From Anaerolineae bacterium (GTDB taxonomy: Bacteria > Chloroflexota > Anaerolineae > Aggregatilineales > Phototrophicaceae): a stretch of 64,000 bases of DNA. Location: positions 1 through 64,000 of the forward strand of contig JAUZRW010000023.1 of assembly GCA_030950085.1 (NCBI GenBank), written 5' to 3'. Position 1 is the stretch's first letter. Each line of letters opens with the position of its first letter. A program made the translations under genes and the position numbers. This document shows positions 1 through 64,000 of the stretch, in pieces. Under the pieces are notes generated by a model. It searched no databases. It saw nothing but the letters and a program-made list of their open reading frames with translations, and was not told where the DNA came from.

Positions 1-83
1 TCAATCTGCCCACGCATCTCCAAGATGATGTCAATCAGTTGTTCTTTATTCAGTTGTCTCAATTGCTCGCGTATCTCATTCAT
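1..83 (-). CDS. Possible transposase N-terminal fragment (runs off left edge)
   Basis: An open frame starts with ATG at 83 and runs off the left edge without a stop. It reads MNEIREQLRQLNKEQLID and then an IILEMRGQI-like helix. A short helical start of the type 'L(S/N)KEQLI-IIL...Q' is common at the N-terminus of IS66-like and related transposases, which is the only reason for the call. Only about 27 codons are visible, so the identity is weak. It points away from the AI-2E gene, which lies on the same strand upstream. Alternative: any small helical protein. Confidence 0.35.
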   Translation of the reverse strand, partial: MNEIREQLRQLNKEQLIDIILEMRGQI

Positions 84-155
84 GTTTCAGATTGTACCAT
101 CTTTTCTCAATTTCCGTTACAATACCCCTGAGCAGTTACGAGATAATTTAATTTT

Positions 156-181
156 TTCGGGAGATTCTCATATCTCCCGAA
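156..181. terminator. Hairpin downstream of the AI-2E gene
   Basis: A perfect 10-bp stem (TTCGGGAGAT / ATCTCCCGAA) encloses a 6-nt loop, 25-50 bases beyond the stop at 206. There is no T-run after it on the minus strand, so it is a transcript-end or processing hairpin rather than a textbook intrinsic terminator. Confidence 0.4.
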
Positions 182-205
182 CACTTGCTTGTTTGTATTA
201 GATTT

Positions 206-1564
206 TCAGGAGGATTGTTTACGTTTTGGGCGGCGAATTTTATTTCCAAGCCATGCAATGACACCCGTCATGCGCTCAATAGCACTTTCAGGATTCGGTT
301 CACGCTCAATGAAAGCTGTACGCTCAGTTAAACGTCCATAAATATAGTGCATGATAATACGGATACTGGCGACAAGCGGCGGCGCAATCACTACACCAAT
401 AATGCCGCCGAAGCTGCCACCCCAAATCACAGAGAGAATCACGATTGCAGGGTGTAGTTTAAGACTATCTCCGACAATACGCGGGACAAGAACAATCGCC
501 TCAAGCTGTTGCATCACAAACCATGCAATCACCATGAGTCCGGTGACAGTTAAATTTCCCATCTCAGGAAAGGTACTTGACCCACCGGCAAGTGCCATCG
601 CTCCAGCAATCACCATTGCAATGACGGGTCCCAAATTCGGGATAAATTCCATAGCGAAGGCGACAAATGCGAGGAATAAAGGATTCGGCAAGCCGAGAAC
701 AATCGCAATCAGCCACATGGCAAAACCCATCACAACGCCAAGTGTAAAGTTCCCGCGCACATAACTATTCCAGACATTGCCCAAATCCGTGAGCAGCCGT
801 TCGCTATCACTTTCATAACCATCGGGGACAGTATCGACAATTTTGTCTGTGATGCTGCGCCCCCCACCCAACAAGGTAGCCAAAATCGTCAAGAAGAACA
901 GTGTGTTCAACACGAGGCTCACGGTTGAACCGGCAATGCTAAAGATTGACCCGACAAGACTCGATGTAACACCGCCGCCGATACTAAAGAATTGCTGGAG
1001 CGTCTCTCTGTCGATAGATAATTCTTGCGATGTTTGCAAAATTGATTCTGTCGAAAAGTCCATTTCGTTCAATAATATTTCAAGGTGGTCTCGAATGGAA
1101 ATAGGTATTTCTGGATTGTCGGGGTGATTAAAAAGCGAGATTTCTCCATCCACAAAAGGCAAGTCATCGCTGCTAATCACAATTGGTTGCGTCACAAATT
1201 CGACTAAAATATCCCACAGGCTTACAACGCCATTGATGCTCTGTTCAACCAAAGGCGGCAAGAGAAGGATAAATACAAGCACAATGACAATTAAAATGAG
1301 GAGAAATGTGAGGAAAACAGCCCAACCTCGCCGACCAAATGTGACCCGTTTTTGAAAAAAATCGGTAATCGGATTCAACAGATAAGCAATCACTGTTGTT
1401 GTCAGAGCGAAAGGAATCACTGCCCAAAAAACAACACCCATGACAATCAGCAATGAGGCAAAACCAATTGCCATTATCGTTGATATCTTATCATCCCAAG
1501 GCGGTGCAGTAGAATATTCATCGGCATAAAGTGAGTCAGATTGGCTATTTTGTTCACTATCCAT
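206..1564 (-). CDS. AI-2E family transporter (PF01594-like permease)
   Basis: This is a 452-residue membrane protein with several strongly hydrophobic segments. A pair lies near residues 28-65 and 78-105, there is a long amphipathic central loop, and further helices follow from about 205 to 400. The pattern FALTTTVIAYLLNPI near the N-terminus and FIPNLGPVIAMV in the second half are typical of the AI-2E/PerM/UPF0118 family. Members act as exporters or Na+/H+ antiporters, and only some move autoinducer-2, so the substrate cannot be told from sequence. The C-terminal tail is basic (PKRKQSS). It lies 67 bp downstream of nagA on the same strand and could be the last gene of the same transcript. 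ATG at 1564 is preceded by a GGGGAG at long spacing. Confidence 0.85.
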   Translation of the reverse strand: MDSEQNSQSDSLYADEYSTAPPWDDKISTIMAIGFASLLIVMGVVFWAVIPFALTTTVIAYLLNPITDFFQKRVTFGRRGWAVFLTFLLILIVIVLVFILLLPPLVEQSINGVVSLWDILVEFVTQPIVISSDDLPFVDGEISLFNHPDNPEIPISIRDHLEILLNEMDFSTESILQTSQELSIDRETLQQFFSIGGGVTSSLVGSIFSIAGSTVSLVLNTLFFLTILATLLGGGRSITDKIVDTVPDGYESDSERLLTDLGNVWNSYVRGNFTLGVVMGFAMWLIAIVLGLPNPLFLAFVAFAMEFIPNLGPVIAMVIAGAMALAGGSSTFPEMGNLTVTGLMVIAWFVMQQLEAIVLVPRIVGDSLKLHPAIVILSVIWGGSFGGIIGVVIAPPLVASIRIIMHYIYGRLTERTAFIEREPNPESAIERMTGVIAWLGNKIRRPKRKQSS

Positions 1565-1631
1565 AAAACGAAATCTCCCCTTTTATTGATAGGAGAATTG
1601 TAACTATTTTAGCAAAGATTCACAAATACAC

Positions 1632-2807
1632 CTAATCAAAGCCCCTATCATTCTTAGCATCATAAACGATATTGCCATCAACCACCGTTAATTGCACATG
1701 TAGTTCTTCATCCACTAGCACTAAATCAGCATCTTTACCAATTTCGAGACTGCCCTTGCGATGGGCTATGTTGATTGCCCGTGCCGCATTGAGCGACATC
1801 ACCTGCCAGATATTGTCTAAGGGTTCACCTGTTGCTCGCATGAAGTTCAGAACAGCCTGATTCATTGTAAGAATACTTCCAGCCAAAGTGCCATTTGCCA
1901 GTATCACCTTACCCTCAGCAACAGTGACAGCATAATCACCCAATTTATAATGACCATCTGCCATACCAGCCGCCATCATGGAATCAGTAATCAAGATGAG
2001 GCGGTCTTTGCCCTTTGCCTGCCACAAAATATTCATCGCTGTTGGATGCACATGGACATTATCGGCAACCAATTCACAGCGCACAGCAAATGATTCCATT
2101 ACCGCCCCAAGTACACCCGGCTCACGATGATGCAAGCCTGTCATGGCGTTATAAGTATGCGTCGCATGGGTGATTCCTAATGCAATCGCAGCCTTCATTT
2201 GTGAATAACTTGCGTTGGTATGAGCAACTGAGACCGTAATCCCACGCTCTACACAGGCTTGAATGAGCCAGTGATTTTCTTCAAATTCCGGTGCGAGTGA
2301 TATTAAGCGAATCACACCGATATCAAGATAGGCTGTGGCTTCGCGTTTTTCGGCACGGCGAATATATTGCTTATTCTGTGCGCCCGATTTTTCAAGATTG
2401 AGATAGGGTCCCTCTAAGTGACAGCCTAGAATCGCTGCGCCATCAACGGCTTCCTTCATGATTGATTTGATAGTTTCGAGTGCTGCGAGTGTTTCTTCAT
2501 GCGACGCGGTGAGTGTCGTTGGTGTGAATCCCGTCACACCCTGTTGGGCATAGAAACGCGCCATTTTTCGCAGTGATTCAGGATTCGCATCCATCGTATC
2601 AGCACCCACAGCGCCATGAACATGAATATCAATGAATCCCGATAGTAGGGTCAATCCATTCGCACCAAAAACACGGACATCTGGGATATCAGGCGCTATT
2701 TGTGTTCCGATGGCTGTAATTTTCCCGTCACGCGCCAACAACCATCCCTTCGAGATAGTGCGTTCTGGTGTAATAATCTTCGCATTCGTAATCAATAAAT
2801 CCGTCAA
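1632..2807 (-). CDS. nagA: N-acetylglucosamine-6-phosphate deacetylase
   Basis: This amidohydrolase removes acetate from GlcNAc-6-phosphate to give glucosamine-6-phosphate, in amino-sugar and peptidoglycan recycling in the cytoplasm. The 391 residues match the family length. Visible metal and catalytic landmarks are the HxH motif IDIHVHGAVGAD, the glutamate in GCHLEGPYL, histidines in VAHTNASY and ATHTYNAM, and the catalytic aspartate in ILITDSM. The start is TTG at 2807, supported by AAGGAAG a few bases upstream; no better ATG precedes the first conserved strand. It is the last clear gene of the nagZ - S12 hydrolase - anmK - murQ - nagA cluster, where it would take the GlcNAc-6-P released by MurQ. 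I see no nagB in the window, so the final deaminase must be elsewhere. Confidence 0.95.
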   Translation of the reverse strand: MTDLLITNAKIITPERTISKGWLLARDGKITAIGTQIAPDIPDVRVFGANGLTLLSGFIDIHVHGAVGADTMDANPESLRKMARFYAQQGVTGFTPTTLTASHEETLAALETIKSIMKEAVDGAAILGCHLEGPYLNLEKSGAQNKQYIRRAEKREATAYLDIGVIRLISLAPEFEENHWLIQACVERGITVSVAHTNASYSQMKAAIALGITHATHTYNAMTGLHHREPGVLGAVMESFAVRCELVADNVHVHPTAMNILWQAKGKDRLILITDSMMAAGMADGHYKLGDYAVTVAEGKVILANGTLAGSILTMNQAVLNFMRATGEPLDNIWQVMSLNAARAINIAHRKGSLEIGKDADLVLVDEELHVQLTVVDGNIVYDAKNDRGFD

Positions 2808-2828
2808 TTTGCTTCCTTACTCTGCCAT

Positions 2829-3704
2829 TTAGCCAATAACCTGCCGCAAGTAGCCGTCATTATCATGCAGCAATTGCAGCGCCGTTTCATAATCGACCTG
2901 CTTAATGTGCATGACAAGTGCCGTTTTGACATGGTTATGGGCAGATTCTAAGAGCGATTGTGCTGTTTCTTCGTCTACATTGGCGATTTGTTGCACGATA
3001 CGATTAGCGCGGTCTGCTAATTTCGCATTGGTTACTTGCACATCAACCATCAGATTGCCGTAAACCTTGCCGAGTCTTATCATGCTGCCTGTACTGAGCA
3101 TATTAAGTATCATTTTTTGGGCAGTGCCAGCCTTCATGCGTGTACTGCCTGTGACAACTTCAGCACCCACCGCAACATCAATACCAATATCAGCCGCATC
3201 AAGAATCGGCGCTGGAACATTGCAAGAAATCGCAATCGTTTTTGCGCCTAAGTCTCGTGCATATTCGAGTGCGCCCAGCACATAAGGAGTCCGTCCACTA
3301 GCAGCGATACCGACTAGGATATCAGCTTGCGAAAAACTCATATTTTGCAAATCAGACTTGGCTAATTCCGGCTTATCTTCTGCCCCTTCAACCGAGCGAG
3401 TCAAAGCCTGTTCGCCGCCTGCTATTAAGCCTTGTACTAATTCCGGTGGCGTACTATAAGTCGGTACACATTCAACAGCATCTAAGACACCGAGTCGCCC
3501 ACTTGTCCCTGCGCCCACATAAATTAAACGCCCACCAGCGCGTAATCCCTCTACAATGGCATCAATCGCTTCTGCAATAGCTGGCAACGTTTTTTCAACA
3601 GCCGCAGCAACCGTTTTGTCTTCATCGTTGATAATTTGCACAATTTCGGCTGTAGGTAGTGTATCAATATTGAGTGTCTTTTGATTCTGTGTTTCGGTGT
3701 GCAT
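2829..3704 (-). CDS. murQ: N-acetylmuramic acid 6-phosphate etherase
   Basis: MurQ cleaves the lactyl ether of MurNAc-6-phosphate, giving GlcNAc-6-phosphate and D-lactate. The protein is a SIS-domain sugar-phosphate lyase. Diagnostic stretches are GRLIYVGAGTSGRLGVLDA, IAASGRTPYVLGAL and the family signature TGSTRMKAGTAQK, followed by a C-terminal helical domain. I chose ATG 3704 (MHTETQNQ, 291 aa). The frame stays open to a GTG at 3740, but that extension runs into the dispersed palindrome at 3731-3756, and the AGGAT upstream of 3704 is a fair ribosome site. Together with anmK (makes MurNAc-6-P) and nagA (uses the product) it forms an uninterrupted recycling pathway. Confidence 0.95.
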   Translation of the reverse strand: MHTETQNQKTLNIDTLPTAEIVQIINDEDKTVAAAVEKTLPAIAEAIDAIVEGLRAGGRLIYVGAGTSGRLGVLDAVECVPTYSTPPELVQGLIAGGEQALTRSVEGAEDKPELAKSDLQNMSFSQADILVGIAASGRTPYVLGALEYARDLGAKTIAISCNVPAPILDAADIGIDVAVGAEVVTGSTRMKAGTAQKMILNMLSTGSMIRLGKVYGNLMVDVQVTNAKLADRANRIVQQIANVDEETAQSLLESAHNHVKTALVMHIKQVDYETALQLLHDNDGYLRQVIG

Positions 3705-3730
3705 GTGGTATCCTGTGATAGGTTGGTAAC

Positions 3731-3756
3731 GGGCGCACACGTGGGTACGCCCCTAC
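3731..3756. repeat. Dispersed palindromic element (GGGCG...CGCCCCTAC)
   Basis: An imperfect palindrome with outer GGGCG/CGCCC arms and a CACGTG core, ending in CCCCTAC, sits between anmK and murQ. It shares the frame of the variable palindromes at 7906-7936, 8066-8090, 14751-14772, 34393-34417 and 48813-48881. Confidence 0.5.
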
Positions 3757-3798
3757 AGTATCTATATTATTTTTCTGAAAGTGTATAGGTATTGCGCC

Positions 3799-4959
3799 TT
3801 ACAAGCACCATGTTTTGTAGATTAAATCGGCATAATTGAGTCCCGGTGTAATTTGCCCTAAGATGCTTGAATGGCTTGCGCCTGTTTGTGATGGCAGAGT
3901 GCTGCTTCGATTGTGCCATGTTTCATAGGCGAGAACTGCAAAAACGAGTGCTTCTTTGTAATCACTACTGAGTCCAATATCTTCATGCGTGAGTACGGGT
4001 ATCGGCTGGACTAGATTCTGAATCATCTGCATCAGGGTGGGATTGCTTGCACCGCCGCCGCCAATGATGATTTCGCCAATGTTGTGCGCTACAAAATCAC
4101 GATAGGCTTGGGCGATACTCGTCGCAGTGAGGGCTGTCAGAGTCGCTACAATATCGTTATTGCTATAGCCTTGCAACTGCCCTTCTAGTACCAATTTGAC
4201 TGCCATCTCTGTACCAAACAATTCACGTCCGGTAGTTTTGGGTGGTTTGCGATGATAGTAAGGTTGGTCTAGCAAATCTTCTAGCCACGCGCCCACAGCC
4301 TGACCCGCATTTGCTATTTGACCATCTTTATCATAGGCTAATTGACCGTCAGTGATGTGTAAAACTGTGGCATCTATCAGGGCATTACCAGCGCCGGTAT
4401 CAAAGGCTATCAATTCACTGGTGGTATCCGAAAGTGGCGGAACGAGAGTCACATTGCCCATACCGCCGATATTTTGAATCGCTCGCCACTTCGTTTCATG
4501 GCGTAGTAGCAAATAATCAACATAAGCAGTGAGGGGTGCGCCTTGTCCGCCAGCCGCAACATCACGTTCACGGAAATTGTTAATGACAGTGATTCCGGTT
4601 TTTTCTGCCAATACTGCCCCTGAGCCAATTTGCAATGTTGAAGTGACTTTACCTGATTCATCGACATTGTGCCATACGGTTTGACCATGTGAGGCAATTA
4701 AATCCGCATGATACTTATGTTGCTGGATGGCATCTGCAAAATGCGCGGCAAGGTCAAAGTTCAACTGCCCTATTTTATCGACACGCCCTGTCTCTGCCTG
4801 AACCGCTTGCAATATACGGTCACGCATGACAGCATCATAGGGAATCATGGTTGCGTCTAGGATTGTCGCTTCTACTTTTGGCGGCTGCCCTGTTATTTCG
4901 CACAGAGCGATATCGACACCATCGGCGGATGTGCCGGACATGAGACCAATGACTATCAA
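3799..4959 (-). CDS. anmK: Anhydro-N-acetylmuramic acid kinase
   Basis: AnmK hydrates and phosphorylates 1,6-anhydroMurNAc with ATP to give MurNAc-6-phosphate, the substrate of MurQ. It belongs to the ASKHA (actin/hexokinase) fold family. Motifs are the N-terminal phosphate loop GLMSGTSADGVD, IASHGQTVWH, GAPLTAYVDYLLL with a preceding NNFRERDVAAGGQ, and the second ATP motif FDTGAGNALID. Length (386 aa) is normal. The start is TTG at 4959, whose TTGA overlaps the TGA stop of the upstream hydrolase, a sign of translational coupling. Its presence implies that the cell makes anhydro-muropeptides, hence lytic transglycosylases, although none is in this window. Confidence 0.95.
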   Translation of the reverse strand: MIVIGLMSGTSADGVDIALCEITGQPPKVEATILDATMIPYDAVMRDRILQAVQAETGRVDKIGQLNFDLAAHFADAIQQHKYHADLIASHGQTVWHNVDESGKVTSTLQIGSGAVLAEKTGITVINNFRERDVAAGGQGAPLTAYVDYLLLRHETKWRAIQNIGGMGNVTLVPPLSDTTSELIAFDTGAGNALIDATVLHITDGQLAYDKDGQIANAGQAVGAWLEDLLDQPYYHRKPPKTTGRELFGTEMAVKLVLEGQLQGYSNNDIVATLTALTATSIAQAYRDFVAHNIGEIIIGGGGASNPTLMQMIQNLVQPIPVLTHEDIGLSSDYKEALVFAVLAYETWHNRSSTLPSQTGASHSSILGQITPGLNYADLIYKTWCL

Positions 4960-6197
4960 GAGACGAGTCCTTCGTGGATGATATCATGTATAGCACGGCG
5001 CAGTTCATAAATGCCATCATTTTCACGCCCACCCCATACACTGTTAGTCAATAAAACCACAACAAGATTCGCTTGCGGGTCAATCCAGAGTGTCGTCCCT
5101 GTGAAGCCGGAATGACCATAACTTGAGGGACTGAATCTATCGCCGACCATTGCACCCACAGGCGCTTTTAGCAACCAAGCAAGTCCACGCCGCAAATCAT
5201 CAGTTTGAGCTTGTAATTCGGTTGCTGCGAGTGCTAGTTCGGGGTCAATTTTCAATATGCGTTCAACATGATTTAGATAGAAGTTACCCAAGAGTGCGAC
5301 ATCATGAGCAGTTGCAAATAAACCAGCATGTCCGGCAATACCGCCAGCACCACAAGCATTTTCATCATGGACTTCGCCCCAAACACGCCGCTTGCGCCAT
5401 GTGGCATCCATTTCTGTTGGGACAATTTGATGATGCAGCACCTTATTATACAGTGGCGTAAACATCGTATGGCGTAATTTATCGGTCAGCACTCGCGCCT
5501 TAATCGCCTCATCAAGTTTGCCGGGTGTCCCATGCAAACGAGATACCGCCTCGCCTAAGAGCATCATACCCACATCGCTATAGCGCACACCCGACTCAGG
5601 GAAGCCCACAAATGAAAACTGACATAGGCGTTCTAGCGCCCTAGACCAGCGTTCTGCGCGGCTGATAGTGTCTGGCTGAGGGGGTTCAAGTGGCGCATCG
5701 GCAACACTGAAAACATCACGCCATGCCGGAAGCCCTGCGGTATGCGTCAGTAAATGAAAAAATGTCACGTCACTAGGATTAACGCTCTGTCCTTTGAAAC
5801 GCTCATCAACGGGTAAGACTTCTTTGGAGAATGGGTCTTGTCCACCATCAATAGCGCGTGACGATAGGTTGCCAAATTCCGGTATAACATCAACCAAGCG
5901 ACTATGCAACGAGATTTTTTCTTCTGTTATCAGCGAAAAAAATGCCAGCGATGTATAAATTTTAGTCAACGATGCTAAGTCAAATAGCGATGAGGTATGA
6001 ACCGGAAAGTTCTTGGTATCGGGGTCATGCCAGCCCCACGCAACATCTAATATCGACATATCATTATGAAAAATCGCAATCGCCACTGCTGGAGCAACTC
6101 GCGCCCGAACAGTTTCCTCAATACGGGCATTTAGTTTGCGATAGGTGGTTTCGGACAATTTGTTGAGATTTACAGTGCTTGCGATAATTTCTGCCAT
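4956..6197 (-). CDS. Serine hydrolase of the beta-lactamase/S12 fold
   Basis: This 413-residue protein has the class C beta-lactamase/DD-peptidase layout. It shows an SxxK motif in FDLASLTKIY, a Tyr motif YSDVGMMLLGE in place of YxN, and HSGFTGT in place of KTG. No signal peptide is seen, so it is probably cytoplasmic. In Bacillus-type muropeptide-rescue clusters a protein of this fold works with NagZ and removes peptides from MurNAc; the same job fits here because it lies between nagZ and anmK, 9 bp after nagZ and overlapping anmK. An esterase or DD-carboxypeptidase role cannot be excluded. ATG 6197 (MAEIIAST) is preferred, with AGGAT upstream; the open frame extends to 6272 without conserved sequence. 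Confidence 0.85.
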   Translation of the reverse strand: MAEIIASTVNLNKLSETTYRKLNARIEETVRARVAPAVAIAIFHNDMSILDVAWGWHDPDTKNFPVHTSSLFDLASLTKIYTSLAFFSLITEEKISLHSRLVDVIPEFGNLSSRAIDGGQDPFSKEVLPVDERFKGQSVNPSDVTFFHLLTHTAGLPAWRDVFSVADAPLEPPQPDTISRAERWSRALERLCQFSFVGFPESGVRYSDVGMMLLGEAVSRLHGTPGKLDEAIKARVLTDKLRHTMFTPLYNKVLHHQIVPTEMDATWRKRRVWGEVHDENACGAGGIAGHAGLFATAHDVALLGNFYLNHVERILKIDPELALAATELQAQTDDLRRGLAWLLKAPVGAMVGDRFSPSSYGHSGFTGTTLWIDPQANLVVVLLTNSVWGGRENDGIYELRRAIHDIIHEGLVS

Positions 6198-6281
6198 GAT
6201 TATCCTGTCATCGAAATAAAACGAGCAATCCTTCTCTATAATAGTGTAAGCAATAAATCTGCCAATCAGCATTAACGTTCG

Positions 6282-7847
6282 TTATAGTGTCACAGGTAAT
6301 TTCCCAGACGGCGTAAATTCGCCCATGAGTGCATCCACAGCCGCTTGTAGTGACGGCGTGGCATCCCCCAAAGTACACAGCACTGTTCCGGCATCTAACA
6401 CGGACGCATCATAGGGATTGCGTAAACAGAGCAAAATCACCTGCTTTGCCCGACTGATAAAATCTTCTGCCATCTGCCGTTCAGCATCCCACAAATGCGC
6501 GTTACGAGTCGCCAATACTAAAATATCAGATTCGGCGGCGAGTTTTTGTGCCTTTTGCAACGGTTCATCATCTATACCCTCAATCGCAGATGTGGCGGAT
6601 GCAGCCGAGACTTTCAGAGTCACCATTTCAATTTGCGGCATTGCCTCAGCTAGTATCTTTGTTAAACCGGTTTGTCCGCCCTCTTCAAGCACTTCGCTAT
6701 CGAGATACGAGGCAAATTCAATTAGAGCGATAGTGTGAGTTTCTGGTTTCAATGGGAAAACACGGTCATCAGATTTCAGCAACACTGTTCCGGCATGAGC
6801 CGCTTTATCTGCCGTTTCCAGATGGTCAGGGTTGCGAATTTGCCCAATATCAATGTCACTCACGGCATATTGTTCTTTAAGTTTTGCAATACGTTGATTA
6901 GCATTATCAATCATCGCCAATGAGACACGTCCCGATTGCGCCGCTTCTAACAAGCCCTCATAAGCGGCTTCTTGCATGGTGCGCGTATGCGAAAATAGAA
7001 TGAGGTCAATACCAGCAAGTGCGGCTAATACGGCTGATTCGCCTGCACTGTAATGATTGCTAATCGCCTTCATTTCCATACAATCAGTACACACTGCCCC
7101 ATTAAAGCCCAATTCCTCTCGCAATAATCGTTTGACAATCACAGGCGACAAGGTAGCAGGATAATCTGTATCGAGAGCTGTGAATTTCGTATGGGTCGTC
7201 ATAATAGACGCGAGTCCGACGTGCATAGCAGCACGATAGGGAATTAAATCGTTGATAACAACTTGTTCAACTGATGTACCGACAACTGCCAATTCCTGAT
7301 GGGTATCGACTGCGGTATTGCCTAAACCGGGAAAGTGTTTGGCAGTAGCAGCAACCCCACCGATTTGGAAACCGCGTACTGTGGCGGCTGTCATGATAGC
7401 GACTTGTTCTTTATCATTGCCAAATGAGCGTGTCCCCACTGTGGGATTGTCAATGTTGTAAGAAATATCGACTGCCGGAGCGTATGTCCAGTTGATACCC
7501 AATGCCTTCATTTCTTCACCCAGTATACACGCCATCTGTTCTGCCAATTTTTCATTACCGGCAGCCGAAAGTGCCATCGCACCCGGACTCTCTGTGAAGC
7601 CATGGCGCAGACGTGCCACTGCACCGCCCTCTTGGTCAATAGCGACCAATGCAGGGTATTTTGCGGCTTCATGGATTTGTTGGGTGAGTCGTGCGACCTG
7701 TTGTGGCGATTCGACATTGCGACTAAATAGTATCACCCCACCGATTCGCCCTTCGCGCAACCATTCTAATATATAGTCCGGCGCTTCTAGCCCATAAAAG
7801 CCCACTAGCAGCATTTGTCCGATTTTATCTTCCAAAGAAAGTGTCAT
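6282..7847 (-). CDS. nagZ: Beta-N-acetylhexosaminidase, glycoside hydrolase family 3
   Basis: This is a 521-residue GH3 enzyme predicted to cut GlcNAc from (anhydro)muropeptides. It has the family landmark KHFPGLG...DTHQEL, the His/Asp catalytic loop, and the nucleophile region GAVCTDCMEMKAIS. A C-terminal extension from about residue 335 (LLKSDDRVFPLKPETHTIALIEF) resembles the GH3 C-terminal domain, so it is longer than the single-domain proteobacterial NagZ (about 340 aa) and more like the two-domain Bacillus enzyme. No signal peptide is visible, suggesting cytoplasmic recycling. It is the first gene of the minus-strand operon that ends with nagA, and a promoter should lie between 7848 and about 7930. 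Confidence 0.92.
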   Translation of the reverse strand: MTLSLEDKIGQMLLVGFYGLEAPDYILEWLREGRIGGVILFSRNVESPQQVARLTQQIHEAAKYPALVAIDQEGGAVARLRHGFTESPGAMALSAAGNEKLAEQMACILGEEMKALGINWTYAPAVDISYNIDNPTVGTRSFGNDKEQVAIMTAATVRGFQIGGVAATAKHFPGLGNTAVDTHQELAVVGTSVEQVVINDLIPYRAAMHVGLASIMTTHTKFTALDTDYPATLSPVIVKRLLREELGFNGAVCTDCMEMKAISNHYSAGESAVLAALAGIDLILFSHTRTMQEAAYEGLLEAAQSGRVSLAMIDNANQRIAKLKEQYAVSDIDIGQIRNPDHLETADKAAHAGTVLLKSDDRVFPLKPETHTIALIEFASYLDSEVLEEGGQTGLTKILAEAMPQIEMVTLKVSAASATSAIEGIDDEPLQKAQKLAAESDILVLATRNAHLWDAERQMAEDFISRAKQVILLCLRNPYDASVLDAGTVLCTLGDATPSLQAAVDALMGEFTPSGKLPVTL

Positions 7848-7905
7848 TTTGATGCTTTGTCCTTTAGTCTATTATTAATAACCTTCGGTAAGTTTTTAGA
7901 ATTCT

Positions 7906-7936
7906 GTCGTAAGGGCATAGCGCGCTATGCCTCTAC
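7906..7936. repeat. Dispersed palindromic element with GGCATAGCG core
   Basis: A perfect 18-bp palindrome (GGCATAGCG / CGCTATGCC, 7914-7931) is bracketed by GTAAG and CTCTAC, a degenerate form of the GTAGGG...CCCTAC frame seen in other elements in this window. Confidence 0.5.
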
Positions 7937-8116
7937 TACTTGACCAATTTAATTCTTGAAGATTGGGCGCAGCACGCTGTCGCCGCTACGAAACCTCAAA
8001 AACTTTTTTGGTAATGTACTAATACTTGACCAATTTAATCTTTGAAAATTAGATTATGTGTTTTTCGGGCGCAAAGCATTGCGCCCCTACACAAAAACTT
8101 TTTTGGTCATGTACTA
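7937..8116. repeat. Two tandem copies of a MITE-like unit with terminal inverted repeats
   Basis: Unit 1 spans about 7937-8021 and unit 2 about 8023-8116. Both begin TACTTGACCAATTTAAT and end AAAAACTTTTTTGG followed by TNATGTACTA. The ends are inverted repeats: TACTTGACCAA at the left of unit 2 matches the reverse complement of TTGGTCATGTA at its right in 10 of 11 positions. The interiors differ and each carries a different GC-rich palindrome (about 7964-7987 and 8067-8086). No protein is encoded. Confidence 0.7.
8066..8090. repeat. Dispersed palindromic element (GGGCGCAA-AGCA-TTGCGCCC)
   Basis: Perfect 8-bp arms GGGCGCAA / TTGCGCCC enclose a 4-nt loop and are followed by CTAC. It sits inside unit 2 of the MITE-like tandem, and its arms are identical to those of the element at 34398-34417. 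Confidence 0.65.
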
Positions 8117-8199
8117 GGTGTATAGATATCAAAGATTCTTGTTTCAAACCATGCTCTGCGCCTCTGATTCTCCGCGTCTCTGTGTTACGCTTTTATGTA

Positions 8200-9789
8200 T
8201 CAACCCGTTAATAAGGAAGAGCGCCCTAGCCAATACAAGGCGACATCTAATTGCCCTGTGAATATCTCGCGGGCATTCATTTCTGTGATTTTTTCGCCAT
8301 CTTTCGTCCGCACACCGATACGTCCGGTGCTGATATTTTCCACTAATTTATCCAAAATATCATCGCGGCTATGCTCACCATCGACATAGGGCAATATCAT
8401 ACGAATGAAGGGGTCGAGTATCAGGCGCTCATGTTTGAGATTGGTCGTATTGGGCAAATTGAGATTTATGGCATCCAAACGGGCTATCGGGCGAGCGCGA
8501 GGCTTGTCACTGACTATTGCGACTGCACCCGGATTAACTGTGAAAAATTCAACCAATTCGGTACTTGATGAAAAGCCTTGCAATAGATTCGCCGCGAGGA
8601 CTTGCCTATCTTGGTCTGTGGCATTCGTAAAATTGATGCGCTCACAGGCAATATCGAATAAGTCACCAAACGAAAAAATGCCCGCCGTTTCAATCAGATG
8701 GTGCATAGCAGCTTTACTGATGGCATGATTAGTTGCTAATGTAATATCGTCACTATCGGAAAAACGTTCAATCCCATCCGAAGCATCGGGGTCATCAACC
8801 ACTTTAGCTCGTGACGCGACATAAAATTTCATCACGGGCTGCGCTGTCAATTTACGCTCAATAGTAATGGCTTCGTGTGTTAATAAGGTACGCCGAAATG
8901 TGCGATGGCGGACATAATCAACATATTGCTCCATTTCCACAAGATTTGTCGCCATAGCCCCTAGTTGCTGTTGAACTTCAACGGGAATATCGGGCATCAA
9001 AACTTGGGCAAACGGCACTTCTGCCATGTATTGTAAGTCATGTTCTTGAGCATGACTATGAAATTCATGAAAGTAAACTGGATGATTCACCTCTTCCATT
9101 TCATCATGAAGTAGCGATGTTTCCAGAAGAGGGTGTTTGTCTTTATCGTACTTAAAGCGTTTCGACATATAGCGGTCAAGGTAAGCGGCATAGGCGGGGT
9201 TATGCCCTGTACGACGCATCGTCTCGGCTACGAATGACGTGATTCCGAAAGCCTCTTCCATTTTTTCTTCGGGTGATTCTGAATCACGAGTGTGCCATAG
9301 CATTAAGTCGCGCACCACCATCAAGGAATGCCAACCCGGATAGGTGTTATAGCTCACATAGGCGATTCCATTGGGTGACAAATTTTGTTTGCAAATATGC
9401 AGCACATGGTCACGCACATCTTCTGGCACCCATGAATAGACCCCATGGGCAATGATATAATCGAATGTGCCGAAGTCTTCATCTATATCCAGAATATCCA
9501 TTGTTTCAAAGCGAATATTCGTCAGGCTCAGTTGTTGCGCCCGTTCGCGTGCTTGCTCGATTTGCTTGGCGGCATAATCAACCCCAACAAACGTGCTATT
9601 TCGCAGTGATTCCGCCATTGGCAGCAAATTTCCGCCCCCTGCACAACCTAATTCCAGAACACGACAATTGGTAATCGGGGGGGGATTCAAACCTAGTAAA
9701 GTCGCAATCGTCGCCGCCTTATCAGGGTGCGTATCACTGTGGCTCAATACAGGATATGGCGAAGCATCATAAACATTGTCAGTCGTCAT
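8200..9789 (-). CDS. SAM-dependent methyltransferase with methyltransferase regulatory domain
   Basis: This is a 529-residue protein. Residues of about 40-170 form a class I methyltransferase: the SAM-binding loop is VLELGCAGGGNLL, followed by FVGVDYAAKQIEQA (acidic ribose contact) and FDYIIAHGVYSWVP. The stretch YVSYNTYPGWH, the long helical region with HDEMEEVNHPVYFHEF, and the C-terminal winged-helix-like segment fit proteins with a MethyTransf_Reg (PF10119) domain, found in many bacteria and often near secretion or modification loci. The substrate is unknown; a protein lysine methyltransferase role has been proposed for related proteins. It stands alone between repeat-rich gaps. ATG 9789 is well placed at the start of the fold. 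Confidence 0.8.
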   Translation of the reverse strand: MTTDNVYDASPYPVLSHSDTHPDKAATIATLLGLNPPPITNCRVLELGCAGGGNLLPMAESLRNSTFVGVDYAAKQIEQARERAQQLSLTNIRFETMDILDIDEDFGTFDYIIAHGVYSWVPEDVRDHVLHICKQNLSPNGIAYVSYNTYPGWHSLMVVRDLMLWHTRDSESPEEKMEEAFGITSFVAETMRRTGHNPAYAAYLDRYMSKRFKYDKDKHPLLETSLLHDEMEEVNHPVYFHEFHSHAQEHDLQYMAEVPFAQVLMPDIPVEVQQQLGAMATNLVEMEQYVDYVRHRTFRRTLLTHEAITIERKLTAQPVMKFYVASRAKVVDDPDASDGIERFSDSDDITLATNHAISKAAMHHLIETAGIFSFGDLFDIACERINFTNATDQDRQVLAANLLQGFSSSTELVEFFTVNPGAVAIVSDKPRARPIARLDAINLNLPNTTNLKHERLILDPFIRMILPYVDGEHSRDDILDKLVENISTGRIGVRTKDGEKITEMNAREIFTGQLDVALYWLGRSSLLTG

Positions 9790-9850
9790 GGAAGTTCCTC
9801 AATAGCGTTGGGCATTATCACATACAAATACATCGGAAATACAAAAAATG

Positions 9851-9879
9851 AAGCACAAAGGCGCAAAGAGCACAAAGAT
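9851..9879. repeat. CGCAAAG-type low-complexity element
   Basis: A short run of CACAAAGG-CGCAAAGAG-CACAAAG lies immediately after the stop of the PASTA gene. It resembles the longer element at 20089-20172 and, in complement style, the CTCTGCGCCTCT tract at 8150-8192. Confidence 0.5.
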
Positions 9880-10950
9880 TCATCGTGGGACAAGGCAGAC
9901 CGAAACTTCATCATTTATCACTGATGGGCAGTCGCGCAGTGCAGAAACATCTAACGTGCCATTGATTGTGAAGCCATCTAGCCAAAAACGGTCAGCACTA
10001 CTATAGGTTGCTTGCACAATGACATCACAATCGACAATCGGCACTGTCCCTTCTGCAAGCGGTGTGCCATCGGTAATCTGTAAGCACTGTTGCGGCGCGA
10101 GAAAGTCCAGATTAGCACGCGGCTCAAAGTCAAAAAAACGGTTTTCGACCAGTGAACGTGTCCCTTCAATATCAATAGCAGCGAGTGGCATCCATTGATT
10201 GGCACTGCGATTTTGCACATAAAAATAGTGCGAATCATAGACAAAATAGAGATACTCGGTCACGTCTTCTGGCGGTTGATTAGACGCTAACCAGATGGCA
10301 CAGGTATCTTGGGGGATGTCTTCGGCTGCATCGGAGGCGATAGCACATTCACCTCGCAGCATCCCATTTTGCACAATACGAAATGTCTCTACGTCATCAT
10401 TATTATCCCAAAATTGTTGATTTGTTGGGATATTCCGCAAAACACCTACGCCCCCTTGCACAAAACCACACTCTGGCGGCTCATAGAAATTATTGACAAA
10501 AATTGTCCATGCTTGCACACAAAAACCTGTTCGGACAGTTTCGCCCCATTGACGGGCTTCAAAACGCCGATTATCGGTTTCAAAATAAAGATTCTGCAAA
10601 GCAATATCGACGCTTGAGAGATTAATCAGGTGGAATTCATTGCCATCATAGCGCAGCAAGACATTATAGTAACGCAGCGTCACATCGACTGTTGACCCTG
10701 ACGCGACAGTTTCATTGGCAGAGGGTGATTGCCCAATAATCGAATAGTCGGGGTTATCATCATTGGCAGATACAGGGGCATCATAGGTGATTGTGCCTAA
10801 AAACAAGCCAACTCGATTCAGTTCAGCCGTCGCCTGTGCCGCAGATAAGCCACTGATATCGGGGACGTTAATTATTGCGTCTTGGGCATGGAGTGGTATA
10901 AAAGTTGTAAGCAACAGCAGCAGTGCAAGAATCTTCGATGAAAACGACAT
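9880..10950 (-). CDS. Secreted protein with an N-terminal PASTA domain
   Basis: A signal peptide (KILALLLLLTTFIPLHA, cleavage near residue 22) is followed by one PASTA domain at about residues 26-93, with the usual start VPDISGLSAAQATAELNRVGL and later GQSPSANETVASGSTVDVTL. PASTA domains bind peptidoglycan or muropeptides in kinases and PBPs, but this protein has no kinase or transpeptidase domain. The remaining 260 residues contain about nine cysteines and beta-rich repeats (LLRYDGNEFHLINLSS) that I do not recognise. It is an extracellular or wall-associated protein of unknown job. It lies just downstream of livF on the same strand, only about 20 bp away. Confidence 0.75.
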   Translation of the reverse strand: MSFSSKILALLLLLTTFIPLHAQDAIINVPDISGLSAAQATAELNRVGLFLGTITYDAPVSANDDNPDYSIIGQSPSANETVASGSTVDVTLRYYNVLLRYDGNEFHLINLSSVDIALQNLYFETDNRRFEARQWGETVRTGFCVQAWTIFVNNFYEPPECGFVQGGVGVLRNIPTNQQFWDNNDDVETFRIVQNGMLRGECAIASDAAEDIPQDTCAIWLASNQPPEDVTEYLYFVYDSHYFYVQNRSANQWMPLAAIDIEGTRSLVENRFFDFEPRANLDFLAPQQCLQITDGTPLAEGTVPIVDCDVIVQATYSSADRFWLDGFTINGTLDVSALRDCPSVINDEVSVCLVPR

Positions 10951-10969
10951 GGTTTTCCTTAAAGTGGTG

Positions 10970-11716
10970 CTAACCTAAATATGCTGACAAGATATCAGTG
11001 TCTTGTTGGATTTCTTGTGCTGACCCTTCATTGACGATTTGCCCTCTATCGAGTACATAGACATAATCAGCAATTTGTAATGCTTTACGCGCATTTTGTT
11101 CAACAAGCAAAATTGGGATACCTTGAGACTTAATTTCGGCAATCAGCGCAAAAACTTCATTGACGAGGAGAGGCGCAAGTCCCATAGACGGTTCATCCAA
11201 CATCAACAAACGCGGACGCATCATCAATGCCCGTCCTACCGCTAACATTTGCTGCTCTCCCCCACTGAGCGACCCTGCCTTCTGTTTGCGTCGTTCTTGT
11301 AAACGCGGAAAACGCTCAAAAATGCCCTCTAAATCGGTTTGTACTTTAGCTTTATCAAGGCGGATATGTGCGCCAATCATCAGGTTCTCTAGGACGCTCA
11401 TATTGGCGATAATCTGCCGCCCTTCCGGTACTTGTATCAGATGGCGGCGCGTGATGTGATGGGCAGATAATCCAGTGATATCTTCTTCAAAAAAGACAAT
11501 TTGTCCGGTATCTGCTTTTAAGATGCCACTGATTGTATTGAGTGTCGTGCTTTTGCCAGCCCCATTCGCGCCAATTAGACTCACCACTTGTCCGTGCATA
11601 ATGCGAAAGGAAATGCCATTCAATGCTCGAATCGAACCATAGCTTGTCTGTAAATTTGTGACTTCTAATATTGGATGTGATGTTTCGGGTTTGGATTTCA
11701 CGATAAAATTATCCAA
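10970..11716 (-). CDS. livF: Branched-chain amino acid type ABC transporter, ATPase LivF
   Basis: A 248-residue ABC ATPase with Walker A GANGAGKST, Q-loop region IQVPEGRQIIANMSVLENL, signature LSGGEQQMLAVGRAL and Walker B LLMLDEPSMGL followed by an LVEQNA switch. The 'PEGR...F/NMSVLENL' stretch is typical of the LivF subgroup. The start is TTG at 11716, directly abutting the livG stop, so translation is probably coupled. With LivG it powers the LivHM permease. Confidence 0.93.
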   Translation of the reverse strand: MDNFIVKSKPETSHPILEVTNLQTSYGSIRALNGISFRIMHGQVVSLIGANGAGKSTTLNTISGILKADTGQIVFFEEDITGLSAHHITRRHLIQVPEGRQIIANMSVLENLMIGAHIRLDKAKVQTDLEGIFERFPRLQERRKQKAGSLSGGEQQMLAVGRALMMRPRLLMLDEPSMGLAPLLVNEVFALIAEIKSQGIPILLVEQNARKALQIADYVYVLDRGQIVNEGSAQEIQQDTDILSAYLG

Positions 11717-12505
11717 TCATGTATGCAGGCGTGGTGAACGACTATCTTCATCGACACCGAGATAGGCTTCAATGACCAGTGGGTTTGCACGAATTTCAGT
11801 CGGTGTACCCTGTGCAATCATACACCCAAAATTCAGCACATACACTTCATCGCAGACTTGATGAATGAGCGACATATCATGTTCAATGACCAGAATCGTA
11901 ATGCCCATAGCGCGTAAGCGTAAGATTTGTTCACCGAGTTCATGCGTTTCTGTCGGATTCATGCCAGCCGTCGGTTCATCTAGCAGAATGAGTTTCGGGT
12001 TCGCCGCTAATGCACGCGCCATTTCTAAGCGCCGTTGGTCGCCATACGATAATGTCCCTGCCAGCGTATTTGTCACATGCTCTAAGCCAAATTGCGCGAG
12101 TAGCTCTGTGGCACGTTGGCGTAGGGTTCGTTCTTCTTCTAGGTATCTTGGCAAGAAAAATAGTGATTCCAGCAAAGTCGCCCTACCGCGTGCATGTTGC
12201 CCTATCAACAAATTATCGTGAGCAGTCATATCTCCAAATAGACGAATGTTTTGATAGGTGCGCGTGATGCCTATTTGTGTGATTTTGTGCGGTGTCTGTT
12301 TGTGAATGGCTTGCCCTTGAAACAGAATTTCGCCATTTGTGGGATGGTCTAAGCCGCTAATGTTGTTAATCATGGTTGTTTTACCCGCCCCATTGGGTCC
12401 GATGAGACCGACAACTTTACCGACTTCAACAATCATATTGACATCTTCCAATGCTAATAAACCGCCGAAATGCCGCGAAACGTGCTTAAGTTCAAGTATT
12501 GGCAT
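11717..12505 (-). CDS. livG: Branched-chain amino acid type ABC transporter, ATPase LivG
   Basis: A 262-residue ABC ATPase with Walker A GPNGAGKTT, the LivG-type insert GRATLLESLFFLPRYLEEERTLRQRA after the Q-loop, signature LSYGDQRRLEMARAL and Walker B LILLDEPTAGMNPTE. The C-terminal tail FGCMIAQGTPTEIRANPLVIEAYLG is the usual LivG ending. It overlaps the end of livM by 14 bp. Confidence 0.94.
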   Translation of the reverse strand: MPILELKHVSRHFGGLLALEDVNMIVEVGKVVGLIGPNGAGKTTMINNISGLDHPTNGEILFQGQAIHKQTPHKITQIGITRTYQNIRLFGDMTAHDNLLIGQHARGRATLLESLFFLPRYLEEERTLRQRATELLAQFGLEHVTNTLAGTLSYGDQRRLEMARALAANPKLILLDEPTAGMNPTETHELGEQILRLRAMGITILVIEHDMSLIHQVCDEVYVLNFGCMIAQGTPTEIRANPLVIEAYLGVDEDSRSPRLHT

Positions 12506-13568
12506 TGTCTTTCACCATTTCTTTGCGCTGCGTCCGATTATTACGAAAATAAGCAACAAGACCTCTAAAGCCTTTAATATCAACCAGACCACTAGGCAAA
12601 TACACAATTGCGCCAAGCAATATCAGCCCATTGATTAAGCCCCGTAATTCGCTAAAACCGCGCAGTGTTTCCGGCAAGGCACGCAGTACCATGGCACCGA
12701 TTACTGGACCCGCCCATGTTTGTGTTCCGCCTAAAACAGCATAGGCTAAGATATCCACTACAAGGTCAAAGCCATAATTTGAGGGGTCAATAATACGAGT
12801 CAGATGCCCACTTAAGCCCCCTGCTGCTGCCGCAATCATCGCACTCAGCACAAAAACGACATTCTTCACATAAACCACATCAATACCCATATTCGATGCT
12901 GCCTGTTCATCTTGACGTATCGCTGCCATTGCCCGTCCGAGCCGTGAGCGATGCAAGCGAATAATGAAGTAGATAACAATGATGAGGAATAACACAAGCA
13001 TCCATGTTTCCGCCATGACAGGGATACCTTTGATACCGCGTGCGCCACCGAGTAATTCAAAATTAACGCGCACATTGCCATTATCTCGAATCGTAATATC
13101 AAGCATGTCCGATGTTTCAGCACGGCTGATGAGTGAGTCAAACAATATCTCTTTCTGAACCATCCATTTGATAAATGACTCGACCAAATCGTCAAAATTT
13201 AATGCCATGATACGCACGACTTCACCAAAGCCAATTGTCGCAATTGCTAGATAAATATCACGCAAGCGCAAGACCGGAAGCCCGATTGGAACAGCGATTA
13301 TTCCAGCAACTATCATGCCCGTCAAAATGGATAAACTGAGCGACCAGCCAGCTTGTTGTGTGAGCAATACTGAAACATAAGCACCAATCGCCATAAAACC
13401 GCCATTTGCCAGCGAGAACATGCCGGTATACAGCGTCAAATAAATGCTGAGTCCCAGTATGGCACTCACAAGCATAAATTGCAGCACTGGTTCAGTGATG
13501 TTTAAGGGCGATAGGAGTATCAGTAGCCATGTTTGGAGTTGATTGAAACCATCTATAAGGAAGCCCAT
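12492..13568 (-). CDS. livM: Branched-chain amino acid type ABC transporter, permease LivM
   Basis: A 358-residue polytopic inner-membrane protein with hydrophobic helices throughout. The cytoplasmic loop SRLGRAMAAIRQDEQAASNMGIDV is the EAA-like coupling motif of LivM proteins. It carries the family start FMLVSAILGLSIYLTLYTGM. A hydrophilic insert at about residues 125-180 (LISRAETSDMLDITIRDNGNVRVNFELLGGARG) is an extracytoplasmic loop. It pairs with LivH to form the channel. Confidence 0.92.
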   Translation of the reverse strand: MGFLIDGFNQLQTWLLILLSPLNITEPVLQFMLVSAILGLSIYLTLYTGMFSLANGGFMAIGAYVSVLLTQQAGWSLSLSILTGMIVAGIIAVPIGLPVLRLRDIYLAIATIGFGEVVRIMALNFDDLVESFIKWMVQKEILFDSLISRAETSDMLDITIRDNGNVRVNFELLGGARGIKGIPVMAETWMLVLFLIIVIYFIIRLHRSRLGRAMAAIRQDEQAASNMGIDVVYVKNVVFVLSAMIAAAAGGLSGHLTRIIDPSNYGFDLVVDILAYAVLGGTQTWAGPVIGAMVLRALPETLRGFSELRGLINGLILLGAIVYLPSGLVDIKGFRGLVAYFRNNRTQRKEMVKDNANT

Positions 13569-13571
13569 ATG

Positions 13572-14717
13572 TCACGCCCTATTTTCTTCTGCTTGACCAA
13601 GAATACCCTGCGGACGCAAGAGCAGCACCAAAAATAGCAAAATAAATACGATAGCATTGCGATAACTACTGCCACCAAAGGTCACGCTGGCTGTTTGTAT
13701 GAAGGCAACAATGAAACCGCCTAGCACTGCCCCATTGATACTGCCTAAACCGCCTAAGACAATGGCTGTTAATCCCACCAAGGCAATTGATTCACCAATA
13801 AAGGGAGTCACGTTCAAGAAGACCATGCCGAATAACATACCGGCTGCCCCACCAAAAGCACCAGCAAGAAAAAAAGTCACAATATAAACACGACTGACAT
13901 CTATTCCCAATAGGCTACTAATACGCTGATTGAAAGCTACCGCTCGCATTTGCTGACCAATTTGCGTTTTTGTGACCATATATTGAAGTGCAACCATCAA
14001 GCCCAGCGCAATCACCAAAATGACGACACGAATCGGCGTAATGCGTAAGTCACCAATTATCCATGTTTCTGTAGGAATAAAAGGCAATAATTGCACGTCA
14101 CGCGGGTAATACCCTTCTGTGCGATTGTAGAGCCAGTCGAAAGCAATTTGCGCCACATTGACCAATACCAGTGCCGCACCGATACTACTCACTAATTGTG
14201 CGAGCCGAGCCGCATTACGAGCGCGTAAGGGGCGAAAAGCTGTGAATTCTAATATCACACTGAGAATACCCCCACCCAGCACAGAAAAAACAAAGGCAAT
14301 TATCGCTGGGATAATCATTGTTTCTGGCAAGATACCTATCAAAATACCATAGATGGGTCTGCCAATTTGCCATAATAAATAGAGGGCAACGACACGCACA
14401 ATCAATCCAACAAAGCGTTGAGATTGGTGTGGCAAGCGCAGTAATTGTGGTTGAACTATGCGTTTTTCTAATAATATGCTGGGGATACTGAGGAGTAGCG
14501 CAGCAATGCTAAAAGCTATCAAGATAGGGGCTTTTTCGGGGTCTAATGCCAGCATCCCGATGAATGCCCCCCACATGAAAATCGCGCTATGGGCTAGATT
14601 CAATACCCCTAATATACTAAATACCAAGGCATAGCCCAGTGCAAACAGCGCATAAATTGCCCCCACCGACACCGCATTAATAATTTGTTGTACAGTGGTT
14701 GAAGTCAATAAATCCAT
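13572..14717 (-). CDS. livH: Branched-chain amino acid type ABC transporter, permease LivH
   Basis: A 381-residue permease starting MDLLTSTTVQQIINAVSVGAIYALFALGYALVFSILGVLNLAHSAIFM, the hallmark LivH N-terminus. It also has the coupling loop QIGQQMRAVAFNQRISSLLGIDVSRV and the ending LRPQGILG. It is longer than the usual ~300 aa because of an insertion of extra helices at about residues 80-150. ATG 14717 was chosen; the frame is open to 14762, but that part overlaps a palindromic hairpin. Confidence 0.93.
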   Translation of the reverse strand: MDLLTSTTVQQIINAVSVGAIYALFALGYALVFSILGVLNLAHSAIFMWGAFIGMLALDPEKAPILIAFSIAALLLSIPSILLEKRIVQPQLLRLPHQSQRFVGLIVRVVALYLLWQIGRPIYGILIGILPETMIIPAIIAFVFSVLGGGILSVILEFTAFRPLRARNAARLAQLVSSIGAALVLVNVAQIAFDWLYNRTEGYYPRDVQLLPFIPTETWIIGDLRITPIRVVILVIALGLMVALQYMVTKTQIGQQMRAVAFNQRISSLLGIDVSRVYIVTFFLAGAFGGAAGMLFGMVFLNVTPFIGESIALVGLTAIVLGGLGSINGAVLGGFIVAFIQTASVTFGGSSYRNAIVFILLFLVLLLRPQGILGQAEENRA

Positions 14718-14750
14718 CAATATTTTCCGATAAAGATTATCAATAATATA

Positions 14751-14772
14751 GGGACGATTCAAGAATCGCCCC
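14751..14772. repeat. Stem-loop between livK and livH
   Basis: A near-perfect palindrome (GGGACGATTC-AA-GAATCGCCCC) lies between the binding-protein gene and the first permease gene. It has the GGG...CCCC frame of the dispersed palindromes. In many ABC operons a hairpin here protects the upstream binding-protein message or reduces read-through, so it may set the ratio of LivK to LivHMGF. Confidence 0.6.
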
Positions 14773-14806
14773 CTGTAAAACTGCTACTTTATTTCATAGC
14801 TGATGC

Positions 14807-16003
14807 TTATTCATCAGTCATGTCTGCGCCGAGAACAGTAAATGCTCCGTCAGCAATGATTTGTACCACTGGGTCATGAACCGGGTTACGGTCTTCAGCA
14901 AAACTGAAGCTACCCAACGGGCTATCAAAGCCTTCGATGCCTGCTAGGGCATCTCGTACCGCTTGACCATCCGTAGAATCCGCACAGCGAATCGCAGTTG
15001 CCATCAACCATGCCCCTGTATAGGCTTGGGTTGCGAATTGGTCAGGGGCAAAGTCATAAGCCTCTTGGTAGGCGGCTGCAAAAGCCACACTTAATGGGTT
15101 GGGAGACGCGATATTCCATGCTGCACCAGCAATTACCCCTTCTGCATCGTCACCAGCTTGTTCGATGATGGAAGGGCTATTAAGACCATTACCGCCAATA
15201 ATGGGTCCATCAAAGCCGAGGTCACGCGCTTGAGTGATAATCTGGACAGCTTCGGCTGCTAATGTTGAAATCACTAAGGCATCTGGCTCATCTGAGAGGA
15301 GGTTAGTCAATTGTGTGCTAAAATCGACATCGCCCACAGCAAAAGTTTCTTCGCGCAAAATGTCAATGTCATTGTCTTCCAAAGCATCGACAAAGACCTC
15401 ATAGCCGCTGACAGTGAAATCATCATCATTGCCGTATAACACGCCAACCGATTCAATACCCAATATTTCGCTGGCTTGTGCTATCGTGCCGGGAGTCACG
15501 GCTGATTCGGGTAAACTATTGCGGAATACAAAGTCGCCCATATCGGTGATACCACTTGCCGTATTGCTGACACCCATCACGGGTATTCCATTTTCTTGGG
15601 CAATTGCGTCAGCAGAAAAAGCCTGTGTTGATAATGTAGGGCCCAGCACGGCAACCACACCATCTTCTTCAATTAATTTGGTCATCGCATTAATGGCTTG
15701 CTCGGCATCGTTTTGGGCATCTTCAAAGATGACTTCTAGTGTGACACCTTCGCCAAGATAAGCAGCTTCATTGATGTCTTGTATTGCGAGAACAACACCT
15801 TGATTCTGCACACTACCATAGACAGAGACTGGACCCGATAGACTAAAGATAGCCCCAATAGTCACAGTTTCCGGCAGATTTTCGGGCGTTGCACATTCTT
15901 CCCAAAAACCGATTTGCATGTCCATATCGTCTTGTGCGCTAATGAACAGGGTCGGTAATGAGAGTATCAACAGCAGTAAAAATAGTTTACGGCTTGTCTT
16001 CAT
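14807..16003 (-). CDS. livK: Branched-chain amino acid type ABC transporter, substrate-binding protein
   Basis: This is a 398-residue periplasmic-binding-protein type I (ANF receptor-like) protein. It has a signal peptide (LFLLLLILSLPTLFISAQ) without a lipobox cysteine. After cleavage comes an acidic region, then VTIGAIFSLSGPVSVYGSVQNQGVVLAIQDIN, typical of Leu/Ile/Val-binding proteins, and later VVAVLGPTLSTQAFSADAIAQENGIPVMGVSN. The ligand could be amino acids, amides or urea; sequence alone does not decide. ATG 16003 has AAGGAG about 10 bases upstream. It is the first gene of the liv operon. Six cysteines are absent, and only two or three isolated ones are present. Confidence 0.92.
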   Translation of the reverse strand: MKTSRKLFLLLLILSLPTLFISAQDDMDMQIGFWEECATPENLPETVTIGAIFSLSGPVSVYGSVQNQGVVLAIQDINEAAYLGEGVTLEVIFEDAQNDAEQAINAMTKLIEEDGVVAVLGPTLSTQAFSADAIAQENGIPVMGVSNTASGITDMGDFVFRNSLPESAVTPGTIAQASEILGIESVGVLYGNDDDFTVSGYEVFVDALEDNDIDILREETFAVGDVDFSTQLTNLLSDEPDALVISTLAAEAVQIITQARDLGFDGPIIGGNGLNSPSIIEQAGDDAEGVIAGAAWNIASPNPLSVAFAAAYQEAYDFAPDQFATQAYTGAWLMATAIRCADSTDGQAVRDALAGIEGFDSPLGSFSFAEDRNPVHDPVVQIIADGAFTVLGADMTDE

Positions 16004-16195
16004 AGAAAATTTCTCCTTCAAAATTGTAGTTGGTTAAATATTGCATGTTTAGTGTAGTGAAAACATGGCAAAACTGCAATGGATGTTGTCTGTATAGAAT
16101 CAAAATGGGACGCTTTGCTTGCCGTCCCATTGAAGTTTATATCGGAGGGGTGTTAATTACGCCGTATCCGTACTGGAATAGATTTCTTGAACGGT

Positions 16196-16579
16196 TTATG
16201 GATTAGCCCAAACTGGTTCCCCACTCAAAATCTGTTGTAATTGTTTGGGAAATGAATCGGCATCTAATGGCTTGCCAATAAAACTATCAAAGCCCTGATT
16301 ACGTGCTTCGTTTATCTCGCTGACATGGACAGTATAAGCGACAATCGGTGTATGGCTAAAGCGCGAATCAGCTTTCATTTTGTTCAACATCTGGAAACCA
16401 TCCATATTTGGCATTTCCAAATCCAAAAAAATCACATCAAAACTGGAAGTCGCTGCTATTGACTTGTCTAGTTTGGCAGGGTCATGAACCGATGTATAAT
16501 CCACCCCTTCCAATGCCAATAACTGTTCCAAAACACCCACATTGTCCTCATTGTCATCAATAATTAGCGCACGAACCAT
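16196..16579 (-). CDS. Stand-alone receiver (response regulator), third of three
   Basis: A 127-residue CheY-like domain with no output domain. It has acidic pocket DDNED, phospho-acceptor in VIFLDLEMPNMDG (Asp near residue 52), a Thr in VAYTVHV and the conserved Lys in FIGKPLD. Its C-terminus FPKQLQQILSGEPVWANP repeats the endings of the two neighbouring receivers (ILKREPVWDAG, ILKGETIWHIMA), showing that the three arose by duplication. It probably acts by phosphotransfer or protein binding. It is the last gene of the DUF3068-kinase operon, 73 bp after the previous receiver. Confidence 0.88.
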   Translation of the reverse strand: MVRALIIDDNEDNVGVLEQLLALEGVDYTSVHDPAKLDKSIAATSSFDVIFLDLEMPNMDGFQMLNKMKADSRFSHTPIVAYTVHVSEINEARNQGFDSFIGKPLDADSFPKQLQQILSGEPVWANP

Positions 16580-16652
16580 GATAATACCTCTCTACTTTCT
16601 TAAAATATACGAAACTTATCTGCTGTTAATAGTGTTTGCCAGTGCCATGAAT

Positions 16653-17066
16653 TTAACCAGCATCCCATACGGGTTCGCGTTTCAATATAGCTAGAACTTG
16701 TGACGGGAAAAGGTCAAAGTCAATTGGTTTGCTGATAAACCCAGCAAATCCTTTGGCGCGTGTCTTGGGAATAGCAATGGCTGGTTCGCTGGCGGATACA
16801 GCCACAATCGGGACATCACCATATTTAATATGAGAGCGGATTTCATCAAAGATATCATAGCCTGTGACACCACGCGGAAACATCAAATCTAGCAAAATAA
16901 TATCAACAGGAGAAAATTGGTCAAGTTTTTTGATGGTATCTGTTCCCCATCTCTCAAAGCCAATTTTTGTGCCAAATTGCTCCAACATGGTTTGCATAAT
17001 CGCCCGATTTCCCACATTGTCTTCTATCAGGAAGATACGCTTCCCTTTTAAATCCGCCATCGTCAT
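16653..17066 (-). CDS. Stand-alone receiver (response regulator), second of three
   Basis: A 137-residue receiver with IEDNVGN, the acceptor Asp in IILLDLMFPRGVTGYDIF, a Ser in VAVSASEPA where Thr/Ser is expected, and the Lys in FISKPIDFD. The loop after the acceptor has an RGVTG insertion unlike typical MPxxDG. Start ATG 17066 (MTMADLKG) is preceded by GAGG; an upstream in-frame start at 17108 would overlap the previous gene. No DNA-binding domain is present. Confidence 0.87.
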   Translation of the reverse strand: MTMADLKGKRIFLIEDNVGNRAIMQTMLEQFGTKIGFERWGTDTIKKLDQFSPVDIILLDLMFPRGVTGYDIFDEIRSHIKYGDVPIVAVSASEPAIAIPKTRAKGFAGFISKPIDFDLFPSQVLAILKREPVWDAG

Positions 17067-17079
17067 CAGAAGAACCTCG

Positions 17080-17487
17080 CTATGCCATAATATGCCAGAT
17101 AGTTTCACCCTTGAGGATGCGTTGCAATATTATTGGGAAAGCATCCATATCCAATGGTTTTGCAAGAACACCATCGAAACCGGCTGTTTTTAACTGTTGA
17201 ACTTCTTCATTCATTACACTGGCTGTTAAGGCAACCACGGGTGTCGATTGATACTTATCATGCTGACGTAACATTTGCAACATCTCAAAACCGTTATGGG
17301 GTGGCACATGAATATCTAACAGGAAGATATCGGGCTGTTGCGATAAATCATCTAAACGTGACAAGAAATCATGACTATCTTCAAAAATTGTCAAGTGATT
17401 CATTTGCATCACTTCTTCGACCAAGAGACGCATAATTTCACAGCTTTCAGGGTCATCTTCAACGTAGAGAAGCGCTGGGTTTTCCAT
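17080..17487 (-). CDS. Stand-alone receiver (response regulator), first of three
   Basis: A 135-residue receiver with VEDDPES, the acceptor Asp in IFLLDIHVPPHNGFEML, Thr in VALTASVM and Lys in VLAKPLDMD. It lies directly after the histidine kinase. ATG 17487 (MENPALLYVEDD) is preferred, with AAGGAT upstream; a GTG at 17505 is possible. It is likely the first phospho-acceptor of the kinase at 17507-19024. Confidence 0.88.
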   Translation of the reverse strand: MENPALLYVEDDPESCEIMRLLVEEVMQMNHLTIFEDSHDFLSRLDDLSQQPDIFLLDIHVPPHNGFEMLQMLRQHDKYQSTPVVALTASVMNEEVQQLKTAGFDGVLAKPLDMDAFPIILQRILKGETIWHIMA

Positions 17488-17506
17488 AGTGGTATCATCC
17501 TTCACT

Positions 17507-19024
17507 TTAGCTGACAGGTTGCAACATTTCAGATTTTATAGGTAATATGATAAAGAAGGTTGTGCCTTCTCCCGGTGTACTTTCAAACCATAGGCGGCCT
17601 CCATGTGCCTCTGTCAAGTTTTTAGAAATCGGCATTCCCAACCCTGTACCTTCCCCTTGGCTTAAGCCAGTATGGGTCTGCTTAAAGGGGTCAAATACCG
17701 ATGATTGGTCTTCTTTCCGAATGCCGGGACCCGTATCTTGAACTGTGAAGTGCAAGGTATTAGCCTCAGCTTTAGCTGTTACTTTGACAAATCCCTCTTG
17801 TGTGAATTTGCAAGCATTCGATACAACATTTAAGAAAATTTGGGTGAGCCGTTTGCGGTCTCCGCGCATCATCGGCAAATCTGCTGGGATATCCAGTTTG
17901 AGGGCAACAGGTTTCTCGGCAGTGAGAGCCTCACCACTAGCGAGAACTGTATCCAATATTTCGTTGGGATTGATATCGTCTTCAATGAAAAGTGTGAGTG
18001 ACCCTGATTCAATTTTAGACATATCCAGCACATCATTAATCAGACTCAGTAGATGTTGTCCACTAGCAATCACTTTATTGAGTGTTTCAATCTGGCGGTC
18101 AGTCACAGGTCCCATGATGCCGCGCACCACAAATTTGCTAAAATTAATGACAGAGTTGAGGGGTGTCCGCAATTCATGGGACATACTTGCTAAGAATGCA
18201 GACTTCACTTGGTCGGATTGTTCGGCGGTAACACGCGCTTTCTCTGCGACATCAACCTGCGTTTCTAGCTCTCCGACAAGACCATCAAGGCGACTTGCCA
18301 TGCTATTAAATGCGCTGCCGACTTGCGCCGTTTCGTTCAAACCACCTTCAGCAGCACGCGCTGACAAATCACCCGATGCTAAGATAGTTGCAGTATGAGA
18401 CAGCTGCCTGACAGAGCGCACAATGCGTGTCACAATGATAATTGCGGCAACGATAGCGAATAATGTCACAACACCAATAAGTTTTGACACTTGTTGTACT
18501 CGTTCTCGTTGTTTCTCAATCTTAAAGTTAAGCAAGCTGACAACCCTATCGGCGAAATTGAATACCGTGACACTTTGTTGGTCAATTTCAGTCAGGATGG
18601 CTTCTCGGTCATCATCTGAGGCGAGTTGTAAGGTTTCTAAAAGGGCTAAATATTCATCCCATTCAGTGTCCAGTGCATCGAGTTGTAAAAGCACATCTGG
18701 GTCTGCTATTCGGACAATATCCAGTGTGGCATGTCCAAAACGGAGTGCGTCTTCAATTTCACGCGCCCGAGCAATCGCATCATCTAGCAATTGGCTAATA
18801 CCTTCAATATCACGTTCTCCCTCAGCATTGGTAAAACGCCGAGCTAAGGAAGCCAGTAGATACGCATTTGACCGTTGTAAACTGGCAGCATCTGCTTGGC
18901 TGATGCTGCTGTCGGCGGCTTGTATCAAAGTCACATTCAATACTACTTCTACTACCACTAATCCGGTGAGCAGTAACACAATGATATAGAGTTGAATTTG
19001 GAGCGAATTGAAAAAGCGAATCAT
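17507..19024 (-). CDS. Membrane sensor histidine kinase
   Basis: A 505-residue kinase. TM1 is at about 10-32, followed by an extracytoplasmic all-helical region of about 145 residues (four-helix-bundle-like, with no recognisable ligand pocket), and TM2 at about 180-203. Then come HAMP (QLSHTATILASGDLSARA), a short coiled coil, HisKA with SMSHELRTPLNSVINFS (His near 283) and HATPase with N-box NVVSNACKFT, DTGPGI and GEGTGLGMPISK. The ATG overlaps the DUF3068 stop as ATGA, so the two are co-translated. Three receivers follow it. A membrane or wall-stress signal relayed from the DUF3068 protein is possible, but that is inference. Confidence 0.93.
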   Translation of the reverse strand: MIRFFNSLQIQLYIIVLLLTGLVVVEVVLNVTLIQAADSSISQADAASLQRSNAYLLASLARRFTNAEGERDIEGISQLLDDAIARAREIEDALRFGHATLDIVRIADPDVLLQLDALDTEWDEYLALLETLQLASDDDREAILTEIDQQSVTVFNFADRVVSLLNFKIEKQRERVQQVSKLIGVVTLFAIVAAIIIVTRIVRSVRQLSHTATILASGDLSARAAEGGLNETAQVGSAFNSMASRLDGLVGELETQVDVAEKARVTAEQSDQVKSAFLASMSHELRTPLNSVINFSKFVVRGIMGPVTDRQIETLNKVIASGQHLLSLINDVLDMSKIESGSLTLFIEDDINPNEILDTVLASGEALTAEKPVALKLDIPADLPMMRGDRKRLTQIFLNVVSNACKFTQEGFVKVTAKAEANTLHFTVQDTGPGIRKEDQSSVFDPFKQTHTGLSQGEGTGLGMPISKNLTEAHGGRLWFESTPGEGTTFFIILPIKSEMLQPVS

Positions 19025-19923
19025 GCGATAGGTTTACCTTTTGTATTGTTTGTATCATCTTTAAGCAAACCTGGTGAGAAAGCGAGCCCAAGTGCTAATA
19101 CACCAAGTACAAACAAAACCATTGGGATGTAAAGGCTATTCAAACGATAATTATTGAGTAGTGTTTTGACGGCATCAACGCGCTGCACAATATCATCCTG
19201 TTGGCTCGTACTGCCCCAGCGTTGCAAGCCATAAAGCGTTTCACCATCGGCATCAACCACATAATCGCCTTCGCACCAGTCACGATAGCGAACAATTTCA
19301 CCGGTTGTCGGCTCGACCCAATATTCCATCTCAAAGTCGAAACAAACGACTTCTTGTCCCTCTTCAAGCTCCATATCAGAGTAAGATTGGGTATTGGGTA
19401 AGTCACCATAAAAAGCATACAGATAAGTTTTTAGACCAGCGATTTCTTCTTCACGTTGGAATGCCATCGGGAGGCTTTGATAAGTCGAATTGCTGACAAC
19501 ATAAGTTGTTTGTTCGGCGTTCCGTGGAATGAGGTAGTAATCACCCTCATATGAGCCTTCAAGATATTGCCCTGTCGCAGCGTCTACCGTGGCATTGATT
19601 GTAAAATCCCAATCGAGTGCGTTAGTCGAGGCATTATGGACTTCATAATAATCCGTGATATTGACTTGACCTTCTGGGACATCATTTGCCGTTGCCGAAA
19701 TTGTCCGCGTGTTTAGGGTATCTGGGTCATCAGCTAAGGTTGTTCCTTCTGGGAAAGCCCCTGTGTCTTCATCTGCCAAAGAATTCAAACCCAATGTATT
19801 CATTTGCCATGACCAACCATCTTCAAAACGTTGGTCTAGTTGGGTACCGAGTGCAAAGCGCCAAGCCACAGCCGCAATAATTAAGATAATACCGACACCC
19901 GTTAGCATTTGTTGTCTTGTCAT
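19021..19923 (-). CDS. DUF3068 (PorA-like) membrane protein
   Basis: A 300-residue protein with an N-terminal signal anchor (LTGVGIILIIAAVAWRFAL), a large extracytoplasmic beta-rich domain and a C-terminal TM helix (LYIPMVLFVLGVLALGLAF), ending in a short polar tail. The domain has the DUF3068 pattern, with paired YDV/ITDYYEVHNAST strands, FDFEMEYWVEPTTGEIVRYRDW and VDADGETLYGL. The family is best known from Actinobacteria, where one member was described as a porin; the function here is unknown. ATG 19923 with GGGGAAG is preferred over an upstream start that would fall in a repeat. It heads the operon with the kinase and three receivers. Confidence 0.75.
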   Translation of the reverse strand: MTRQQMLTGVGIILIIAAVAWRFALGTQLDQRFEDGWSWQMNTLGLNSLADEDTGAFPEGTTLADDPDTLNTRTISATANDVPEGQVNITDYYEVHNASTNALDWDFTINATVDAATGQYLEGSYEGDYYLIPRNAEQTTYVVSNSTYQSLPMAFQREEEIAGLKTYLYAFYGDLPNTQSYSDMELEEGQEVVCFDFEMEYWVEPTTGEIVRYRDWCEGDYVVDADGETLYGLQRWGSTSQQDDIVQRVDAVKTLLNNYRLNSLYIPMVLFVLGVLALGLAFSPGLLKDDTNNTKGKPIA

Positions 19924-19967
19924 AATCTTCCCCTCTTTAAGAATCTCTCTGAATTTGTAAATCATAA

Positions 19968-20053
19968 GCGCCTTTCGGGGTTTCACTGCGTCTTACACAA
20001 AATGGCAATGTGAGACCGATGTTAAGGTGTTATCGCAGGTAGTTTGTTAAACA
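19968..20053 (+). repeat. Dispersed ~88-bp repeat, copy 1
   Basis: It begins GCGCCTTTCGGGGTTTCAC, contains a TACACAAAATGGCAAT centre flanked by GTCT and AGAC, and ends TATCGCAGG-TAGTTTGTTAAACA. Matching blocks in the same order occur at 20364-20452 and 42774-42863. Confidence 0.7.
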
Positions 20054-20088
20054 CGTAATTGCAGAATCTGGAAAAAACTTAGAAAAAA

Positions 20089-20172
20089 GATGAACCGCCA
20101 AAGCGCCAAGATTTCTATTCAAAACCTTTCTTTGCGCCTTTCACCCTTTGCATCTTTGCGTTACGCATTTTC
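20089..20172. repeat. CGCAAAG/CTTTGCG low-complexity inverted element
   Basis: The left part reads GATGAACCGCCAAAGCGCC-AAG. The right part is a CTTTGCGCC-TTTCACC-CTTTGC-ATCTTTGCG series, roughly the complement of the left. It is the longest member of a degenerate family also seen near 8150-8192 and 9851-9879. Confidence 0.5.
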
Positions 20173-20363
20173 TAAGCACTTATCGAACTCTACAAATGGA
20201 TAATGAGATAAGTTTATGATACAAGCGAATTGATGATAGTAAACTTAAGGTTTGAAATATTAATCATTGCCTACTTTTAATGCTGTGGGTATTTCACAAT
20301 AACGAGAAGAGTGATTAATATATCGTAATAGTTGTATCTGGTTCAATATTCAATGGCAAGTTA

Positions 20364-20452
20364 AGCCGCTTTCGCGGTTTCATCGCGCCTCACACAAAAT
20401 TGCAATCTGAGATAGAGGCTATAAGTTCGCCAAGGATAGTTTGTTAAACAAG
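20364..20452 (+). repeat. Dispersed ~88-bp repeat, copy 2
   Basis: It shares the order GCTTTCGCGGTTTCA - GCG-CTCACACAAAATTGCAAT - GATAGTTTGTTAAACAAG with copies 1 and 3. It lies upstream of the secreted-protein gene at 20625. Confidence 0.7.
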
Positions 20453-20624
20453 ATTAGCTCTGTACGGAAAGTTCCATCACGCAGGATGATAGTGAGAGAA
20501 AGATTACAGAAAAAGCGAGTTTTATAACACAACAGCTTATCATCTTTATGATAGACTATAACATATAATGCACGATGACAGTATCAATGCAACTGTCATT
20601 AATCTGAAATGAGGAGTCACTGAG

Positions 20625-21167
20625 ATGAATAGCCGCCGATTGACCACTGTAATGCTTATTTTTTCGATACTTGTTTTACTTGTCGCCACCGTATCAGCCG
20701 ATATCGTTTTTAGCAATTTCCCTGATAATGGTGTTTATGGGGGCTGGTGTAGCCAAGTCGCACTCGGCTTCAGGATTCCAGAAGAGGATGATTATCGTCT
20801 CAATAGTGTGCAGATATCGCTGCGTCACATACTAGATGATTCGGTCACGTTGCAACTTTTCAGCGATAGAAATGGTCTTCCCAACCAAGCATTGCAAACT
20901 ATTGATACACGCCAAGTTAACAAAGACAATGCCTATACATTTGATGCCAATTCGGGCATAAGGCTCAATGCAGGAGAAACTTACTGGTTGTATATTGATG
21001 CCAGTGCTTGCAATGTCACATGGGATGATATTGGCGAAAGTAATCCAAGCGGTCAATTTTCTATCGTGGGCTACATGCGCTATACGAATGAGTGGGTAGA
21101 TGCCTCAGATGATGGTCGCTTAATGCTCGCCGTTATGATAGATGCCGTTGTCGCAGGTGGCAGCTAA
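20625..21167 (+). CDS. Secreted protein resembling choice-of-anchor R domain
   Basis: A 180-residue protein with a signal peptide (VMLIFSILVLLVATVSA, cleavage near 25). The mature part, with GGWCSQVALGFRI, LNSVQISLRH, VTLQLFSDRNGLPNQALQT, YTFDANSGIRLNAGETYWLYID and a Trp-Asp strand, follows the order of choice-of-anchor R domains: a beta sandwich in secreted proteins whose anchor varies. No C-terminal sorting signal or TM is present, so it is probably released. GAGGAG precedes the ATG. It is the only gene on this transcript, since the terminator at 21209 follows. Confidence 0.65.
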   Translation: MNSRRLTTVMLIFSILVLLVATVSADIVFSNFPDNGVYGGWCSQVALGFRIPEEDDYRLNSVQISLRHILDDSVTLQLFSDRNGLPNQALQTIDTRQVNKDNAYTFDANSGIRLNAGETYWLYIDASACNVTWDDIGESNPSGQFSIVGYMRYTNEWVDASDDGRLMLAVMIDAVVAGGS

Positions 21168-21208
21168 GTACGGAAAATCGTTTTTTCGCAGCATTGTGCC
21201 ACTGAATC

Positions 21209-21245
21209 AAAACAGCCCCACGATGTTCATGAGGCTGCTTGTTTT
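21209..21245. terminator. Bidirectional terminator between convergent genes
   Basis: AAAACAGCC and GGCTG-CTT-GTTTT form a stem with A-run before and T-run after, between the convergent genes ending at 21167 (+) and 21261 (-). Confidence 0.65.
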
Positions 21246-21260
21246 AGTCGGTGAAGAAAC

Positions 21261-22355
21261 TTAGTCGCCAGATTCTTCTGTGGCTTCCATTTCAGGATCC
21301 ATCTCAGCAAGGTCGCCGCTTACAGGGTCAACGCCTGTGTCGATATCACCGTCAACTATCATTTCGAAAATGGCATCCACTTCTTCCCAAATCGCATCGT
21401 CAATATCGGAATCGTGGGAATCGGCAAGACCAACACCACCACCGGCTGCGTCTAGCAGGTAATTGTTACCACCAGGGAATGAGTCCATGTCGCCTTCTGC
21501 AAGGGCAGCAATCATATCATAGACACCTTGGTCAACACGCTTTTGGGCGCTAGAAATGATAAATTCTGAACCATCAACATCACCATTGGAGAAAGTCGTG
21601 ACAAATTCATCTTGGTCAACACCGATGACATAGATACCTTGGCTTGCAGCTTCAGCAATCGCGGCTGAACCTAGAGGACCACCTGCGCCAAAGATGACGG
21701 CTGAACCTTCACCGATGAATTGCTGTGCCAATGAAATACCCTGTGCTTGGTCAACGAAGCTATCGGCATAAGCACCGAGAATGTTTGTGCCAACTTCCCA
21801 ATCGGGGTTCACAAAGAGTGCGCCTTGTTCGTAGCCATTACGGAAACGCTTCACTGCCGGAACGTCAATCCCATAAACACCTGCGATGACTTCTTCATCA
21901 TTAGCATTAGCGACGAGTGCAGCTAAAACGCCTGCCATAAAGCCTGATTGGTCTTCGCGGAATTGAACGCCGACCATATTTGAAGGACCGTCTACCAAGA
22001 ATTGGTCAATACCAATGAAGTAAACATCGGGATTGGCTTCGGCAGCAGCCATTGTCGCATCTTGGATGAGGAAACCAATGCTGACAACCACATCAAAGCC
22101 TTCATCCACACAAGTTTGGATGTTAGCTTCATAGTCCACCTCTGATTCGGTTTCGATGAAGTCATAATCAAGGTCGAAGTCATCTGTTGCGTCAACTGCG
22201 CCTTCATGGGCAAATTGGTTGAATGTGCCATCATTCACACGACCTAAATCGGTCACGAGACAGACGCTTTCAATATCACCCTGAGCGGAGACCAACGGGA
22301 CGACACTCACGATGAGCGCGAACAACACGAGTAAAATAAGTGATTTCTTAGTCAT
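21261..22355 (-). CDS. BMP-family (PnrA-like) substrate-binding protein
   Basis: A 364-residue extracytoplasmic binding protein of the BMP/Med family, which usually binds nucleosides for an ABC importer. It shows a signal peptide (LILLVLFALIVSVVPLVSAQ) without a lipobox Cys. Family stretches are VCLVTDLGRVNDGTFNQFAHEG, VVVSIGFLIQDATMAAA, YFIGIDQF, GVQFREDQSGFMAGVLAALV and VIFGAGGPLGSAAIAEAASQGIYVIGVDQDE. The tail is acidic. The paralogue at 51748-52872 is closely similar but has a lipobox. No ABC permease or ATPase lies next to it, so it either uses a distant transporter or works as a sensor. Confidence 0.88.
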   Translation of the reverse strand: MTKKSLILLVLFALIVSVVPLVSAQGDIESVCLVTDLGRVNDGTFNQFAHEGAVDATDDFDLDYDFIETESEVDYEANIQTCVDEGFDVVVSIGFLIQDATMAAAEANPDVYFIGIDQFLVDGPSNMVGVQFREDQSGFMAGVLAALVANANDEEVIAGVYGIDVPAVKRFRNGYEQGALFVNPDWEVGTNILGAYADSFVDQAQGISLAQQFIGEGSAVIFGAGGPLGSAAIAEAASQGIYVIGVDQDEFVTTFSNGDVDGSEFIISSAQKRVDQGVYDMIAALAEGDMDSFPGGNNYLLDAAGGGVGLADSHDSDIDDAIWEEVDAIFEMIVDGDIDTGVDPVSGDLAEMDPEMEATEESGD

Positions 22356-22550
22356 ATTTACTTCCTTTTGAGGAAAAAAGTTAATTCGGTTTGAAACTGT
22401 TTCGCTTAAAAGGATACTGTGTTTTTTGAATTTTGCAACCTTGTGATTTTAGATTTTCTCTATGATAGCAATAGCATTATATGTAATGAATTGCTAGATT
22501 GCCGTGTCTATAATGAAAACAGACAAATAATCATGACAAATAGGTATCCA

Positions 22551-23279
22551 ATGATGAGCAAACAACAGCAGATATTGGTTGTCGATGACGAACGGACTAT
22601 CCGTGAAGTCGTGCGGCGCTATTTAGAATTAGAAGGCTACAATGTTGCAGAGGCTGAAACAGGGACAAAGGCGTTAGATATGATTCGCGCCGATAACCCC
22701 GATTTGATTGTCTTGGATATTATGCTACCCGGTATTGATGGCTTGGCAATCACGCGCAAGTTGCGTAATCCAGCAGAATTTACGCCAATGAGTGTCAACG
22801 GCGAGATTCCGATTATCTTTCTCACAGCACGCACCGAAGAAATAGACCGCATTACAGGTTTTGAAGTCGGGGGGGATGATTATATTGTCAAGCCATTCAG
22901 TCCGCGTGAATTAGTGGCGCGAGTCAAAGCGGTGTTAAGGCGCAGTTCTATCAGTGCTGGCAATACAGAAAGTCCTATCAACTTTGAACACTTACAGTTA
23001 GACCCGCGCAGTCGGGCTGTTGTTGTCACCAATGAAAATGTCGTATTGACCGCCAAAGAATTCGATTTATTGTGGTTCTTAGCCCGACATCCACGCCAAG
23101 TGTTTAGCCGTTCTCAACTGCTCGATAATGTTTGGGGCTATGAATTTTATGGCGATGAAAGCACAGTGACAGTCCATGTGCGTCGTCTGCGCGAGAAAAT
23201 AGAACCCAATCCGGCGAAGCCGACCTATATTCAAACGGTGTGGGGGATTGGCTACAAATTTGAGGCACCCGAAGCATAG
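22551..23279 (+). CDS. OmpR/PhoB-type response regulator
   Basis: A 242-residue two-domain regulator. The receiver has VVDDERT, acceptor Asp in LIVLDIMLPGIDG, Thr in FLTARTEE and Lys in YIVKPFSPRELVARV. The C-terminal winged helix has VVLTAKEFDLLWFLARHPRQVFSRSQLLDNVWG and VTVHVRRLREKIEPNP...VWGIGYKF. It pairs with the kinase gene starting about 80-100 bp downstream. ATG 22551 is chosen because conserved sequence starts just after it; ATG 22533 and further upstream starts stay in frame, but add nothing typical. Confidence 0.93.
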   Translation: MMSKQQQILVVDDERTIREVVRRYLELEGYNVAEAETGTKALDMIRADNPDLIVLDIMLPGIDGLAITRKLRNPAEFTPMSVNGEIPIIFLTARTEEIDRITGFEVGGDDYIVKPFSPRELVARVKAVLRRSSISAGNTESPINFEHLQLDPRSRAVVVTNENVVLTAKEFDLLWFLARHPRQVFSRSQLLDNVWGYEFYGDESTVTVHVRRLREKIEPNPAKPTYIQTVWGIGYKFEAPEA

Positions 23280-23384
23280 TCGTTTCGATGTCCATAGCCA
23301 TTTTTCCACCTGATTATTATACTCTGCCACGAAGGTTACACACTGGGACAGGAGATTTCATGCTTAAGTGGGTGTTTCGACTGA

Positions 23385-24863
23385 TTGCCGTGGCTGCAAT
23401 TGCAATTATTGGGGGTCAGCGAAGAAGACTTGGATTACTTGCTGATTGCCGATGGTGACTTGATGCAAAAAACACTCCAGCACATCTGCAGAACGTATGG
23501 CAGCATCGAAACCTACCTCATATCAATCGCAGGAGTCGATAGCGCCACGCTTGACCGTGTTAAAAAAATCTACTGGAATAATGCTATGCAACAACGAAAT
23601 CCCTTGCTGACACTGTTGCTTCATCCTTTATCGCTATTGATGGGTAGCCTCATTGTATTTGTATTAGGTGTCCAATTTATCAGTCAGGTCATGATAAATT
23701 TACCGGGCAGTATCACTGAGCAATTGATTATGGCTATGCTGGCAACAGGCATCTTTTTTACTTTGTTATCGTATGGAATCTACAAAGTAGGGATTTTGCA
23801 GCATTTGAAGAGTTTGCGCTGGTTGTTATTGCTGATGGTTTTGTTCACTGTCGGCGTTGTGCTGCTCAATCTATGGTTACTATCGCGTATCATGTTCTTT
23901 GATACCCATTATTTGCCGCTTGTGACGACAATCATGTTCTTTGCCGGCTTAACGGCTGTCAGTTTTGGCTATTTTGTATCACGGGCAATGACAGTACGCC
24001 TCTTTGGTTTGGCGAAAGCAGCAGACAAATTGGCGCAAGGCGATTTAAGCACTCGTTTAGATGTGCGTGGCAATGACGAAATCGCGCTTTTAATTCGCAG
24101 TTTTAATGCCATGGCGCGAGATTTACAAGAAGTTGATATTCAAAAACGGCAATTGGAAAAAACACGGCGCGACCTTGTGGCATGGGTCTCTCATGATTTA
24201 CGAACACCTTTAACGTCAATGCGCGTGATGATGGAGGCGCTTGCAGATGGTGTCATTACTGATGATGAGACTCAAAGCCGCTACATTAAAACAACCCTCA
24301 ATGAGATTGAACACCTCAGCCGCTTGATTCAAGATTTGTTTGAGATGGCACGATTAGATGTCGGGCATCTGGAATTGGATTATGCCCAGACTCCGATAGC
24401 GGATTTAATTAGCGATACGATTGGTGGATTGATGCCCAAGGCACAGCGCAAGAATATCCTATTAACAGGTCATGTCGAAGATGATATTGACCTTGTGCAG
24501 GTTGCGCCCGATAAGATTCAGCGCGTTCTCAAAAACTTGATTGATAATGCCATTCAATACTCGCCCACAGGTGAAAGAGTTGTCGTTACAGCTTACCGTA
24601 AAGATAACGACTGCATCCAAGTTGATATTCACAATACGGGGGTGCATATTGCCAAAGATGTGCTGCCCAATCTGTTCGACAGTTTTTATCGTGGCGAACA
24701 ATCACGGGCAAATACCGACAACGAACGCGGTACAGGCTTAGGTTTAGCGATTGCACGCGGATTTATTCAGGCACATGGCGGCGAAATCTGGGTCGAGAGT
24801 CTGCCACAATCAGGCACAACCTTCAGCTTTACTGTTCCAGAAAGGCAGCATCAGGACACTTAA
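23385..24863 (+). CDS. Sensor histidine kinase with an anomalous 5' end
   Basis: The 492-residue open frame has TM helices at about 76-100, 112-135, 146-172 and 180-203. HAMP (AAADKLAQGDLSTRLDV), HisKA (LVAWVSHDLRTPLTSMRVMMEAL) and HATPase (NLIDNAIQYS, ERGTGLGLAIARGF) follow. It is partnered with the OmpR-type regulator upstream. The first ~65 residues (GVSEEDLDYLL..., RTYGSIETYLISIAGVDSATLDRVKK) look like the C-terminus of a Y_phosphatase3 tyrosine phosphatase, not like a kinase. In another frame, ATG 23360 with AGGAG upstream encodes MLKWVFRLIAVAAIAIIGG and then dies. Removing one G from the GGGGG at 23411-23415 joins that start to this frame. The real start is thus unresolved; TTG 23385 has no ribosome site. 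Confidence 0.85.
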   Translation: MPWLQLQLLGVSEEDLDYLLIADGDLMQKTLQHICRTYGSIETYLISIAGVDSATLDRVKKIYWNNAMQQRNPLLTLLLHPLSLLMGSLIVFVLGVQFISQVMINLPGSITEQLIMAMLATGIFFTLLSYGIYKVGILQHLKSLRWLLLLMVLFTVGVVLLNLWLLSRIMFFDTHYLPLVTTIMFFAGLTAVSFGYFVSRAMTVRLFGLAKAADKLAQGDLSTRLDVRGNDEIALLIRSFNAMARDLQEVDIQKRQLEKTRRDLVAWVSHDLRTPLTSMRVMMEALADGVITDDETQSRYIKTTLNEIEHLSRLIQDLFEMARLDVGHLELDYAQTPIADLISDTIGGLMPKAQRKNILLTGHVEDDIDLVQVAPDKIQRVLKNLIDNAIQYSPTGERVVVTAYRKDNDCIQVDIHNTGVHIAKDVLPNLFDSFYRGEQSRANTDNERGTGLGLAIARGFIQAHGGEIWVESLPQSGTTFSFTVPERQHQDT

Positions 24864-24878
24864 GAAGTGCTTGCTGGC

Positions 24879-24896
24879 TTTGCTATCTTTAGCAAA
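24879..24896. terminator. Small hairpin between convergent genes
   Basis: TTTGCTA-TCTT-TAGCAAA is a 7-bp stem with a 4-nt loop, located in the 39-bp gap between the kinase stop and the MFS stop. It is plausible as a short bidirectional terminator. Confidence 0.4.
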
Positions 24897-24902
24897 AGGT
24901 CA

Positions 24903-26180
24903 TTATGCAACTATATCTTTGGCTTTGCGAGGATTTTTCACTAGCATAGCACCCGTCCCTGCAATCGCAGATAGCGCCACACCGAGCCATAACGCTGGTG
25001 CGTAGCCGCCGAAATAATCAAAACTGATGCCCAAGATAACGGGTCCTGCGGCGGAACTTGCGACCATCGCCGTGATGACAAAGCCGCGTATTGAACCTTG
25101 ATATTTACGCCCGAAGAGATTCGCCCAAACAGCGCCATCGAAAACCGCACCGCCACCCATGACTAAGCCAAAACCTAGTGCATAGACATAAATTAAATAT
25201 TGGTTGGTCATATAATTGATGGTAATCATCGCCACGATTAGGGCGACAAGTTGTATCGCCATCACGACACCGGGGCGTAGCTTATCGACCAAGATGCCAA
25301 AACCAATCGACGCGCCTGCCATAATCAACGTAATCATCGAGTAGGTTGTTGCTGCGGTGGCTGCCGAATGTCCAAGTTCATTAAAAATAGAAATCTGATG
25401 AATGATGATGCCTGTTCCCCATGCTGGCGAAATGAGCCGCCCAAATAGTAGAACCCAAAAAGTCGATGTTCTCATCGCTTCACGTAATGTCCACCCTGTA
25501 ATTTCGGCTTCTTGCGTTTCTGATTTCTGATTCCTGACATCGCCATCTGGTAATAGACCATATTCTTCGGGTTTGTTTCGCATCAATACCCATGTCAGTG
25601 GAATCACAACCACGGCGACACCGATACCCAAGACAAGCCACATATGCCGCCAGCCGTAAATTTGCAATTGACTTTGTAACCAAGGGATATAGACCGCTTG
25701 GAATAACGCGAAGGCGACAAGGGATAGGCTCATCATGCGCCCCCGTAAACGCTGAAACCACTCTGCCATAACTGTTGTGTTGACCAATGACAGTGCGCCT
25801 TGTCCAAAGCCACGAATGGCAATGAAGCCGATGAGCAACGAGATGGGTCCCATCACAAATGACATCATCACCAAAGCAAGAGTGAAGCAGATGCCGATGA
25901 TGACACCCATTTTACGATTACCTTGACGGTCAATTTGTAGACCAATCCATGTTAACGCCAGTGAACCGCCAAAAGTCCCTGCGCCATATAAGGAAGAAAC
26001 CATCGTGCGACTGAGACCAAAATCATCAATGAAGTAATCGAAAAAAAGCGAAACGGTGAAACTCTGACCGGGCGATGTCGCTACCCAGCCGATTGTGGCA
26101 ACAAGCCAAACAATCCATCCATAATGAATCGGGGATAATGAAACAATGCGGCTATGTCGGGCAATATTTGGAGTGGTCAT
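24903..26180 (-). CDS. MFS transporter (OxlT/monocarboxylate-type), first of two
   Basis: A 425-residue carrier with 12 predicted helices. It starts after a short cytoplasmic arm with HYGWIVWLVATIGWVATSPGQSFTVSLFFDYFIDDFG, a start shared by oxalate/formate antiporter-like and monocarboxylate-type MFS proteins. The loop LQIDRQGNRKMG is the MFS motif A between helices 2 and 3, and FGILVDKLRPGVVM is the equivalent in the second half. The substrate is unknown. It is related to the next gene upstream (26350-27570) on the same strand, with 169 bp between. Confidence 0.85.
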   Translation of the reverse strand: MTTPNIARHSRIVSLSPIHYGWIVWLVATIGWVATSPGQSFTVSLFFDYFIDDFGLSRTMVSSLYGAGTFGGSLALTWIGLQIDRQGNRKMGVIIGICFTLALVMMSFVMGPISLLIGFIAIRGFGQGALSLVNTTVMAEWFQRLRGRMMSLSLVAFALFQAVYIPWLQSQLQIYGWRHMWLVLGIGVAVVVIPLTWVLMRNKPEEYGLLPDGDVRNQKSETQEAEITGWTLREAMRTSTFWVLLFGRLISPAWGTGIIIHQISIFNELGHSAATAATTYSMITLIMAGASIGFGILVDKLRPGVVMAIQLVALIVAMITINYMTNQYLIYVYALGFGLVMGGGAVFDGAVWANLFGRKYQGSIRGFVITAMVASSAAGPVILGISFDYFGGYAPALWLGVALSAIAGTGAMLVKNPRKAKDIVA

Positions 26181-26349
26181 TAAATTCCTTGTACGAAACG
26201 GTTAAACACCCCCTTATTAAATCAGAGGTCAGGAGTCCGTTTATAACCAATTTGTTAATTAATCATTCGCGTTACGCCGTTGCCGATTTATCAAACTTTT
26301 CGGTATAGTCGCTCTATTCTTCTGATGACCTGTACTGCTGTAATGCCAG

Positions 26350-27570
26350 TTATTCTTCTTTGCGAACAAAATTAATCGCAATTGTGGCAAAAATAGACAG
26401 GCTAACCAGTATCCATAACACCGTGTCATAATTGCCTTGCAAGGTATACATCCATCCGGCACCGACAGGAGCAAGAGTGACAGCGAGTACGATAAAAACC
26501 CACATCACACTACTGATGCGCCCGTAAAATTCTGTGCCATAAAAATCTGCTAATAAAGCTGGGCGAGCTAAGGTCATCGCACCATTAGCTGCACCAAGTA
26601 GGACGACAAATACCCAAACACCCAGAATCGACTGGACGAAAATTAAAATGAGTAGGGCGCTTGTTTGCAAAGCAAAAATGCCAGCAATCATATAGCGTTT
26701 TGGCAATTTCGATTCTGTAGGAGCATAGAGAACGCGCCCCAAGACCTGCATTGCGCCAATAATCCCTGTCACGGATGCCGCAAAAGTTTCGTCAAAGCCT
26801 CTATCCAGCAATAATGGAATCATATGAACGCGAATCGCAATCGAAGCTAAGGTTGCAAATGAGAATGAGGCTGTAAACCACCAAAAAGAAACTTGCCGTA
26901 CTGCATCGCCTAATGCTACGTCGGCGCTTCGTTTAGCCTTCTCATCCCCTATTGAGTCATTATCACCATCTGGTAGCAAGCCCAAATCGCGTGGATGCCG
27001 CCGCAGTATCAAAGCATGTAGCGGAATAACACTCACGGCTAAGATAATAGCGAGGGTCATCACAGCTTCACGCCAATTAGAACGTTGTAAAAGCCAATTC
27101 GATAGTGGGAGAAAAATCGTACTCGCAAAACCTGCCGCAAATGTTACGATGGCTAAGGCAAGTCCGCGCCGCCGATAAAACCATTGAGCAACAACAGCAA
27201 AGGCCGGCTCGTAGAGACTGGCAGACATACACATGCCAATTCCAATCCAGATAGCATAAAACAGAAAAATAGTCTGCACTTGTGACCATGCAAAAACCAG
27301 TAACGCGGCACAAGCAACCGCTATCGTCATCAGGAAACGCGCCCCATGACGGTCTAGCCAGAAACCGACGGGAACTGCCATTAATCCAGAAACCAGCAAT
27401 GCTAGCGAAAATGCACCTGTGATAACCGTGCGTGACCAACCCAATTCGGCTTCCATCGGGGCAATAAAAACAGAGAACGCGTAATAGACAATGCCCCAAG
27501 TGATGGTTTGTGCGATGGCTAATTCACCCACAATCCACCAGCCATAATACGGTTTTCGCAATGTCTTCAT
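26350..27570 (-). CDS. MFS transporter (OxlT/monocarboxylate-type), second of two
   Basis: A 406-residue 12-TM carrier beginning with KPYYGWWIVGELAIAQTITWGIVYYAFSVFI, with motif A as VGFWLDRHGARFLM. It is a divergent paralogue of the protein at 24903-26180: same family, same central-loop style (LLPDGDNDS versus LLPDGDVRN). The pair may have arisen by tandem duplication with a change of substrate. ATG 27570. Confidence 0.85.
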   Translation of the reverse strand: MKTLRKPYYGWWIVGELAIAQTITWGIVYYAFSVFIAPMEAELGWSRTVITGAFSLALLVSGLMAVPVGFWLDRHGARFLMTIAVACAALLVFAWSQVQTIFLFYAIWIGIGMCMSASLYEPAFAVVAQWFYRRRGLALAIVTFAAGFASTIFLPLSNWLLQRSNWREAVMTLAIILAVSVIPLHALILRRHPRDLGLLPDGDNDSIGDEKAKRSADVALGDAVRQVSFWWFTASFSFATLASIAIRVHMIPLLLDRGFDETFAASVTGIIGAMQVLGRVLYAPTESKLPKRYMIAGIFALQTSALLILIFVQSILGVWVFVVLLGAANGAMTLARPALLADFYGTEFYGRISSVMWVFIVLAVTLAPVGAGWMYTLQGNYDTVLWILVSLSIFATIAINFVRKEE

Positions 27571-28074
27571 GACAGCCTCGATAACGCCCTACTATTCAAA
27601 TAAAAAACGAGACAGAAACGCCTCGTCTCGTGTCTATTGTCCTCTAGTGTTAGATTCTGTCAAGAACCGTCAAACACCGCTTGTTTAGGCTTGTCATATC
27701 CAGTGCGATTGTCTCATGATATTAATTGTGATAAGTCATTGATACTTCTTTACAAGATTCTCCTGATAAGTTTTCACAGCGTCTATACCCCGTTATCGCA
27801 AATTGTCAAATCTCTCCATTTGGGAAATCACCACCTACCCCACTGGCAATCTTCGTACTCAAAATTCGATGTATCATTAATACGGTATCTATACGGTATA
27901 GATGGACAAGGACTATCTTCTGTTGTATAATGGAAGAAACTCGAAGCAGGGAACTGCGAAAATTGTCCTGACGGGGTATCAATATTTGTCAAAAACAACC
28001 ATCATATAACCACATTTTTTCTGGCAATCCGCTACAATAAAGCCATATGATAAGAACAAACGGAGCAGACAATC
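27571..28074. other. Gene-free region upstream of parAB
   Basis: 504 bp lie between the divergent MFS gene and parA. The only clear signal is the pair of ATACGGTAT half-sites at 27880-27899. A TACAAT at 28033-28038 could be a -10 box for parA, but I see no good -35. No gene is supported. Confidence 0.5.
27880..27899 (+). promoter_or_regulatory. Two direct half-sites ATACGGTAT upstream of parA
   Basis: ATACGGTAT occurs at 27880-27888 and again at 27891-27899, 11 bp apart, so the two face the same side of the helix. The sequence is the half-site of the palindromes at 29949, 30213 and 32543. The place, about 180 bp before parA, suits an operator for autoregulation by ParA or ParB, or a partial centromere site. 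Confidence 0.6.
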
Positions 28075-28884
28075 ATGAAAGTATTGACCTTCTTAAACGA
28101 AAAAGGCGGTGTAGGGAAGACCACACTGGCGACTACAATCGGGGCTGGCTTGGCGATTATGGGCTATCGTGTTTTGCTAGTCGATGCCGACCCGCAAGGG
28201 CATATGACCATCAGCTTTGACTTCAAAAAACATCATAGCCTCTATGACTTGTTAGTGCGTGATGCCGAGTTCAATGACCCCGGTATTGTCCAACCTATTC
28301 CGCCTCAGAGCTATGCTTTGCCCAATGCAAAATTGCCCGATTCAAGCCGCTTGTATATGGTGCGCGGCAATCGAGAAACGCGCCTCATTTCGCAGGCATT
28401 AGAAGGCGAACCCTTTATCATTCAACGTCGCATGGCAGAATTGGAGGAAGAAGATATTGTCGATTTTGTCATCTTCGATACCAGCCCGACTCCCTCGACA
28501 TTCCACGCCCTGATTTATCTGGCAACTGACCATATCATCTACCCAACAGAAGTCACTTACCTCAGTTTTGATGGTCTCGTGCAGTCGATTAAACACACCA
28601 CTGACTACAGCAAAAAGCGGTCACAGGAAGGATTCGGCGATATCAAATTGACAGGTATCATCCCGACAAAGTTCCGCAGCAAGACACTCGAACATCGTGA
28701 AAAACTTAAGTCACTGCACAAAGGCTTCGGTGATTTAGTCTGGAATCCATTACCGATGAGTGTTGTTTGGGAAGAGGCAATGTCGCGCAAGATGAGTATT
28801 TTCAGTTATGCCTATGACCATCCGGCGGCGGCTGATGCGTGGAAAATCGTCCGCACTGCTAAGGAGAAAATCTTGAATGTCTAA
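28075..28884 (+). CDS. parA: ParA-type partition ATPase
   Basis: A 269-residue deviant-Walker ATPase: FLNEKGGVGKTTLATTIGAGLA (P-loop KGGVGKTT with the signature Lys), LLVDADPQGHMTISF, and VIFDTSPTPSTFHALIYLATDHIIYPTEVTYLSFDGL. No N-terminal helix-turn-helix is present, so it is of the short ParA/Soj type. It partners the ParB-like protein, with which it overlaps by 8 bp (ATGTCTAA). GGAG precedes the ATG. It would move or space DNA carrying the nearby palindromes on the nucleoid. A role in placing some other cargo is less likely because of the ParB partner. Confidence 0.92.
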   Translation: MKVLTFLNEKGGVGKTTLATTIGAGLAIMGYRVLLVDADPQGHMTISFDFKKHHSLYDLLVRDAEFNDPGIVQPIPPQSYALPNAKLPDSSRLYMVRGNRETRLISQALEGEPFIIQRRMAELEEEDIVDFVIFDTSPTPSTFHALIYLATDHIIYPTEVTYLSFDGLVQSIKHTTDYSKKRSQEGFGDIKLTGIIPTKFRSKTLEHREKLKSLHKGFGDLVWNPLPMSVVWEEAMSRKMSIFSYAYDHPAAADAWKIVRTAKEKILNV

Positions 28885-30154
28885 ACGTCGTAAGCGTGGC
28901 ATCATCACAGAAGATATCTTAGGCGACTTGGCTGATAACGAAGTCAACATGGGTAATCTCGCTGGCATGAGTAGTGATAGTGCCTCTGATATTGCTGATT
29001 TTGGCTACAATAGTGCCATTGGTCATGATGACCCATTTTCACAAAAAACAAGCCGTGAAAAAATCATCTTCAAGGGCATAGACTTAATTCATCCTAATCC
29101 GATGCAACCGCGCCGTACTATACCAACAAGGGTACGGCAATATTTCCATTCATCTGCTATAGAGGATATGCAATATTTCTTTGACATGTGGCTGAAAGAA
29201 ATCAACCTTGAGCGCCAAGAGAATTTTCCGCTAAGAGCCTATCTGGAAGGCAAAGAAACACAGCGCACAGCCGATGTCGAAAATATTGATGAAGAAATTG
29301 GGCAAATTAGTTCTGCGCCAAAAATGGGGACTTTGCAAGCCGCGTTGATGCAAGTGGTAGACCTTGCCGCCAGTATCATGCGCGATGGCTTGACGAATCC
29401 GATTTCGATAGCGCAAGTCGGCAGCAGCCAATATGAGATTGAAACTGGCGAAAGACGCTGGTTAGCTTATCATCTGCTGAATTGGCAATATCCGAATACG
29501 GGCTGGGATAAGATTCCATCACGGCAACTTGTAGATGGTGTCAGTATTTGGCGGCAGGCAAACGAAAATAATGTGCGTGCTGACTTAAACGCGATTGCCA
29601 TGGCACGTCAATTCGCCTTATTGCTGATGGATATTCTGCGCGATGAAAAACACTTTGACCCCTTTGATGCCTTTGAGAATGAGAAAGATTTCTATGCACA
29701 GGTAGCCAATGGCACAGTCTATCGTGTCCCCCGTCATCAAGGCGAGAAATTGCTCAATGCCATGAATCTGGAAAACCCTGTCCAACTGCGTCAATATCGT
29801 AGTTTGTTGCGCCTCCCATATGACGTTTGGGAATGGGCGGATGACCTCAATTGGACAGAAGGCTTTATCCGTACAGCCATCCTCAGTAAAGCTGAAAACG
29901 ATGAAGATAAGATTCGCCTTGCCTATAAACAAACGAAACTTGAAGGCTATACCGTAACAAATGATACGGTATATCAAGAATTGCTACGGAAATCGCCATC
30001 CAAGAACAAGTCCTCAAAGCCAAAATATACCTATAAACATTTCTCGAAAACACTTGGCGATAAAGTCTATAATTATCTCACGAATCTCTCTGGCAAAGAC
30101 CGCGAGAACACGGTTGCCTATCTGCGCGAGATGCTAGACTCTCTAGAATCGTGA
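28877..30154 (+). CDS. parB: ParB-like DNA-binding/CTPase protein with a long insertion
   Basis: 425 residues. Box I is LIHPNPMQPRR (about 71-80), box II GERRWLAY (about 191-198) and the P-motif ENNVRADLN (about 230-238), so the CTP-binding ParB/Srx core is kept. Unlike standard ParB, about 95 residues separate box I from the GL-NPISIAQV strand. A central helical DNA-binding region with LRQYRSLLRLPYDVWEWADDLNWTEGFIRTAIL replaces the classical one, and a basic linker (KSPSKNKSSKPKYTYKH) precedes a C-terminal dimerisation-like helix. The first 60 residues are acidic and likely carry the ParA-contact segment. A palindromic site lies inside its own 3' part (29949-29972). Confidence 0.85.
   Translation: MSKRRKRGIITEDILGDLADNEVNMGNLAGMSSDSASDIADFGYNSAIGHDDPFSQKTSREKIIFKGIDLIHPNPMQPRRTIPTRVRQYFHSSAIEDMQYFFDMWLKEINLERQENFPLRAYLEGKETQRTADVENIDEEIGQISSAPKMGTLQAALMQVVDLAASIMRDGLTNPISIAQVGSSQYEIETGERRWLAYHLLNWQYPNTGWDKIPSRQLVDGVSIWRQANENNVRADLNAIAMARQFALLLMDILRDEKHFDPFDAFENEKDFYAQVANGTVYRVPRHQGEKLLNAMNLENPVQLRQYRSLLRLPYDVWEWADDLNWTEGFIRTAILSKAENDEDKIRLAYKQTKLEGYTVTNDTVYQELLRKSPSKNKSSKPKYTYKHFSKTLGDKVYNYLTNLSGKDRENTVAYLREMLDSLES
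29949..29972. promoter_or_regulatory. Candidate parS-like palindrome inside parB
   Basis: ATACCGTA - ACAAATGA - TACGGTAT: perfect 8-bp arms in a 24-bp site. Length and outer arms match the sites at 30213 and 32543. It lies in the coding region for the C-terminal part of ParB. Confidence 0.65.
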
Positions 30155-30212
30155 CCCAATAATAGGCTATCAATTTCTCAGGGCGTGGTGATGAACTGCG
30201 CTCTTTTTGTTT

Positions 30213-30236
30213 ATAGCGTAACAGCAGTTACGGTAT
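30213..30236. promoter_or_regulatory. Candidate parS-like palindrome downstream of parB
   Basis: ATAGCGTAAC - AGCA - GTTACGGTAT: a 24-bp site with one arm mismatch, 60 bp after the parB stop. From position 5 onward it is identical to the site at 32543-32566, including the following AG. Confidence 0.7.
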
Positions 30237-30374
30237 AGCCATCTTGTTTATGTTTCTCTGATATTTGTATATGAATTTCCGATATTTCTCATAAATTCTT
30301 CTTACAAAAGCGCCCTATGCTTTAGATGTATTGACAAAATACACAAATTCAAATGCGATTTTTTAGGAGGTATC

Positions 30375-30845
30375 ATGATGATGACTCGTTGGAATCCTTT
30401 CCGTGAAATAGTAGAAATGCAACGCACGATGGATCGCATGGTCGATGAGGTTAATCGCGTGGTGGGTAGCAATGCGACAGAATGGTCAGCCGTTGGTAAG
30501 TGGCTTGCCCTTGATGTCTATGAAAACGATGATAATTTTATCGTTGAAGCCAATGTCCCTGGTCTCACGCCTGATGATATTGAAATCACAGTGCATGAGC
30601 ATACGCTGACTATCAGTGGTGAAGTGACACAAGCTGAATTACCAGACGATACCCGTCAAATCCTGAACGAGCGTCGTTTTGGCACATTCCGCCGCAGTGT
30701 GACACTGCCTAGTATGGTTGAAGTCGATAAAGCCGATGCGAATTATCATGATGGTGTTTTGACATTGACACTGCCGAAGAGCGAAGCGGCTAAACCGCGT
30801 CAGATTGCTGTCAAAAGTGGCACACTGCTAGAAAATGGCAAATAA
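30375..30845 (+). CDS. Small heat-shock protein, Hsp20/alpha-crystallin family
   Basis: A 156-residue ATP-independent holdase that binds unfolding proteins. The alpha-crystallin domain covers about residues 48-148: WLALDVYENDDNFIVEANVPGLTPDDIEITVHEHTLTISGEV, then RRFGTFRRSVTLP and the DGVLTLTLPK strand that ends the domain. A strong AGGAGGT ribosome site lies 5 bases before the first ATG. A TTGACA at about 30331-30336 may be a -35 box, but the -10 is poor, and no CIRCE element is seen. It is a single-gene transcript closed by the terminator at 30861. Confidence 0.93.
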   Translation: MMMTRWNPFREIVEMQRTMDRMVDEVNRVVGSNATEWSAVGKWLALDVYENDDNFIVEANVPGLTPDDIEITVHEHTLTISGEVTQAELPDDTRQILNERRFGTFRRSVTLPSMVEVDKADANYHDGVLTLTLPKSEAAKPRQIAVKSGTLLENGK

Positions 30846-30860
30846 AATCTTCCCCACACT

Positions 30861-30898
30861 AAAAAACGGGCGACTCTTTGATAGGGTTCGCCCGTTTT
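30861..30898. terminator. Strong bidirectional terminator
   Basis: A perfect 10-bp stem (AAACGGGCGA / TCGCCCGTTT) with a 14-nt loop, A-run before and T-run after, between hsp20 (+) and the decarboxylase gene (-). Confidence 0.85.
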
Positions 30899-30924
30899 GC
30901 ATTCATGAGTTAGAAGTCCATTTT

Positions 30925-32199
30925 TCATGTTGTATGAGTGGTGCTGATATTGAGCATTTTCGGCTCGAAATTCAGCGTTGCAAAGTAATCTTCGATTGTT
31001 TCTGCCCGACGAATACGCTCGACTGTGCCATTATTTCGTAGAAGCAATTCTTGTGGGCGCAAACGTCCATTATAGTTAAATCCCATTGCGTGTCCGTGTG
31101 CGCCGGTATCATGAATGATGAGCAAATCGCCATCATCTATCGGTGGCAAAGCACGTTGAACCGCGAATTTATCATTATTCTCACAGAGCGCCCCAACGAC
31201 ATCGACAATGACATCTCTTTCGCTGCTATCTTTGCCGAAAACGTCTATGTGATGATAAGCCCCATACAAGCCCGGACGCATCAGAGAGGACATATTGGCA
31301 TCCACACCAATATAACGGCGATAGGTGTCTTTATGGTTGATAGCCCGTGTCACCAATACGCCATGTGACCCCGTGATATAGCGTGCCGATTCCATGTAAA
31401 TGCGCGGCATATATTTATTCAGGCGCTCAAAGTAAATCAGACTGCGTTGAATTGCCGCCGCTAGTGTGGATAAATCAAGCGGCTTATCTTCAGGATGATA
31501 CGGAATCCCTAATCCGCCGCCAAGATTGATAAATTCAATTTGAATATTGAGGCTCTTATTCAGTTTTTCGACTAATTCCAAGAGCATGAAACAAGTTTGT
31601 ACAAATGCCTGATAATCGCGTTCATTGGAGACTATCATGGCATGAATCCCGAAACGATTTGCCCCTTTTTCTTTTGCCAGTCGATAAGCCTCTTCGAGTT
31701 GGTCATGTGCCAGCCCAAACTTCGATTCGACAGGATTACCAATAATGCTGTTGCCCTTGCGTTTTTCGCCGGGATTATAGCGAAAGCAAATCAATTCTGG
31801 CATTTTCGGCATTTTGTCAATCAACGAAATATCATCTAAATTGAGAATACAGCCGCCATCTGCTAAGGCGACTTCAAATTCTTCTGGAGTCGTATTGTTA
31901 CTCGTGAAAAAGATACGTTCACCCGATGCGCCTGTCTGCCGCGCAAGTATCAATTCCGGTATGGAACTACAATCAAATCCAAGACCTTCACCGTATAAAA
32001 TTTTCAGTATTTGCGGATTGGGCAAAGCCTTAACCGCATAGTATTCTTGGAAGGTGGCATAGTCAAACTTTGATTGCAAGTTGAGAACTGTCTCACGGAT
32101 TCCGCGTTCATCATAAATGTGAAACGGTGTGCCAAAATGTTCAGCGATTGTCTCTAAGCGAGGATACAAACGCGCTTTATAATTATCTGATATGGGCAT
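30925..32199 (-). CDS. lysA: PLP-dependent decarboxylase of the LysA (diaminopimelate decarboxylase) family
   Basis: A 424-residue fold-III decarboxylase. The PLP lysine is in YYAVKALPNPQILK, followed by the barrel motifs LGFDCSSIPEL, FNLGGG-type loop (FINLGGGLGIPYH) and the C-terminal catalytic GALCENNDKFA and DTGAHGHAMGFNYNGRLRP. The CEsND-like motif and the GAHG...YNGR ending fit diaminopimelate decarboxylase, the last step of lysine biosynthesis. Related enzymes (ornithine or carboxynorspermidine decarboxylases) share the fold, so the exact substrate is not proven. It is monocistronic on the minus strand, upstream of a bidirectional terminator. Confidence 0.85.
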   Translation of the reverse strand: MPISDNYKARLYPRLETIAEHFGTPFHIYDERGIRETVLNLQSKFDYATFQEYYAVKALPNPQILKILYGEGLGFDCSSIPELILARQTGASGERIFFTSNNTTPEEFEVALADGGCILNLDDISLIDKMPKMPELICFRYNPGEKRKGNSIIGNPVESKFGLAHDQLEEAYRLAKEKGANRFGIHAMIVSNERDYQAFVQTCFMLLELVEKLNKSLNIQIEFINLGGGLGIPYHPEDKPLDLSTLAAAIQRSLIYFERLNKYMPRIYMESARYITGSHGVLVTRAINHKDTYRRYIGVDANMSSLMRPGLYGAYHHIDVFGKDSSERDVIVDVVGALCENNDKFAVQRALPPIDDGDLLIIHDTGAHGHAMGFNYNGRLRPQELLLRNNGTVERIRRAETIEDYFATLNFEPKMLNISTTHTT

Positions 32200-32252
32200 G
32201 AATCATTCCTTAATTTGCATAAAAATCATGAAGTTATGTGTCTATTTAACCA

Positions 32253-35200
32253 CTATTCCACCACAAAGACAGTTGGCAAAAAGAATGAATCGCCGTTATT
32301 GCTCATAGGAAGTCGGTCTCCTGTGATGGGGTCATACCAGCCGACGCGAATACGATATTCACCTGATGGCAAGTTGCCAAAATCATGTTGTGTCGTGATA
32401 ATTTCACCAGATGCCCATGAGGTTGTCGGGCGTGTCCAATTAATGGGGATACCATCAGTCAGCGCGATAATCGAATCATCGCTATCAACGACTTGCACAA
32501 ATAGCCGCAAATTCTGGTCAATTTGTGTAGTCGTTTGCCAGTATACCGTAACAGCAGTTACGGTATAGTCATATCCAACAAGCGAAAGTCCATTGCTCCA
32601 TGCCTGAGGTGTATCATACTCTGCATCGGGTATGTCATAATTGCGTTCAGGCGTTTCGACTTGCATAGTAGCAACCACAATCGACTCTTCATCGGGGGGT
32701 TTTATGGCGACTGTATATTCACCACTTTCCAGATTAGCAGGCACATAGAGGCGATGGATTCCGCGCCAAGCATCACCCGCTTGCCATTGCGAAGTCGAAT
32801 AACCGAGCGTTAGCGGCACTAACGGCGTTGAAGCCATAATCTGGTTATTATCGTTGCGCCATACTGCCTGTACTGTTATATCAAAATCTGTAGTTTCGAG
32901 CATTTGCCACAACCAGCGAATTGTCATTTCGTCGCCAACTTGTGCCGTTTCAGGAATGCCGTCGATAGCCAGCAAATTAAAATTACCAAAACTGCCAATC
33001 ATATCGCCAAAATCATCGGACTGTGAATCAGGGCGTATCACATCAATCGTCCCCAAAACAACATCCACACCTATCGGATTACCGACTTCGTTGAGAACAT
33101 TCAAATGCTCTTGAGTTTCAGGATTGAACAAGCCAATATCGAGTGTATAAGTTCCGAGTGGCGTAAAGGGCGGAATCTCAAAGTCCAGCACTTCTTCGAG
33201 ATAATAATTTGGCAGCCAATTTGATGGTGCGAGATTAGCAGGGTAAAACGAGCCGCTTTCGGCAATGATATTTTGCTGAGAATCGCGCAGATACAAAATT
33301 GTCGAATAATTTGTGTCTAGCGTTTCGCCTACAAGTGTCCAGAATACGCGAATTTGGCTACTTTCTCCTGATTTAATGCGTTCTGGCAGTAATACTCCCA
33401 AAAGCCGTATTTCGCCGCTAAAATCGCTATTGAGCGTTGTTTCAACATTTGTGATGCTACCATCGACGAGGCGCGATGTCTTAAATGGCGAATCAATGCG
33501 GTCAATGACACCTGTTTTTACCAAGAAAAGTGCCAATCCAATTCCCATAACCCAAAACGCAATCTGTAGCGGAGAATGGCTATCCGCCCAATAAAATCGC
33601 ACATTATCATCTGCTGGCTGCCACACTCGCCAAGCGACTAGCATCAGCAAAATCAATAAGCCGATACCTGCGATACTCAGCCATTCTGCCAGTGATTGCA
33701 AAGGCGTATTGTGCAAAGCTATTTCCAGCGTAGATGTCCCTGCCGGAATATCGACACTGACAAAACCTTGTGCTTGCGAGGGATAGACCGTTAGCGGCAC
33801 TAACGCTGTTGTGGAGTCCAGAACATGCGCCCCCCAGCCCGGCACATAAAGCCAGTCAAAAACGAGAGTTACAGGATTATCTGCCTGCAATTCGATAACC
33901 GCAGATGTGCCTTGCCACTGTGCCTCTAAAATGGTCATGCCATCGGGTGTAGTCAATCGCGCAATAACTTCACTATCGGCAAACGCATCGCTCAAGCCAT
34001 CAGGGTTAAGGGTGTTCTGGTCAGTGCCTATCGGGAGATACTCGCTGTAAGAGGATAATGTCAGCATACCTGTGCGGCGCTCAAAGTTTTGGGCATCAAC
34101 AATTGAATCGGCTTCAAGCGGCGAATAAGCTGTGTAGAGCCATGGAATGCCATACAAAGCGATAATCAGCAGAAAAACGCAAAATAAGCCTATTTTATGC
34201 GATTGCGCCCTTATCCTGCCGAGGAGTAAAGCGCCACCAACACCTGCCATCAATGCCAATGCGAGACTCGATAAGCCCATTGTGCGCCATGCAAATTGCG
34301 AATAGCCAATCAATGGCACTGTTTCCCATACGATAGCTGAGACAGGCAATTGCAAAAAAACTACAATAATGACAATTATCGACAAGAGCGCTTGTAGGGG
34401 CGCAATGGATTGCGCCCAATGTGAATTATGAAGTCGATTTCGCCATACCAACCCTAATCCTATTAAGCCTAAGACTAATTGTGGCAATCCGTGCGAAATA
34501 GGCGTTGGCGCTTGTAATTGTGTGGGGTCAGCCGTGCGCGGCAATGCGAAAACATCGGCTAAGTCACGCAAGGAGCGCGTGACATCTATCGACGTGAGAT
34601 TCTCTGTGATGAGGTTGATTTTGGTCGTGTCAGTTTCGCCCAAAGCTGGCAACCAGAAGAACGCTGTCATGATAAAGGCGAGTATTGCCGCTAGCAATAA
34701 TTGTGAGAATACGCGCATTTTGGCTTGGCTCGTCAACCACAAAAAAGCACAGTATCCAGCCAATAGTATTGTCCCATAGAGTGTCACGATATTGTGTATC
34801 GGGATAAATAGGGCAAATGTCAGAACAGCAACCAAAAAATCGCGGCGTTGACCATAAAATGCCAAGCGTGTGAAGCCCCACATGACCCACGGCAAGAGTC
34901 CCAATCCGGCAAGTTCGCTACTTGTGCCGCGTGTGAGAGCATCAAATAGCAAATAGGGCGCATAGATATAAGCAGCAGCCGTGATGAAGCCGCCACTTTC
35001 GCCGACCCATTCTTTGCCGAGTAGATAAGCACCACTCGCTGCAACCCATATGAAGAGAATCAGTGTCCAGACCCATGCTTGTACAAAAGATAAGCCTGTC
35101 CAATGCAAAAACACTGTCGGATAGTACGAAGTCGGCGGAAAATAATTAAATAATGATGCCCCATAGCCATAGACCAAACCAGACGAATAGCGTGGGTAGA

Positions 35201-35381
35201 GTGCGCCATCATTTCGTAAACTATGGTCAAGGGCAACTGCACGATAAACATGCAGATAGCCATCATCGGTACGCGGCATTTCGCCTTGCAAAAAAGGTTG
35301 AATGACAGGCAAGGTCAACAATATCAACGCGATAATGACAAGTAGTGGTTTCAAATGTGCAAATCGGGAGTTTTCAGGCAT
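32253..35381 (-). CDS. Very large membrane protein, PTPS-related/GT-C type
   Basis: About 1042 residues. The N-terminal ~430 residues hold 11-13 TM helices in a GT-C glycosyltransferase layout. The first outer loop has an acidic PRTDDGYLHVYRAVALDHSLRNG-like start and SLFNYFPPTSYYPTVFLH, the pattern of '6-pyruvoyl-tetrahydropterin synthase-related' membrane proteins. Further TMs are near 600 and 650. Two or three beta-sandwich modules follow (QNIIAESGSFYPANLAPSNW; VTVYWQTTTQIDQNLRLFVQVVD), common in Chloroflexota proteins of this type. A lipid-linked sugar transfer role is inferred. ATG 35381 is chosen. A dispersed palindrome (34393-34417) and a parS-like site (32543-32566) lie inside the gene. 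Confidence 0.75.
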   Translation of the reverse strand: MPENSRFAHLKPLLVIIALILLTLPVIQPFLQGEMPRTDDGYLHVYRAVALDHSLRNDGALYPRYSSGLVYGYGASLFNYFPPTSYYPTVFLHWTGLSFVQAWVWTLILFIWVAASGAYLLGKEWVGESGGFITAAAYIYAPYLLFDALTRGTSSELAGLGLLPWVMWGFTRLAFYGQRRDFLVAVLTFALFIPIHNIVTLYGTILLAGYCAFLWLTSQAKMRVFSQLLLAAILAFIMTAFFWLPALGETDTTKINLITENLTSIDVTRSLRDLADVFALPRTADPTQLQAPTPISHGLPQLVLGLIGLGLVWRNRLHNSHWAQSIAPLQALLSIIVIIVVFLQLPVSAIVWETVPLIGYSQFAWRTMGLSSLALALMAGVGGALLLGRIRAQSHKIGLFCVFLLIIALYGIPWLYTAYSPLEADSIVDAQNFERRTGMLTLSSYSEYLPIGTDQNTLNPDGLSDAFADSEVIARLTTPDGMTILEAQWQGTSAVIELQADNPVTLVFDWLYVPGWGAHVLDSTTALVPLTVYPSQAQGFVSVDIPAGTSTLEIALHNTPLQSLAEWLSIAGIGLLILLMLVAWRVWQPADDNVRFYWADSHSPLQIAFWVMGIGLALFLVKTGVIDRIDSPFKTSRLVDGSITNVETTLNSDFSGEIRLLGVLLPERIKSGESSQIRVFWTLVGETLDTNYSTILYLRDSQQNIIAESGSFYPANLAPSNWLPNYYLEEVLDFEIPPFTPLGTYTLDIGLFNPETQEHLNVLNEVGNPIGVDVVLGTIDVIRPDSQSDDFGDMIGSFGNFNLLAIDGIPETAQVGDEMTIRWLWQMLETTDFDITVQAVWRNDNNQIMASTPLVPLTLGYSTSQWQAGDAWRGIHRLYVPANLESGEYTVAIKPPDEESIVVATMQVETPERNYDIPDAEYDTPQAWSNGLSLVGYDYTVTAVTVYWQTTTQIDQNLRLFVQVVDSDDSIIALTDGIPINWTRPTTSWASGEIITTQHDFGNLPSGEYRIRVGWYDPITGDRLPMSNNGDSFFLPTVFVVE
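32543..32566. promoter_or_regulatory. Candidate parS-like palindrome inside the large membrane-protein gene
   Basis: ATACCGTAAC - AGCA - GTTACGGTAT: a perfect 10-bp inverted repeat with 4-nt spacer. Translated on the minus strand it encodes YTVTAVTVY, a normal strand of that domain, so the coding frame is kept. It is the best copy of the set and lies about 2.4 kb from parB. Confidence 0.75.
34393..34417. repeat. Dispersed palindromic element inserted in a coding region
   Basis: GTAGG followed by GGGCGCAA - TGGA - TTGCGCCC. The arms equal those of the element at 8067-8086. On the minus strand it is translated as WAQSIAPLQ, just before a TM helix of the large membrane protein. Confidence 0.7.
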
Positions 35382-35485
35382 AAGGTGATAAAATGTCGAT
35401 ACCAAATCGTCGGATTAATGTTTAGCAAGACATTCTATCACAAGTGGCAAATGGGGAGATTGATAGGGCGGCAATATTCCCTAAT

Positions 35486-36406
35486 CTATGCCTTAGAGAG
35501 TGTCGCCTGAATTGCCTCTGGTTTTTTGCGCTCTTTACCGAATGCCAGCAGAGCAACACCTGTCAGAATGACAATCATAGCTACAATACCTGTTGTTGTG
35601 ATACTTTCATCAGCAAAGAAAACCCCCAACATCACAGCTATCACTGGATTCACATAGGCATAGCTTGTTGCCAAAGAAGGGCGGACAGTTCGCACCAGAT
35701 ATATATAAGCAGTGAAGGTAATCAGCGAACTTATAATTGTCAGATAGAAAAAGCCGAATACTGCTTGTTGGGTAGGAAAGGTTGTCATGCTTTCGCCCGC
35801 AAAATAGCTGATGAAAACGAGAACAAAAGCACCGCCTAGCAATTGAAACGCCGCACTCATAAACCCCTCCGGCATGTTCAAACGACGACTCCACATTGAA
35901 GCAAATGCCCACATCATGGGCCCCACAATCAAAGCCATCGCCCCGATAGGATTACCACGCATTCCGTTTTCCATGTTCAAAATAACGATTCCTATTAAGC
36001 CTATCAATAAGCCTATCCATTCCAGCCGGTTGGGCCATTTGCCCCACAATCCCACAAAAATAGCAGCCCATATCGGCGTGGCAGCAACGCCTAAAGCCGT
36101 CAATCCTGATTCAACCCACTTCTCTGAAAATGCGACCAAACCAGCACCACCACCAAACATGATTGCGCCGACTAAAATTGCATTCCATGTTTGTGCTTTT
36201 GATGGGATGGTTTGTTTACGCATGAGGGCAATAGCGACTAACGAAATCCCAGCAAGAAAAGACCGCCCACCAGTCAACATGAAAGGCGGAATACTATCAA
36301 TCGTGAAACGAATCACCAGATAAGTTGACCCCCAAACGATATAGACTATCAGCAGTGCCAACAAAACAGGGATTGAAATATTATGCAATGTCAATTTGAT
36401 ATTCAT
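35486..36406 (-). CDS. DMT-superfamily (EamA) exporter
   Basis: A 306-residue carrier with ten predicted helices arranged as two EamA repeats. The first begins VYIVWGSTYLVIRFTIDSIPPFMLTGGRSFLAG and the second FASMWSRRLNMPEGFMSAAFQLLGGAF. It ends TGIVAMIVILTGVALLAFGKERKKPE. The start resembles YdcZ/RhaT-like drug/metabolite exporters; the substrate is not predictable. Monocistronic, ATG 36406. Confidence 0.88.
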   Translation of the reverse strand: MNIKLTLHNISIPVLLALLIVYIVWGSTYLVIRFTIDSIPPFMLTGGRSFLAGISLVAIALMRKQTIPSKAQTWNAILVGAIMFGGGAGLVAFSEKWVESGLTALGVAATPIWAAIFVGLWGKWPNRLEWIGLLIGLIGIVILNMENGMRGNPIGAMALIVGPMMWAFASMWSRRLNMPEGFMSAAFQLLGGAFVLVFISYFAGESMTTFPTQQAVFGFFYLTIISSLITFTAYIYLVRTVRPSLATSYAYVNPVIAVMLGVFFADESITTTGIVAMIVILTGVALLAFGKERKKPEAIQATLSKA

Positions 36407-36631
36407 GAGTGTAACAAGTGTCCAAAAGTGAAATGTGCAATAGTGTCAGTTTGGGCGATAAACAGAGGCTTGTCTATGACCAATACAACCACGATTACGC
36501 GCTTTCTAAAGACGAATCTTACCCCTAGTACTTGGGGGGATTTTGTCCTGTTACAAAATATTTATGCTTTTGCTTAAGGATTGTATGATTAAATGTGAAG
36601 GGTATCACAAGTTCATCACAATGGAGCGCAC

Positions 36632-37585
36632 ATGCAGCAAGTATCGGAAAATCACGCAACAACTTCAAACACGCTTATCAAAGCCTTCATGCAGACAATC
36701 CAAGAAGCGGTGGTGATTGAAGACCATAAATTGGAACTGATTCTCGCTACGATGTTGGCGCGTGGTCATGTCTTACTAGAAGATATCCCCGGTATTGGTA
36801 AAACCATGGTTGCCAAAGCGATTGCCAAGTCGATGCGAGCGAGTTTTAAGCGCGTTCAGTGTACCCCCGACTTACTACCAAGTGATATTACAGGTAGTGC
36901 TATTTTCAATCAACGTGAGCAAACATTTGATTTTGTTGCGGGTCCACTCTTTGCAAATCTCGTTTTGGTGGATGAAATTAACCGCGCCTCGCCACGCACA
37001 CAATCAAGCCTCTTAGAAGCGATGGCAGAAGGTCAGGTGACGACGGATGGCACGACACGCAACTTGCCCAACCCCTTTTTCATCATTGCCACACAGAATC
37101 CTATCGAAATGGCAGGAACGTTCCCTTTGCCAGAGGCACAATTAGACCGCTTTCTCGTCATGCTAGATTTGGGCTATCCCGAATATATGGACGAAGTGAC
37201 AATTTTGGAGCGCGAAGAACGCGACAATCCACTAGAAAATGTCGAAGCGGTGTTGGATATGCAAGATATCATTAACTTGCAAAATCAAACTCGTGATGTG
37301 GCTGTCGTGCGCCCTTTGAAAGAGTATATTGTCAACATTAACACGGCGACGCGGACTCATGCCGATGTTGTTTTGGGAATTAGTCCGCGAGGGGGTGTTG
37401 CCTTACAACGTTGCGCCCAAGCACTAGCCCTCATTCGCGGACGGTCATTTGTCACGCCCGATGACATCAAATCTGCGGTGTATGCTGTTGGGACACATCG
37501 TATTTTGACCCGTGATAGAAAGCCTGATACTGCCAAGCAAGTCATTAGCGATGTTCTAAGCAATATTCGTGTTCCAGTGGAATGA
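36632..37585 (+). CDS. MoxR-family AAA+ ATPase
   Basis: A 317-residue AAA+ protein with Walker A EDIPGIGKTMVAKAIAKSM, Walker B LVLVDEINRASP, sensor 1 FFIIATQNPIE, the Arg finger/PEAQLDRF motif and sensor 2 GISPRGGVALQRCAQALALIRGR. MoxR proteins act as chaperone-like ATPases together with DUF58/VWA partners, as here with the DUF58 gene at 38185. First gene of a plus-strand operon moxR - hydrolase - DUF58 - (two inserted genes) - transglutaminase. Confidence 0.94.
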   Translation: MQQVSENHATTSNTLIKAFMQTIQEAVVIEDHKLELILATMLARGHVLLEDIPGIGKTMVAKAIAKSMRASFKRVQCTPDLLPSDITGSAIFNQREQTFDFVAGPLFANLVLVDEINRASPRTQSSLLEAMAEGQVTTDGTTRNLPNPFFIIATQNPIEMAGTFPLPEAQLDRFLVMLDLGYPEYMDEVTILEREERDNPLENVEAVLDMQDIINLQNQTRDVAVVRPLKEYIVNINTATRTHADVVLGISPRGGVALQRCAQALALIRGRSFVTPDDIKSAVYAVGTHRILTRDRKPDTAKQVISDVLSNIRVPVE

Positions 37586-37592
37586 GAGAAAC

Positions 37593-38183
37593 ATGAACAT
37601 TGTTCGCAAAGTACCCTATCGCAAAATCGACGGTGACTTCCTGCATTTTGACTTGTACGACCCCGAAGATGACGCTGCTCAAGTCATCATCTATATGGCA
37701 GATGGATTCAATCGCAGCCAAATGGACTCGCGGATTCTGCCTCGTCTGCTAGAGGCGAAATATGCTGTGGCGACGATTAGTTATCGTGATATTGAAGATT
37801 GCCGTTACGCGATACGCTGATTACAGACCAATCTCGCCGATGGTGACTTTAACGCTGATTCAATCGGCTTATGGGGAGTCGATTCCGGTGGATTCATTGC
37901 GCTACAATTGGGTTTACAGGGAGAAGCGAATGCCATTTGCACGATGCAAGTCAATTTCCCGAAAACAGGGTTACACGAAGATATAGCAGATGAGGCAGCC
38001 GTATTTTTGATGTTACAGGCAAATGACCATCCCAACATGAAGCAGATGCAGCAATTAGACAAGGCATTACACGGCGCAGAGGTCGCTTCACAATTGATTA
38101 GTCTCGATGGTGGCGATTTATCAGACTCGGCGGCAGAGACCATTGCCAACATGATGCACACATTCTTCAAGCGGTGGTTATAA
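37593..38183 (+). pseudogene. Alpha/beta-hydrolase-like gene interrupted by one in-frame stop
   Basis: From ATG 37593 the frame runs 75 codons (FHFDLYDPEDDAAQVIIYMADGFNRS, then VATISYRDIEDCRYAIR) to a TGA at 37818-37820. It continues in the same frame (LQTNLADGDFNADSIGLWGVDSGGFIALQLG...) to the TAA at 38181-38183. The order of strands and the GVDSGGF turn after LW look like an alpha/beta hydrolase, where a Trp (TGG) often occupies the stop position. The full frame fits exactly between moxR (stop 37585) and the DUF58 ATG (38185), so it was one cistron. Other genes here end in TGA, so the code is standard. Either a real nonsense mutation or a one-base sequence error. Confidence 0.75.
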
Positions 38184-38184
38184 G

Positions 38185-39375
38185 ATGCCGACTAGCCGAT
38201 TCTATTCATTCTTATTTGCAGCTTTCGTGTTTTACTTCTTGGCGAATCAAACGCAAATTGGCTGGTTATTTGTTGTTTCGGCATTGTTGGGCGGAATCTT
38301 ACTAGCTGGATTTTTCTTGAATCGCCGTTCACTCAAAAATATCGCTGGCAGTAGACAATTATCTATTCCAGAAGATGAAGCCTTGCACGAAGGCGCTGAT
38401 TTGACGATTACGCTACAAGTCGATAATCAGCGCACTGTCGCGGCGGCACATCTGCATATCTTAGAACACTGTCCACTTGCTGCGCCCGATAGTGACGAAC
38501 ATCATTTGCCGATGTTCATTCCCACTTTGTCAGAAAATGTGCAATTCGATTATGCTTTTACAGTGCATCGACGCGGCGTATTTCATTTTCCACCGCTAAA
38601 AATGACTTCGCGTGCGCCCTTTGGTTTTTTCAAAAAAAAGGGGCAAATTGATGTGCCAACTTCTGTTTTAGTCTATCCCGAAGTGAAAAAAATGCGACGT
38701 TTTGCCTTATTAGACCGTCAACCGGCGGCACAATTATCAAATCCGCGTGCAGGAATCGGCAATGAAGTTATCGGCGTGCGCGAGTATCGACGCGGTGATT
38801 CGCAACGACACATTCATTGGCGCAGTGTTGCCCGTCGCGGACAACTCATCAGCAAAGAATTTGCCGAAGAAATCCAACCCGGTATAACGATTGTACTCGA
38901 TAGATATGCCCCTATTTCAACAGAAACGAAACATAATCCCTTTGAAATAGCAATTAAATGTGCGGTCACGATGGCGGAATATGCCATGCGAAACCATTAT
39001 CCGGTGCATCTCGCTGTTGATAACGAAGATATGGCTTTTCCGCAGGGCGCATTGGTTTGGGATGCCCTGATGCAATACACAGCACGAGTCGAATCGCGCC
39101 AAACTCAGAACTTATCGGATGTAATGTCTTATCAACCGATGCAGCAATTTGTGGCGATTGCGTTATCTTGGGCAGATGAGGCGCTACTTGAAACATTGTT
39201 TGTGATGAAGCATCGCGGCTATAACTTATTCGTTGCCATCCCTGACCCATCATCTTTCCCACTGGATACTGATGTTTCAGCACAGAGCATGAAGTCCGCA
39301 CTCGAACAAGCTGGCATTGATGCAGTTCTCATTAGTCATGGCGACAATTGGGCAGAGAAATTGAGTGATAGATAA
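38185..39375 (+). CDS. DUF58 domain protein
   Basis: 396 residues: two N-terminal TM helices (FYSFLFAAFVFYFLANQTQIGWLFVVSALLGGILLAGFFL), a beta-rich region, then the DUF58 signature with GIGNEVIGVREYRRGDSQRHIHWRSVARRGQLISKEF, followed by a VWA-like half with ITIVLDR. DUF58 proteins partner MoxR ATPases and usually sit with transglutaminase-like proteins. It begins one base after the stop of the hydrolase frame. Role in the cell envelope is inferred. Confidence 0.9.
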   Translation: MPTSRFYSFLFAAFVFYFLANQTQIGWLFVVSALLGGILLAGFFLNRRSLKNIAGSRQLSIPEDEALHEGADLTITLQVDNQRTVAAAHLHILEHCPLAAPDSDEHHLPMFIPTLSENVQFDYAFTVHRRGVFHFPPLKMTSRAPFGFFKKKGQIDVPTSVLVYPEVKKMRRFALLDRQPAAQLSNPRAGIGNEVIGVREYRRGDSQRHIHWRSVARRGQLISKEFAEEIQPGITIVLDRYAPISTETKHNPFEIAIKCAVTMAEYAMRNHYPVHLAVDNEDMAFPQGALVWDALMQYTARVESRQTQNLSDVMSYQPMQQFVAIALSWADEALLETLFVMKHRGYNLFVAIPDPSSFPLDTDVSAQSMKSALEQAGIDAVLISHGDNWAEKLSDR

Positions 39376-39481
39376 GTAATTGCGATAAATTTTTCTATGT
39401 GTGTAGAAAGTTGCCAAATTCATACTGCAACTATACAATCAGCAATATGATTAATGGTTTATGCTAATGTTAGGTAGATTT

Positions 39482-39886
39482 ATGGATTGGGCTTCCCATT
39501 TTCCGTCTAACTGTCCACCTGAAGATGCAGAATTTCCAAATAGCACATACTTCAGACTCATAGATGGAAAAACAATTAAAGCGAAGAATTTCAAATCTTA
39601 TAGAGAGCTATATCCAGAAAGAGAATTCAGAGTACCAGAATGTCAAGCTGTAGGATTATCCGTGTATACAGACATCAAAGACATCGGAAGCCTTATCAGG
39701 AGAAATCCTGCGTTGAGGAAAAAACGAGGCAGAAATAAGTTGCAATTGGCAAAAGGGGATGTTACTTCGGATTGGGGAAAAATAAAAAATACCCGAAGTA
39801 TTGAACTATCTCACCATACATGGTGGATTCCATTAGGTAAAGAACCATGGGAAATTTTCGTATTAGTCAATTTTCCAGAGGAATAG
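39482..39886 (+). CDS. Hypothetical protein, first gene of a two-gene insert
   Basis: About 134 residues (ATG 39482 has TAGG upstream; ATG 39461 and 39467 also in frame). It is basic in the centre (RRNPALRKKRGRNKLQLAKG) and carries WASHFPSNCPPEDAEF at the start, SVYTDIKDIGSLIRR, and a Trp-rich end (HHTWWIPLGKEPWEIFVLVNFP). No signal peptide or TM. I do not recognise the family. The base composition is visibly more A+T-rich than in flanking genes. Its stop is 5 bp before the next gene, so the two form a unit. Confidence 0.6.
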   Translation: MDWASHFPSNCPPEDAEFPNSTYFRLIDGKTIKAKNFKSYRELYPEREFRVPECQAVGLSVYTDIKDIGSLIRRNPALRKKRGRNKLQLAKGDVTSDWGKIKNTRSIELSHHTWWIPLGKEPWEIFVLVNFPEE

Positions 39887-39891
39887 TTACA

Positions 39892-40533
39892 ATGTCATTT
39901 TTACCGAGAAATACACAATTAGGTTATTTAGAGATTTTCGAAGTCTATGAGGTTTTCGACAAACCCATTCTTTTTGCTTGTCAAAACCGCGCTGGAACTA
40001 TGTACCTAGCCATTTGGGAAGACGAAGATGATGAGAACCTGACAGATACTTGGCTTTATGTTGCGGTATCACAAAATAGGTTAGAACAAATACGGGGCGG
40101 CAATATAGACCTCAAATCTGCATTCACTGATTCAGAAGATGAAATTGTTTATGAAGTCATCATTTCTCAGAACAACACTTCAAGAGTCAACACACTCACA
40201 TCGTTTGAGCTAACAGACGATAGATTGCCACTAGCAGGAGAAAAGCTATCTCTGCAACCTGCAATACGACGGAAAATCGAAGTTATTGGTATATTAACGG
40301 GTATGGTTCTAAGTACGAAACACTTTGAATTAGAAACGAATAGGCAAAAATATAAAGGATACATTGTTAAAGATGTCAATTTAGAAGATTGGGAATTTAT
40401 GAGACATGCTACCTTAAGCCAGCGATATAAAGCTGTGATTAGGGAAGTTATTACCCCAAAAATTGCTACGAGTGATACAAGCACGAATTATACCTTATTG
40501 TCCTTATCAGATGTAGATGCTTCTAAAGGGTAA
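39892..40533 (+). CDS. Hypothetical protein, possibly DUF6575-like, second gene of the insert
   Basis: 213 residues from ATG 39892 (MSFLPRNTQLGYLEIFEVYEVFDKPILFAC). The N-terminal stretch EVYEVFDKPILFACQNRAGTMYLAIWEDEDDENLTDTWLYVAVSQNRLEQIRGG resembles DUF6575-type proteins of accessory loci, as far as memory goes; this is not certain. The rest is mixed alpha/beta with no catalytic motif that I can name. A+T-rich like its partner. The stop at 40533 is one base before the transglutaminase ATG (TAATATG), so the pair is inserted without breaking the host operon. Confidence 0.6.
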   Translation: MSFLPRNTQLGYLEIFEVYEVFDKPILFACQNRAGTMYLAIWEDEDDENLTDTWLYVAVSQNRLEQIRGGNIDLKSAFTDSEDEIVYEVIISQNNTSRVNTLTSFELTDDRLPLAGEKLSLQPAIRRKIEVIGILTGMVLSTKHFELETNRQKYKGYIVKDVNLEDWEFMRHATLSQRYKAVIREVITPKIATSDTSTNYTLLSLSDVDASKG

Positions 40534-40534
40534 T

Positions 40535-42637
40535 ATGCTCAAATTTCTGACAAACCGTATCCCGCCTGAAATCAAAGTGCCGGAAGATTCGCTTCCGCTA
40601 CGAGGCATCACATTCGCGGCACAATCTATCGCGGCGGCGGCACTTGCTTATACGACTCAATTGTATTGGTTGTGGATACTCGGCTCACTGTTTTTAGCAT
40701 TTGGACATATTTTCGCTTATCGCACGCGCTATAATCCGCAAAAATGGGTGAAATACGCTGGCTTCCTGCTAGTCAATATCGCTGTTTGTGCCATGTTGAT
40801 AGCCATCGTCAGTGGCGTGCCTTATCCACAAGCGATGTTTGCTGTGTTGGTGATGGGCTTCGTCAGCATCGAAGTATTCAGCCGCTTGAATCTCTACTCA
40901 GCTTTGGGACTCGGATTTGTCAATATTTACACCGCCGCTACGCTCAGTCGTGATATAACTTTTGCGCTCTTCCTCTTAGTATTCATCGGCGTGATGTTAG
41001 CCTTTCTATGGCGTGCCGATAGCGAAGATGGCGAAAAGCAGAATCGTTATATTTTACGCAGCACACAATCTGACAAAACAACATCCAAAACACGGCGCGG
41101 ATTGGTCAGTATGGGATGGCGTTTTGGTTTACTTGGATTCGTGCTGGCATTTGTCGTCTTCTTTATAACACCGCACTATGCCGCGACTCCCTTGTTCATG
41201 CCACTATCGCTGAGTCTACCTGTTCCTGTAAAAGCCTCGCCAAATCGTTCGGTGATAAATCCGGCGATTCCCTTGCTACAAATAGAAGGGCAACCTGCCA
41301 ATCCTGATGATTCCAGTGAATATTTTTTCGGCTTTGGCGAATCACTGGATTTGAGTTATCGAGGTGGACTGAGCGATACAATTATGATGTATGTCAGTAG
41401 TCCGGCATGGAGTTATTGGCGTGGTTATGCTTACGATACCTATAATGGGCAGTCATGGTATCAATCCAATACAGAGATAGACACACTTGCACCTGATGGT
41501 TACGCCCATTTCTCATTAACGGAAAACTCGGTATTGGACTTGTTCGTGCAGACCTTCTACATTGTCGAACCAATGCCCAATATTTTATGGTCGGGTGGGG
41601 ATGCTAAGGAAGTTTTCTTCCCCGCAGATGAAATTGGCATTGATAACACCGATGGTATCCGCGTGGGGAATGCACTGCCAGCAGGGACAATTTATGCGAT
41701 TGCGTCGCGGCGTGTCGATTTTGAAGCGGCTGCTCTGCGCCGTGATTCAGGCTATTTTAATCCACGCATTCGGGAACAATACTTGCAACTGCCGGACACC
41801 ATTACACAGCGCACTCGTGATTTAGCCCATGGTCTCGCGGATAATCAAACGACAAATTACGATAAAGTCATTGCGATTCGTGACCATCTACTGACCGAAT
41901 ATCCCTATGATTTTTTCCCCCCGCCACAATCGTTACAACAAGATTCTGTTGACCAATTTTTGTTTGAATTTGAGCGCGGATTCTGTGAGATGTATGTCAG
42001 TGCGATGGTTGTGATGCTACGCGAAATCGGGATTCCAGCCCGTTTTGTGGTCGGTTATGGCAGTGGCGACTACAACCCCTTCACAGGTTATTATGAAGTA
42101 CGGGCGAACGATGCCCATTCATGGGTCGAGGTTTATTTTGCTGATTTTGGTTGGATACCTTTTGAAGTGACCCCCGGCTGGGAAGGCAATCCTGAAACCG
42201 GAGTTGTGCAGCGTTGGGTTTTCTCAGATTTATTGTCAGGGGTAGATTTACCGCAAATTCCATTGGGCAGTGTAGCACAAGCAGGGGCATCCGCATTGGG
42301 TATTTTGTCATTACCATTATTGGTGATGGCAGGGATAGGTATGTTCGGTGCGGCGATTTATGGCGGATATCGTCTGTGGTTAAAGTGGTTGGCAAAGCAG
42401 GGCAGACGCTATCACACAGACCCCACGCGCAAAGCGATTTTCCGCGAATATCGTCGGATACAGCGTAAAATCGGCTCAGAGCGCGAAACGGGGCAAACTG
42501 TCCAAGAACATGCACAAGCCAATCCATCGCTCAAAGATATTGCTGATGCAGTTGATATCGCTGCCTATCGCCCGAAAGCGCCGGATAAGCGTATTTTGGC
42601 GAAAGTCAAACAGTGGTGGGAAAATCGAAAATTGTAA
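40535..42637 (+). CDS. Transglutaminase-like membrane protein (DUF3488/TgpA type)
   Basis: 700 residues. Five or six N-terminal TM helices (about 20-215) and one near 595-620 flank an extracytoplasmic transglutaminase-like domain. The catalytic triad is visible: Cys in ERGFCEMYVSAMVVMLREIGIPARFVVGY, His in ANDAHSWVEVYF, and the acidic partner in IPFEVTPGWE (Glu where Asp is usual). This is the TgpA-like protein that commonly closes MoxR-DUF58 operons. AAAGGG before ATG 40535 supports that start; ATG 40517 is also in frame. Confidence 0.9.
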   Translation: MLKFLTNRIPPEIKVPEDSLPLRGITFAAQSIAAAALAYTTQLYWLWILGSLFLAFGHIFAYRTRYNPQKWVKYAGFLLVNIAVCAMLIAIVSGVPYPQAMFAVLVMGFVSIEVFSRLNLYSALGLGFVNIYTAATLSRDITFALFLLVFIGVMLAFLWRADSEDGEKQNRYILRSTQSDKTTSKTRRGLVSMGWRFGLLGFVLAFVVFFITPHYAATPLFMPLSLSLPVPVKASPNRSVINPAIPLLQIEGQPANPDDSSEYFFGFGESLDLSYRGGLSDTIMMYVSSPAWSYWRGYAYDTYNGQSWYQSNTEIDTLAPDGYAHFSLTENSVLDLFVQTFYIVEPMPNILWSGGDAKEVFFPADEIGIDNTDGIRVGNALPAGTIYAIASRRVDFEAAALRRDSGYFNPRIREQYLQLPDTITQRTRDLAHGLADNQTTNYDKVIAIRDHLLTEYPYDFFPPPQSLQQDSVDQFLFEFERGFCEMYVSAMVVMLREIGIPARFVVGYGSGDYNPFTGYYEVRANDAHSWVEVYFADFGWIPFEVTPGWEGNPETGVVQRWVFSDLLSGVDLPQIPLGSVAQAGASALGILSLPLLVMAGIGMFGAAIYGGYRLWLKWLAKQGRRYHTDPTRKAIFREYRRIQRKIGSERETGQTVQEHAQANPSLKDIADAVDIAAYRPKAPDKRILAKVKQWWENRKL

Positions 42638-42979
42638 TAGTCGCGTTCAATCAGGTCAGGGTGAGTTTGTATTTTGCATATCACTAGTGATTATGACGCA
42701 CTTTTTTCATCTTCACAACAAATTCATATTTGATAATTTTAAGTGTCATAACTGATTTCTATTACGGGCAAAAAAGCCCCTTTCGGGGTTTCGCCGCGTC
42801 TCACACAAAATTGCAATATAAGACGAGTGTTAGGGCGTTATCGCAAATAGTTTGTTAAACAAGGTAGACAATATGACATCATTTTCAGATTGTCGATAAA
42901 AAATGCTTATCTCGCTATAATCTGGCACATTATGTTGGATGATTAACTTGGTGCGATGCACAAAACGAAGGTGTCATAA
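42638..42979. other. Gene-free leader of the amylosucrase-like gene
   Basis: 342 bp with repeat copy 3 at 42774-42863. Its first part GCCCC-TTTC-GGGG with A's before and T's after could also act as a terminator for the preceding operon. No gene is seen. Confidence 0.55.
42774..42863 (+). repeat. Dispersed ~88-bp repeat, copy 3
   Basis: It starts AAGCCCCTTTCGGGGTTTCG, then CGTCTCACACAAAATTGCAAT, AGACGAGTGTTAGGGCGT-TATCGCAAA and TAGTTTGTTAAACAAG. The blocks match copies 1 and 2 in order and spacing; it is closest to copy 1 in the middle (GTTAGGGCGTTATCGCA versus GTTAAGGTGTTATCGCA). Confidence 0.75.
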
Positions 42980-44914
42980 ATGGAACATCAGGAATGGTTG
43001 CAGAAACAAGCACAAATATCACTGTCGCGCTTACTACCGCGTTGTCAAGCGATTCTCAACAATGCGGATGATGCCGATAGTTTCTATGACCGTCTGCGGC
43101 ACGAGTTCCCACGACTATTTGCCTTACTCCACAATTTATATGGTCATCAATATGATTTCTTCTATCACTTAGAGCAAATCTTGTTGACAGCAGCGCGGCT
43201 GTTTGCCAATCGTCCACACGAATTACGCGCCTTAGACCGTAAACGTGAGAATGACCCACTATGGTTTCAATCCGAAAAAATGGTGGGGGGAGTCTGTTAT
43301 GTCGATTTATTCGCAGGTGATTTAGCCAAGATGCACGCTAAAATCCCTTATTTCAAAGAGTTAGGACTGACTTATCTTCATCTAATGCCACTCTTCAAAG
43401 CACCAGAGCGCAACAACGACGGCGGCTTTGCGATTAGTGATTACCGCGCAGTGAATCCCAAAATTGGCACAATGCAAGAACTCGCCGATTTAGCAGCAGA
43501 ACTACGGCACGAAGGTATCAGCCTTGTATTAGATTTTGTCTTTAACCATACATCTAATGAACACAAGTGGGCGCAGCAGGCTATAGCAGGGTATGAGGAA
43601 TATCAAAAATATTATTATATGTTCCCTGACCGCACGATGCCCGACGAATACGAAAAAACGCTGCGCGAAATTTTCCCTGAGCAAGCATCCGGCAATTTTA
43701 CCTATCAAGAAAAAATAAATAAGTGGGTTTGGACTTCTTTTTATGATTTTCAGTGGGACTTGAATTATAAGAATCTGACAGTATTCAATGCCATGCTGGG
43801 CGAAATGCTCTTTCTCGCCAATCAAGGAGTAGAAGTATTGCGCTTAGATGCTGTCGCCTTCATCTGGAAAGAACTTGGAACATCGTGCGAAAACCTACCA
43901 CAAGCGCATATGATTATCCAAGCCTATAATGCACTGGTTAAAATTGTTGCACCTGCTATGGTCTTCAAATCTGAGGCAATTGTGCATCCCGATGATGTTG
44001 CCCAATATATCAGTTGGGATGAAACTCCCATTTCTTATAATCCGACGTTGATGGCACTCTTGTGGGAATCTTTGGCGACAAGAAAAGTGAGTCTGTTACA
44101 AGCCTCCATGTCTAAACGCTTTGACTTGCCCAAAAAAACAACATGGGTTAATTATGTGCGCGTGCATGATGATATCGGTTGGACATTTGCTGATGAAGAT
44201 GCCGCCGAAGTCGCAATCAAGGGCTTCGACCATCGCCAATTCCTCAATCAATTCTATAGTGGGGAGTTTGAAGGTTCTTTTGCCAAGGGGATTCCGTTCG
44301 GAGTCAATCCACAAACGAAGGATATGCGAATCGCTGGTACAGGGGCTTCGTTAGTCGGTTTAGAACAGGCGATTGAATGTGAAAACGAACACCTCATTGA
44401 TATGGCACTCTGTCGTTTGCTACTCATCCACAGCATCATTATCAGCGTCGGGGGTATCCCTTTAATCTATCTCGGTGACGAAATCGCAACCCTCAATGAC
44501 TATAGCTATCTCAAGGATGACCAGAAAAAAGAAGATAGTCGCTGGGTGCATCGACCCTTCTTTAATTGGGAACGCGCCAAAAAACGCTACGATAAATCGA
44601 CAATCGAGGGACGCATATTTCAGAATCTCAAACATATGATTAACATCCGCAAAAAAACGCCTGTGATGGGCTTCGGCATGACAACCTTCTTCCCGACACA
44701 AAACGAGCATGTACTCGGCTATATTCGCAATGGGCAATTTCTTGGAATCGCTAATTTTTCCGAACGGACACAAGCGGTCTCGCAAACTGTCTTAGCAGCC
44801 TATAGCCCTATTCAAGCAGAGGCATTAGACTTACTCACAGAAAAAATGATATTGCTACAACCCCACATCATCTTAGAACCGTATCAATTCCGGTGGTTGA
44901 GTCTCGAACCGTAA
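42980..44914 (+). CDS. GH13 amylosucrase-like enzyme
   Basis: 644 residues, the usual amylosucrase length. A helical N-terminal domain (1-90) precedes the (beta/alpha)8 barrel. Catalytic nucleophile Asp is in VEVLRLDAVAF (about 290), acid/base Glu in FKSEAIVHP (about 332), and the transition-state Asp in YVRVHDDIGWTF (about 395). Also seen are DFVFNHTSNEHKW and GGIPLIYLGDE. Amylosucrase makes alpha-1,4-glucan from sucrose; sucrose hydrolase and other GH13_4 members share the fold. No signal peptide, hence cytoplasmic. AAGGTG precedes ATG 42980. No sugar-transport gene is adjacent. Confidence 0.87.
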   Translation: MEHQEWLQKQAQISLSRLLPRCQAILNNADDADSFYDRLRHEFPRLFALLHNLYGHQYDFFYHLEQILLTAARLFANRPHELRALDRKRENDPLWFQSEKMVGGVCYVDLFAGDLAKMHAKIPYFKELGLTYLHLMPLFKAPERNNDGGFAISDYRAVNPKIGTMQELADLAAELRHEGISLVLDFVFNHTSNEHKWAQQAIAGYEEYQKYYYMFPDRTMPDEYEKTLREIFPEQASGNFTYQEKINKWVWTSFYDFQWDLNYKNLTVFNAMLGEMLFLANQGVEVLRLDAVAFIWKELGTSCENLPQAHMIIQAYNALVKIVAPAMVFKSEAIVHPDDVAQYISWDETPISYNPTLMALLWESLATRKVSLLQASMSKRFDLPKKTTWVNYVRVHDDIGWTFADEDAAEVAIKGFDHRQFLNQFYSGEFEGSFAKGIPFGVNPQTKDMRIAGTGASLVGLEQAIECENEHLIDMALCRLLLIHSIIISVGGIPLIYLGDEIATLNDYSYLKDDQKKEDSRWVHRPFFNWERAKKRYDKSTIEGRIFQNLKHMINIRKKTPVMGFGMTTFFPTQNEHVLGYIRNGQFLGIANFSERTQAVSQTVLAAYSPIQAEALDLLTEKMILLQPHIILEPYQFRWLSLEP

Positions 44915-45029
44915 TCGTCAAGATTTGATGACAAAGCGACAGAATATAGCGAATCAACTTCCCTAGCTATAAGAATTCGGTTAAACTGAATACTATTAGG
45001 GAAATTTGTATGCTTATAGGGTTTGCTTG

Positions 45030-46289
45030 ATGCGACGCTTCGCTTTTATGCTACTTGTACTCGGTCTTGTGCTACCCACCATAGCGCAGGTTGATTCAAC
45101 CGAAACGCCCAATCCCATAACGGCAACTTATACACCAACATTCACTCATACTGTCACAGCAACATTGACACCTACTACGACAGTAACGGCGACATCGACA
45201 AGCACCGCAACTGAAACCCCCTTGCCATCACCAACACCGGAAATGACAGATATCATTATCCCAAGTGATACAATGACTCCATCGCCCGAAGTGACCGCTA
45301 TTGTCGAAATCACTCCCGAAGTGACAGCCGAAGTCATCCCAAGTGATACAGCGACTCCATTGCCCGAAGTGACTGCTATTGTTGAAATCACAGCAGAGGT
45401 CACGGCGGAAAGTACCATAGAAATTGCACCATCGCCTGAAGTGACAATAGAAACAACAGTAGAAATAAGCGAAGAAATCCTGCCAGAAGTCACTCTTCTG
45501 CCTACCGAACCTGTCATAGAAGAAACCGAAGTCATTCTTCCAGAAGTCACGGTGGAAGTGACAGAAATGGTTGAATCGACAGCCGAAGTGACCGTTGCAG
45601 TAGAGATGACTCCCGAAGTGACAGCGATTGTTGAGATAACACCCGAAGTCACTCCCGAAATGACAGCGATTGTCGAAGTCACAGAAGAAATAGTTAGCCT
45701 ATTAACAGCAACGCCGGGTGGGGTAGCATTACGCTTTGTTCAGGGGATTGCGACCTACCAGAATCGTCCGATTGCGTCGGGTATCACTGTGATGATATGG
45801 TCACAAGATGATGTGCTATTGAGCGTTACAAATACCAATGATGGCGGTATCTATAGCCTTCCTGCGCCCTCAGACCAAGCATACTGGCTCGTTGCCGATA
45901 GCGAACGTCATCAGGAAATCCGAATTTGGATTGAGGTCGGTCAAACATTGCCACAAATTGTTTTAGCAGGGGGTGATTTAGATAATGATGGCTGCATCGG
46001 TCAAAGTGATTTGGATATCTTGATTCGTAATTATGACCAAGCAGAAACACTCACTACTGATATTAATGGGGATGGCATCACGAATCTATCTGATTTAGCC
46101 ATTTTGACAGGCAATTATCGAGATTGCGACACCGACAATACCTCAATTATCCACCAAACAGCGACACCCGAAGCTACAGCAGAAATAACGCCAGAAGTGA
46201 TACTTTCAGAAACACCCGAAGCAGAAATCACAGCACCGATAACGCCATTGCCTACTGTAGAAGTAACAGGAGATGTTACACAACCTTAA
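45030..46289 (+). CDS. Secreted Thr/Glu/Val-repeat protein with a C-terminal dockerin-like domain
   Basis: About 419 residues from ATG 45030. A signal peptide (RRFAFMLLVLGLVLPTIAQ) is followed by a Thr-rich segment and a long repetitive stalk of PEVTAIVEITPEVTAE-like units (about residues 70-230). A small carboxypeptidase-regulatory-like beta domain (VQGIATYQNRPIASGITVMIW, about 238-310) comes next. Then come two EF-hand-like dockerin repeats: DLDNDGCIGQSDLDILIRNY and DINGDGITNLSDLAILTGNY (about 318-365). After a Thr/Glu-rich tail there is no anchor. Dockerin repeats bind Ca and a cohesin; the cohesin protein at 48971 is the obvious partner. Function of the stalk is unknown. Confidence 0.75.
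   Translation: MRRFAFMLLVLGLVLPTIAQVDSTETPNPITATYTPTFTHTVTATLTPTTTVTATSTSTATETPLPSPTPEMTDIIIPSDTMTPSPEVTAIVEITPEVTAEVIPSDTATPLPEVTAIVEITAEVTAESTIEIAPSPEVTIETTVEISEEILPEVTLLPTEPVIEETEVILPEVTVEVTEMVESTAEVTVAVEMTPEVTAIVEITPEVTPEMTAIVEVTEEIVSLLTATPGGVALRFVQGIATYQNRPIASGITVMIWSQDDVLLSVTNTNDGGIYSLPAPSDQAYWLVADSERHQEIRIWIEVGQTLPQIVLAGGDLDNDGCIGQSDLDILIRNYDQAETLTTDINGDGITNLSDLAILTGNYRDCDTDNTSIIHQTATPEATAEITPEVILSETPEAEITAPITPLPTVEVTGDVTQP
45258..45391 (+). repeat. In-gene direct repeat encoding stalk units
   Basis: Two 56-bp copies (45258-45313 and 45336-45391), starting ATCCCAAGTGATACA, lie 78 bp apart. They are nearly identical at DNA level, indicating recent unit duplication. Confidence 0.75.
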
Positions 46290-46364
46290 GAGTATTTTAC
46301 ATTTTTATTGATACCGTGTATGCTATTAACTATAGACAAATCATAAATCCGAGGGGGTTTATAC

Positions 46365-48611
46365 ATGAGATTATCGTTCACAAAACATGCCGGGATATTG
46401 GGAACGCTCATATTCTTCTTGTTGCTCGTGATGCAACCGGTCTCCGCGCAAGTTGTTCCACTGATGTACTTATATTTCAACTGGACACCCGATGAACAAT
46501 TGACCAGTTTTGATGAAGATGGTTCGACAGTCATTGAACCGGATGAAGAACGTTTTGCCTCCGCGCAAATTTATATTGATGGCAATGTGCAATTTTGGGC
46601 AATTGATGTAATTTGTCGCGTCGGTTCTGGCTTGGAATTGGAAATGGTCGATATTACTTTCCCGCAAGGCACATGGGGCGTAGCAGGCACGGATTATCTC
46701 AGCACACCCGGCTCTGCAAACGTTGCCACACGCTACAATCAATCGCCCGGTGGGGGTACTTTAGCCTTTACGATTACCCGTGTGGGGGCTAATACAACGC
46801 CTGTCGGTGTCAACGGGGTCGATTATACCTTGCCGATAGCCAATGTACGCTTCAAAGTGCGTAATCGACTTGCTGATGCTTATGTGCCGACTGCCTGTAC
46901 ATACGTCCGCTTCCTCAACCGCGATGGACGTATCACACTCGCTGGGCGACAAGGGACATTCACCCAATTATTTGTGCGCGTGGGCTATACTTTACGCGGT
47001 ACAGCATTACGTCAGGGGTCAATCTACCATAGCAATATTCGCGTCACTTGTACCAATCTAGCGCGTGCGGCTATTGATGCGACTTATGCGGCTAATCCAC
47101 CGACAGCCTATACTTTAGTTAATGGGGCTTTCACTTTCGGCGGCGCTGTCTTGACGACGCAGGCTAATCATTTAAGGGATTTTGGTCTGTATGAGTGTGT
47201 CTATCGAAGCGATTGGAATCGCAATGGCATAGTCGATGGTACCGATGACCAATTCCTAGAATCAGTATCGTATATCAATTTGACAACCCCCAAATATCAA
47301 TTAATGCCTGTAACCGTTCGTTCCGGCGATTTTGATGCAAGCAATACGATTGCATTAGCAGATTTGAATATCATCACGGGCAGCTTTGGTAGTATAACAG
47401 CCGCAATCTTTGATGATGGCGATGCTAACGGTGATAGGCGCATCAATCAAAACGACCTCGCATTAGTCGCAGGTAATGTTGACCTATCCGATGCTGCGAA
47501 TCCATTATCGGCTGAACATACGCTGTATAGTCTCGGAACAGATTACAATGGTCTCTATCTCTTCCCCAACAGTCGCGTTTATATGGGAACGCCTGATTCT
47601 GGTGCGCTGACACGGCGCAATATTTATAGTGTCACCCGTGATTTCTGGGCAACACTGTCACCGGACGGGTCTGAATATGCTTATATTGCAGTCAATCGGA
47701 TTAACAATCAGCACGCGCTCTATATTGGTAACACCATTAATGGCATCGGAGTCCCATTCCGTTTACCGCTTCGCTTCCAATATCCAGAGGCTTTAGCGCC
47801 TTCGTGGTCGCCTGATGGAAGTTTAATCGCGTGGGTCTGCTCGACTAATACTGTGGGTGCCGCAGGCGAACCTCTGCAAGGGTATCAACTGAATCAAGGC
47901 GCTTTGTGCTATGCCAATCGTGGCGATTTGATAGGGAATACCACGACTATCGTTGATAACAGCATCGATTCTATCTTCCCACCTGCATGGTTGAGTTATC
48001 CGTACCAAAATGGGCAAGGATTCGCTATTATCTACTCCGATGGTGGGCAATTGAGATATTACGATTTGACCAGCAATAGCTCTGGTGTCGTCGCCGATTT
48101 GCCGGCGGGTTCTGATATGCCAGTCATTATCAATCACTGGTCAGGCGATAGCTACTTGTTCTTCCGCTATGACAATGGTGGAACGTATGAATTGCGAGTC
48201 GCCAAACTTGAATTGGCAAATACGTATATTGTCAATGCCGATGGTCTAACCTTTGCGGCTGCAACTCCCTTTGGTGCTGTCGGAACATCAGGTGCGCCGG
48301 ATGCTTTATATATGGTGGTTGATGGCACTGCCAATGTTGAATACTATGATGTGTCGCAATTCTTGGATATCATGCTCTATGCCGATAGAGCAGGTTACAA
48401 TACCACGAATGTCAATTTCGCTGTTGCCCCGAATATTGCGCCTGACATCTTGACCAATTTCTGGACAGCCGAGGCAAATCCGCATTTCCTTGATGGTAGT
48501 GTCGGTAATCCAACGCAAGATAGTTACTTCGGCACGGGCGAATGGGATGGTAATCCACTCACGCCGACCTTCCTCCATGCCCATCGTATTACTTTCGATT
48601 GGGTGCCATAG
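46365..48611 (+). CDS. Secreted protein with cohesin-like, dockerin-like and WD40/TolB-like parts
   Basis: 748 residues. Signal peptide (ILGTLIFFLLLVMQPVSAQ), then a cohesin-like sandwich (about 60-180: VQFWAIDVICRVGSGLELEMVDITFP and YTLPIANVRFKV). A regulatory-like beta domain (LRGTALRQGSIYHSNIRVTC) follows. A dockerin pair has GDFDASNTIALADLNIITGSF and GDANGDRRINQNDLALVAGNV (about 323-375). A beta-propeller-like half has ATLSPDGSEYAYIAV and PSWSPDGSLIAWVC. GGGGG upstream of ATG 46365 is the ribosome site. It could bind a cohesin by its dockerin and another partner by the propeller. Confidence 0.75.
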   Translation: MRLSFTKHAGILGTLIFFLLLVMQPVSAQVVPLMYLYFNWTPDEQLTSFDEDGSTVIEPDEERFASAQIYIDGNVQFWAIDVICRVGSGLELEMVDITFPQGTWGVAGTDYLSTPGSANVATRYNQSPGGGTLAFTITRVGANTTPVGVNGVDYTLPIANVRFKVRNRLADAYVPTACTYVRFLNRDGRITLAGRQGTFTQLFVRVGYTLRGTALRQGSIYHSNIRVTCTNLARAAIDATYAANPPTAYTLVNGAFTFGGAVLTTQANHLRDFGLYECVYRSDWNRNGIVDGTDDQFLESVSYINLTTPKYQLMPVTVRSGDFDASNTIALADLNIITGSFGSITAAIFDDGDANGDRRINQNDLALVAGNVDLSDAANPLSAEHTLYSLGTDYNGLYLFPNSRVYMGTPDSGALTRRNIYSVTRDFWATLSPDGSEYAYIAVNRINNQHALYIGNTINGIGVPFRLPLRFQYPEALAPSWSPDGSLIAWVCSTNTVGAAGEPLQGYQLNQGALCYANRGDLIGNTTTIVDNSIDSIFPPAWLSYPYQNGQGFAIIYSDGGQLRYYDLTSNSSGVVADLPAGSDMPVIINHWSGDSYLFFRYDNGGTYELRVAKLELANTYIVNADGLTFAAATPFGAVGTSGAPDALYMVVDGTANVEYYDVSQFLDIMLYADRAGYNTTNVNFAVAPNIAPDILTNFWTAEANPHFLDGSVGNPTQDSYFGTGEWDGNPLTPTFLHAHRITFDWVP

Positions 48612-48641
48612 GCAAATAGCTTGACCCTATAGATACAGATT

Positions 48642-48670
48642 AAGAGAGGGTATTTTGCCCTCTCTTTTCG
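48642..48670 (+). terminator. Intrinsic terminator after the dockerin genes
   Basis: AGAGAGGG - TATTTTG - CCCTCTCT followed by TTTTCG: a perfect 8-bp stem with a T-run. Confidence 0.8.
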
Positions 48671-48812
48671 TTTGAAGAATAAGATGATTTATCGCATAAT
48701 TAATCGGATAGTGTAGCGGCACATGACAATCTGCCAAACTAAAATACAGAGAGTCGAAAGCCAAATTCAGTGAATCGCAGATTCGAGCATTATTCTTGTT
48801 TTGGGTCACTCA

Positions 48813-48836
48813 CGGACGAGATATATCTCGTCCCTA
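48813..48836. repeat. Dispersed palindromic element (GGACGAGATA core)
   Basis: A perfect 20-bp palindrome with arm GGACGAGATA (48814-48833), followed by CTAC. Same GG...CCCTAC frame as the other elements, different arm sequence. Confidence 0.65.
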
Positions 48837-48856
48837 CAGGTCAAAAATGGTCTTTT

Positions 48857-48881
48857 GTAGGGACAGCATACATGCTGTCCG
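48857..48881. repeat. Dispersed palindromic element (GGACAGCAT core)
   Basis: GTAG followed by GGACAGCAT - AC - ATGCTGTCC: perfect 9-bp arms, 24 bp after the preceding element and in opposite orientation to it. Confidence 0.65.
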
Positions 48882-48970
48882 CAGTAAAAAATACAAAATG
48901 ATAATTTACCGAAACTGAGAATCAACAACTGATAACGAATAACTATTTTCTCAGAAAAGGAGAATTTATC

Positions 48971-49795
48971 ATGCGCTTAAGATGGCTTTGGATGATTTTC
49001 ATGCTGCTGATGCCTCTTACATCAATCGCACAAGATGACCCAGCAATCTTAGCCTTAAGAGCCGATACAACAGATTTACAGACAGGTGAATTTTATCCTG
49101 TGCGTATTGAAATTGATAACGTCAGCGACTTGTGGTCGGTCACGATGCAAATTGCTTATGACCCACAAATGCTCTATATCGTGGGGACAGATTCCGGCTC
49201 ACCAATTGAATTAGGCGATTTTCTGAGCGACGGCGGATTAATTATCCAGAACAGCGTGCGTGAGCAAGATGGTTTTGTCCGTTACACCCCATCGCGTATT
49301 GCCCCCGCTGACCCTGTGTCGGGTAATGGGGTCATTGGGACATTTCTTGTTTTCCCGTTACAAGCAGGGGAGGTCACGCTTTCGTTTTTGGATGCTGATA
49401 TGTCGCGCATCATCTTCAGCACCAATGAAGAGGGCTTGCGAACAGTCCAAGAATCGGTCTCGATTCCATTTGCTGTAACACAACTGACATTCACTATCAC
49501 AGGGGAGATAGTCACGCCACCGCCTGAAGCAACCGCGACACCTACGCCGAGTGTGACTCCGATAGCCCCTCAAAACACAGATGAGCCAACTTTCACACCA
49601 GAACCAACGCTAGTTGTTGTCACAGACTCAGCAACTATCAATACACCCACGCCTGTAGCAACACCCGATATATCTAGTGATACAGAATCTACAACATCGA
49701 CTTTGTTATATGTGGCAATTGGCGCAGTACTTGTGGCAGCATTAGGCTTAGTTATCGTGCTTATTGTTATGCGGCGCGGACGTTCAAAAGCATAA
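48971..49795 (+). CDS. Membrane-anchored cohesin-domain protein
   Basis: 274 residues: signal peptide (LWMIFMLLMPLTSIAQ), then one cohesin-type domain at about 27-170 (LRADTTDLQTGEFYPVRIEIDNVSDLWSVTMQIAYDPQMLYIVG, then NGVIGTFLVFPLQAGEVTLSFLDADMS). A Thr/Pro-rich stalk (about 185-240) leads to a C-terminal TM helix (LLYVAIGAVLVAALGLVIVLIVM) and a basic RRGRSKA tail. This is a surface receptor layout for dockerin proteins, fitting the two dockerin genes upstream. AGGAG precedes the ATG. Cohesin-dockerin pairs outside cellulosomes occur in many bacteria, and the ligand specificity here is not provable from sequence. Confidence 0.8.
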   Translation: MRLRWLWMIFMLLMPLTSIAQDDPAILALRADTTDLQTGEFYPVRIEIDNVSDLWSVTMQIAYDPQMLYIVGTDSGSPIELGDFLSDGGLIIQNSVREQDGFVRYTPSRIAPADPVSGNGVIGTFLVFPLQAGEVTLSFLDADMSRIIFSTNEEGLRTVQESVSIPFAVTQLTFTITGEIVTPPPEATATPTPSVTPIAPQNTDEPTFTPEPTLVVVTDSATINTPTPVATPDISSDTESTTSTLLYVAIGAVLVAALGLVIVLIVMRRGRSKA

Positions 49796-49807
49796 GAGGG
49801 AATTGAA

Positions 49808-49833
49808 AAGGGCAGAAAATAGATTCTGCCCTT
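49808..49833 (+). terminator. Intrinsic terminator after the cohesin gene
   Basis: AAGGGCAGAA - AATAGA - TTCTGCCCTT: a perfect 10-bp stem followed by GATTTGT, just after the stop at 49795. Confidence 0.75.
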
Positions 49834-49911
49834 GATTTGTCTACATCTCTGGAAAATACGGCACAATCCGCCTACAATGCACAAGTAACAATCACACTAG
49901 GATGCTAAATT

Positions 49912-51051
49912 ATGCTGGTCAACGGAAAACACTATCGGACAATTTGGCTCAAAAGCGATGACGAATCAGTCATACAGATTATTGACCAACGCCATTTGCC
50001 GCATCACTTCATCATTGAAGACCTACACACCGTCGATGATGTCGCTGAGGCTATCAAAGAGATGCACGTTCGCGGTGCAGGCTTAATTGGCGCAACAGCA
50101 GGCTATGGTATGCTCATCGCAACACGTCAGATTGCAGAATCAACAACTGATGATGAAGTTTTCATGAGGCAACTCTCGCAAATCGGAGAGCAACTCAAGG
50201 CAACACGTCCTACGGCTGTCAACTTAGAATGGGCAGTCAAGCGACAATTAGCAGCAATCGGGACAGTCAGTGGGGCAGAGGCAAAAATCACGATAGCACG
50301 CGAAACAGCCCAACACATTGCCGATGAAGATGCCGCAGCTTGTAAAAATATCGGCGAACACGGTCTAAAAATTATCCAGAACATCAGTCAGCAAAAAAAC
50401 GGTAACGTCGTCAATATCCTCACACATTGCAATGCCGGCTGGTTAGCTTTTGTCGATTATGGGTCAGCAACCGCGCCGATTTATGCCGCACATGATAGCG
50501 GAATTAATGTGCATGTTTGGGTTGATGAAACCCGTCCGCGCAATCAAGGCGCACGTCTCACAGCATGGGAACTCGGTCAACATAATGTTCCACATACAAT
50601 CATTGCAGATAATGTCGGTGGACACTTGATGCAGCATGGCATGGTCGATATGGTCATTACGGGCGCAGACCGTGTAACCTATACAGGCGATGCAGCTAAT
50701 AAAATCGGCACTTATCTCAAAGCACTTGCTGCTAAAGATAACGATGTTCCCTTTTATGTCGCCTTGCCCTCATCGACATTTGATTGGCAGAAACGCGACG
50801 GCTTACGCGAAATCCCCATTGAAGAACGGGGCAGTGATGAAGTTCACACTATGAAAGGTGTTGATGCAAACGATACCCTTCGTCAAATAAGAATCACACC
50901 CAAAGATTCTCCAGCCGCAAATTATGGCTTTGATGTGACTCCAGCACGGTTGATTACGGGTCTCATTACTGAGAGTGGCATTTGTGAAGCATCCGAAAAT
51001 AGTGTGCTAGAATTATTTCCTGAAAAACAACACGAAACAACATCAACATAA
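49912..51051 (+). CDS. mtnA: Methylthioribose-1-phosphate isomerase
   Basis: 379 residues; converts 5-methylthioribose-1-phosphate to methylthioribulose-1-phosphate in methionine salvage. Signature stretches are MHVRGAGLIGATAGYG, LTHCNAGWLAFVDYGSATAPIY with the catalytic Cys, VDETRPRNQGARLTAWEL, ITGADRV...GDAANKIGTYL with the catalytic Asp, and the closing ERGSDEV. The eIF2B-alpha-like fold also includes ribose-1,5-bisphosphate isomerases, but the Cys-Asp pair fits MtnA. Co-oriented with def, 17 bp downstream. No other mtn gene in the window. Confidence 0.92.
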   Translation: MLVNGKHYRTIWLKSDDESVIQIIDQRHLPHHFIIEDLHTVDDVAEAIKEMHVRGAGLIGATAGYGMLIATRQIAESTTDDEVFMRQLSQIGEQLKATRPTAVNLEWAVKRQLAAIGTVSGAEAKITIARETAQHIADEDAAACKNIGEHGLKIIQNISQQKNGNVVNILTHCNAGWLAFVDYGSATAPIYAAHDSGINVHVWVDETRPRNQGARLTAWELGQHNVPHTIIADNVGGHLMQHGMVDMVITGADRVTYTGDAANKIGTYLKALAAKDNDVPFYVALPSSTFDWQKRDGLREIPIEERGSDEVHTMKGVDANDTLRQIRITPKDSPAANYGFDVTPARLITGLITESGICEASENSVLELFPEKQHETTST

Positions 51052-51068
51052 AAAACAGAGAGACGTAT

Positions 51069-51620
51069 ATGCCTGTTAGACACATTCTCAAATTCCCACA
51101 AGAAGAAGAGGGCTTACGCAAAAAGTCCAAATCTGTGAAACGCAATGACCCACAATTGAAATCATTGATTCAAGACTTAAAGGATACCCTCGCTACTCAA
51201 GATGGGGCTGGACTTGCTGCACCTCAAATTGGTGTCCATAAGCGCGTCGCCTTAATCTCGTTAGGGCAAGATAATGAAGAGGGGATGCGCGAACCCTTCG
51301 CAATCATCAATCCTGTCATCACAAAAAAGGGTAGCCCTAAAAAGGGATTTGATGGTTGCCTGAGTATGCCGGGCTGGATGACATGGGATACAAAACGCCC
51401 CGAATGGTTAGAATTCAGAGCGCGAGATGAAAATTGGAAGCCCATTCAGATGCGCGTCGAAGATATAGATGCACGAGTCGTCAGCCACGAGATAGACCAC
51501 TTAGACGGCATACTCTTTTTAGACCATCTCGAATCAGACTCGAAACTCTTTATTGTCCGCATTGACGAAAATGGTGAGGAGAAATTAGTCGAAATTACGC
51601 AACTTCTCTCCGGCAGATAG
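51069..51620 (+). CDS. def: Peptide deformylase
   Basis: 183 residues; removes the formyl group from nascent protein N-termini. Motif 1 is GAGLAAPQIG, motif 2 DGCLSMPGW (normally EGCLS: Glu is replaced by Asp) and motif 3 HEIDHLDGILF, giving the Cys-His-His metal site. The first Met is removed from the usual VR-IL-FP start: MPVRHILKFPQEE. Follows mtnA closely and may be co-transcribed. Confidence 0.93.
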   Translation: MPVRHILKFPQEEEGLRKKSKSVKRNDPQLKSLIQDLKDTLATQDGAGLAAPQIGVHKRVALISLGQDNEEGMREPFAIINPVITKKGSPKKGFDGCLSMPGWMTWDTKRPEWLEFRARDENWKPIQMRVEDIDARVVSHEIDHLDGILFLDHLESDSKLFIVRIDENGEEKLVEITQLLSGR

Positions 51621-51747
51621 GCGCAAAGTAAGCTAATCCTACAATCGACAAACTGTGGGGAGTGAGAAAAATCCACTGCCCCAACTTGAAATTCATGCAA
51701 AACCCTGTAATCTATAATCAACATTCACCATAACATGCGAGGTAAAA

Positions 51748-52872
51748 ATGCGTATATCCCTATTCCGCGTCGCAACCATCCTCATTCTAGCACTCATCGC
51801 CGCCGCTTGTTTGCCAGCAACACCCACGCCAACACCGCCAGCCACATTGATACCGACACCCACGCCACTTCCGGGTATTGGGGCAGTTTGCTTAGTAACC
51901 GATGTTGGCACAATCACAGACGGTACATTCAATCAGTATGCTTATGAAGGAATGCTCCGTGCCGCAGAAGAGTTTGAGATGTCTGACCCTACTTATTATG
52001 AAAGTCAATCACACGAAGATTTCATTGCAAATATCAACCAATGTATTGAAGACGGTGCAGATGCAGTAATAACCGTCGGCTTCTTGCTACAAAGCGCAAC
52101 GCTAGAAGCAGCTATCGCCAACTCAGATGTTTACTTCATTGGCATTGACCAAGACTTTCAAAATACAGAAGATGCACCCGATAATGTCACCGGTGTTCAA
52201 TTCCGCGAAGATGAAGCTGGATTCCTCGTGGGCGCACTTGCAGCCATTGTTGCTAATGAACAAGGTAGCGAAGTAATTGCCGGAATATACGGTATTGATG
52301 TTCCTGCCGTAGTACGTTTCCGTAATGGCTTCGAGCAAGGGGCATTGCATATCAACCCAGATTGGGAAGTTGGTGTCAATATTCTAGGACGCTATCATGA
52401 CTCGTTCGGTGACACAGAAGCTGGTATACAAGCAGCACAAGACTTCATAGAGGAAGGCGCGACAATTATTTTTGGAGCTGGTGGACCTCTCGGCTCTGCT
52501 GGAATCTTGTACGCTGCATCACAAGGTACTTATGTGATTGGCGTAGACCAAGACGAATACTTCACCACATTTAATCAGGGTGCAGTAGATGGTTCTGAAT
52601 ATCTAATTTCAAGTGCGCTTAAACGTGTAGACCAAGGTGTTCTCGATACGATAGGAATCCTTGCAGAAGGGCGCTATGGCAGTTTCCCCGGTAGCACGAA
52701 TTATCTGCTTGATGCAGCACGCGGCGGGGTCGGTTTTGCTGACCCTCACGATGCCGAATTATCCGAAGATGTCTTATCACAAGTATCAACCGTTTTACAA
52801 GCACTCGTGAATGACGAACTCGAAACAGGCGTTGACCCTGCTACAGGCAATTTACTCGATTCAGAAGAGTAA
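51748..52872 (+). CDS. BMP-family (PnrA-like) substrate-binding lipoprotein
   Basis: 374 residues. Lipoprotein signal with lipobox LIAAAC (Cys near 21), then a Thr/Pro tether (PATPTPTPPATLIPTPTP). The BMP core is VCLVTDVGTITDGTFNQYAYEG, VITVGFLLQSATLEAA, GVQFREDEAGFLVGALAAIV, GIYGIDVPAVVRFRNGFEQGALHINPDWEVGVN and VIGVDQDEYFTTF. It is highly similar to 21261-22355 along its length, ending DPATGNL as the other ends DPVSGDL. Likely binds a nucleoside-like ligand at the membrane surface. No ABC permease or ATPase gene is adjacent. Confidence 0.9.
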   Translation: MRISLFRVATILILALIAAACLPATPTPTPPATLIPTPTPLPGIGAVCLVTDVGTITDGTFNQYAYEGMLRAAEEFEMSDPTYYESQSHEDFIANINQCIEDGADAVITVGFLLQSATLEAAIANSDVYFIGIDQDFQNTEDAPDNVTGVQFREDEAGFLVGALAAIVANEQGSEVIAGIYGIDVPAVVRFRNGFEQGALHINPDWEVGVNILGRYHDSFGDTEAGIQAAQDFIEEGATIIFGAGGPLGSAGILYAASQGTYVIGVDQDEYFTTFNQGAVDGSEYLISSALKRVDQGVLDTIGILAEGRYGSFPGSTNYLLDAARGGVGFADPHDAELSEDVLSQVSTVLQALVNDELETGVDPATGNLLDSEE

Positions 52873-52946
52873 TTTAAGCAGACGGCGTATCAAGACAAGC
52901 CATCGAATCACATACAATTATGGGGATATAGGCAACTGTATCCCTA

Positions 52947-54758
52947 TTACGAGCTATCACCCACAAGATACCAGCCATCATCAAGCTGAATAGCACCCCC
53001 TAGCTCTAATCCAGCGACTAACAATGGGTCTTTAAGCAATTCTCGACACTGAGCATCACGCATGACAGCCCCATAGAACGCTTCTTTCTCAAAATAGAGT
53101 CGCTTATCATGCAAAATACGCCCCGCAAATATCTCCCGTTCGCGCTCAAACTGTGCCTCACGACGCGCACCTTTACCCGCAACATCCGTTACTTGTTTCA
53201 TATGCGCCTCAAACTGTACAACACTCATATTTACAGGCAGCCAACCCTCCTTCAAACGCCGCAGTAGCCCAAAATTACGCATCTTTCGCAGCGCATAATT
53301 CACCTGATTCACAGTAAGCCCCAGCGAACGTGCAATTTCCGACGGCATCATAGGCGATTCAAGCGTATTCATAAACTGATACACAAAGCTAACTGAATGA
53401 CCTAATGCCCCTCGCTCAGTGGTATCAGAATTGAAAAGAGACACACTAAATCTTAACCAGTGGGGGGATACCTTTACTGTATTCATATTCAACTCGACGA
53501 TTTTACCCATATCAATAACCTTATCTGTAAAACGCCATAAACAAGCACCACTTGTAGAATCTTGTCCGCACTTTTGAATGATGTCTGCATCTTTTAAGCG
53601 TTTTAATGCTTTACGAATAGTCATAACACCTAGTCGTGCTAAGACAGCAAGTTCACGAAGGCTTGCCCGAAAAACACCGTTTTCGTTTGCAGCTAGACGG
53701 CAACGTTCAACGAGAGCTAATGTTAAAGCTCTATCTGTAGCTAATGTTCGCCCTTGCCATTTATGATTTGTTGCCCAGAGAAGCGCATGATGCCAAAATG
53801 TATTGTTGCTCACAGGTTTTATGTCTGGGCGTGATGGGTTACGACTTTTACTGTAAGCACTAGCGATAGTATGTGCAATCTCAAAAGCTGGTAAACCACT
53901 GCCGAGTGCCACAAGCGTTAAGACTGATTCTGCTTCGCTTTGGCTATACCCGTTGCCATTCATATCACAAGCAGCTTTGAACAAGCGGTTATTTCGTGAA
54001 CCCTCAGTGATAGTATGACCAGACTCGATATATTCACGAGTAGCATTCGATAAGTTTGAGCAAGGCGATGTCACGCGATATGACCAATTACCTTTTGTAC
54101 TTTGCGCTGTTGTATTGTCTGTTTGTAGGCGTATTTTTTGGTCTGATGTATCACGCAGCCAGTTGATATCACGGGTATGAACGACTGGAATTTCTTTGCC
54201 TTCACGCAGCAACCATGTATAGGTAGCGCCAGTAGGGTGGATTGATGGGGGAGCAAGCACATAGCCACGTTGCCCCTTGATTTCCGCATCTGACATGATA
54301 CCTGATTTTATATTGTGGACTTCGCCGTTGGAGGCTCGTAAGTAGATATGACCGCCACGTGCTGTTTGAACAACCCATAGTGGGATTTGTCGTTCGTGTA
54401 GCTGGCTCATGTGATGTTGTAATGCAACGAGGCTTTCACAGTCTATAACGAATAAATTGCCGCTTGTGGCACCACACATCACGGCAAGATTGCATTGTCC
54501 AGCAAAGAGAACATCGAGTCCAAACTGTTGATTATCACGACTGAGCCGACCATATTGTAGACGTTTCCATGGATAGCCGCCTTTTTTGCCATGCGGCTGC
54601 GGTACAACGTTTAAACCCATGTCGTACAATTCATAAGCATTTGATTGGACTCTTGATTTAGCCGAAATCGCCTGAAAATTATAAATTGCTTGGGTTTTAC
54701 GAGCGGTTGGGGGTATCCCCGCTTGTAAAAATGAATGGTTATAAGGTATACTATTCAT
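52947..54758 (-). CDS. Archaeo-eukaryotic primase-polymerase (prim-pol) like replication protein
   Basis: 603 residues from ATG 54758 (a TTG at 54818 is also in frame). Prim-pol domain (about 45-185): the catalytic Asp-x-Glu in LFVIDCES, GGHIYLRA, and EIKGQRGYVLAPPSIHPTG-Y-W, as in bifunctional primase/polymerases of PF09250. A PriCT-like segment follows (EGSRNNRLFKAACDMNGNGYSQSEAE). Then come two winged-helix units (LRELAVLARLGVMTIRKALKRLKDADII and PSEIARSLGLTVNQVNYALRKMRNFGLL). No helicase Walker motif is present. Such proteins start plasmid or integrative-element replication. Context: a structured leader at 54846-54891 and no other replication gene, so this may be a remnant or a minimal initiator. 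Confidence 0.78.
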   Translation of the reverse strand: MNSIPYNHSFLQAGIPPTARKTQAIYNFQAISAKSRVQSNAYELYDMGLNVVPQPHGKKGGYPWKRLQYGRLSRDNQQFGLDVLFAGQCNLAVMCGATSGNLFVIDCESLVALQHHMSQLHERQIPLWVVQTARGGHIYLRASNGEVHNIKSGIMSDAEIKGQRGYVLAPPSIHPTGATYTWLLREGKEIPVVHTRDINWLRDTSDQKIRLQTDNTTAQSTKGNWSYRVTSPCSNLSNATREYIESGHTITEGSRNNRLFKAACDMNGNGYSQSEAESVLTLVALGSGLPAFEIAHTIASAYSKSRNPSRPDIKPVSNNTFWHHALLWATNHKWQGRTLATDRALTLALVERCRLAANENGVFRASLRELAVLARLGVMTIRKALKRLKDADIIQKCGQDSTSGACLWRFTDKVIDMGKIVELNMNTVKVSPHWLRFSVSLFNSDTTERGALGHSVSFVYQFMNTLESPMMPSEIARSLGLTVNQVNYALRKMRNFGLLRRLKEGWLPVNMSVVQFEAHMKQVTDVAGKGARREAQFEREREIFAGRILHDKRLYFEKEAFYGAVMRDAQCRELLKDPLLVAGLELGGAIQLDDGWYLVGDSS

Positions 54759-54818
54759 GATGTACAAGACCACATCAGATACTGATTGCAAGATTAAGTG
54801 TAAAAGTTTAATCCACAA

Positions 54819-55340
54819 ATCACGTTTGATGCGGTGTAATTCATAGTGTCCGTGTTCACAGTCGAAAGACTACGGGGTGCAACACGGACACACCTCTTTA
54901 ATGCTAGTGTGATTAAACCTACAATTAACTATCGTAATCAGTAAGACACAGCCTTTTGTCTCCTTTCTAAAATCCGCTAGTGAATATTGCATTGTGACGA
55001 AATGCTGAAAACGACTACGGTTGTATCTTTTCAGCATACAAACATAAGAATACCACATTAATGATACCCTGCCAAATGAATCTACAACCTTTTTGACTCC
55101 TCTTGACTCCATATGACCAGCACTGAATCAAAAAACGAGCATAATAACCCATTCTTTAAACTTAACCCTTGACAAAACACAGTCATTTAGTCTTCTTTGC
55201 TATTTGTCTCAAGAGGAATATTTTGTGTATTCTCAGTCTTTAGGATTATCGCGCTAATGATGAACGACATAGTTGATTTTGCTAAGTTGAGGTCTTAGCA
55301 TGTTAATATAGCGACTTGCCTATCGTGTTGGAGAATATGT
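54819..55340. other. Gene-poor region between primase and glpD with a complex hairpin
   Basis: About 520 bp. Contains the nested hairpin at 54846-54891, a direct repeat of TTGACTCC (near 55090-55110) and A+T-rich DNA before glpD. A small minus-strand frame (54870-55112) shows no coding features. It could hold the origin of the primase element or the promoters of both divergent genes. Confidence 0.5.
54846..54891 (-). ncRNA. Nested hairpin in the leader of the primase gene
   Basis: Outer arms GTGTCCGTGTT / AACACGGACAC pair perfectly over 11 bp and enclose an inner AGTC-GAAA-GACT hairpin with a GNRA-like tetraloop (54860-54871). It sits about 28 bp before the TTG and 90 bp before the preferred ATG of the primase gene on the minus strand. 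As RNA it could be a regulatory or protein-binding element; as DNA it could be an origin hairpin. Which one is not known. Confidence 0.55.
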
Positions 55341-57032
55341 ATGCGTAGAGAAGAGCAACTCAGTGAGTTGAAAAATAATCCAAAAGTTGATGTGCTGATT
55401 ATCGGTGGGGGAGTTAATGGTATTGGTACATTCCGTGATTTAGCATTGCAAGGCGTGACTGTTCTGTTAGCTGAAAAAGGAGACTTTGCATCAGGCGCAA
55501 GTGCTGGTTCGTCTCATATGTTACATGGCGGCATTCGTTACCTAGAAAATGGCGAATTTCGACTTGTTCGCGAGGCTCTGCGTGAACGCAATCGAATGTT
55601 AAAGAATGCACCGCACTATGTTAGACCGTTACCCACAACGATTCCGATTTTTAAGTGGTTTAGTGGAATGCTGAATGCACCACTTAAATTTGTGGGAATG
55701 ACGAGTAGCCCATCAGAGCGTGGTGCGGCTGTTATCAAAATAGGTTTAACGCTCTACGACTTCTATACTCGCGGTAATCGTGCCATGCCAACGCATGACT
55801 TCGTAATGAAGCGCGGTTCGCTTGAAAAGTACCCCAAGTTGAATCCTGATATTGTTTGTACGGCGACATATTTTGACGCATGGATGCCGACACCGGAACG
55901 AATTTGTATTGATATGATTCGTGATGCCGAAACTGCTAATGATAATGCACTAGCATTTAACTACCTCCGTGCATCAAGTGGTAGCGGTGATAGTGTGACG
56001 CTCACCGATGAGCTTACAGGACAAGATTATAGGGTTCAACCAAAAGTTGTGATTAATGCTGCGGGACCTTGGATTGACTTTGTTAATCAGGCGATGAACG
56101 AAGAAACAAAATTTATAGGTGGTACAAAAGGGTCGCATCTGGTTCTCAACCACCCTGATTTATTTGAGGCAACGGGAGGTAACGAGTTTTTCTTTGAGAA
56201 TGTGGATGGACGAATTGTGTTGATATTTCCATTTATTAACCGCGTGATAGTTGGGACAACTGATATTCGCATTGATGACCCCGATGAAGCTGTTTGTACT
56301 GATGATGAGATTGAGTATATTTTGAGTCTCATTCCCAAAGTATTCCCGACAATTGATGTCAATCGCTCTCATATTGTTTATACATTTTCTGGGGTACGCC
56401 CGTTACCTTCAGCGGATAATAATCGCACAGGGACGATTAGCCGCGACCATAGCATTCGTTCTGTCGTGGCTGGCAATCATTTGAACTTTCCCGTTCACTC
56501 ACTGATAGGTGGTAAATGGACGACGTTTCGTGCATTTAGTGAAGAGGTTGCTGATGTAGTGTTAGAAGATATTGGTAAAACACGGCAATCGGATACTAAA
56601 GATACGCCTATCGGTGGCGGCAAAGATTATCCGATGAGCGAGGAAGATAAGCAAAACTGGCTTAAGAGTGTTCAGCAACAAACCGAACTTTCATTAGATA
56701 CACTTACGACACTGTTTGAGCGTTATGGGACGTATGCTGCTGATGTTGGACAGTATATGAGTGCTGAAAACGATATTGAACTACAAACGATGCCTGATTA
56801 TACGCGCCGCGAAATTCAGTTTATCGTGAAAAATGAGAAAGTTGTTCGACTAGAAGACTTTATTCAGCGCCGTTCATTGATAGCGATGCTTGGTTTGGCA
56901 AACTCCGATACAGTTCGAGAAATCGGGCATATCGTGGGCGAGACGTTAGGGTGGTCTGATGTACAAACACAAGATTCGATAGAAAGAACACTGGAATTAC
57001 TCAAACATAAGCATCGTGTTGGAAATATTTGA
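55341..57032 (+). CDS. glpD: FAD-dependent glycerol-3-phosphate dehydrogenase (GlpA/GlpD type)
   Basis: 563 residues. FAD-binding VLIIGGGVNGIGTFRDLALQGVTVLLAEKGDFASGASAGSSHMLHGGIRYLENGEFRLVREALRERN at the N-terminus is the GlpA/D signature; then PKVVINAAGPWID, KGSHLVLNHPD, VIVGTTDI and GVRPL...DH, plus a C-terminal helical domain (about 400-560). Oxidises glycerol-3-phosphate to dihydroxyacetone phosphate, passing electrons to the quinone pool. Start ATG 55341 with GGAG upstream. Divergent from the primase gene. No glpK or glpF nearby. Confidence 0.93.
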   Translation: MRREEQLSELKNNPKVDVLIIGGGVNGIGTFRDLALQGVTVLLAEKGDFASGASAGSSHMLHGGIRYLENGEFRLVREALRERNRMLKNAPHYVRPLPTTIPIFKWFSGMLNAPLKFVGMTSSPSERGAAVIKIGLTLYDFYTRGNRAMPTHDFVMKRGSLEKYPKLNPDIVCTATYFDAWMPTPERICIDMIRDAETANDNALAFNYLRASSGSGDSVTLTDELTGQDYRVQPKVVINAAGPWIDFVNQAMNEETKFIGGTKGSHLVLNHPDLFEATGGNEFFFENVDGRIVLIFPFINRVIVGTTDIRIDDPDEAVCTDDEIEYILSLIPKVFPTIDVNRSHIVYTFSGVRPLPSADNNRTGTISRDHSIRSVVAGNHLNFPVHSLIGGKWTTFRAFSEEVADVVLEDIGKTRQSDTKDTPIGGGKDYPMSEEDKQNWLKSVQQQTELSLDTLTTLFERYGTYAADVGQYMSAENDIELQTMPDYTRREIQFIVKNEKVVRLEDFIQRRSLIAMLGLANSDTVREIGHIVGETLGWSDVQTQDSIERTLELLKHKHRVGNI

Positions 57033-57234
57033 ATAAACTAACTTGCTCTTATTTTGTGAACGACAATGTAAGTTTACAATAGATTTGGCAAGATTGATGC
57101 TGAATGACTATTGCAAATTGCAATGGGTTTCAATCTTAAATCAGCGAAAAACACGTTATAGCAGATAATTCAGGTAAAATAAATTACCTGTTTGAGTGTC
57201 CAATTAATTGACCAATGAAGATGGGGATAAGCTA

Positions 57235-57624
57235 ATGAGCTTGATAGTTGTGATTGAAGATCATGTACAAAATGCACGGATGGTAGAAAAGTTGCTAACA
57301 CGAGCAGGACATAAGGTATTAGTTGCGAATGACGGTGAGACAGGTCTGACGATGATTTTTGAGAATCAACCCGATATCGCACTTGTTGACCTGGGATTAC
57401 CGGATATTGATGGACAAACGGTGGTAGCTCTTGTGCGCCAACAACCTAATCTTCACGATATGCCCTTAGTCGTTTTTACGGCATGGCCTATCGAAACCGC
57501 CTATGAAATGATAGAAAAATATGGTTGTAATGGCATTATCTCTAAACCGATTGACCCTGCGCTGTTTGCTAAACAAGTTGAATCGTATATTCCAACATCA
57601 GAAGCCAATGGTAGACATCAATAA
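57235..57624 (+). CDS. Stand-alone receiver (response regulator)
   Basis: 129 residues: VIEDHVQN, acceptor Asp in IALVDLGLPDIDG, Thr in VVFTAWP and Lys in IISKPIDPALF. No output domain. ATG 57235 has GGGGATAAG upstream; a TTG at 57208 extends the frame by nine residues. It lies between glpD and a GNAT gene. No kinase is adjacent, so its phosphodonor is elsewhere. Confidence 0.88.
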   Translation: MSLIVVIEDHVQNARMVEKLLTRAGHKVLVANDGETGLTMIFENQPDIALVDLGLPDIDGQTVVALVRQQPNLHDMPLVVFTAWPIETAYEMIEKYGCNGIISKPIDPALFAKQVESYIPTSEANGRHQ

Positions 57625-57702
57625 CAATCAGGAATCTACTATAGTAAGGAATGTAGCATATGATGTTGCTGTAAGTGATATGTCACAAAGGAGTTTACTC
57701 GC

Positions 57703-58584
57703 TTGCTTTCAAAAGAAGAATTTGCAGCTTTCAAAGCGAAATATCCGAATCGGGCTGTTGCGACAAGTCAATACAATTATGATGACTTAGCAGCGATTTA
57801 TAGTAATGCACGGACTGATTATATTGTACCGATGCCGATGAATGGTAAGCGGATGCAAGAATATGTTACTGCCTATGATATCGATTTAGATCTGTCAATT
57901 GTTGCTATTGACCCGCTTGATGATGAACCGAATGGTATTTGTATGTTAGGAGTACGTGAAAATCGCACTTGGATTACACGTTTAGGTGTGATTCCCGAAC
58001 GGCGGCGACGTAAATCTGGCGAGTTTTTATTGCGTGCTGAACTTGAAAAGTCGATTCAATATAATAAAGACTTGGTTCAGCTTGAAGTTATTGTGGGTAA
58101 TGAACCTGCCCACTATTTATTTACAAAACTTGGCTTTAGAGAGACACGCGAACTGCTCGTTATTCGCCGTCCGCCGGGTGCTGTAGATTCGGGACTCATT
58201 CCGGATGGCGCGGTTATTAAAGAAATGCCGGAATCCGAAATTATGAATTATTTAGAGCAACGTGAATCGGGCGCTGCATGGACAGAAGAAACAGTCTCAT
58301 TGCGTAATGTGGGTAATCTGCGCGGTTTAATTGTTACGTTCTCGGATAATGAGATAGGGTGGGTGGTTTTTCAAAAAGCTGTATTTCAATTGTCACATTT
58401 TGTTTTATCGCCTAACGTCAGTCCAAAAATGACGGGGGCGTTGATTGCGGCTGTTCATCAGCAATTCCCAATGCAAGATACAAAAGTTGAAAATGTTCCT
58501 TCTAACCACTATTCTTGGTCTCTCTATGAGAAGTGCGGTTATGTTGTCGCTTTTCGCCGTATTGAAATGATATTAGAACTCTGA
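57703..58584 (+). CDS. GNAT-family acetyltransferase-like protein
   Basis: 293 residues. The first domain has WITRLGVIPERRRRKSGEFLLRAELEKSI, a GNAT motif A with the pyrophosphate loop (RRRRKSG in place of RGxGxG), and ends with NEPAHYLFTKLGFRETREL. The second half (about 155-290) is a degenerate second GNAT-like domain ending NHYSWSLYEKCGYVVAFRRIEMIL. The start is TTG 57703, decided by AAAGGAG nine bases upstream; no better ATG exists. Substrate unknown. 78 bp after the receiver gene. Confidence 0.8.
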   Translation: MLSKEEFAAFKAKYPNRAVATSQYNYDDLAAIYSNARTDYIVPMPMNGKRMQEYVTAYDIDLDLSIVAIDPLDDEPNGICMLGVRENRTWITRLGVIPERRRRKSGEFLLRAELEKSIQYNKDLVQLEVIVGNEPAHYLFTKLGFRETRELLVIRRPPGAVDSGLIPDGAVIKEMPESEIMNYLEQRESGAAWTEETVSLRNVGNLRGLIVTFSDNEIGWVVFQKAVFQLSHFVLSPNVSPKMTGALIAAVHQQFPMQDTKVENVPSNHYSWSLYEKCGYVVAFRRIEMILEL

Positions 58585-58589
58585 TGTTG

Positions 58590-58620
58590 ATGGGCGGCTG
58601 ATAGATTGCTCGCCCATTTT
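58590..58620 (+). terminator. Intrinsic terminator after the GNAT gene
   Basis: ATGGGCG - GCTGATAGATTGCT - CGCCCAT followed by TTTT. Confidence 0.75.
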
Positions 58621-58730
58621 CGCAATTGATTATTCCCTCGTAGATTGGTGGTATAGATAGCATAATCCCTGTAGAATTAGCTCAGTTAATTTATCACATT
58701 ATACTTGTTGTGTGGAAGATGGTGTTCATA

Positions 58731-59819
58731 ATGACCGCGATAGTTTCCTTTTTTATTATTGTGATTGCAGTTTATATCCTCGCTGTGATAACAGACCACT
58801 TTTTTGTTCCTAGTTTAGATGAAGTTGCTAAACGTCTTGATATGCCTTCTGATGTTGCGGGAGCATCGCTGATGGCAGTTGGGTCATCGGCACCGGAATT
58901 ATTCATTGCTTTAACGGCGGTATTTGCGGCTGATGCTGCTCATAGTAGTGTGGGGATTGGAACGATTGTCGGGTCGGCAGTTTTCAACATTCTGGTGATT
59001 ACTGGAGCATCGGCTGTGATTGTGGGTGATTTGGTGGTGAAGAAAGGGTCTGTTGAACGCGATATCATTTTTTACTTAGGCAGTGTTGCTTTGCTACTCT
59101 TTATTTTCAGAGATGGCGAGATTGTCTTATTGGAAGCTGTGGGGCTTTTTAGTGCCTATATTCTTTATCTATTTATCTTGTGGCGCTGGGGTGAAAATAA
59201 TCCCCCAGAGGATGAAGATGAGCCGCAAGTTGAAGCGGCTGTTGTTGAGGAAGAGGTAGAGCGCAAACCCAAGCAGAATATTTTTTCATCTATCAATAAA
59301 GCTATCACAAAAGTTTTTGGCTTAATTGCGCGTGACCCTGAAAAGCAGTATTTATGGGCAATGATTGTCTCGATTGCTGCCATTGCTGGGATTAGTTGGG
59401 TTTTGGTTGAAGCGGCGGTGGCATTTGCTGCTGCGCTTAATTTGCCGACTGTGCTTGTGTCTATGACGCTATTAGCGGCTGGTACATCAGCCCCTGATTT
59501 AATTGCATCAGTGGATGTGGCACGCGATGGGCGTGGGTCAATGGCGGTTGCGAATGCTGTCGGTTCGGATATTTTTGATGTTTTAGTCGGACTAGGTGTT
59601 CCTTGGATAATTGGTTTGACGATATTAAGTCAAGGTGTGATTGAGGTCGATACTGCTGGTTTAACGACATCAATTTTCTTGCTGAGTGCGACAACGGTTT
59701 TGCTCTACATCTTCCTCTATACAGAACGCCGTCTGACGCGCCGTGAGGGGTGGATTCTCTTATTGGCATATGTGGCATATGTGGGCTATGCTTTTTTCAC
59801 AACGGGGTCAGCAACATAG
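58731..59819 (+). CDS. Sodium/calcium exchanger family (CaCA) protein
   Basis: About 362 residues with 10-11 TM helices and the two alpha-repeats: GASLMAVGSSAPELFIAL with GTIVGSAVFNILVITG, and VSMTLLAAGTSAPDLIAS with ANAVGSDIFDVLVGLG. The acidic cytoplasmic loop (about 155-185: PPEDEDEPQVEAAVVEEEVE) separates them. Exchanges Ca2+ or similar cations for Na+ or H+. GTG 58710 and ATG 58719 are also possible starts; none has a strong ribosome site. Confidence 0.9.
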   Translation: MTAIVSFFIIVIAVYILAVITDHFFVPSLDEVAKRLDMPSDVAGASLMAVGSSAPELFIALTAVFAADAAHSSVGIGTIVGSAVFNILVITGASAVIVGDLVVKKGSVERDIIFYLGSVALLLFIFRDGEIVLLEAVGLFSAYILYLFILWRWGENNPPEDEDEPQVEAAVVEEEVERKPKQNIFSSINKAITKVFGLIARDPEKQYLWAMIVSIAAIAGISWVLVEAAVAFAAALNLPTVLVSMTLLAAGTSAPDLIASVDVARDGRGSMAVANAVGSDIFDVLVGLGVPWIIGLTILSQGVIEVDTAGLTTSIFLLSATTVLLYIFLYTERRLTRREGWILLLAYVAYVGYAFFTTGSAT

Positions 59820-59839
59820 GTAATCTTTGGTGTTTATGC

Positions 59840-61159
59840 TTAACGTCCAAATACTTTGCGAACGCGGACTCCAATAAGTTTGAGGGTGGCGCGTCGATAT
59901 CCTGTGCCTAAGCGTCGCTCGATTTCTGATAATGAGTGATTATTATCATACCAGCGCCGCGCACAAGTCGCCCGTAAATCGCCAAATAAAAGGGGAACGT
60001 CTGTGCCGTACATTGTTATTGGGTAGCGTGAGAGAATATCGCTGGCTGTTTCGGGAGCGATGCCGTGTGGACGTAAGACATCTCGATTGCCATATGTACC
60101 ACGAAAAACGAAACTCTCTGTGAGTTCGGCACGTTTTAACCACTCATCTACCCAATCTAGCACCCACTCAGACTCTTCATAAGGAATATAGCGTGCTTTG
60201 CGCGTCTTGCTGGCAGGGATAAAGAGGGTAAGTTGACCATCATAGCTTTGGCGTAGATGTTCAACCAACACCCCACAGGCTTCAAATTGCTGAATACCTG
60301 TTGCAAGGCAAAGGGCTATTAAGGCTCTATCCCGAACGCCTGTAAATGTTGTCGGGTCAGGCTTATTGAGGAGTTGACGAATTTGATGCGGTGTGAGGTA
60401 ACTTTGATTATACGGGTCATCTTCTAGCATTTCTCGCACCGGATTGCTGCGACTAGGGAATTGGTCAAAATAGCCGAGTCGTTTTCGCATACTATCCAAA
60501 AATTCTTGACGCTGTTGTACAGGTAGAGCATCAAGTACATCTGTGTTTTCGACTGTTTCATGATACCGCCGCCGAATAGCATTAATCGCATTGTTAATGG
60601 TGTCAATCGACATTTCGGTTGTGGCGAGAAGGTGTTCTTTGTAAACCAGTAAATCGGGGTTTGTCCAATGGCGCTGCGTGCGGTCAAGCCAATTAATGAA
60701 GGCGATGAGTTGTGTATCTCTATATTGATAAGAATTAGGGGGAAGCAGCACCTTCATATTTTCGCTACCGAATTTTTCATCATCGCGCAGGAGTGTTTCA
60801 TAAGTGATTGAAATTGTGTTATAGCCCAAGACATTTAGAATATTATTCACAAAATCTGGACGCTCTGTTTCTGGAATATGACTGTAATTATCGGGATTCG
60901 AGAGAATAGCGATATAGTGAGCGCGTAGACTCTGCATATGTTGATAAATGGTACTGGTATGCAAATGATGGTCATGTTGCAGGAAGTCTTTATAGGCATC
61001 TAAATCCGGCTGCGTCCATTGTCTGCCGGTTTTATCTAGCCATTTGAGGAATCGTTTTAAGCGGTTACGTCCGATTGCGCCTGTTTCGGCTTGCAAAATG
61101 ACATAAGCATCTTTGAATAGACTTTGTTGCACAATGCACATCCCTGAGACAACTTGCAT
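59840..61159 (-). CDS. Tyrosine-recombinase-fold protein lacking catalytic residues
   Basis: 439 residues. Two SAM-like core-binding domains are tandem duplicates: RFLKWLDKTGRQWTQPDLDAYKDFL (about 35-60) and AFINWLDRTQRHWTNPDLLVYKEHL (about 152-178). The catalytic-domain fold follows: LTPHQIRQLL, GVRDRALIALCLATGIQQFEACGV (box I Arg replaced by Gln), SKTRKARYIPY (Lys kept), and GDLRATCARRWYDNN (first His of HxxR replaced by Gly, Arg kept). No Tyr lies at the C-terminus. So it probably binds DNA without cutting it. It ends in a basic tail. Convergent with the CaCA gene. Confidence 0.78.
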   Translation of the reverse strand: MQVVSGMCIVQQSLFKDAYVILQAETGAIGRNRLKRFLKWLDKTGRQWTQPDLDAYKDFLQHDHHLHTSTIYQHMQSLRAHYIAILSNPDNYSHIPETERPDFVNNILNVLGYNTISITYETLLRDDEKFGSENMKVLLPPNSYQYRDTQLIAFINWLDRTQRHWTNPDLLVYKEHLLATTEMSIDTINNAINAIRRRYHETVENTDVLDALPVQQRQEFLDSMRKRLGYFDQFPSRSNPVREMLEDDPYNQSYLTPHQIRQLLNKPDPTTFTGVRDRALIALCLATGIQQFEACGVLVEHLRQSYDGQLTLFIPASKTRKARYIPYEESEWVLDWVDEWLKRAELTESFVFRGTYGNRDVLRPHGIAPETASDILSRYPITMYGTDVPLLFGDLRATCARRWYDNNHSLSEIERRLGTGYRRATLKLIGVRVRKVFGR

Positions 61160-61214
61160 TATGAATATTATACCAGATAGTGCAAATCGTGGTTTTTATC
61201 CATACTTTATGGAA

Positions 61215-62096
61215 CTATATAGAGATGACACGTATTTGCCATTTGTGATTATCTTGATTATACACAGCAATTCGTGTTAGGTAACAAATTCCTAGTGTTG
61301 TTCCTAGTCGGCGTAATTGCTGGCGAAAAAAAGGCGCGAGAGTGTGACGTTTCCAATGATACCATGCTGAAGGGTGTTTTCCGTCGTGTTGCTGTAATGC
61401 TGTGAGAGCCTCTTGATAATAAGCGTCGGGCGCTTGCTGACTCAATTGGTCGCCATGCTGTCGAAACCCACCGAGAGGCGTTCGTACTCCTACGAGGTCA
61501 CTATGTTGATAGAAACGCGCCCATAGTTCAAAATCTCCAGCATAACGCAGTGCTGTATTCAGGGTTGCGCCAACAGAATCCCATAATGAGCGTCGCCAAA
61601 AAGTGGATTCTTGCTGAATGACTTCTAGTATGAAACCCTTATGATGGGGTAAATGCTCACCGCGCAGAAACCCACTTTTACTGTATCCCTGTAATGCCAT
61701 AGCATCGACTGCGAGACCGTCACTGTTCCAGATAAGAGGGCGAATCGATGTTATCCAATCGACAGTCGGTAAATCTGCAAAAATGTTAGCAACCGTGCGA
61801 AGTGTCCATGAAGGGTACATATCATCAGAATTGAGCCACGCCATAATTTGCCCTGTAGAACGTGCGAATCCTTTTTGTAGGGCATCGTACATGCCGTTAT
61901 CAGATTCACTGCTCCAATACGATAAATGTGATTCGTAGCGCCGAATAATGTCGCCTGTGCCATCGCTTGAAGCCCCATCAATGATGATATATTCCAGTGC
62001 CGGATAATTTTGTTGCAGTACCGATTGAATCGTCGCTTCAAGATAACGCTCGCTGTTGTAGGTTGGTGTAACAATGGTGATGGTCGGGAGAGTCAT
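61215..62096 (-). CDS. Glycosyltransferase family 2
   Basis: 293 residues, GT-A fold: ITIVTPTYNSERYLEATIQSVLQQNYPALEYIIIDGASSDGTGDIIRRYE, then SESDNGMYDALQKGFARSTGQIMAWLNSDDMY with the DxD-like SDD. The rest lacks TM helices. Adds a sugar to a polysaccharide or lipid acceptor. Its ATG overlaps the stop of the GT4 gene by ATGA; third gene of the operon entering from the right edge. Confidence 0.92.
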   Translation of the reverse strand: MTLPTITIVTPTYNSERYLEATIQSVLQQNYPALEYIIIDGASSDGTGDIIRRYESHLSYWSSESDNGMYDALQKGFARSTGQIMAWLNSDDMYPSWTLRTVANIFADLPTVDWITSIRPLIWNSDGLAVDAMALQGYSKSGFLRGEHLPHHKGFILEVIQQESTFWRRSLWDSVGATLNTALRYAGDFELWARFYQHSDLVGVRTPLGGFRQHGDQLSQQAPDAYYQEALTALQQHDGKHPSAWYHWKRHTLAPFFRQQLRRLGTTLGICYLTRIAVYNQDNHKWQIRVISI

Positions 62097-63343
62097 GGTT
62101 GCGATTCTCCAAGTATACGCTCATAGAGGGCAATGTATTGTTTGGCGACAACATCCATGCTGAAATGGGTTAGCACTTTTTCGCGAGCATTGTGCGATAG
62201 GGCAGGTGCATGAGCCTCTGATAATATCCATTGAATCCCTTTGGCTAAATCGTCCACTTGATAAGGTTTAGCGAGGTAGCCATTTTCTTGATGGTCAACA
62301 ACATCTAGTAAGCCTGTGGCAGCGAAGGCGACAACAGGTGTTCCACACGATAGTGCCTCTGCCGCAACTTGACCAAACGATTCTTGTCGAGATGATACAA
62401 CTATCATATCTGCTGCATTATACAATAAAGTCAGTAAACGTTCATCTTGAATAAGCCCCATTGGATGCACAGGAATTGGAGAAGATAGGCGTTCTGGCTT
62501 CCCTGTGCCGAAGACAATCAATTCCGTATCGTCGGTCTCTGCGAATTGTTGTAATGCAGCAAGCAGCAAATCAAGCCCTTTATTCGGATTAAATAAGTCC
62601 CCTGCACCAAACAAGATGAGGCGTTTATCTTGCGGTAAGTTCAATGCTTGTTGTGCAAACTGCTTATCAAGCGGTTGAAACAATTGTGTATCAACCAGAT
62701 TCGGAATAACCTCAGTTGTGAAATCTTGGAGTAAGGGGCTATTTCGCACATTCTCTGCTAACCAGTGACTCGGTGTCACGATGGTGAATAAATCAGGTGT
62801 CCAGTGTTTTTGCTTTTCTTTCCAGATACGGCGGCTAATATCTTCTTCGCGTTGGCTCTGAATGGCTGGACACATGCCACATGCTTGCTGGTATCGCGTA
62901 CAGTCTCCGGTTGTATGACAGCCCCCTGTAAAGCCCCACATATCGTGCATTGTCCAGATGATAGGGTAGTTGAGACGGGCAAGCGCCGCAATCGAGATGA
63001 GTCCTTGACCTATCCAGTGCAAGTGTAAAATATTGGGATTAAAGGCTTTAACGGCATTTTCGATGGGATGCGAAATGAGATTCGCACTAAAAGGCGTTTG
63101 ATAGTTATGTTGTATTTGTTGAAATTGGTGCTTATTGTAAGCCATGACTAAGCGCGATAGCCAACGCTGTGGTGGAGTCGATTTTGCTCTAGCAGAATGG
63201 ATATGTGGGTGGCGTTGATGTTTTTCATAAACCAGTATCTCAGCAGGAATATTTTTATACTGTAATGCTTCTAACAAGCGCAGTGTCGCAATGCCGGCAC
63301 CGCCAGCATCGCTTGTGTTTAATAGCAGAGGACGTAGGGTCAT
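62093..63343 (-). CDS. Glycosyltransferase family 4
   Basis: 416 residues, GT-B fold: N-terminal domain with TSDAGGAGIATLRLLEAL, NILHLHWIGQG and WTMHDMWGFTGGCH, then the GT4 C-domain with LILFGAGDLFNPNKGLDLLLAAL and the E-x7-E region SRQESFGQVAAEALSCGTPVVAFAATGLLDVV. The CHTTGDCTRYQQACGMCP cysteine cluster is typical of a subset of bacterial GT4 proteins. The ATG overlaps the upstream stop by ATGA. Confidence 0.93.
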   Translation of the reverse strand: MTLRPLLLNTSDAGGAGIATLRLLEALQYKNIPAEILVYEKHQRHPHIHSARAKSTPPQRWLSRLVMAYNKHQFQQIQHNYQTPFSANLISHPIENAVKAFNPNILHLHWIGQGLISIAALARLNYPIIWTMHDMWGFTGGCHTTGDCTRYQQACGMCPAIQSQREEDISRRIWKEKQKHWTPDLFTIVTPSHWLAENVRNSPLLQDFTTEVIPNLVDTQLFQPLDKQFAQQALNLPQDKRLILFGAGDLFNPNKGLDLLLAALQQFAETDDTELIVFGTGKPERLSSPIPVHPMGLIQDERLLTLLYNAADMIVVSSRQESFGQVAAEALSCGTPVVAFAATGLLDVVDHQENGYLAKPYQVDDLAKGIQWILSEAHAPALSHNAREKVLTHFSMDVVAKQYIALYERILGESQP

Positions 63344-64000
63344 GATGATTTATCTCGCCATGAGTTTATGCCGAATAACTGTGCAAATTTTCGTAAAATA
63401 GACAGTACGCGCAAACGCTGTCGTCCCAAGAAGCGCCGCAGTGGACGAGTGCGCCAAGATAGGGTGTCACTGTGTTTGATGATGACACGTAAAATTCGGT
63501 AGATTGGGCTTTTTAGGAGTGCCTCAACATCGGCATTATCACGAGTTTTAAATGTGATTTTGGCGGATTGAACATCATGCCACATAGCCGTAATTTGTGG
63601 CGGTTGGGGTTTCGTGAAGCGTTCGAGCCAACTCGGATAGTCATAGACATTATGCACATGAAAGGGGTCTTTGAGTGTGATGAAACTGTTTTGCATCCAC
63701 TTTTTTAAACCGTTATATTGTCCCCAACTGACTTGCTCATAATAGCGAATTTTCTCTTCTACTTGTTTCGGGAAAATCAGTGAATAGTGATACATACGGA
63801 TGCCCATTTTATCGGTGCTAAAGCCATCAATCCAATGTTTATCTTGCATATTCTCGCCTTGTAGGTTGACAATCGTGGGTGGACGGTGGCTCGTATAGCG
63901 ATAGCCTTCTCCCCATTTGAAGATGCGGTTAATTTGTGGAAAAAGCGACTTACGGCGTAAGAACCAACCATCGCTAATAGTGTCAGGACTGCCCCAAAAA
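63340..64000 (-). CDS. Glycosyltransferase C-terminal part (5' end beyond the window)
   Basis: The frame is open to the right edge with no start needed: GSPDTISDGWFLRRKSLF, then YRYTSHRPPTIVNLQG, then MGIRMYHYSLIFPKQVEEKIRYYEQVSWG, which matches the C-terminal part of GT2-like transferases. The visible ~220 codons lack the nucleotide-binding half. ATG codons inside (63849) are internal. It is the first visible gene of the glycosyltransferase operon. Confidence 0.7.
   Translation of the reverse strand, partial: FWGSPDTISDGWFLRRKSLFPQINRIFKWGEGYRYTSHRPPTIVNLQGENMQDKHWIDGFSTDKMGIRMYHYSLIFPKQVEEKIRYYEQVSWGQYNGLKKWMQNSFITLKDPFHVHNVYDYPSWLERFTKPQPPQITAMWHDVQSAKITFKTRDNADVEALLKSPIYRILRVIIKHSDTLSWRTRPLRRFLGRQRLRVLSILRKFAQLFGINSWRDKSS

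Follow-up and report, generated by a model that had tools for sequence, protein, structure and literature searches.

Three neighbouring open reading frames of the forward strand, named here P1, P2 and P3, were analysed in the window, that is, the whole stretch of 64,000 nucleotides (contig C146 of a 5.09 Mb genome in 266 contigs, 97% complete, from an uncultured member of the Chloroflexota, order Aggregatilineales). All three were found exactly where the earlier note had placed them, and each begins with a signal peptide with an Ala-Gln-type site, as read from the sequence. The relatives of the locus that carry names are metagenome-assembled Anaerolineae, one of which is labelled Aggregatilineales. 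The features of the locus are as follows:

45030..46289, forward strand: P1, 419 aa, with signal peptide, stalk, X module, dockerin and short Thr/Pro tail
P1 residues about 22-225: Thr/Glu/Val/Pro stalk
P1 residues about 230-313: CnaB/CarboxypepD_reg-like X module
45972..46109 (P1 residues 315-363), forward strand: dockerin with two Ca loops, recognized by profile and Ca-loop ligands
46365..48611, forward strand: P2, 748 aa, with signal peptide, cohesin-like domain, X-like module, dockerin and propeller
46455..46979 (P2 residues about 31-205), forward strand: cohesin-like N-terminal domain, a putative cohesin with a moderate fold match
P2 residues about 206-315: X-like module
47322..47483 (P2 residues 321-374), forward strand: dockerin with a canonical second Ca loop and a partly degenerate first one
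P2 residues about 385-748: PD40/TolB-like propeller (PF07676)
48642..48666, forward strand: strong terminator-like hairpin of intrinsic type after P2, 11 pairs followed by a T-rich tail
48971..49795, forward strand: P3, 274 aa, with signal peptide, cohesin, Thr/Pro linker and C-terminal TM helix
P3 residues about 25-178, forward strand: type II-like cohesin, from profile and fold matches
P3 residues 183-240: Thr/Pro linker
P3 residues 242-272: C-terminal TM helix, with the basic tail RRGRSKA
49808..49833, forward strand: terminator-like hairpin after P3

Since the strong terminator-like hairpin splits P2 from P3, the sequence suggests that P3 is transcribed separately, and in this genome P1 and P2 probably form one transcription unit and P3 another. 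The gap between P2 and P3 also contains, at window positions 48814-48880, two palindromes (GGACGAGATATATCTCGTCC; TAGGGACAGCATACATGCTGTCC). The second has 40 copies in the genome at up to two mismatches, with none for the reversed control; it is a REP-like repeat family and partly accounts for the length of the gap. Elsewhere in the window, at 52947-54818, a Prim-Pol/PriCT_1 primase-like gene with winged-helix domains adjoins housekeeping genes and is possibly the trace of a mobile element.

The protein P3 is a genuine cohesin followed by a Thr/Pro linker and a C-terminal TM helix, as the earlier note had read it (a single cohesin with a Thr/Pro stalk and a membrane anchor). In the search with PF00963, proposed there as a check, P3 itself remains below the threshold (21.3 bits, cut-off 24.1), but homologues at the same gene position exceed it (26.4 bits in L020, 43.6 bits in L022). 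This is supported by a cohesin profile built only from the proteins of a divergent version of the three-gene set, called type B and described below, which finds P3 with 72 bits (E 1.2e-20; shuffled sequences at most 6 bits). The profile of P3 and its relatives, compared with the PDB, matched 5g5d, a type II "cellulosome anchoring protein cohesin" (E 1.6e-5). In the AlphaFold2 model the cohesin core has mostly pLDDT 80-98, and every one of the best 50 Foldseek matches of the model in the PDB is a cohesin, with type II at the top (E 3.5e-10), the best of them from Acetivibrio and Clostridium thermocellum. With a single cohesin, P3 should therefore hold one dockerin at a time. In NCBIfam, P2 and P3 gave weak matches only, and no family was found for P1.

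The presence of a dockerin in both P1 and P2, which the earlier note had recognized as paired repeats in two secreted proteins, was confirmed. Both comprise two tandem Ca-loop-helix repeats. The PF00404 search, also proposed as a check, succeeded only for relatives of the two dockerins; P1 and P2 themselves score 18.8 and 9.7 bits, below the threshold of 22.9. However, a profile made from type-B dockerins only, excluding all sequences of type A (the version found in the window), detects P1 with 25.4 bits (E 2.5e-6) and P2 with 22.1 bits (E 2.6e-5), the best shuffled control reaching 4.9 bits. At ligand positions 1, 3, 5, 9 and 12 the loops of P1 read D-D-D-G-D and D-N-D-N-D, the first keeping four of the five ligands and the second being fully canonical. 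Those of P2 read D-D-S-A-D and D-N-D-N-D, and the first loop reaches four of five when Ser at position 5 is counted, position 9 being without a ligand. Because this first loop is often disrupted by insertions among P2 relatives, P2 dockerins may bind a single calcium. Two cysteines at the ends of the P1 dockerin, Cys322 and Cys366 (window 45993-46127), are conserved in all 6 of 6 P1 proteins and could form a disulfide clasp.

Ahead of each dockerin lies a CnaB/CarboxypepD_reg-like module, which homologues show clearly (34.6 bits in L022) and the window proteins themselves weakly; CarboxypepD_reg/SdrD_B-like matches precede the dockerins of the trio proteins. A CnaB-like module before a dockerin is the X-dockerin arrangement of cellulosomal anchoring. 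These X-like modules, as well as the cohesin-like N-terminal domain of P2, were overlooked in the earlier note. The repetitive stalk of one dockerin protein is that of P1 (24% Thr, 17% Glu, 13% Val, 12% Pro), and a search for a DNA tandem repeat underlying it found none. The propeller-like half of the other belongs to P2, whose repeats reach 24.3 bits with PF07676 (cut-off 20.9). Two additional jelly-roll (MAM-like) domains lie towards the C-terminus of P1 in family f3 (L019:13103-15265, L061:1471-3984), and the stalk can thus carry extra modules.

The order P1-P2-P3 is the same in four genomes (G000, G005, G008 and G045, the last from another family), and in G094 it extends across two contigs with overlapping ends. 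Partial trios in G026, G067 and G025 are cut by contig ends, and only sets cut in this way miss a member. P2 occurs in 8 of the 154 genomes of the order, with P1 in 6 and type-A P3 in 6, all within those 8; the naive chance of one such containment, 1.7e-9, ignores shared descent and is hence too optimistic, which weakens the co-occurrence statistic. The flanking genes vary, and in five loci compared only P1-P3 match genes around the window trio. These data support the view that the trio is a conserved linked set in at least two families of Aggregatilineales, with non-conserved neighbours. The amylosucrase-like gene, which the earlier note had described as lying next to the system, does not belong to the set: no relative examined has such a gene beside the trio, and the link was rejected. 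The best NCBIfam model for this gene is trehalose synthase-like, far below the cut-off. On contig C47 of G094 (L059), a second P2 copy directly follows P3, a duplication of the adaptor/propeller gene.

The type-B trio consists of a large Coh-X-Doc protein, a cohesin-TM protein and a stalk-X-Doc protein, and is complete at 18 of 20 loci, the cohesin of L025 being counted from its open reading frame. Both types are present in G008 and G094, and most PF00404 matches in type-A genomes fall within trio loci. The large type-B partner (L022:6535-9039 and relatives) has an N-terminal domain of about 450 aa with many conserved His, Cys and Trp residues, for which no convincing match to a Pfam family was obtained.

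Sensitive profiles found exactly three dockerins in the genome of the window (P1, P2 and a protein of contig C14) and two cohesins over the threshold (P3 and the C14 protein), one per protein. No scaffoldin with several cohesins was detected genome-wide, nor any dockerin-bearing cellulase or hemicellulase. The C14 protein (G000, about 15.0-20.1 kb; L028:5018-10066) is a secreted protein of 1682 aa with subtilase, matrixin and CARDB parts, a dockerin and, after it, a cohesin. The description of the system as self-contained does not hold strictly, as the C14 protein has a dockerin and a cohesin of its own. As a conserved client of the trio, this protease was rejected, being private to this genome among 154 of the order. 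In the class as a whole, cohesin-like matches occur in 84 of 396 sampled Anaerolineae genomes, often several per genome, and the cassette thus represents a single branch of a broad and little-described repertoire. By contrast, a study of Anaerolineae genomes reported neither cohesins nor dockerins in those that it covered (PMC4877987).

That P1, P2 and P3 are partners, an assumption in the earlier note, is now well supported from the sequence side by the ordered recurrence of the linked set in Aggregatilineales and by a genome nearly without other cohesins and dockerins. It is proposed, with a probability of about 0.72, that the trio encodes a non-cellulosomal, calcium-dependent cohesin-dockerin surface tether. 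In this tether the C-terminal helix of P3 would sit in the cytoplasmic membrane, and the type II-like cohesin would be displayed outside on the Thr/Pro linker. By analogy with the X-dockerin of CipA, secreted P1 and P2 would be captured on the cell through their X-dockerin pairs in a calcium-dependent manner. The TolB-like propeller of P2 would be the likely working (ligand-binding) part, and P1 would contribute an extended stalk. The cohesin-like domain of P2 may accept a further dockerin, of P1 or of the Doc-Coh protease, to give a short chain. We infer the binding of the partners, its calcium dependence, who binds whom and the role of the propeller. Counted against the tether are the difference between P1 and P2 at dockerin positions 10-11, the degenerate first Ca loop of P2, the terminator between P2 and P3, and shared descent. 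The earlier idea of a device that holds two secreted proteins stands as far as the cohesin and the dockerins are real, but the single cohesin of P3 would demand two P3 copies or a chain.

The possibility of a chain depends on the N-terminal domain of P2, the presence of which means that P2 may be an adaptor and not mere cargo; from sequence and model, it is a candidate monovalent adaptor. One could envisage three links, with the P2 dockerin in P3 and the cohesin-like domain of P2 taking the P1 dockerin, in the order P3-P2-P1 from membrane to tip. This arrangement is a tentative alternative to the tether in which P3 holds both proteins. Foldseek matches the domain to cohesins (E about 1e-5, TM by target about 0.6), comparison of its profile with that of P3 gives 58-77%, and in the type-B counterpart of P2 the cohesin next to the X-dockerin is easier to recognize (PF00963 22.8 bits, 95% against P3). 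However, the overall pLDDT of the P2 model is only 48.9 (most of the N-terminal domain reaches 70-85, and the propeller part is too weak to read), CnaB pilins and sialidase sandwiches match the domain too, and P2 was not among the matches of the cohesin profile search in its own genome. The dockerins themselves were compared by the identity of their second repeats, by trio type and protein role. Identity is 0.52-0.53 between P1 and P2 within a type and 0.37-0.48 for the same role across types, as would be expected if P1 and P2 served cohesins of one kind. At recognition positions 10-11 of type A, P1 has small/hydrophobic-Ser and P2 has Glu/Gln/Lys, a difference that favours the chain in that the two dockerins may not share one cohesin; Ala14 and Asn19 are common to both. 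The dockerins of type B, whichever their role, mostly have Ile/Val-Arg at 10-11 and Gly at 17, recognition residues consistent with one common cohesin, which speaks against the chain. For type A, then, either P1 and P2 would both bind P3 via the common helix, or P1 would bind the cohesin-like domain of P2. A fuller version is unlikely, in which a very small chain of three proteins, free of cellulases, runs from a TM anchor through an adaptor (cohesin, X-dockerin and propeller) to a distal stalk and is inherited as a cassette of which there are two divergent and possibly insulated forms, G008 and G094 having both.

The cohesin- and dockerin-like domains might also be stable structural modules that do not bind each other, the trio being a group of surface proteins built from a common repertoire of domains. 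Such folds can serve in other roles, the window proteins fall under the Pfam cut-offs, and some Ca-loop ligands are lost. Nevertheless, a single cohesin and the dockerin proteins co-occur across genomes, the second Ca loops are intact and P3 comes nearest to the type II cohesins of anchoring proteins, which makes such an explanation improbable. Most doubtful is a role of P3 as an anchor mainly for enzymes encoded elsewhere, with P1 and P2 accessory: the C14 protease has a cohesin together with a dockerin whose Ca loops are good, and genus g13 has X-dockerins in other large proteins as well, but the C14 Doc-Coh segment has no relative in the 153 other genomes of the order (E 1e-6), whereas the trio is conserved, and its dockerin differs from those of P1 and P2 at the recognition positions.

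Among known systems, the proposed tether most resembles the anchoring of the CipA X-dockerin to type II cohesins of the SdbA, OlpB and ScaC type in Clostridium thermocellum and Acetivibrio cellulolyticus. There the X-dockerin of CipA is captured by surface-bound type II cohesins. Common to both are a type II-like cohesin on a surface-anchored protein and an Ig/CnaB-like module before the dockerin, and the group supplies the best PDB sequence and fold matches of P3. In contrast, the trio is not linked to a multi-cohesin primary scaffoldin or a cellulase, and P3 has a single cohesin and is anchored by a TM helix instead of SLH. In a scaffoldin scheme built for cellulosome-displaying bacteria, in which Chloroflexota are not mentioned, P3 (cohesin with C-terminal TM helix) fits the non-SLH-anchoring class, and P2, with its dockerin and single, putative cohesin, would fit the monovalent adaptors (PMC11557425). 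Non-cellulosomal cohesin and dockerin proteins of archaea likewise belong to hosts not thought to degrade cellulose (ANME, PMC9012536; the Archaeoglobus fulgidus cohesin 2xdh), and the ANME-type sets include proteins with both domains (PMC9012536); unlike them, the trio forms a conserved cassette of three genes that have a fixed order and defined roles. The amylosome of Ruminococcus bromii is also a cohesin-dockerin device outside cellulose degradation, but here no starch enzyme carries a dockerin, and conservation of the trio does not extend to the adjacent GH13-type gene. Assignment as an amylosome was rejected on defining features, as was assignment as a cellulosome, two of whose defining features (a multi-cohesin primary scaffoldin and dockerin-bearing cellulases or hemicellulases) are absent.

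Because related bacteria keep the trio together and show no trace of enzymes that digest cellulose, the set looks like a pared-down docking device of the cellulosome kind that serves some purpose other than degrading cellulose. Non-cellulosomal sets as such are known; the novelty lies in a conserved form of three genes in Chloroflexota, for which no describing paper was found in the mostly open-access literature covered. Cohesins and dockerins outside cellulosomes are widespread, and their partners can seldom be assigned. In this order the conserved set comprises hardly more than one cohesin and two dockerin proteins, so that three proteins suffice for a direct test of both the partner assignment and the non-cellulosomal role. 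The two divergent versions of the trio could also yield new orthogonal docking pairs.
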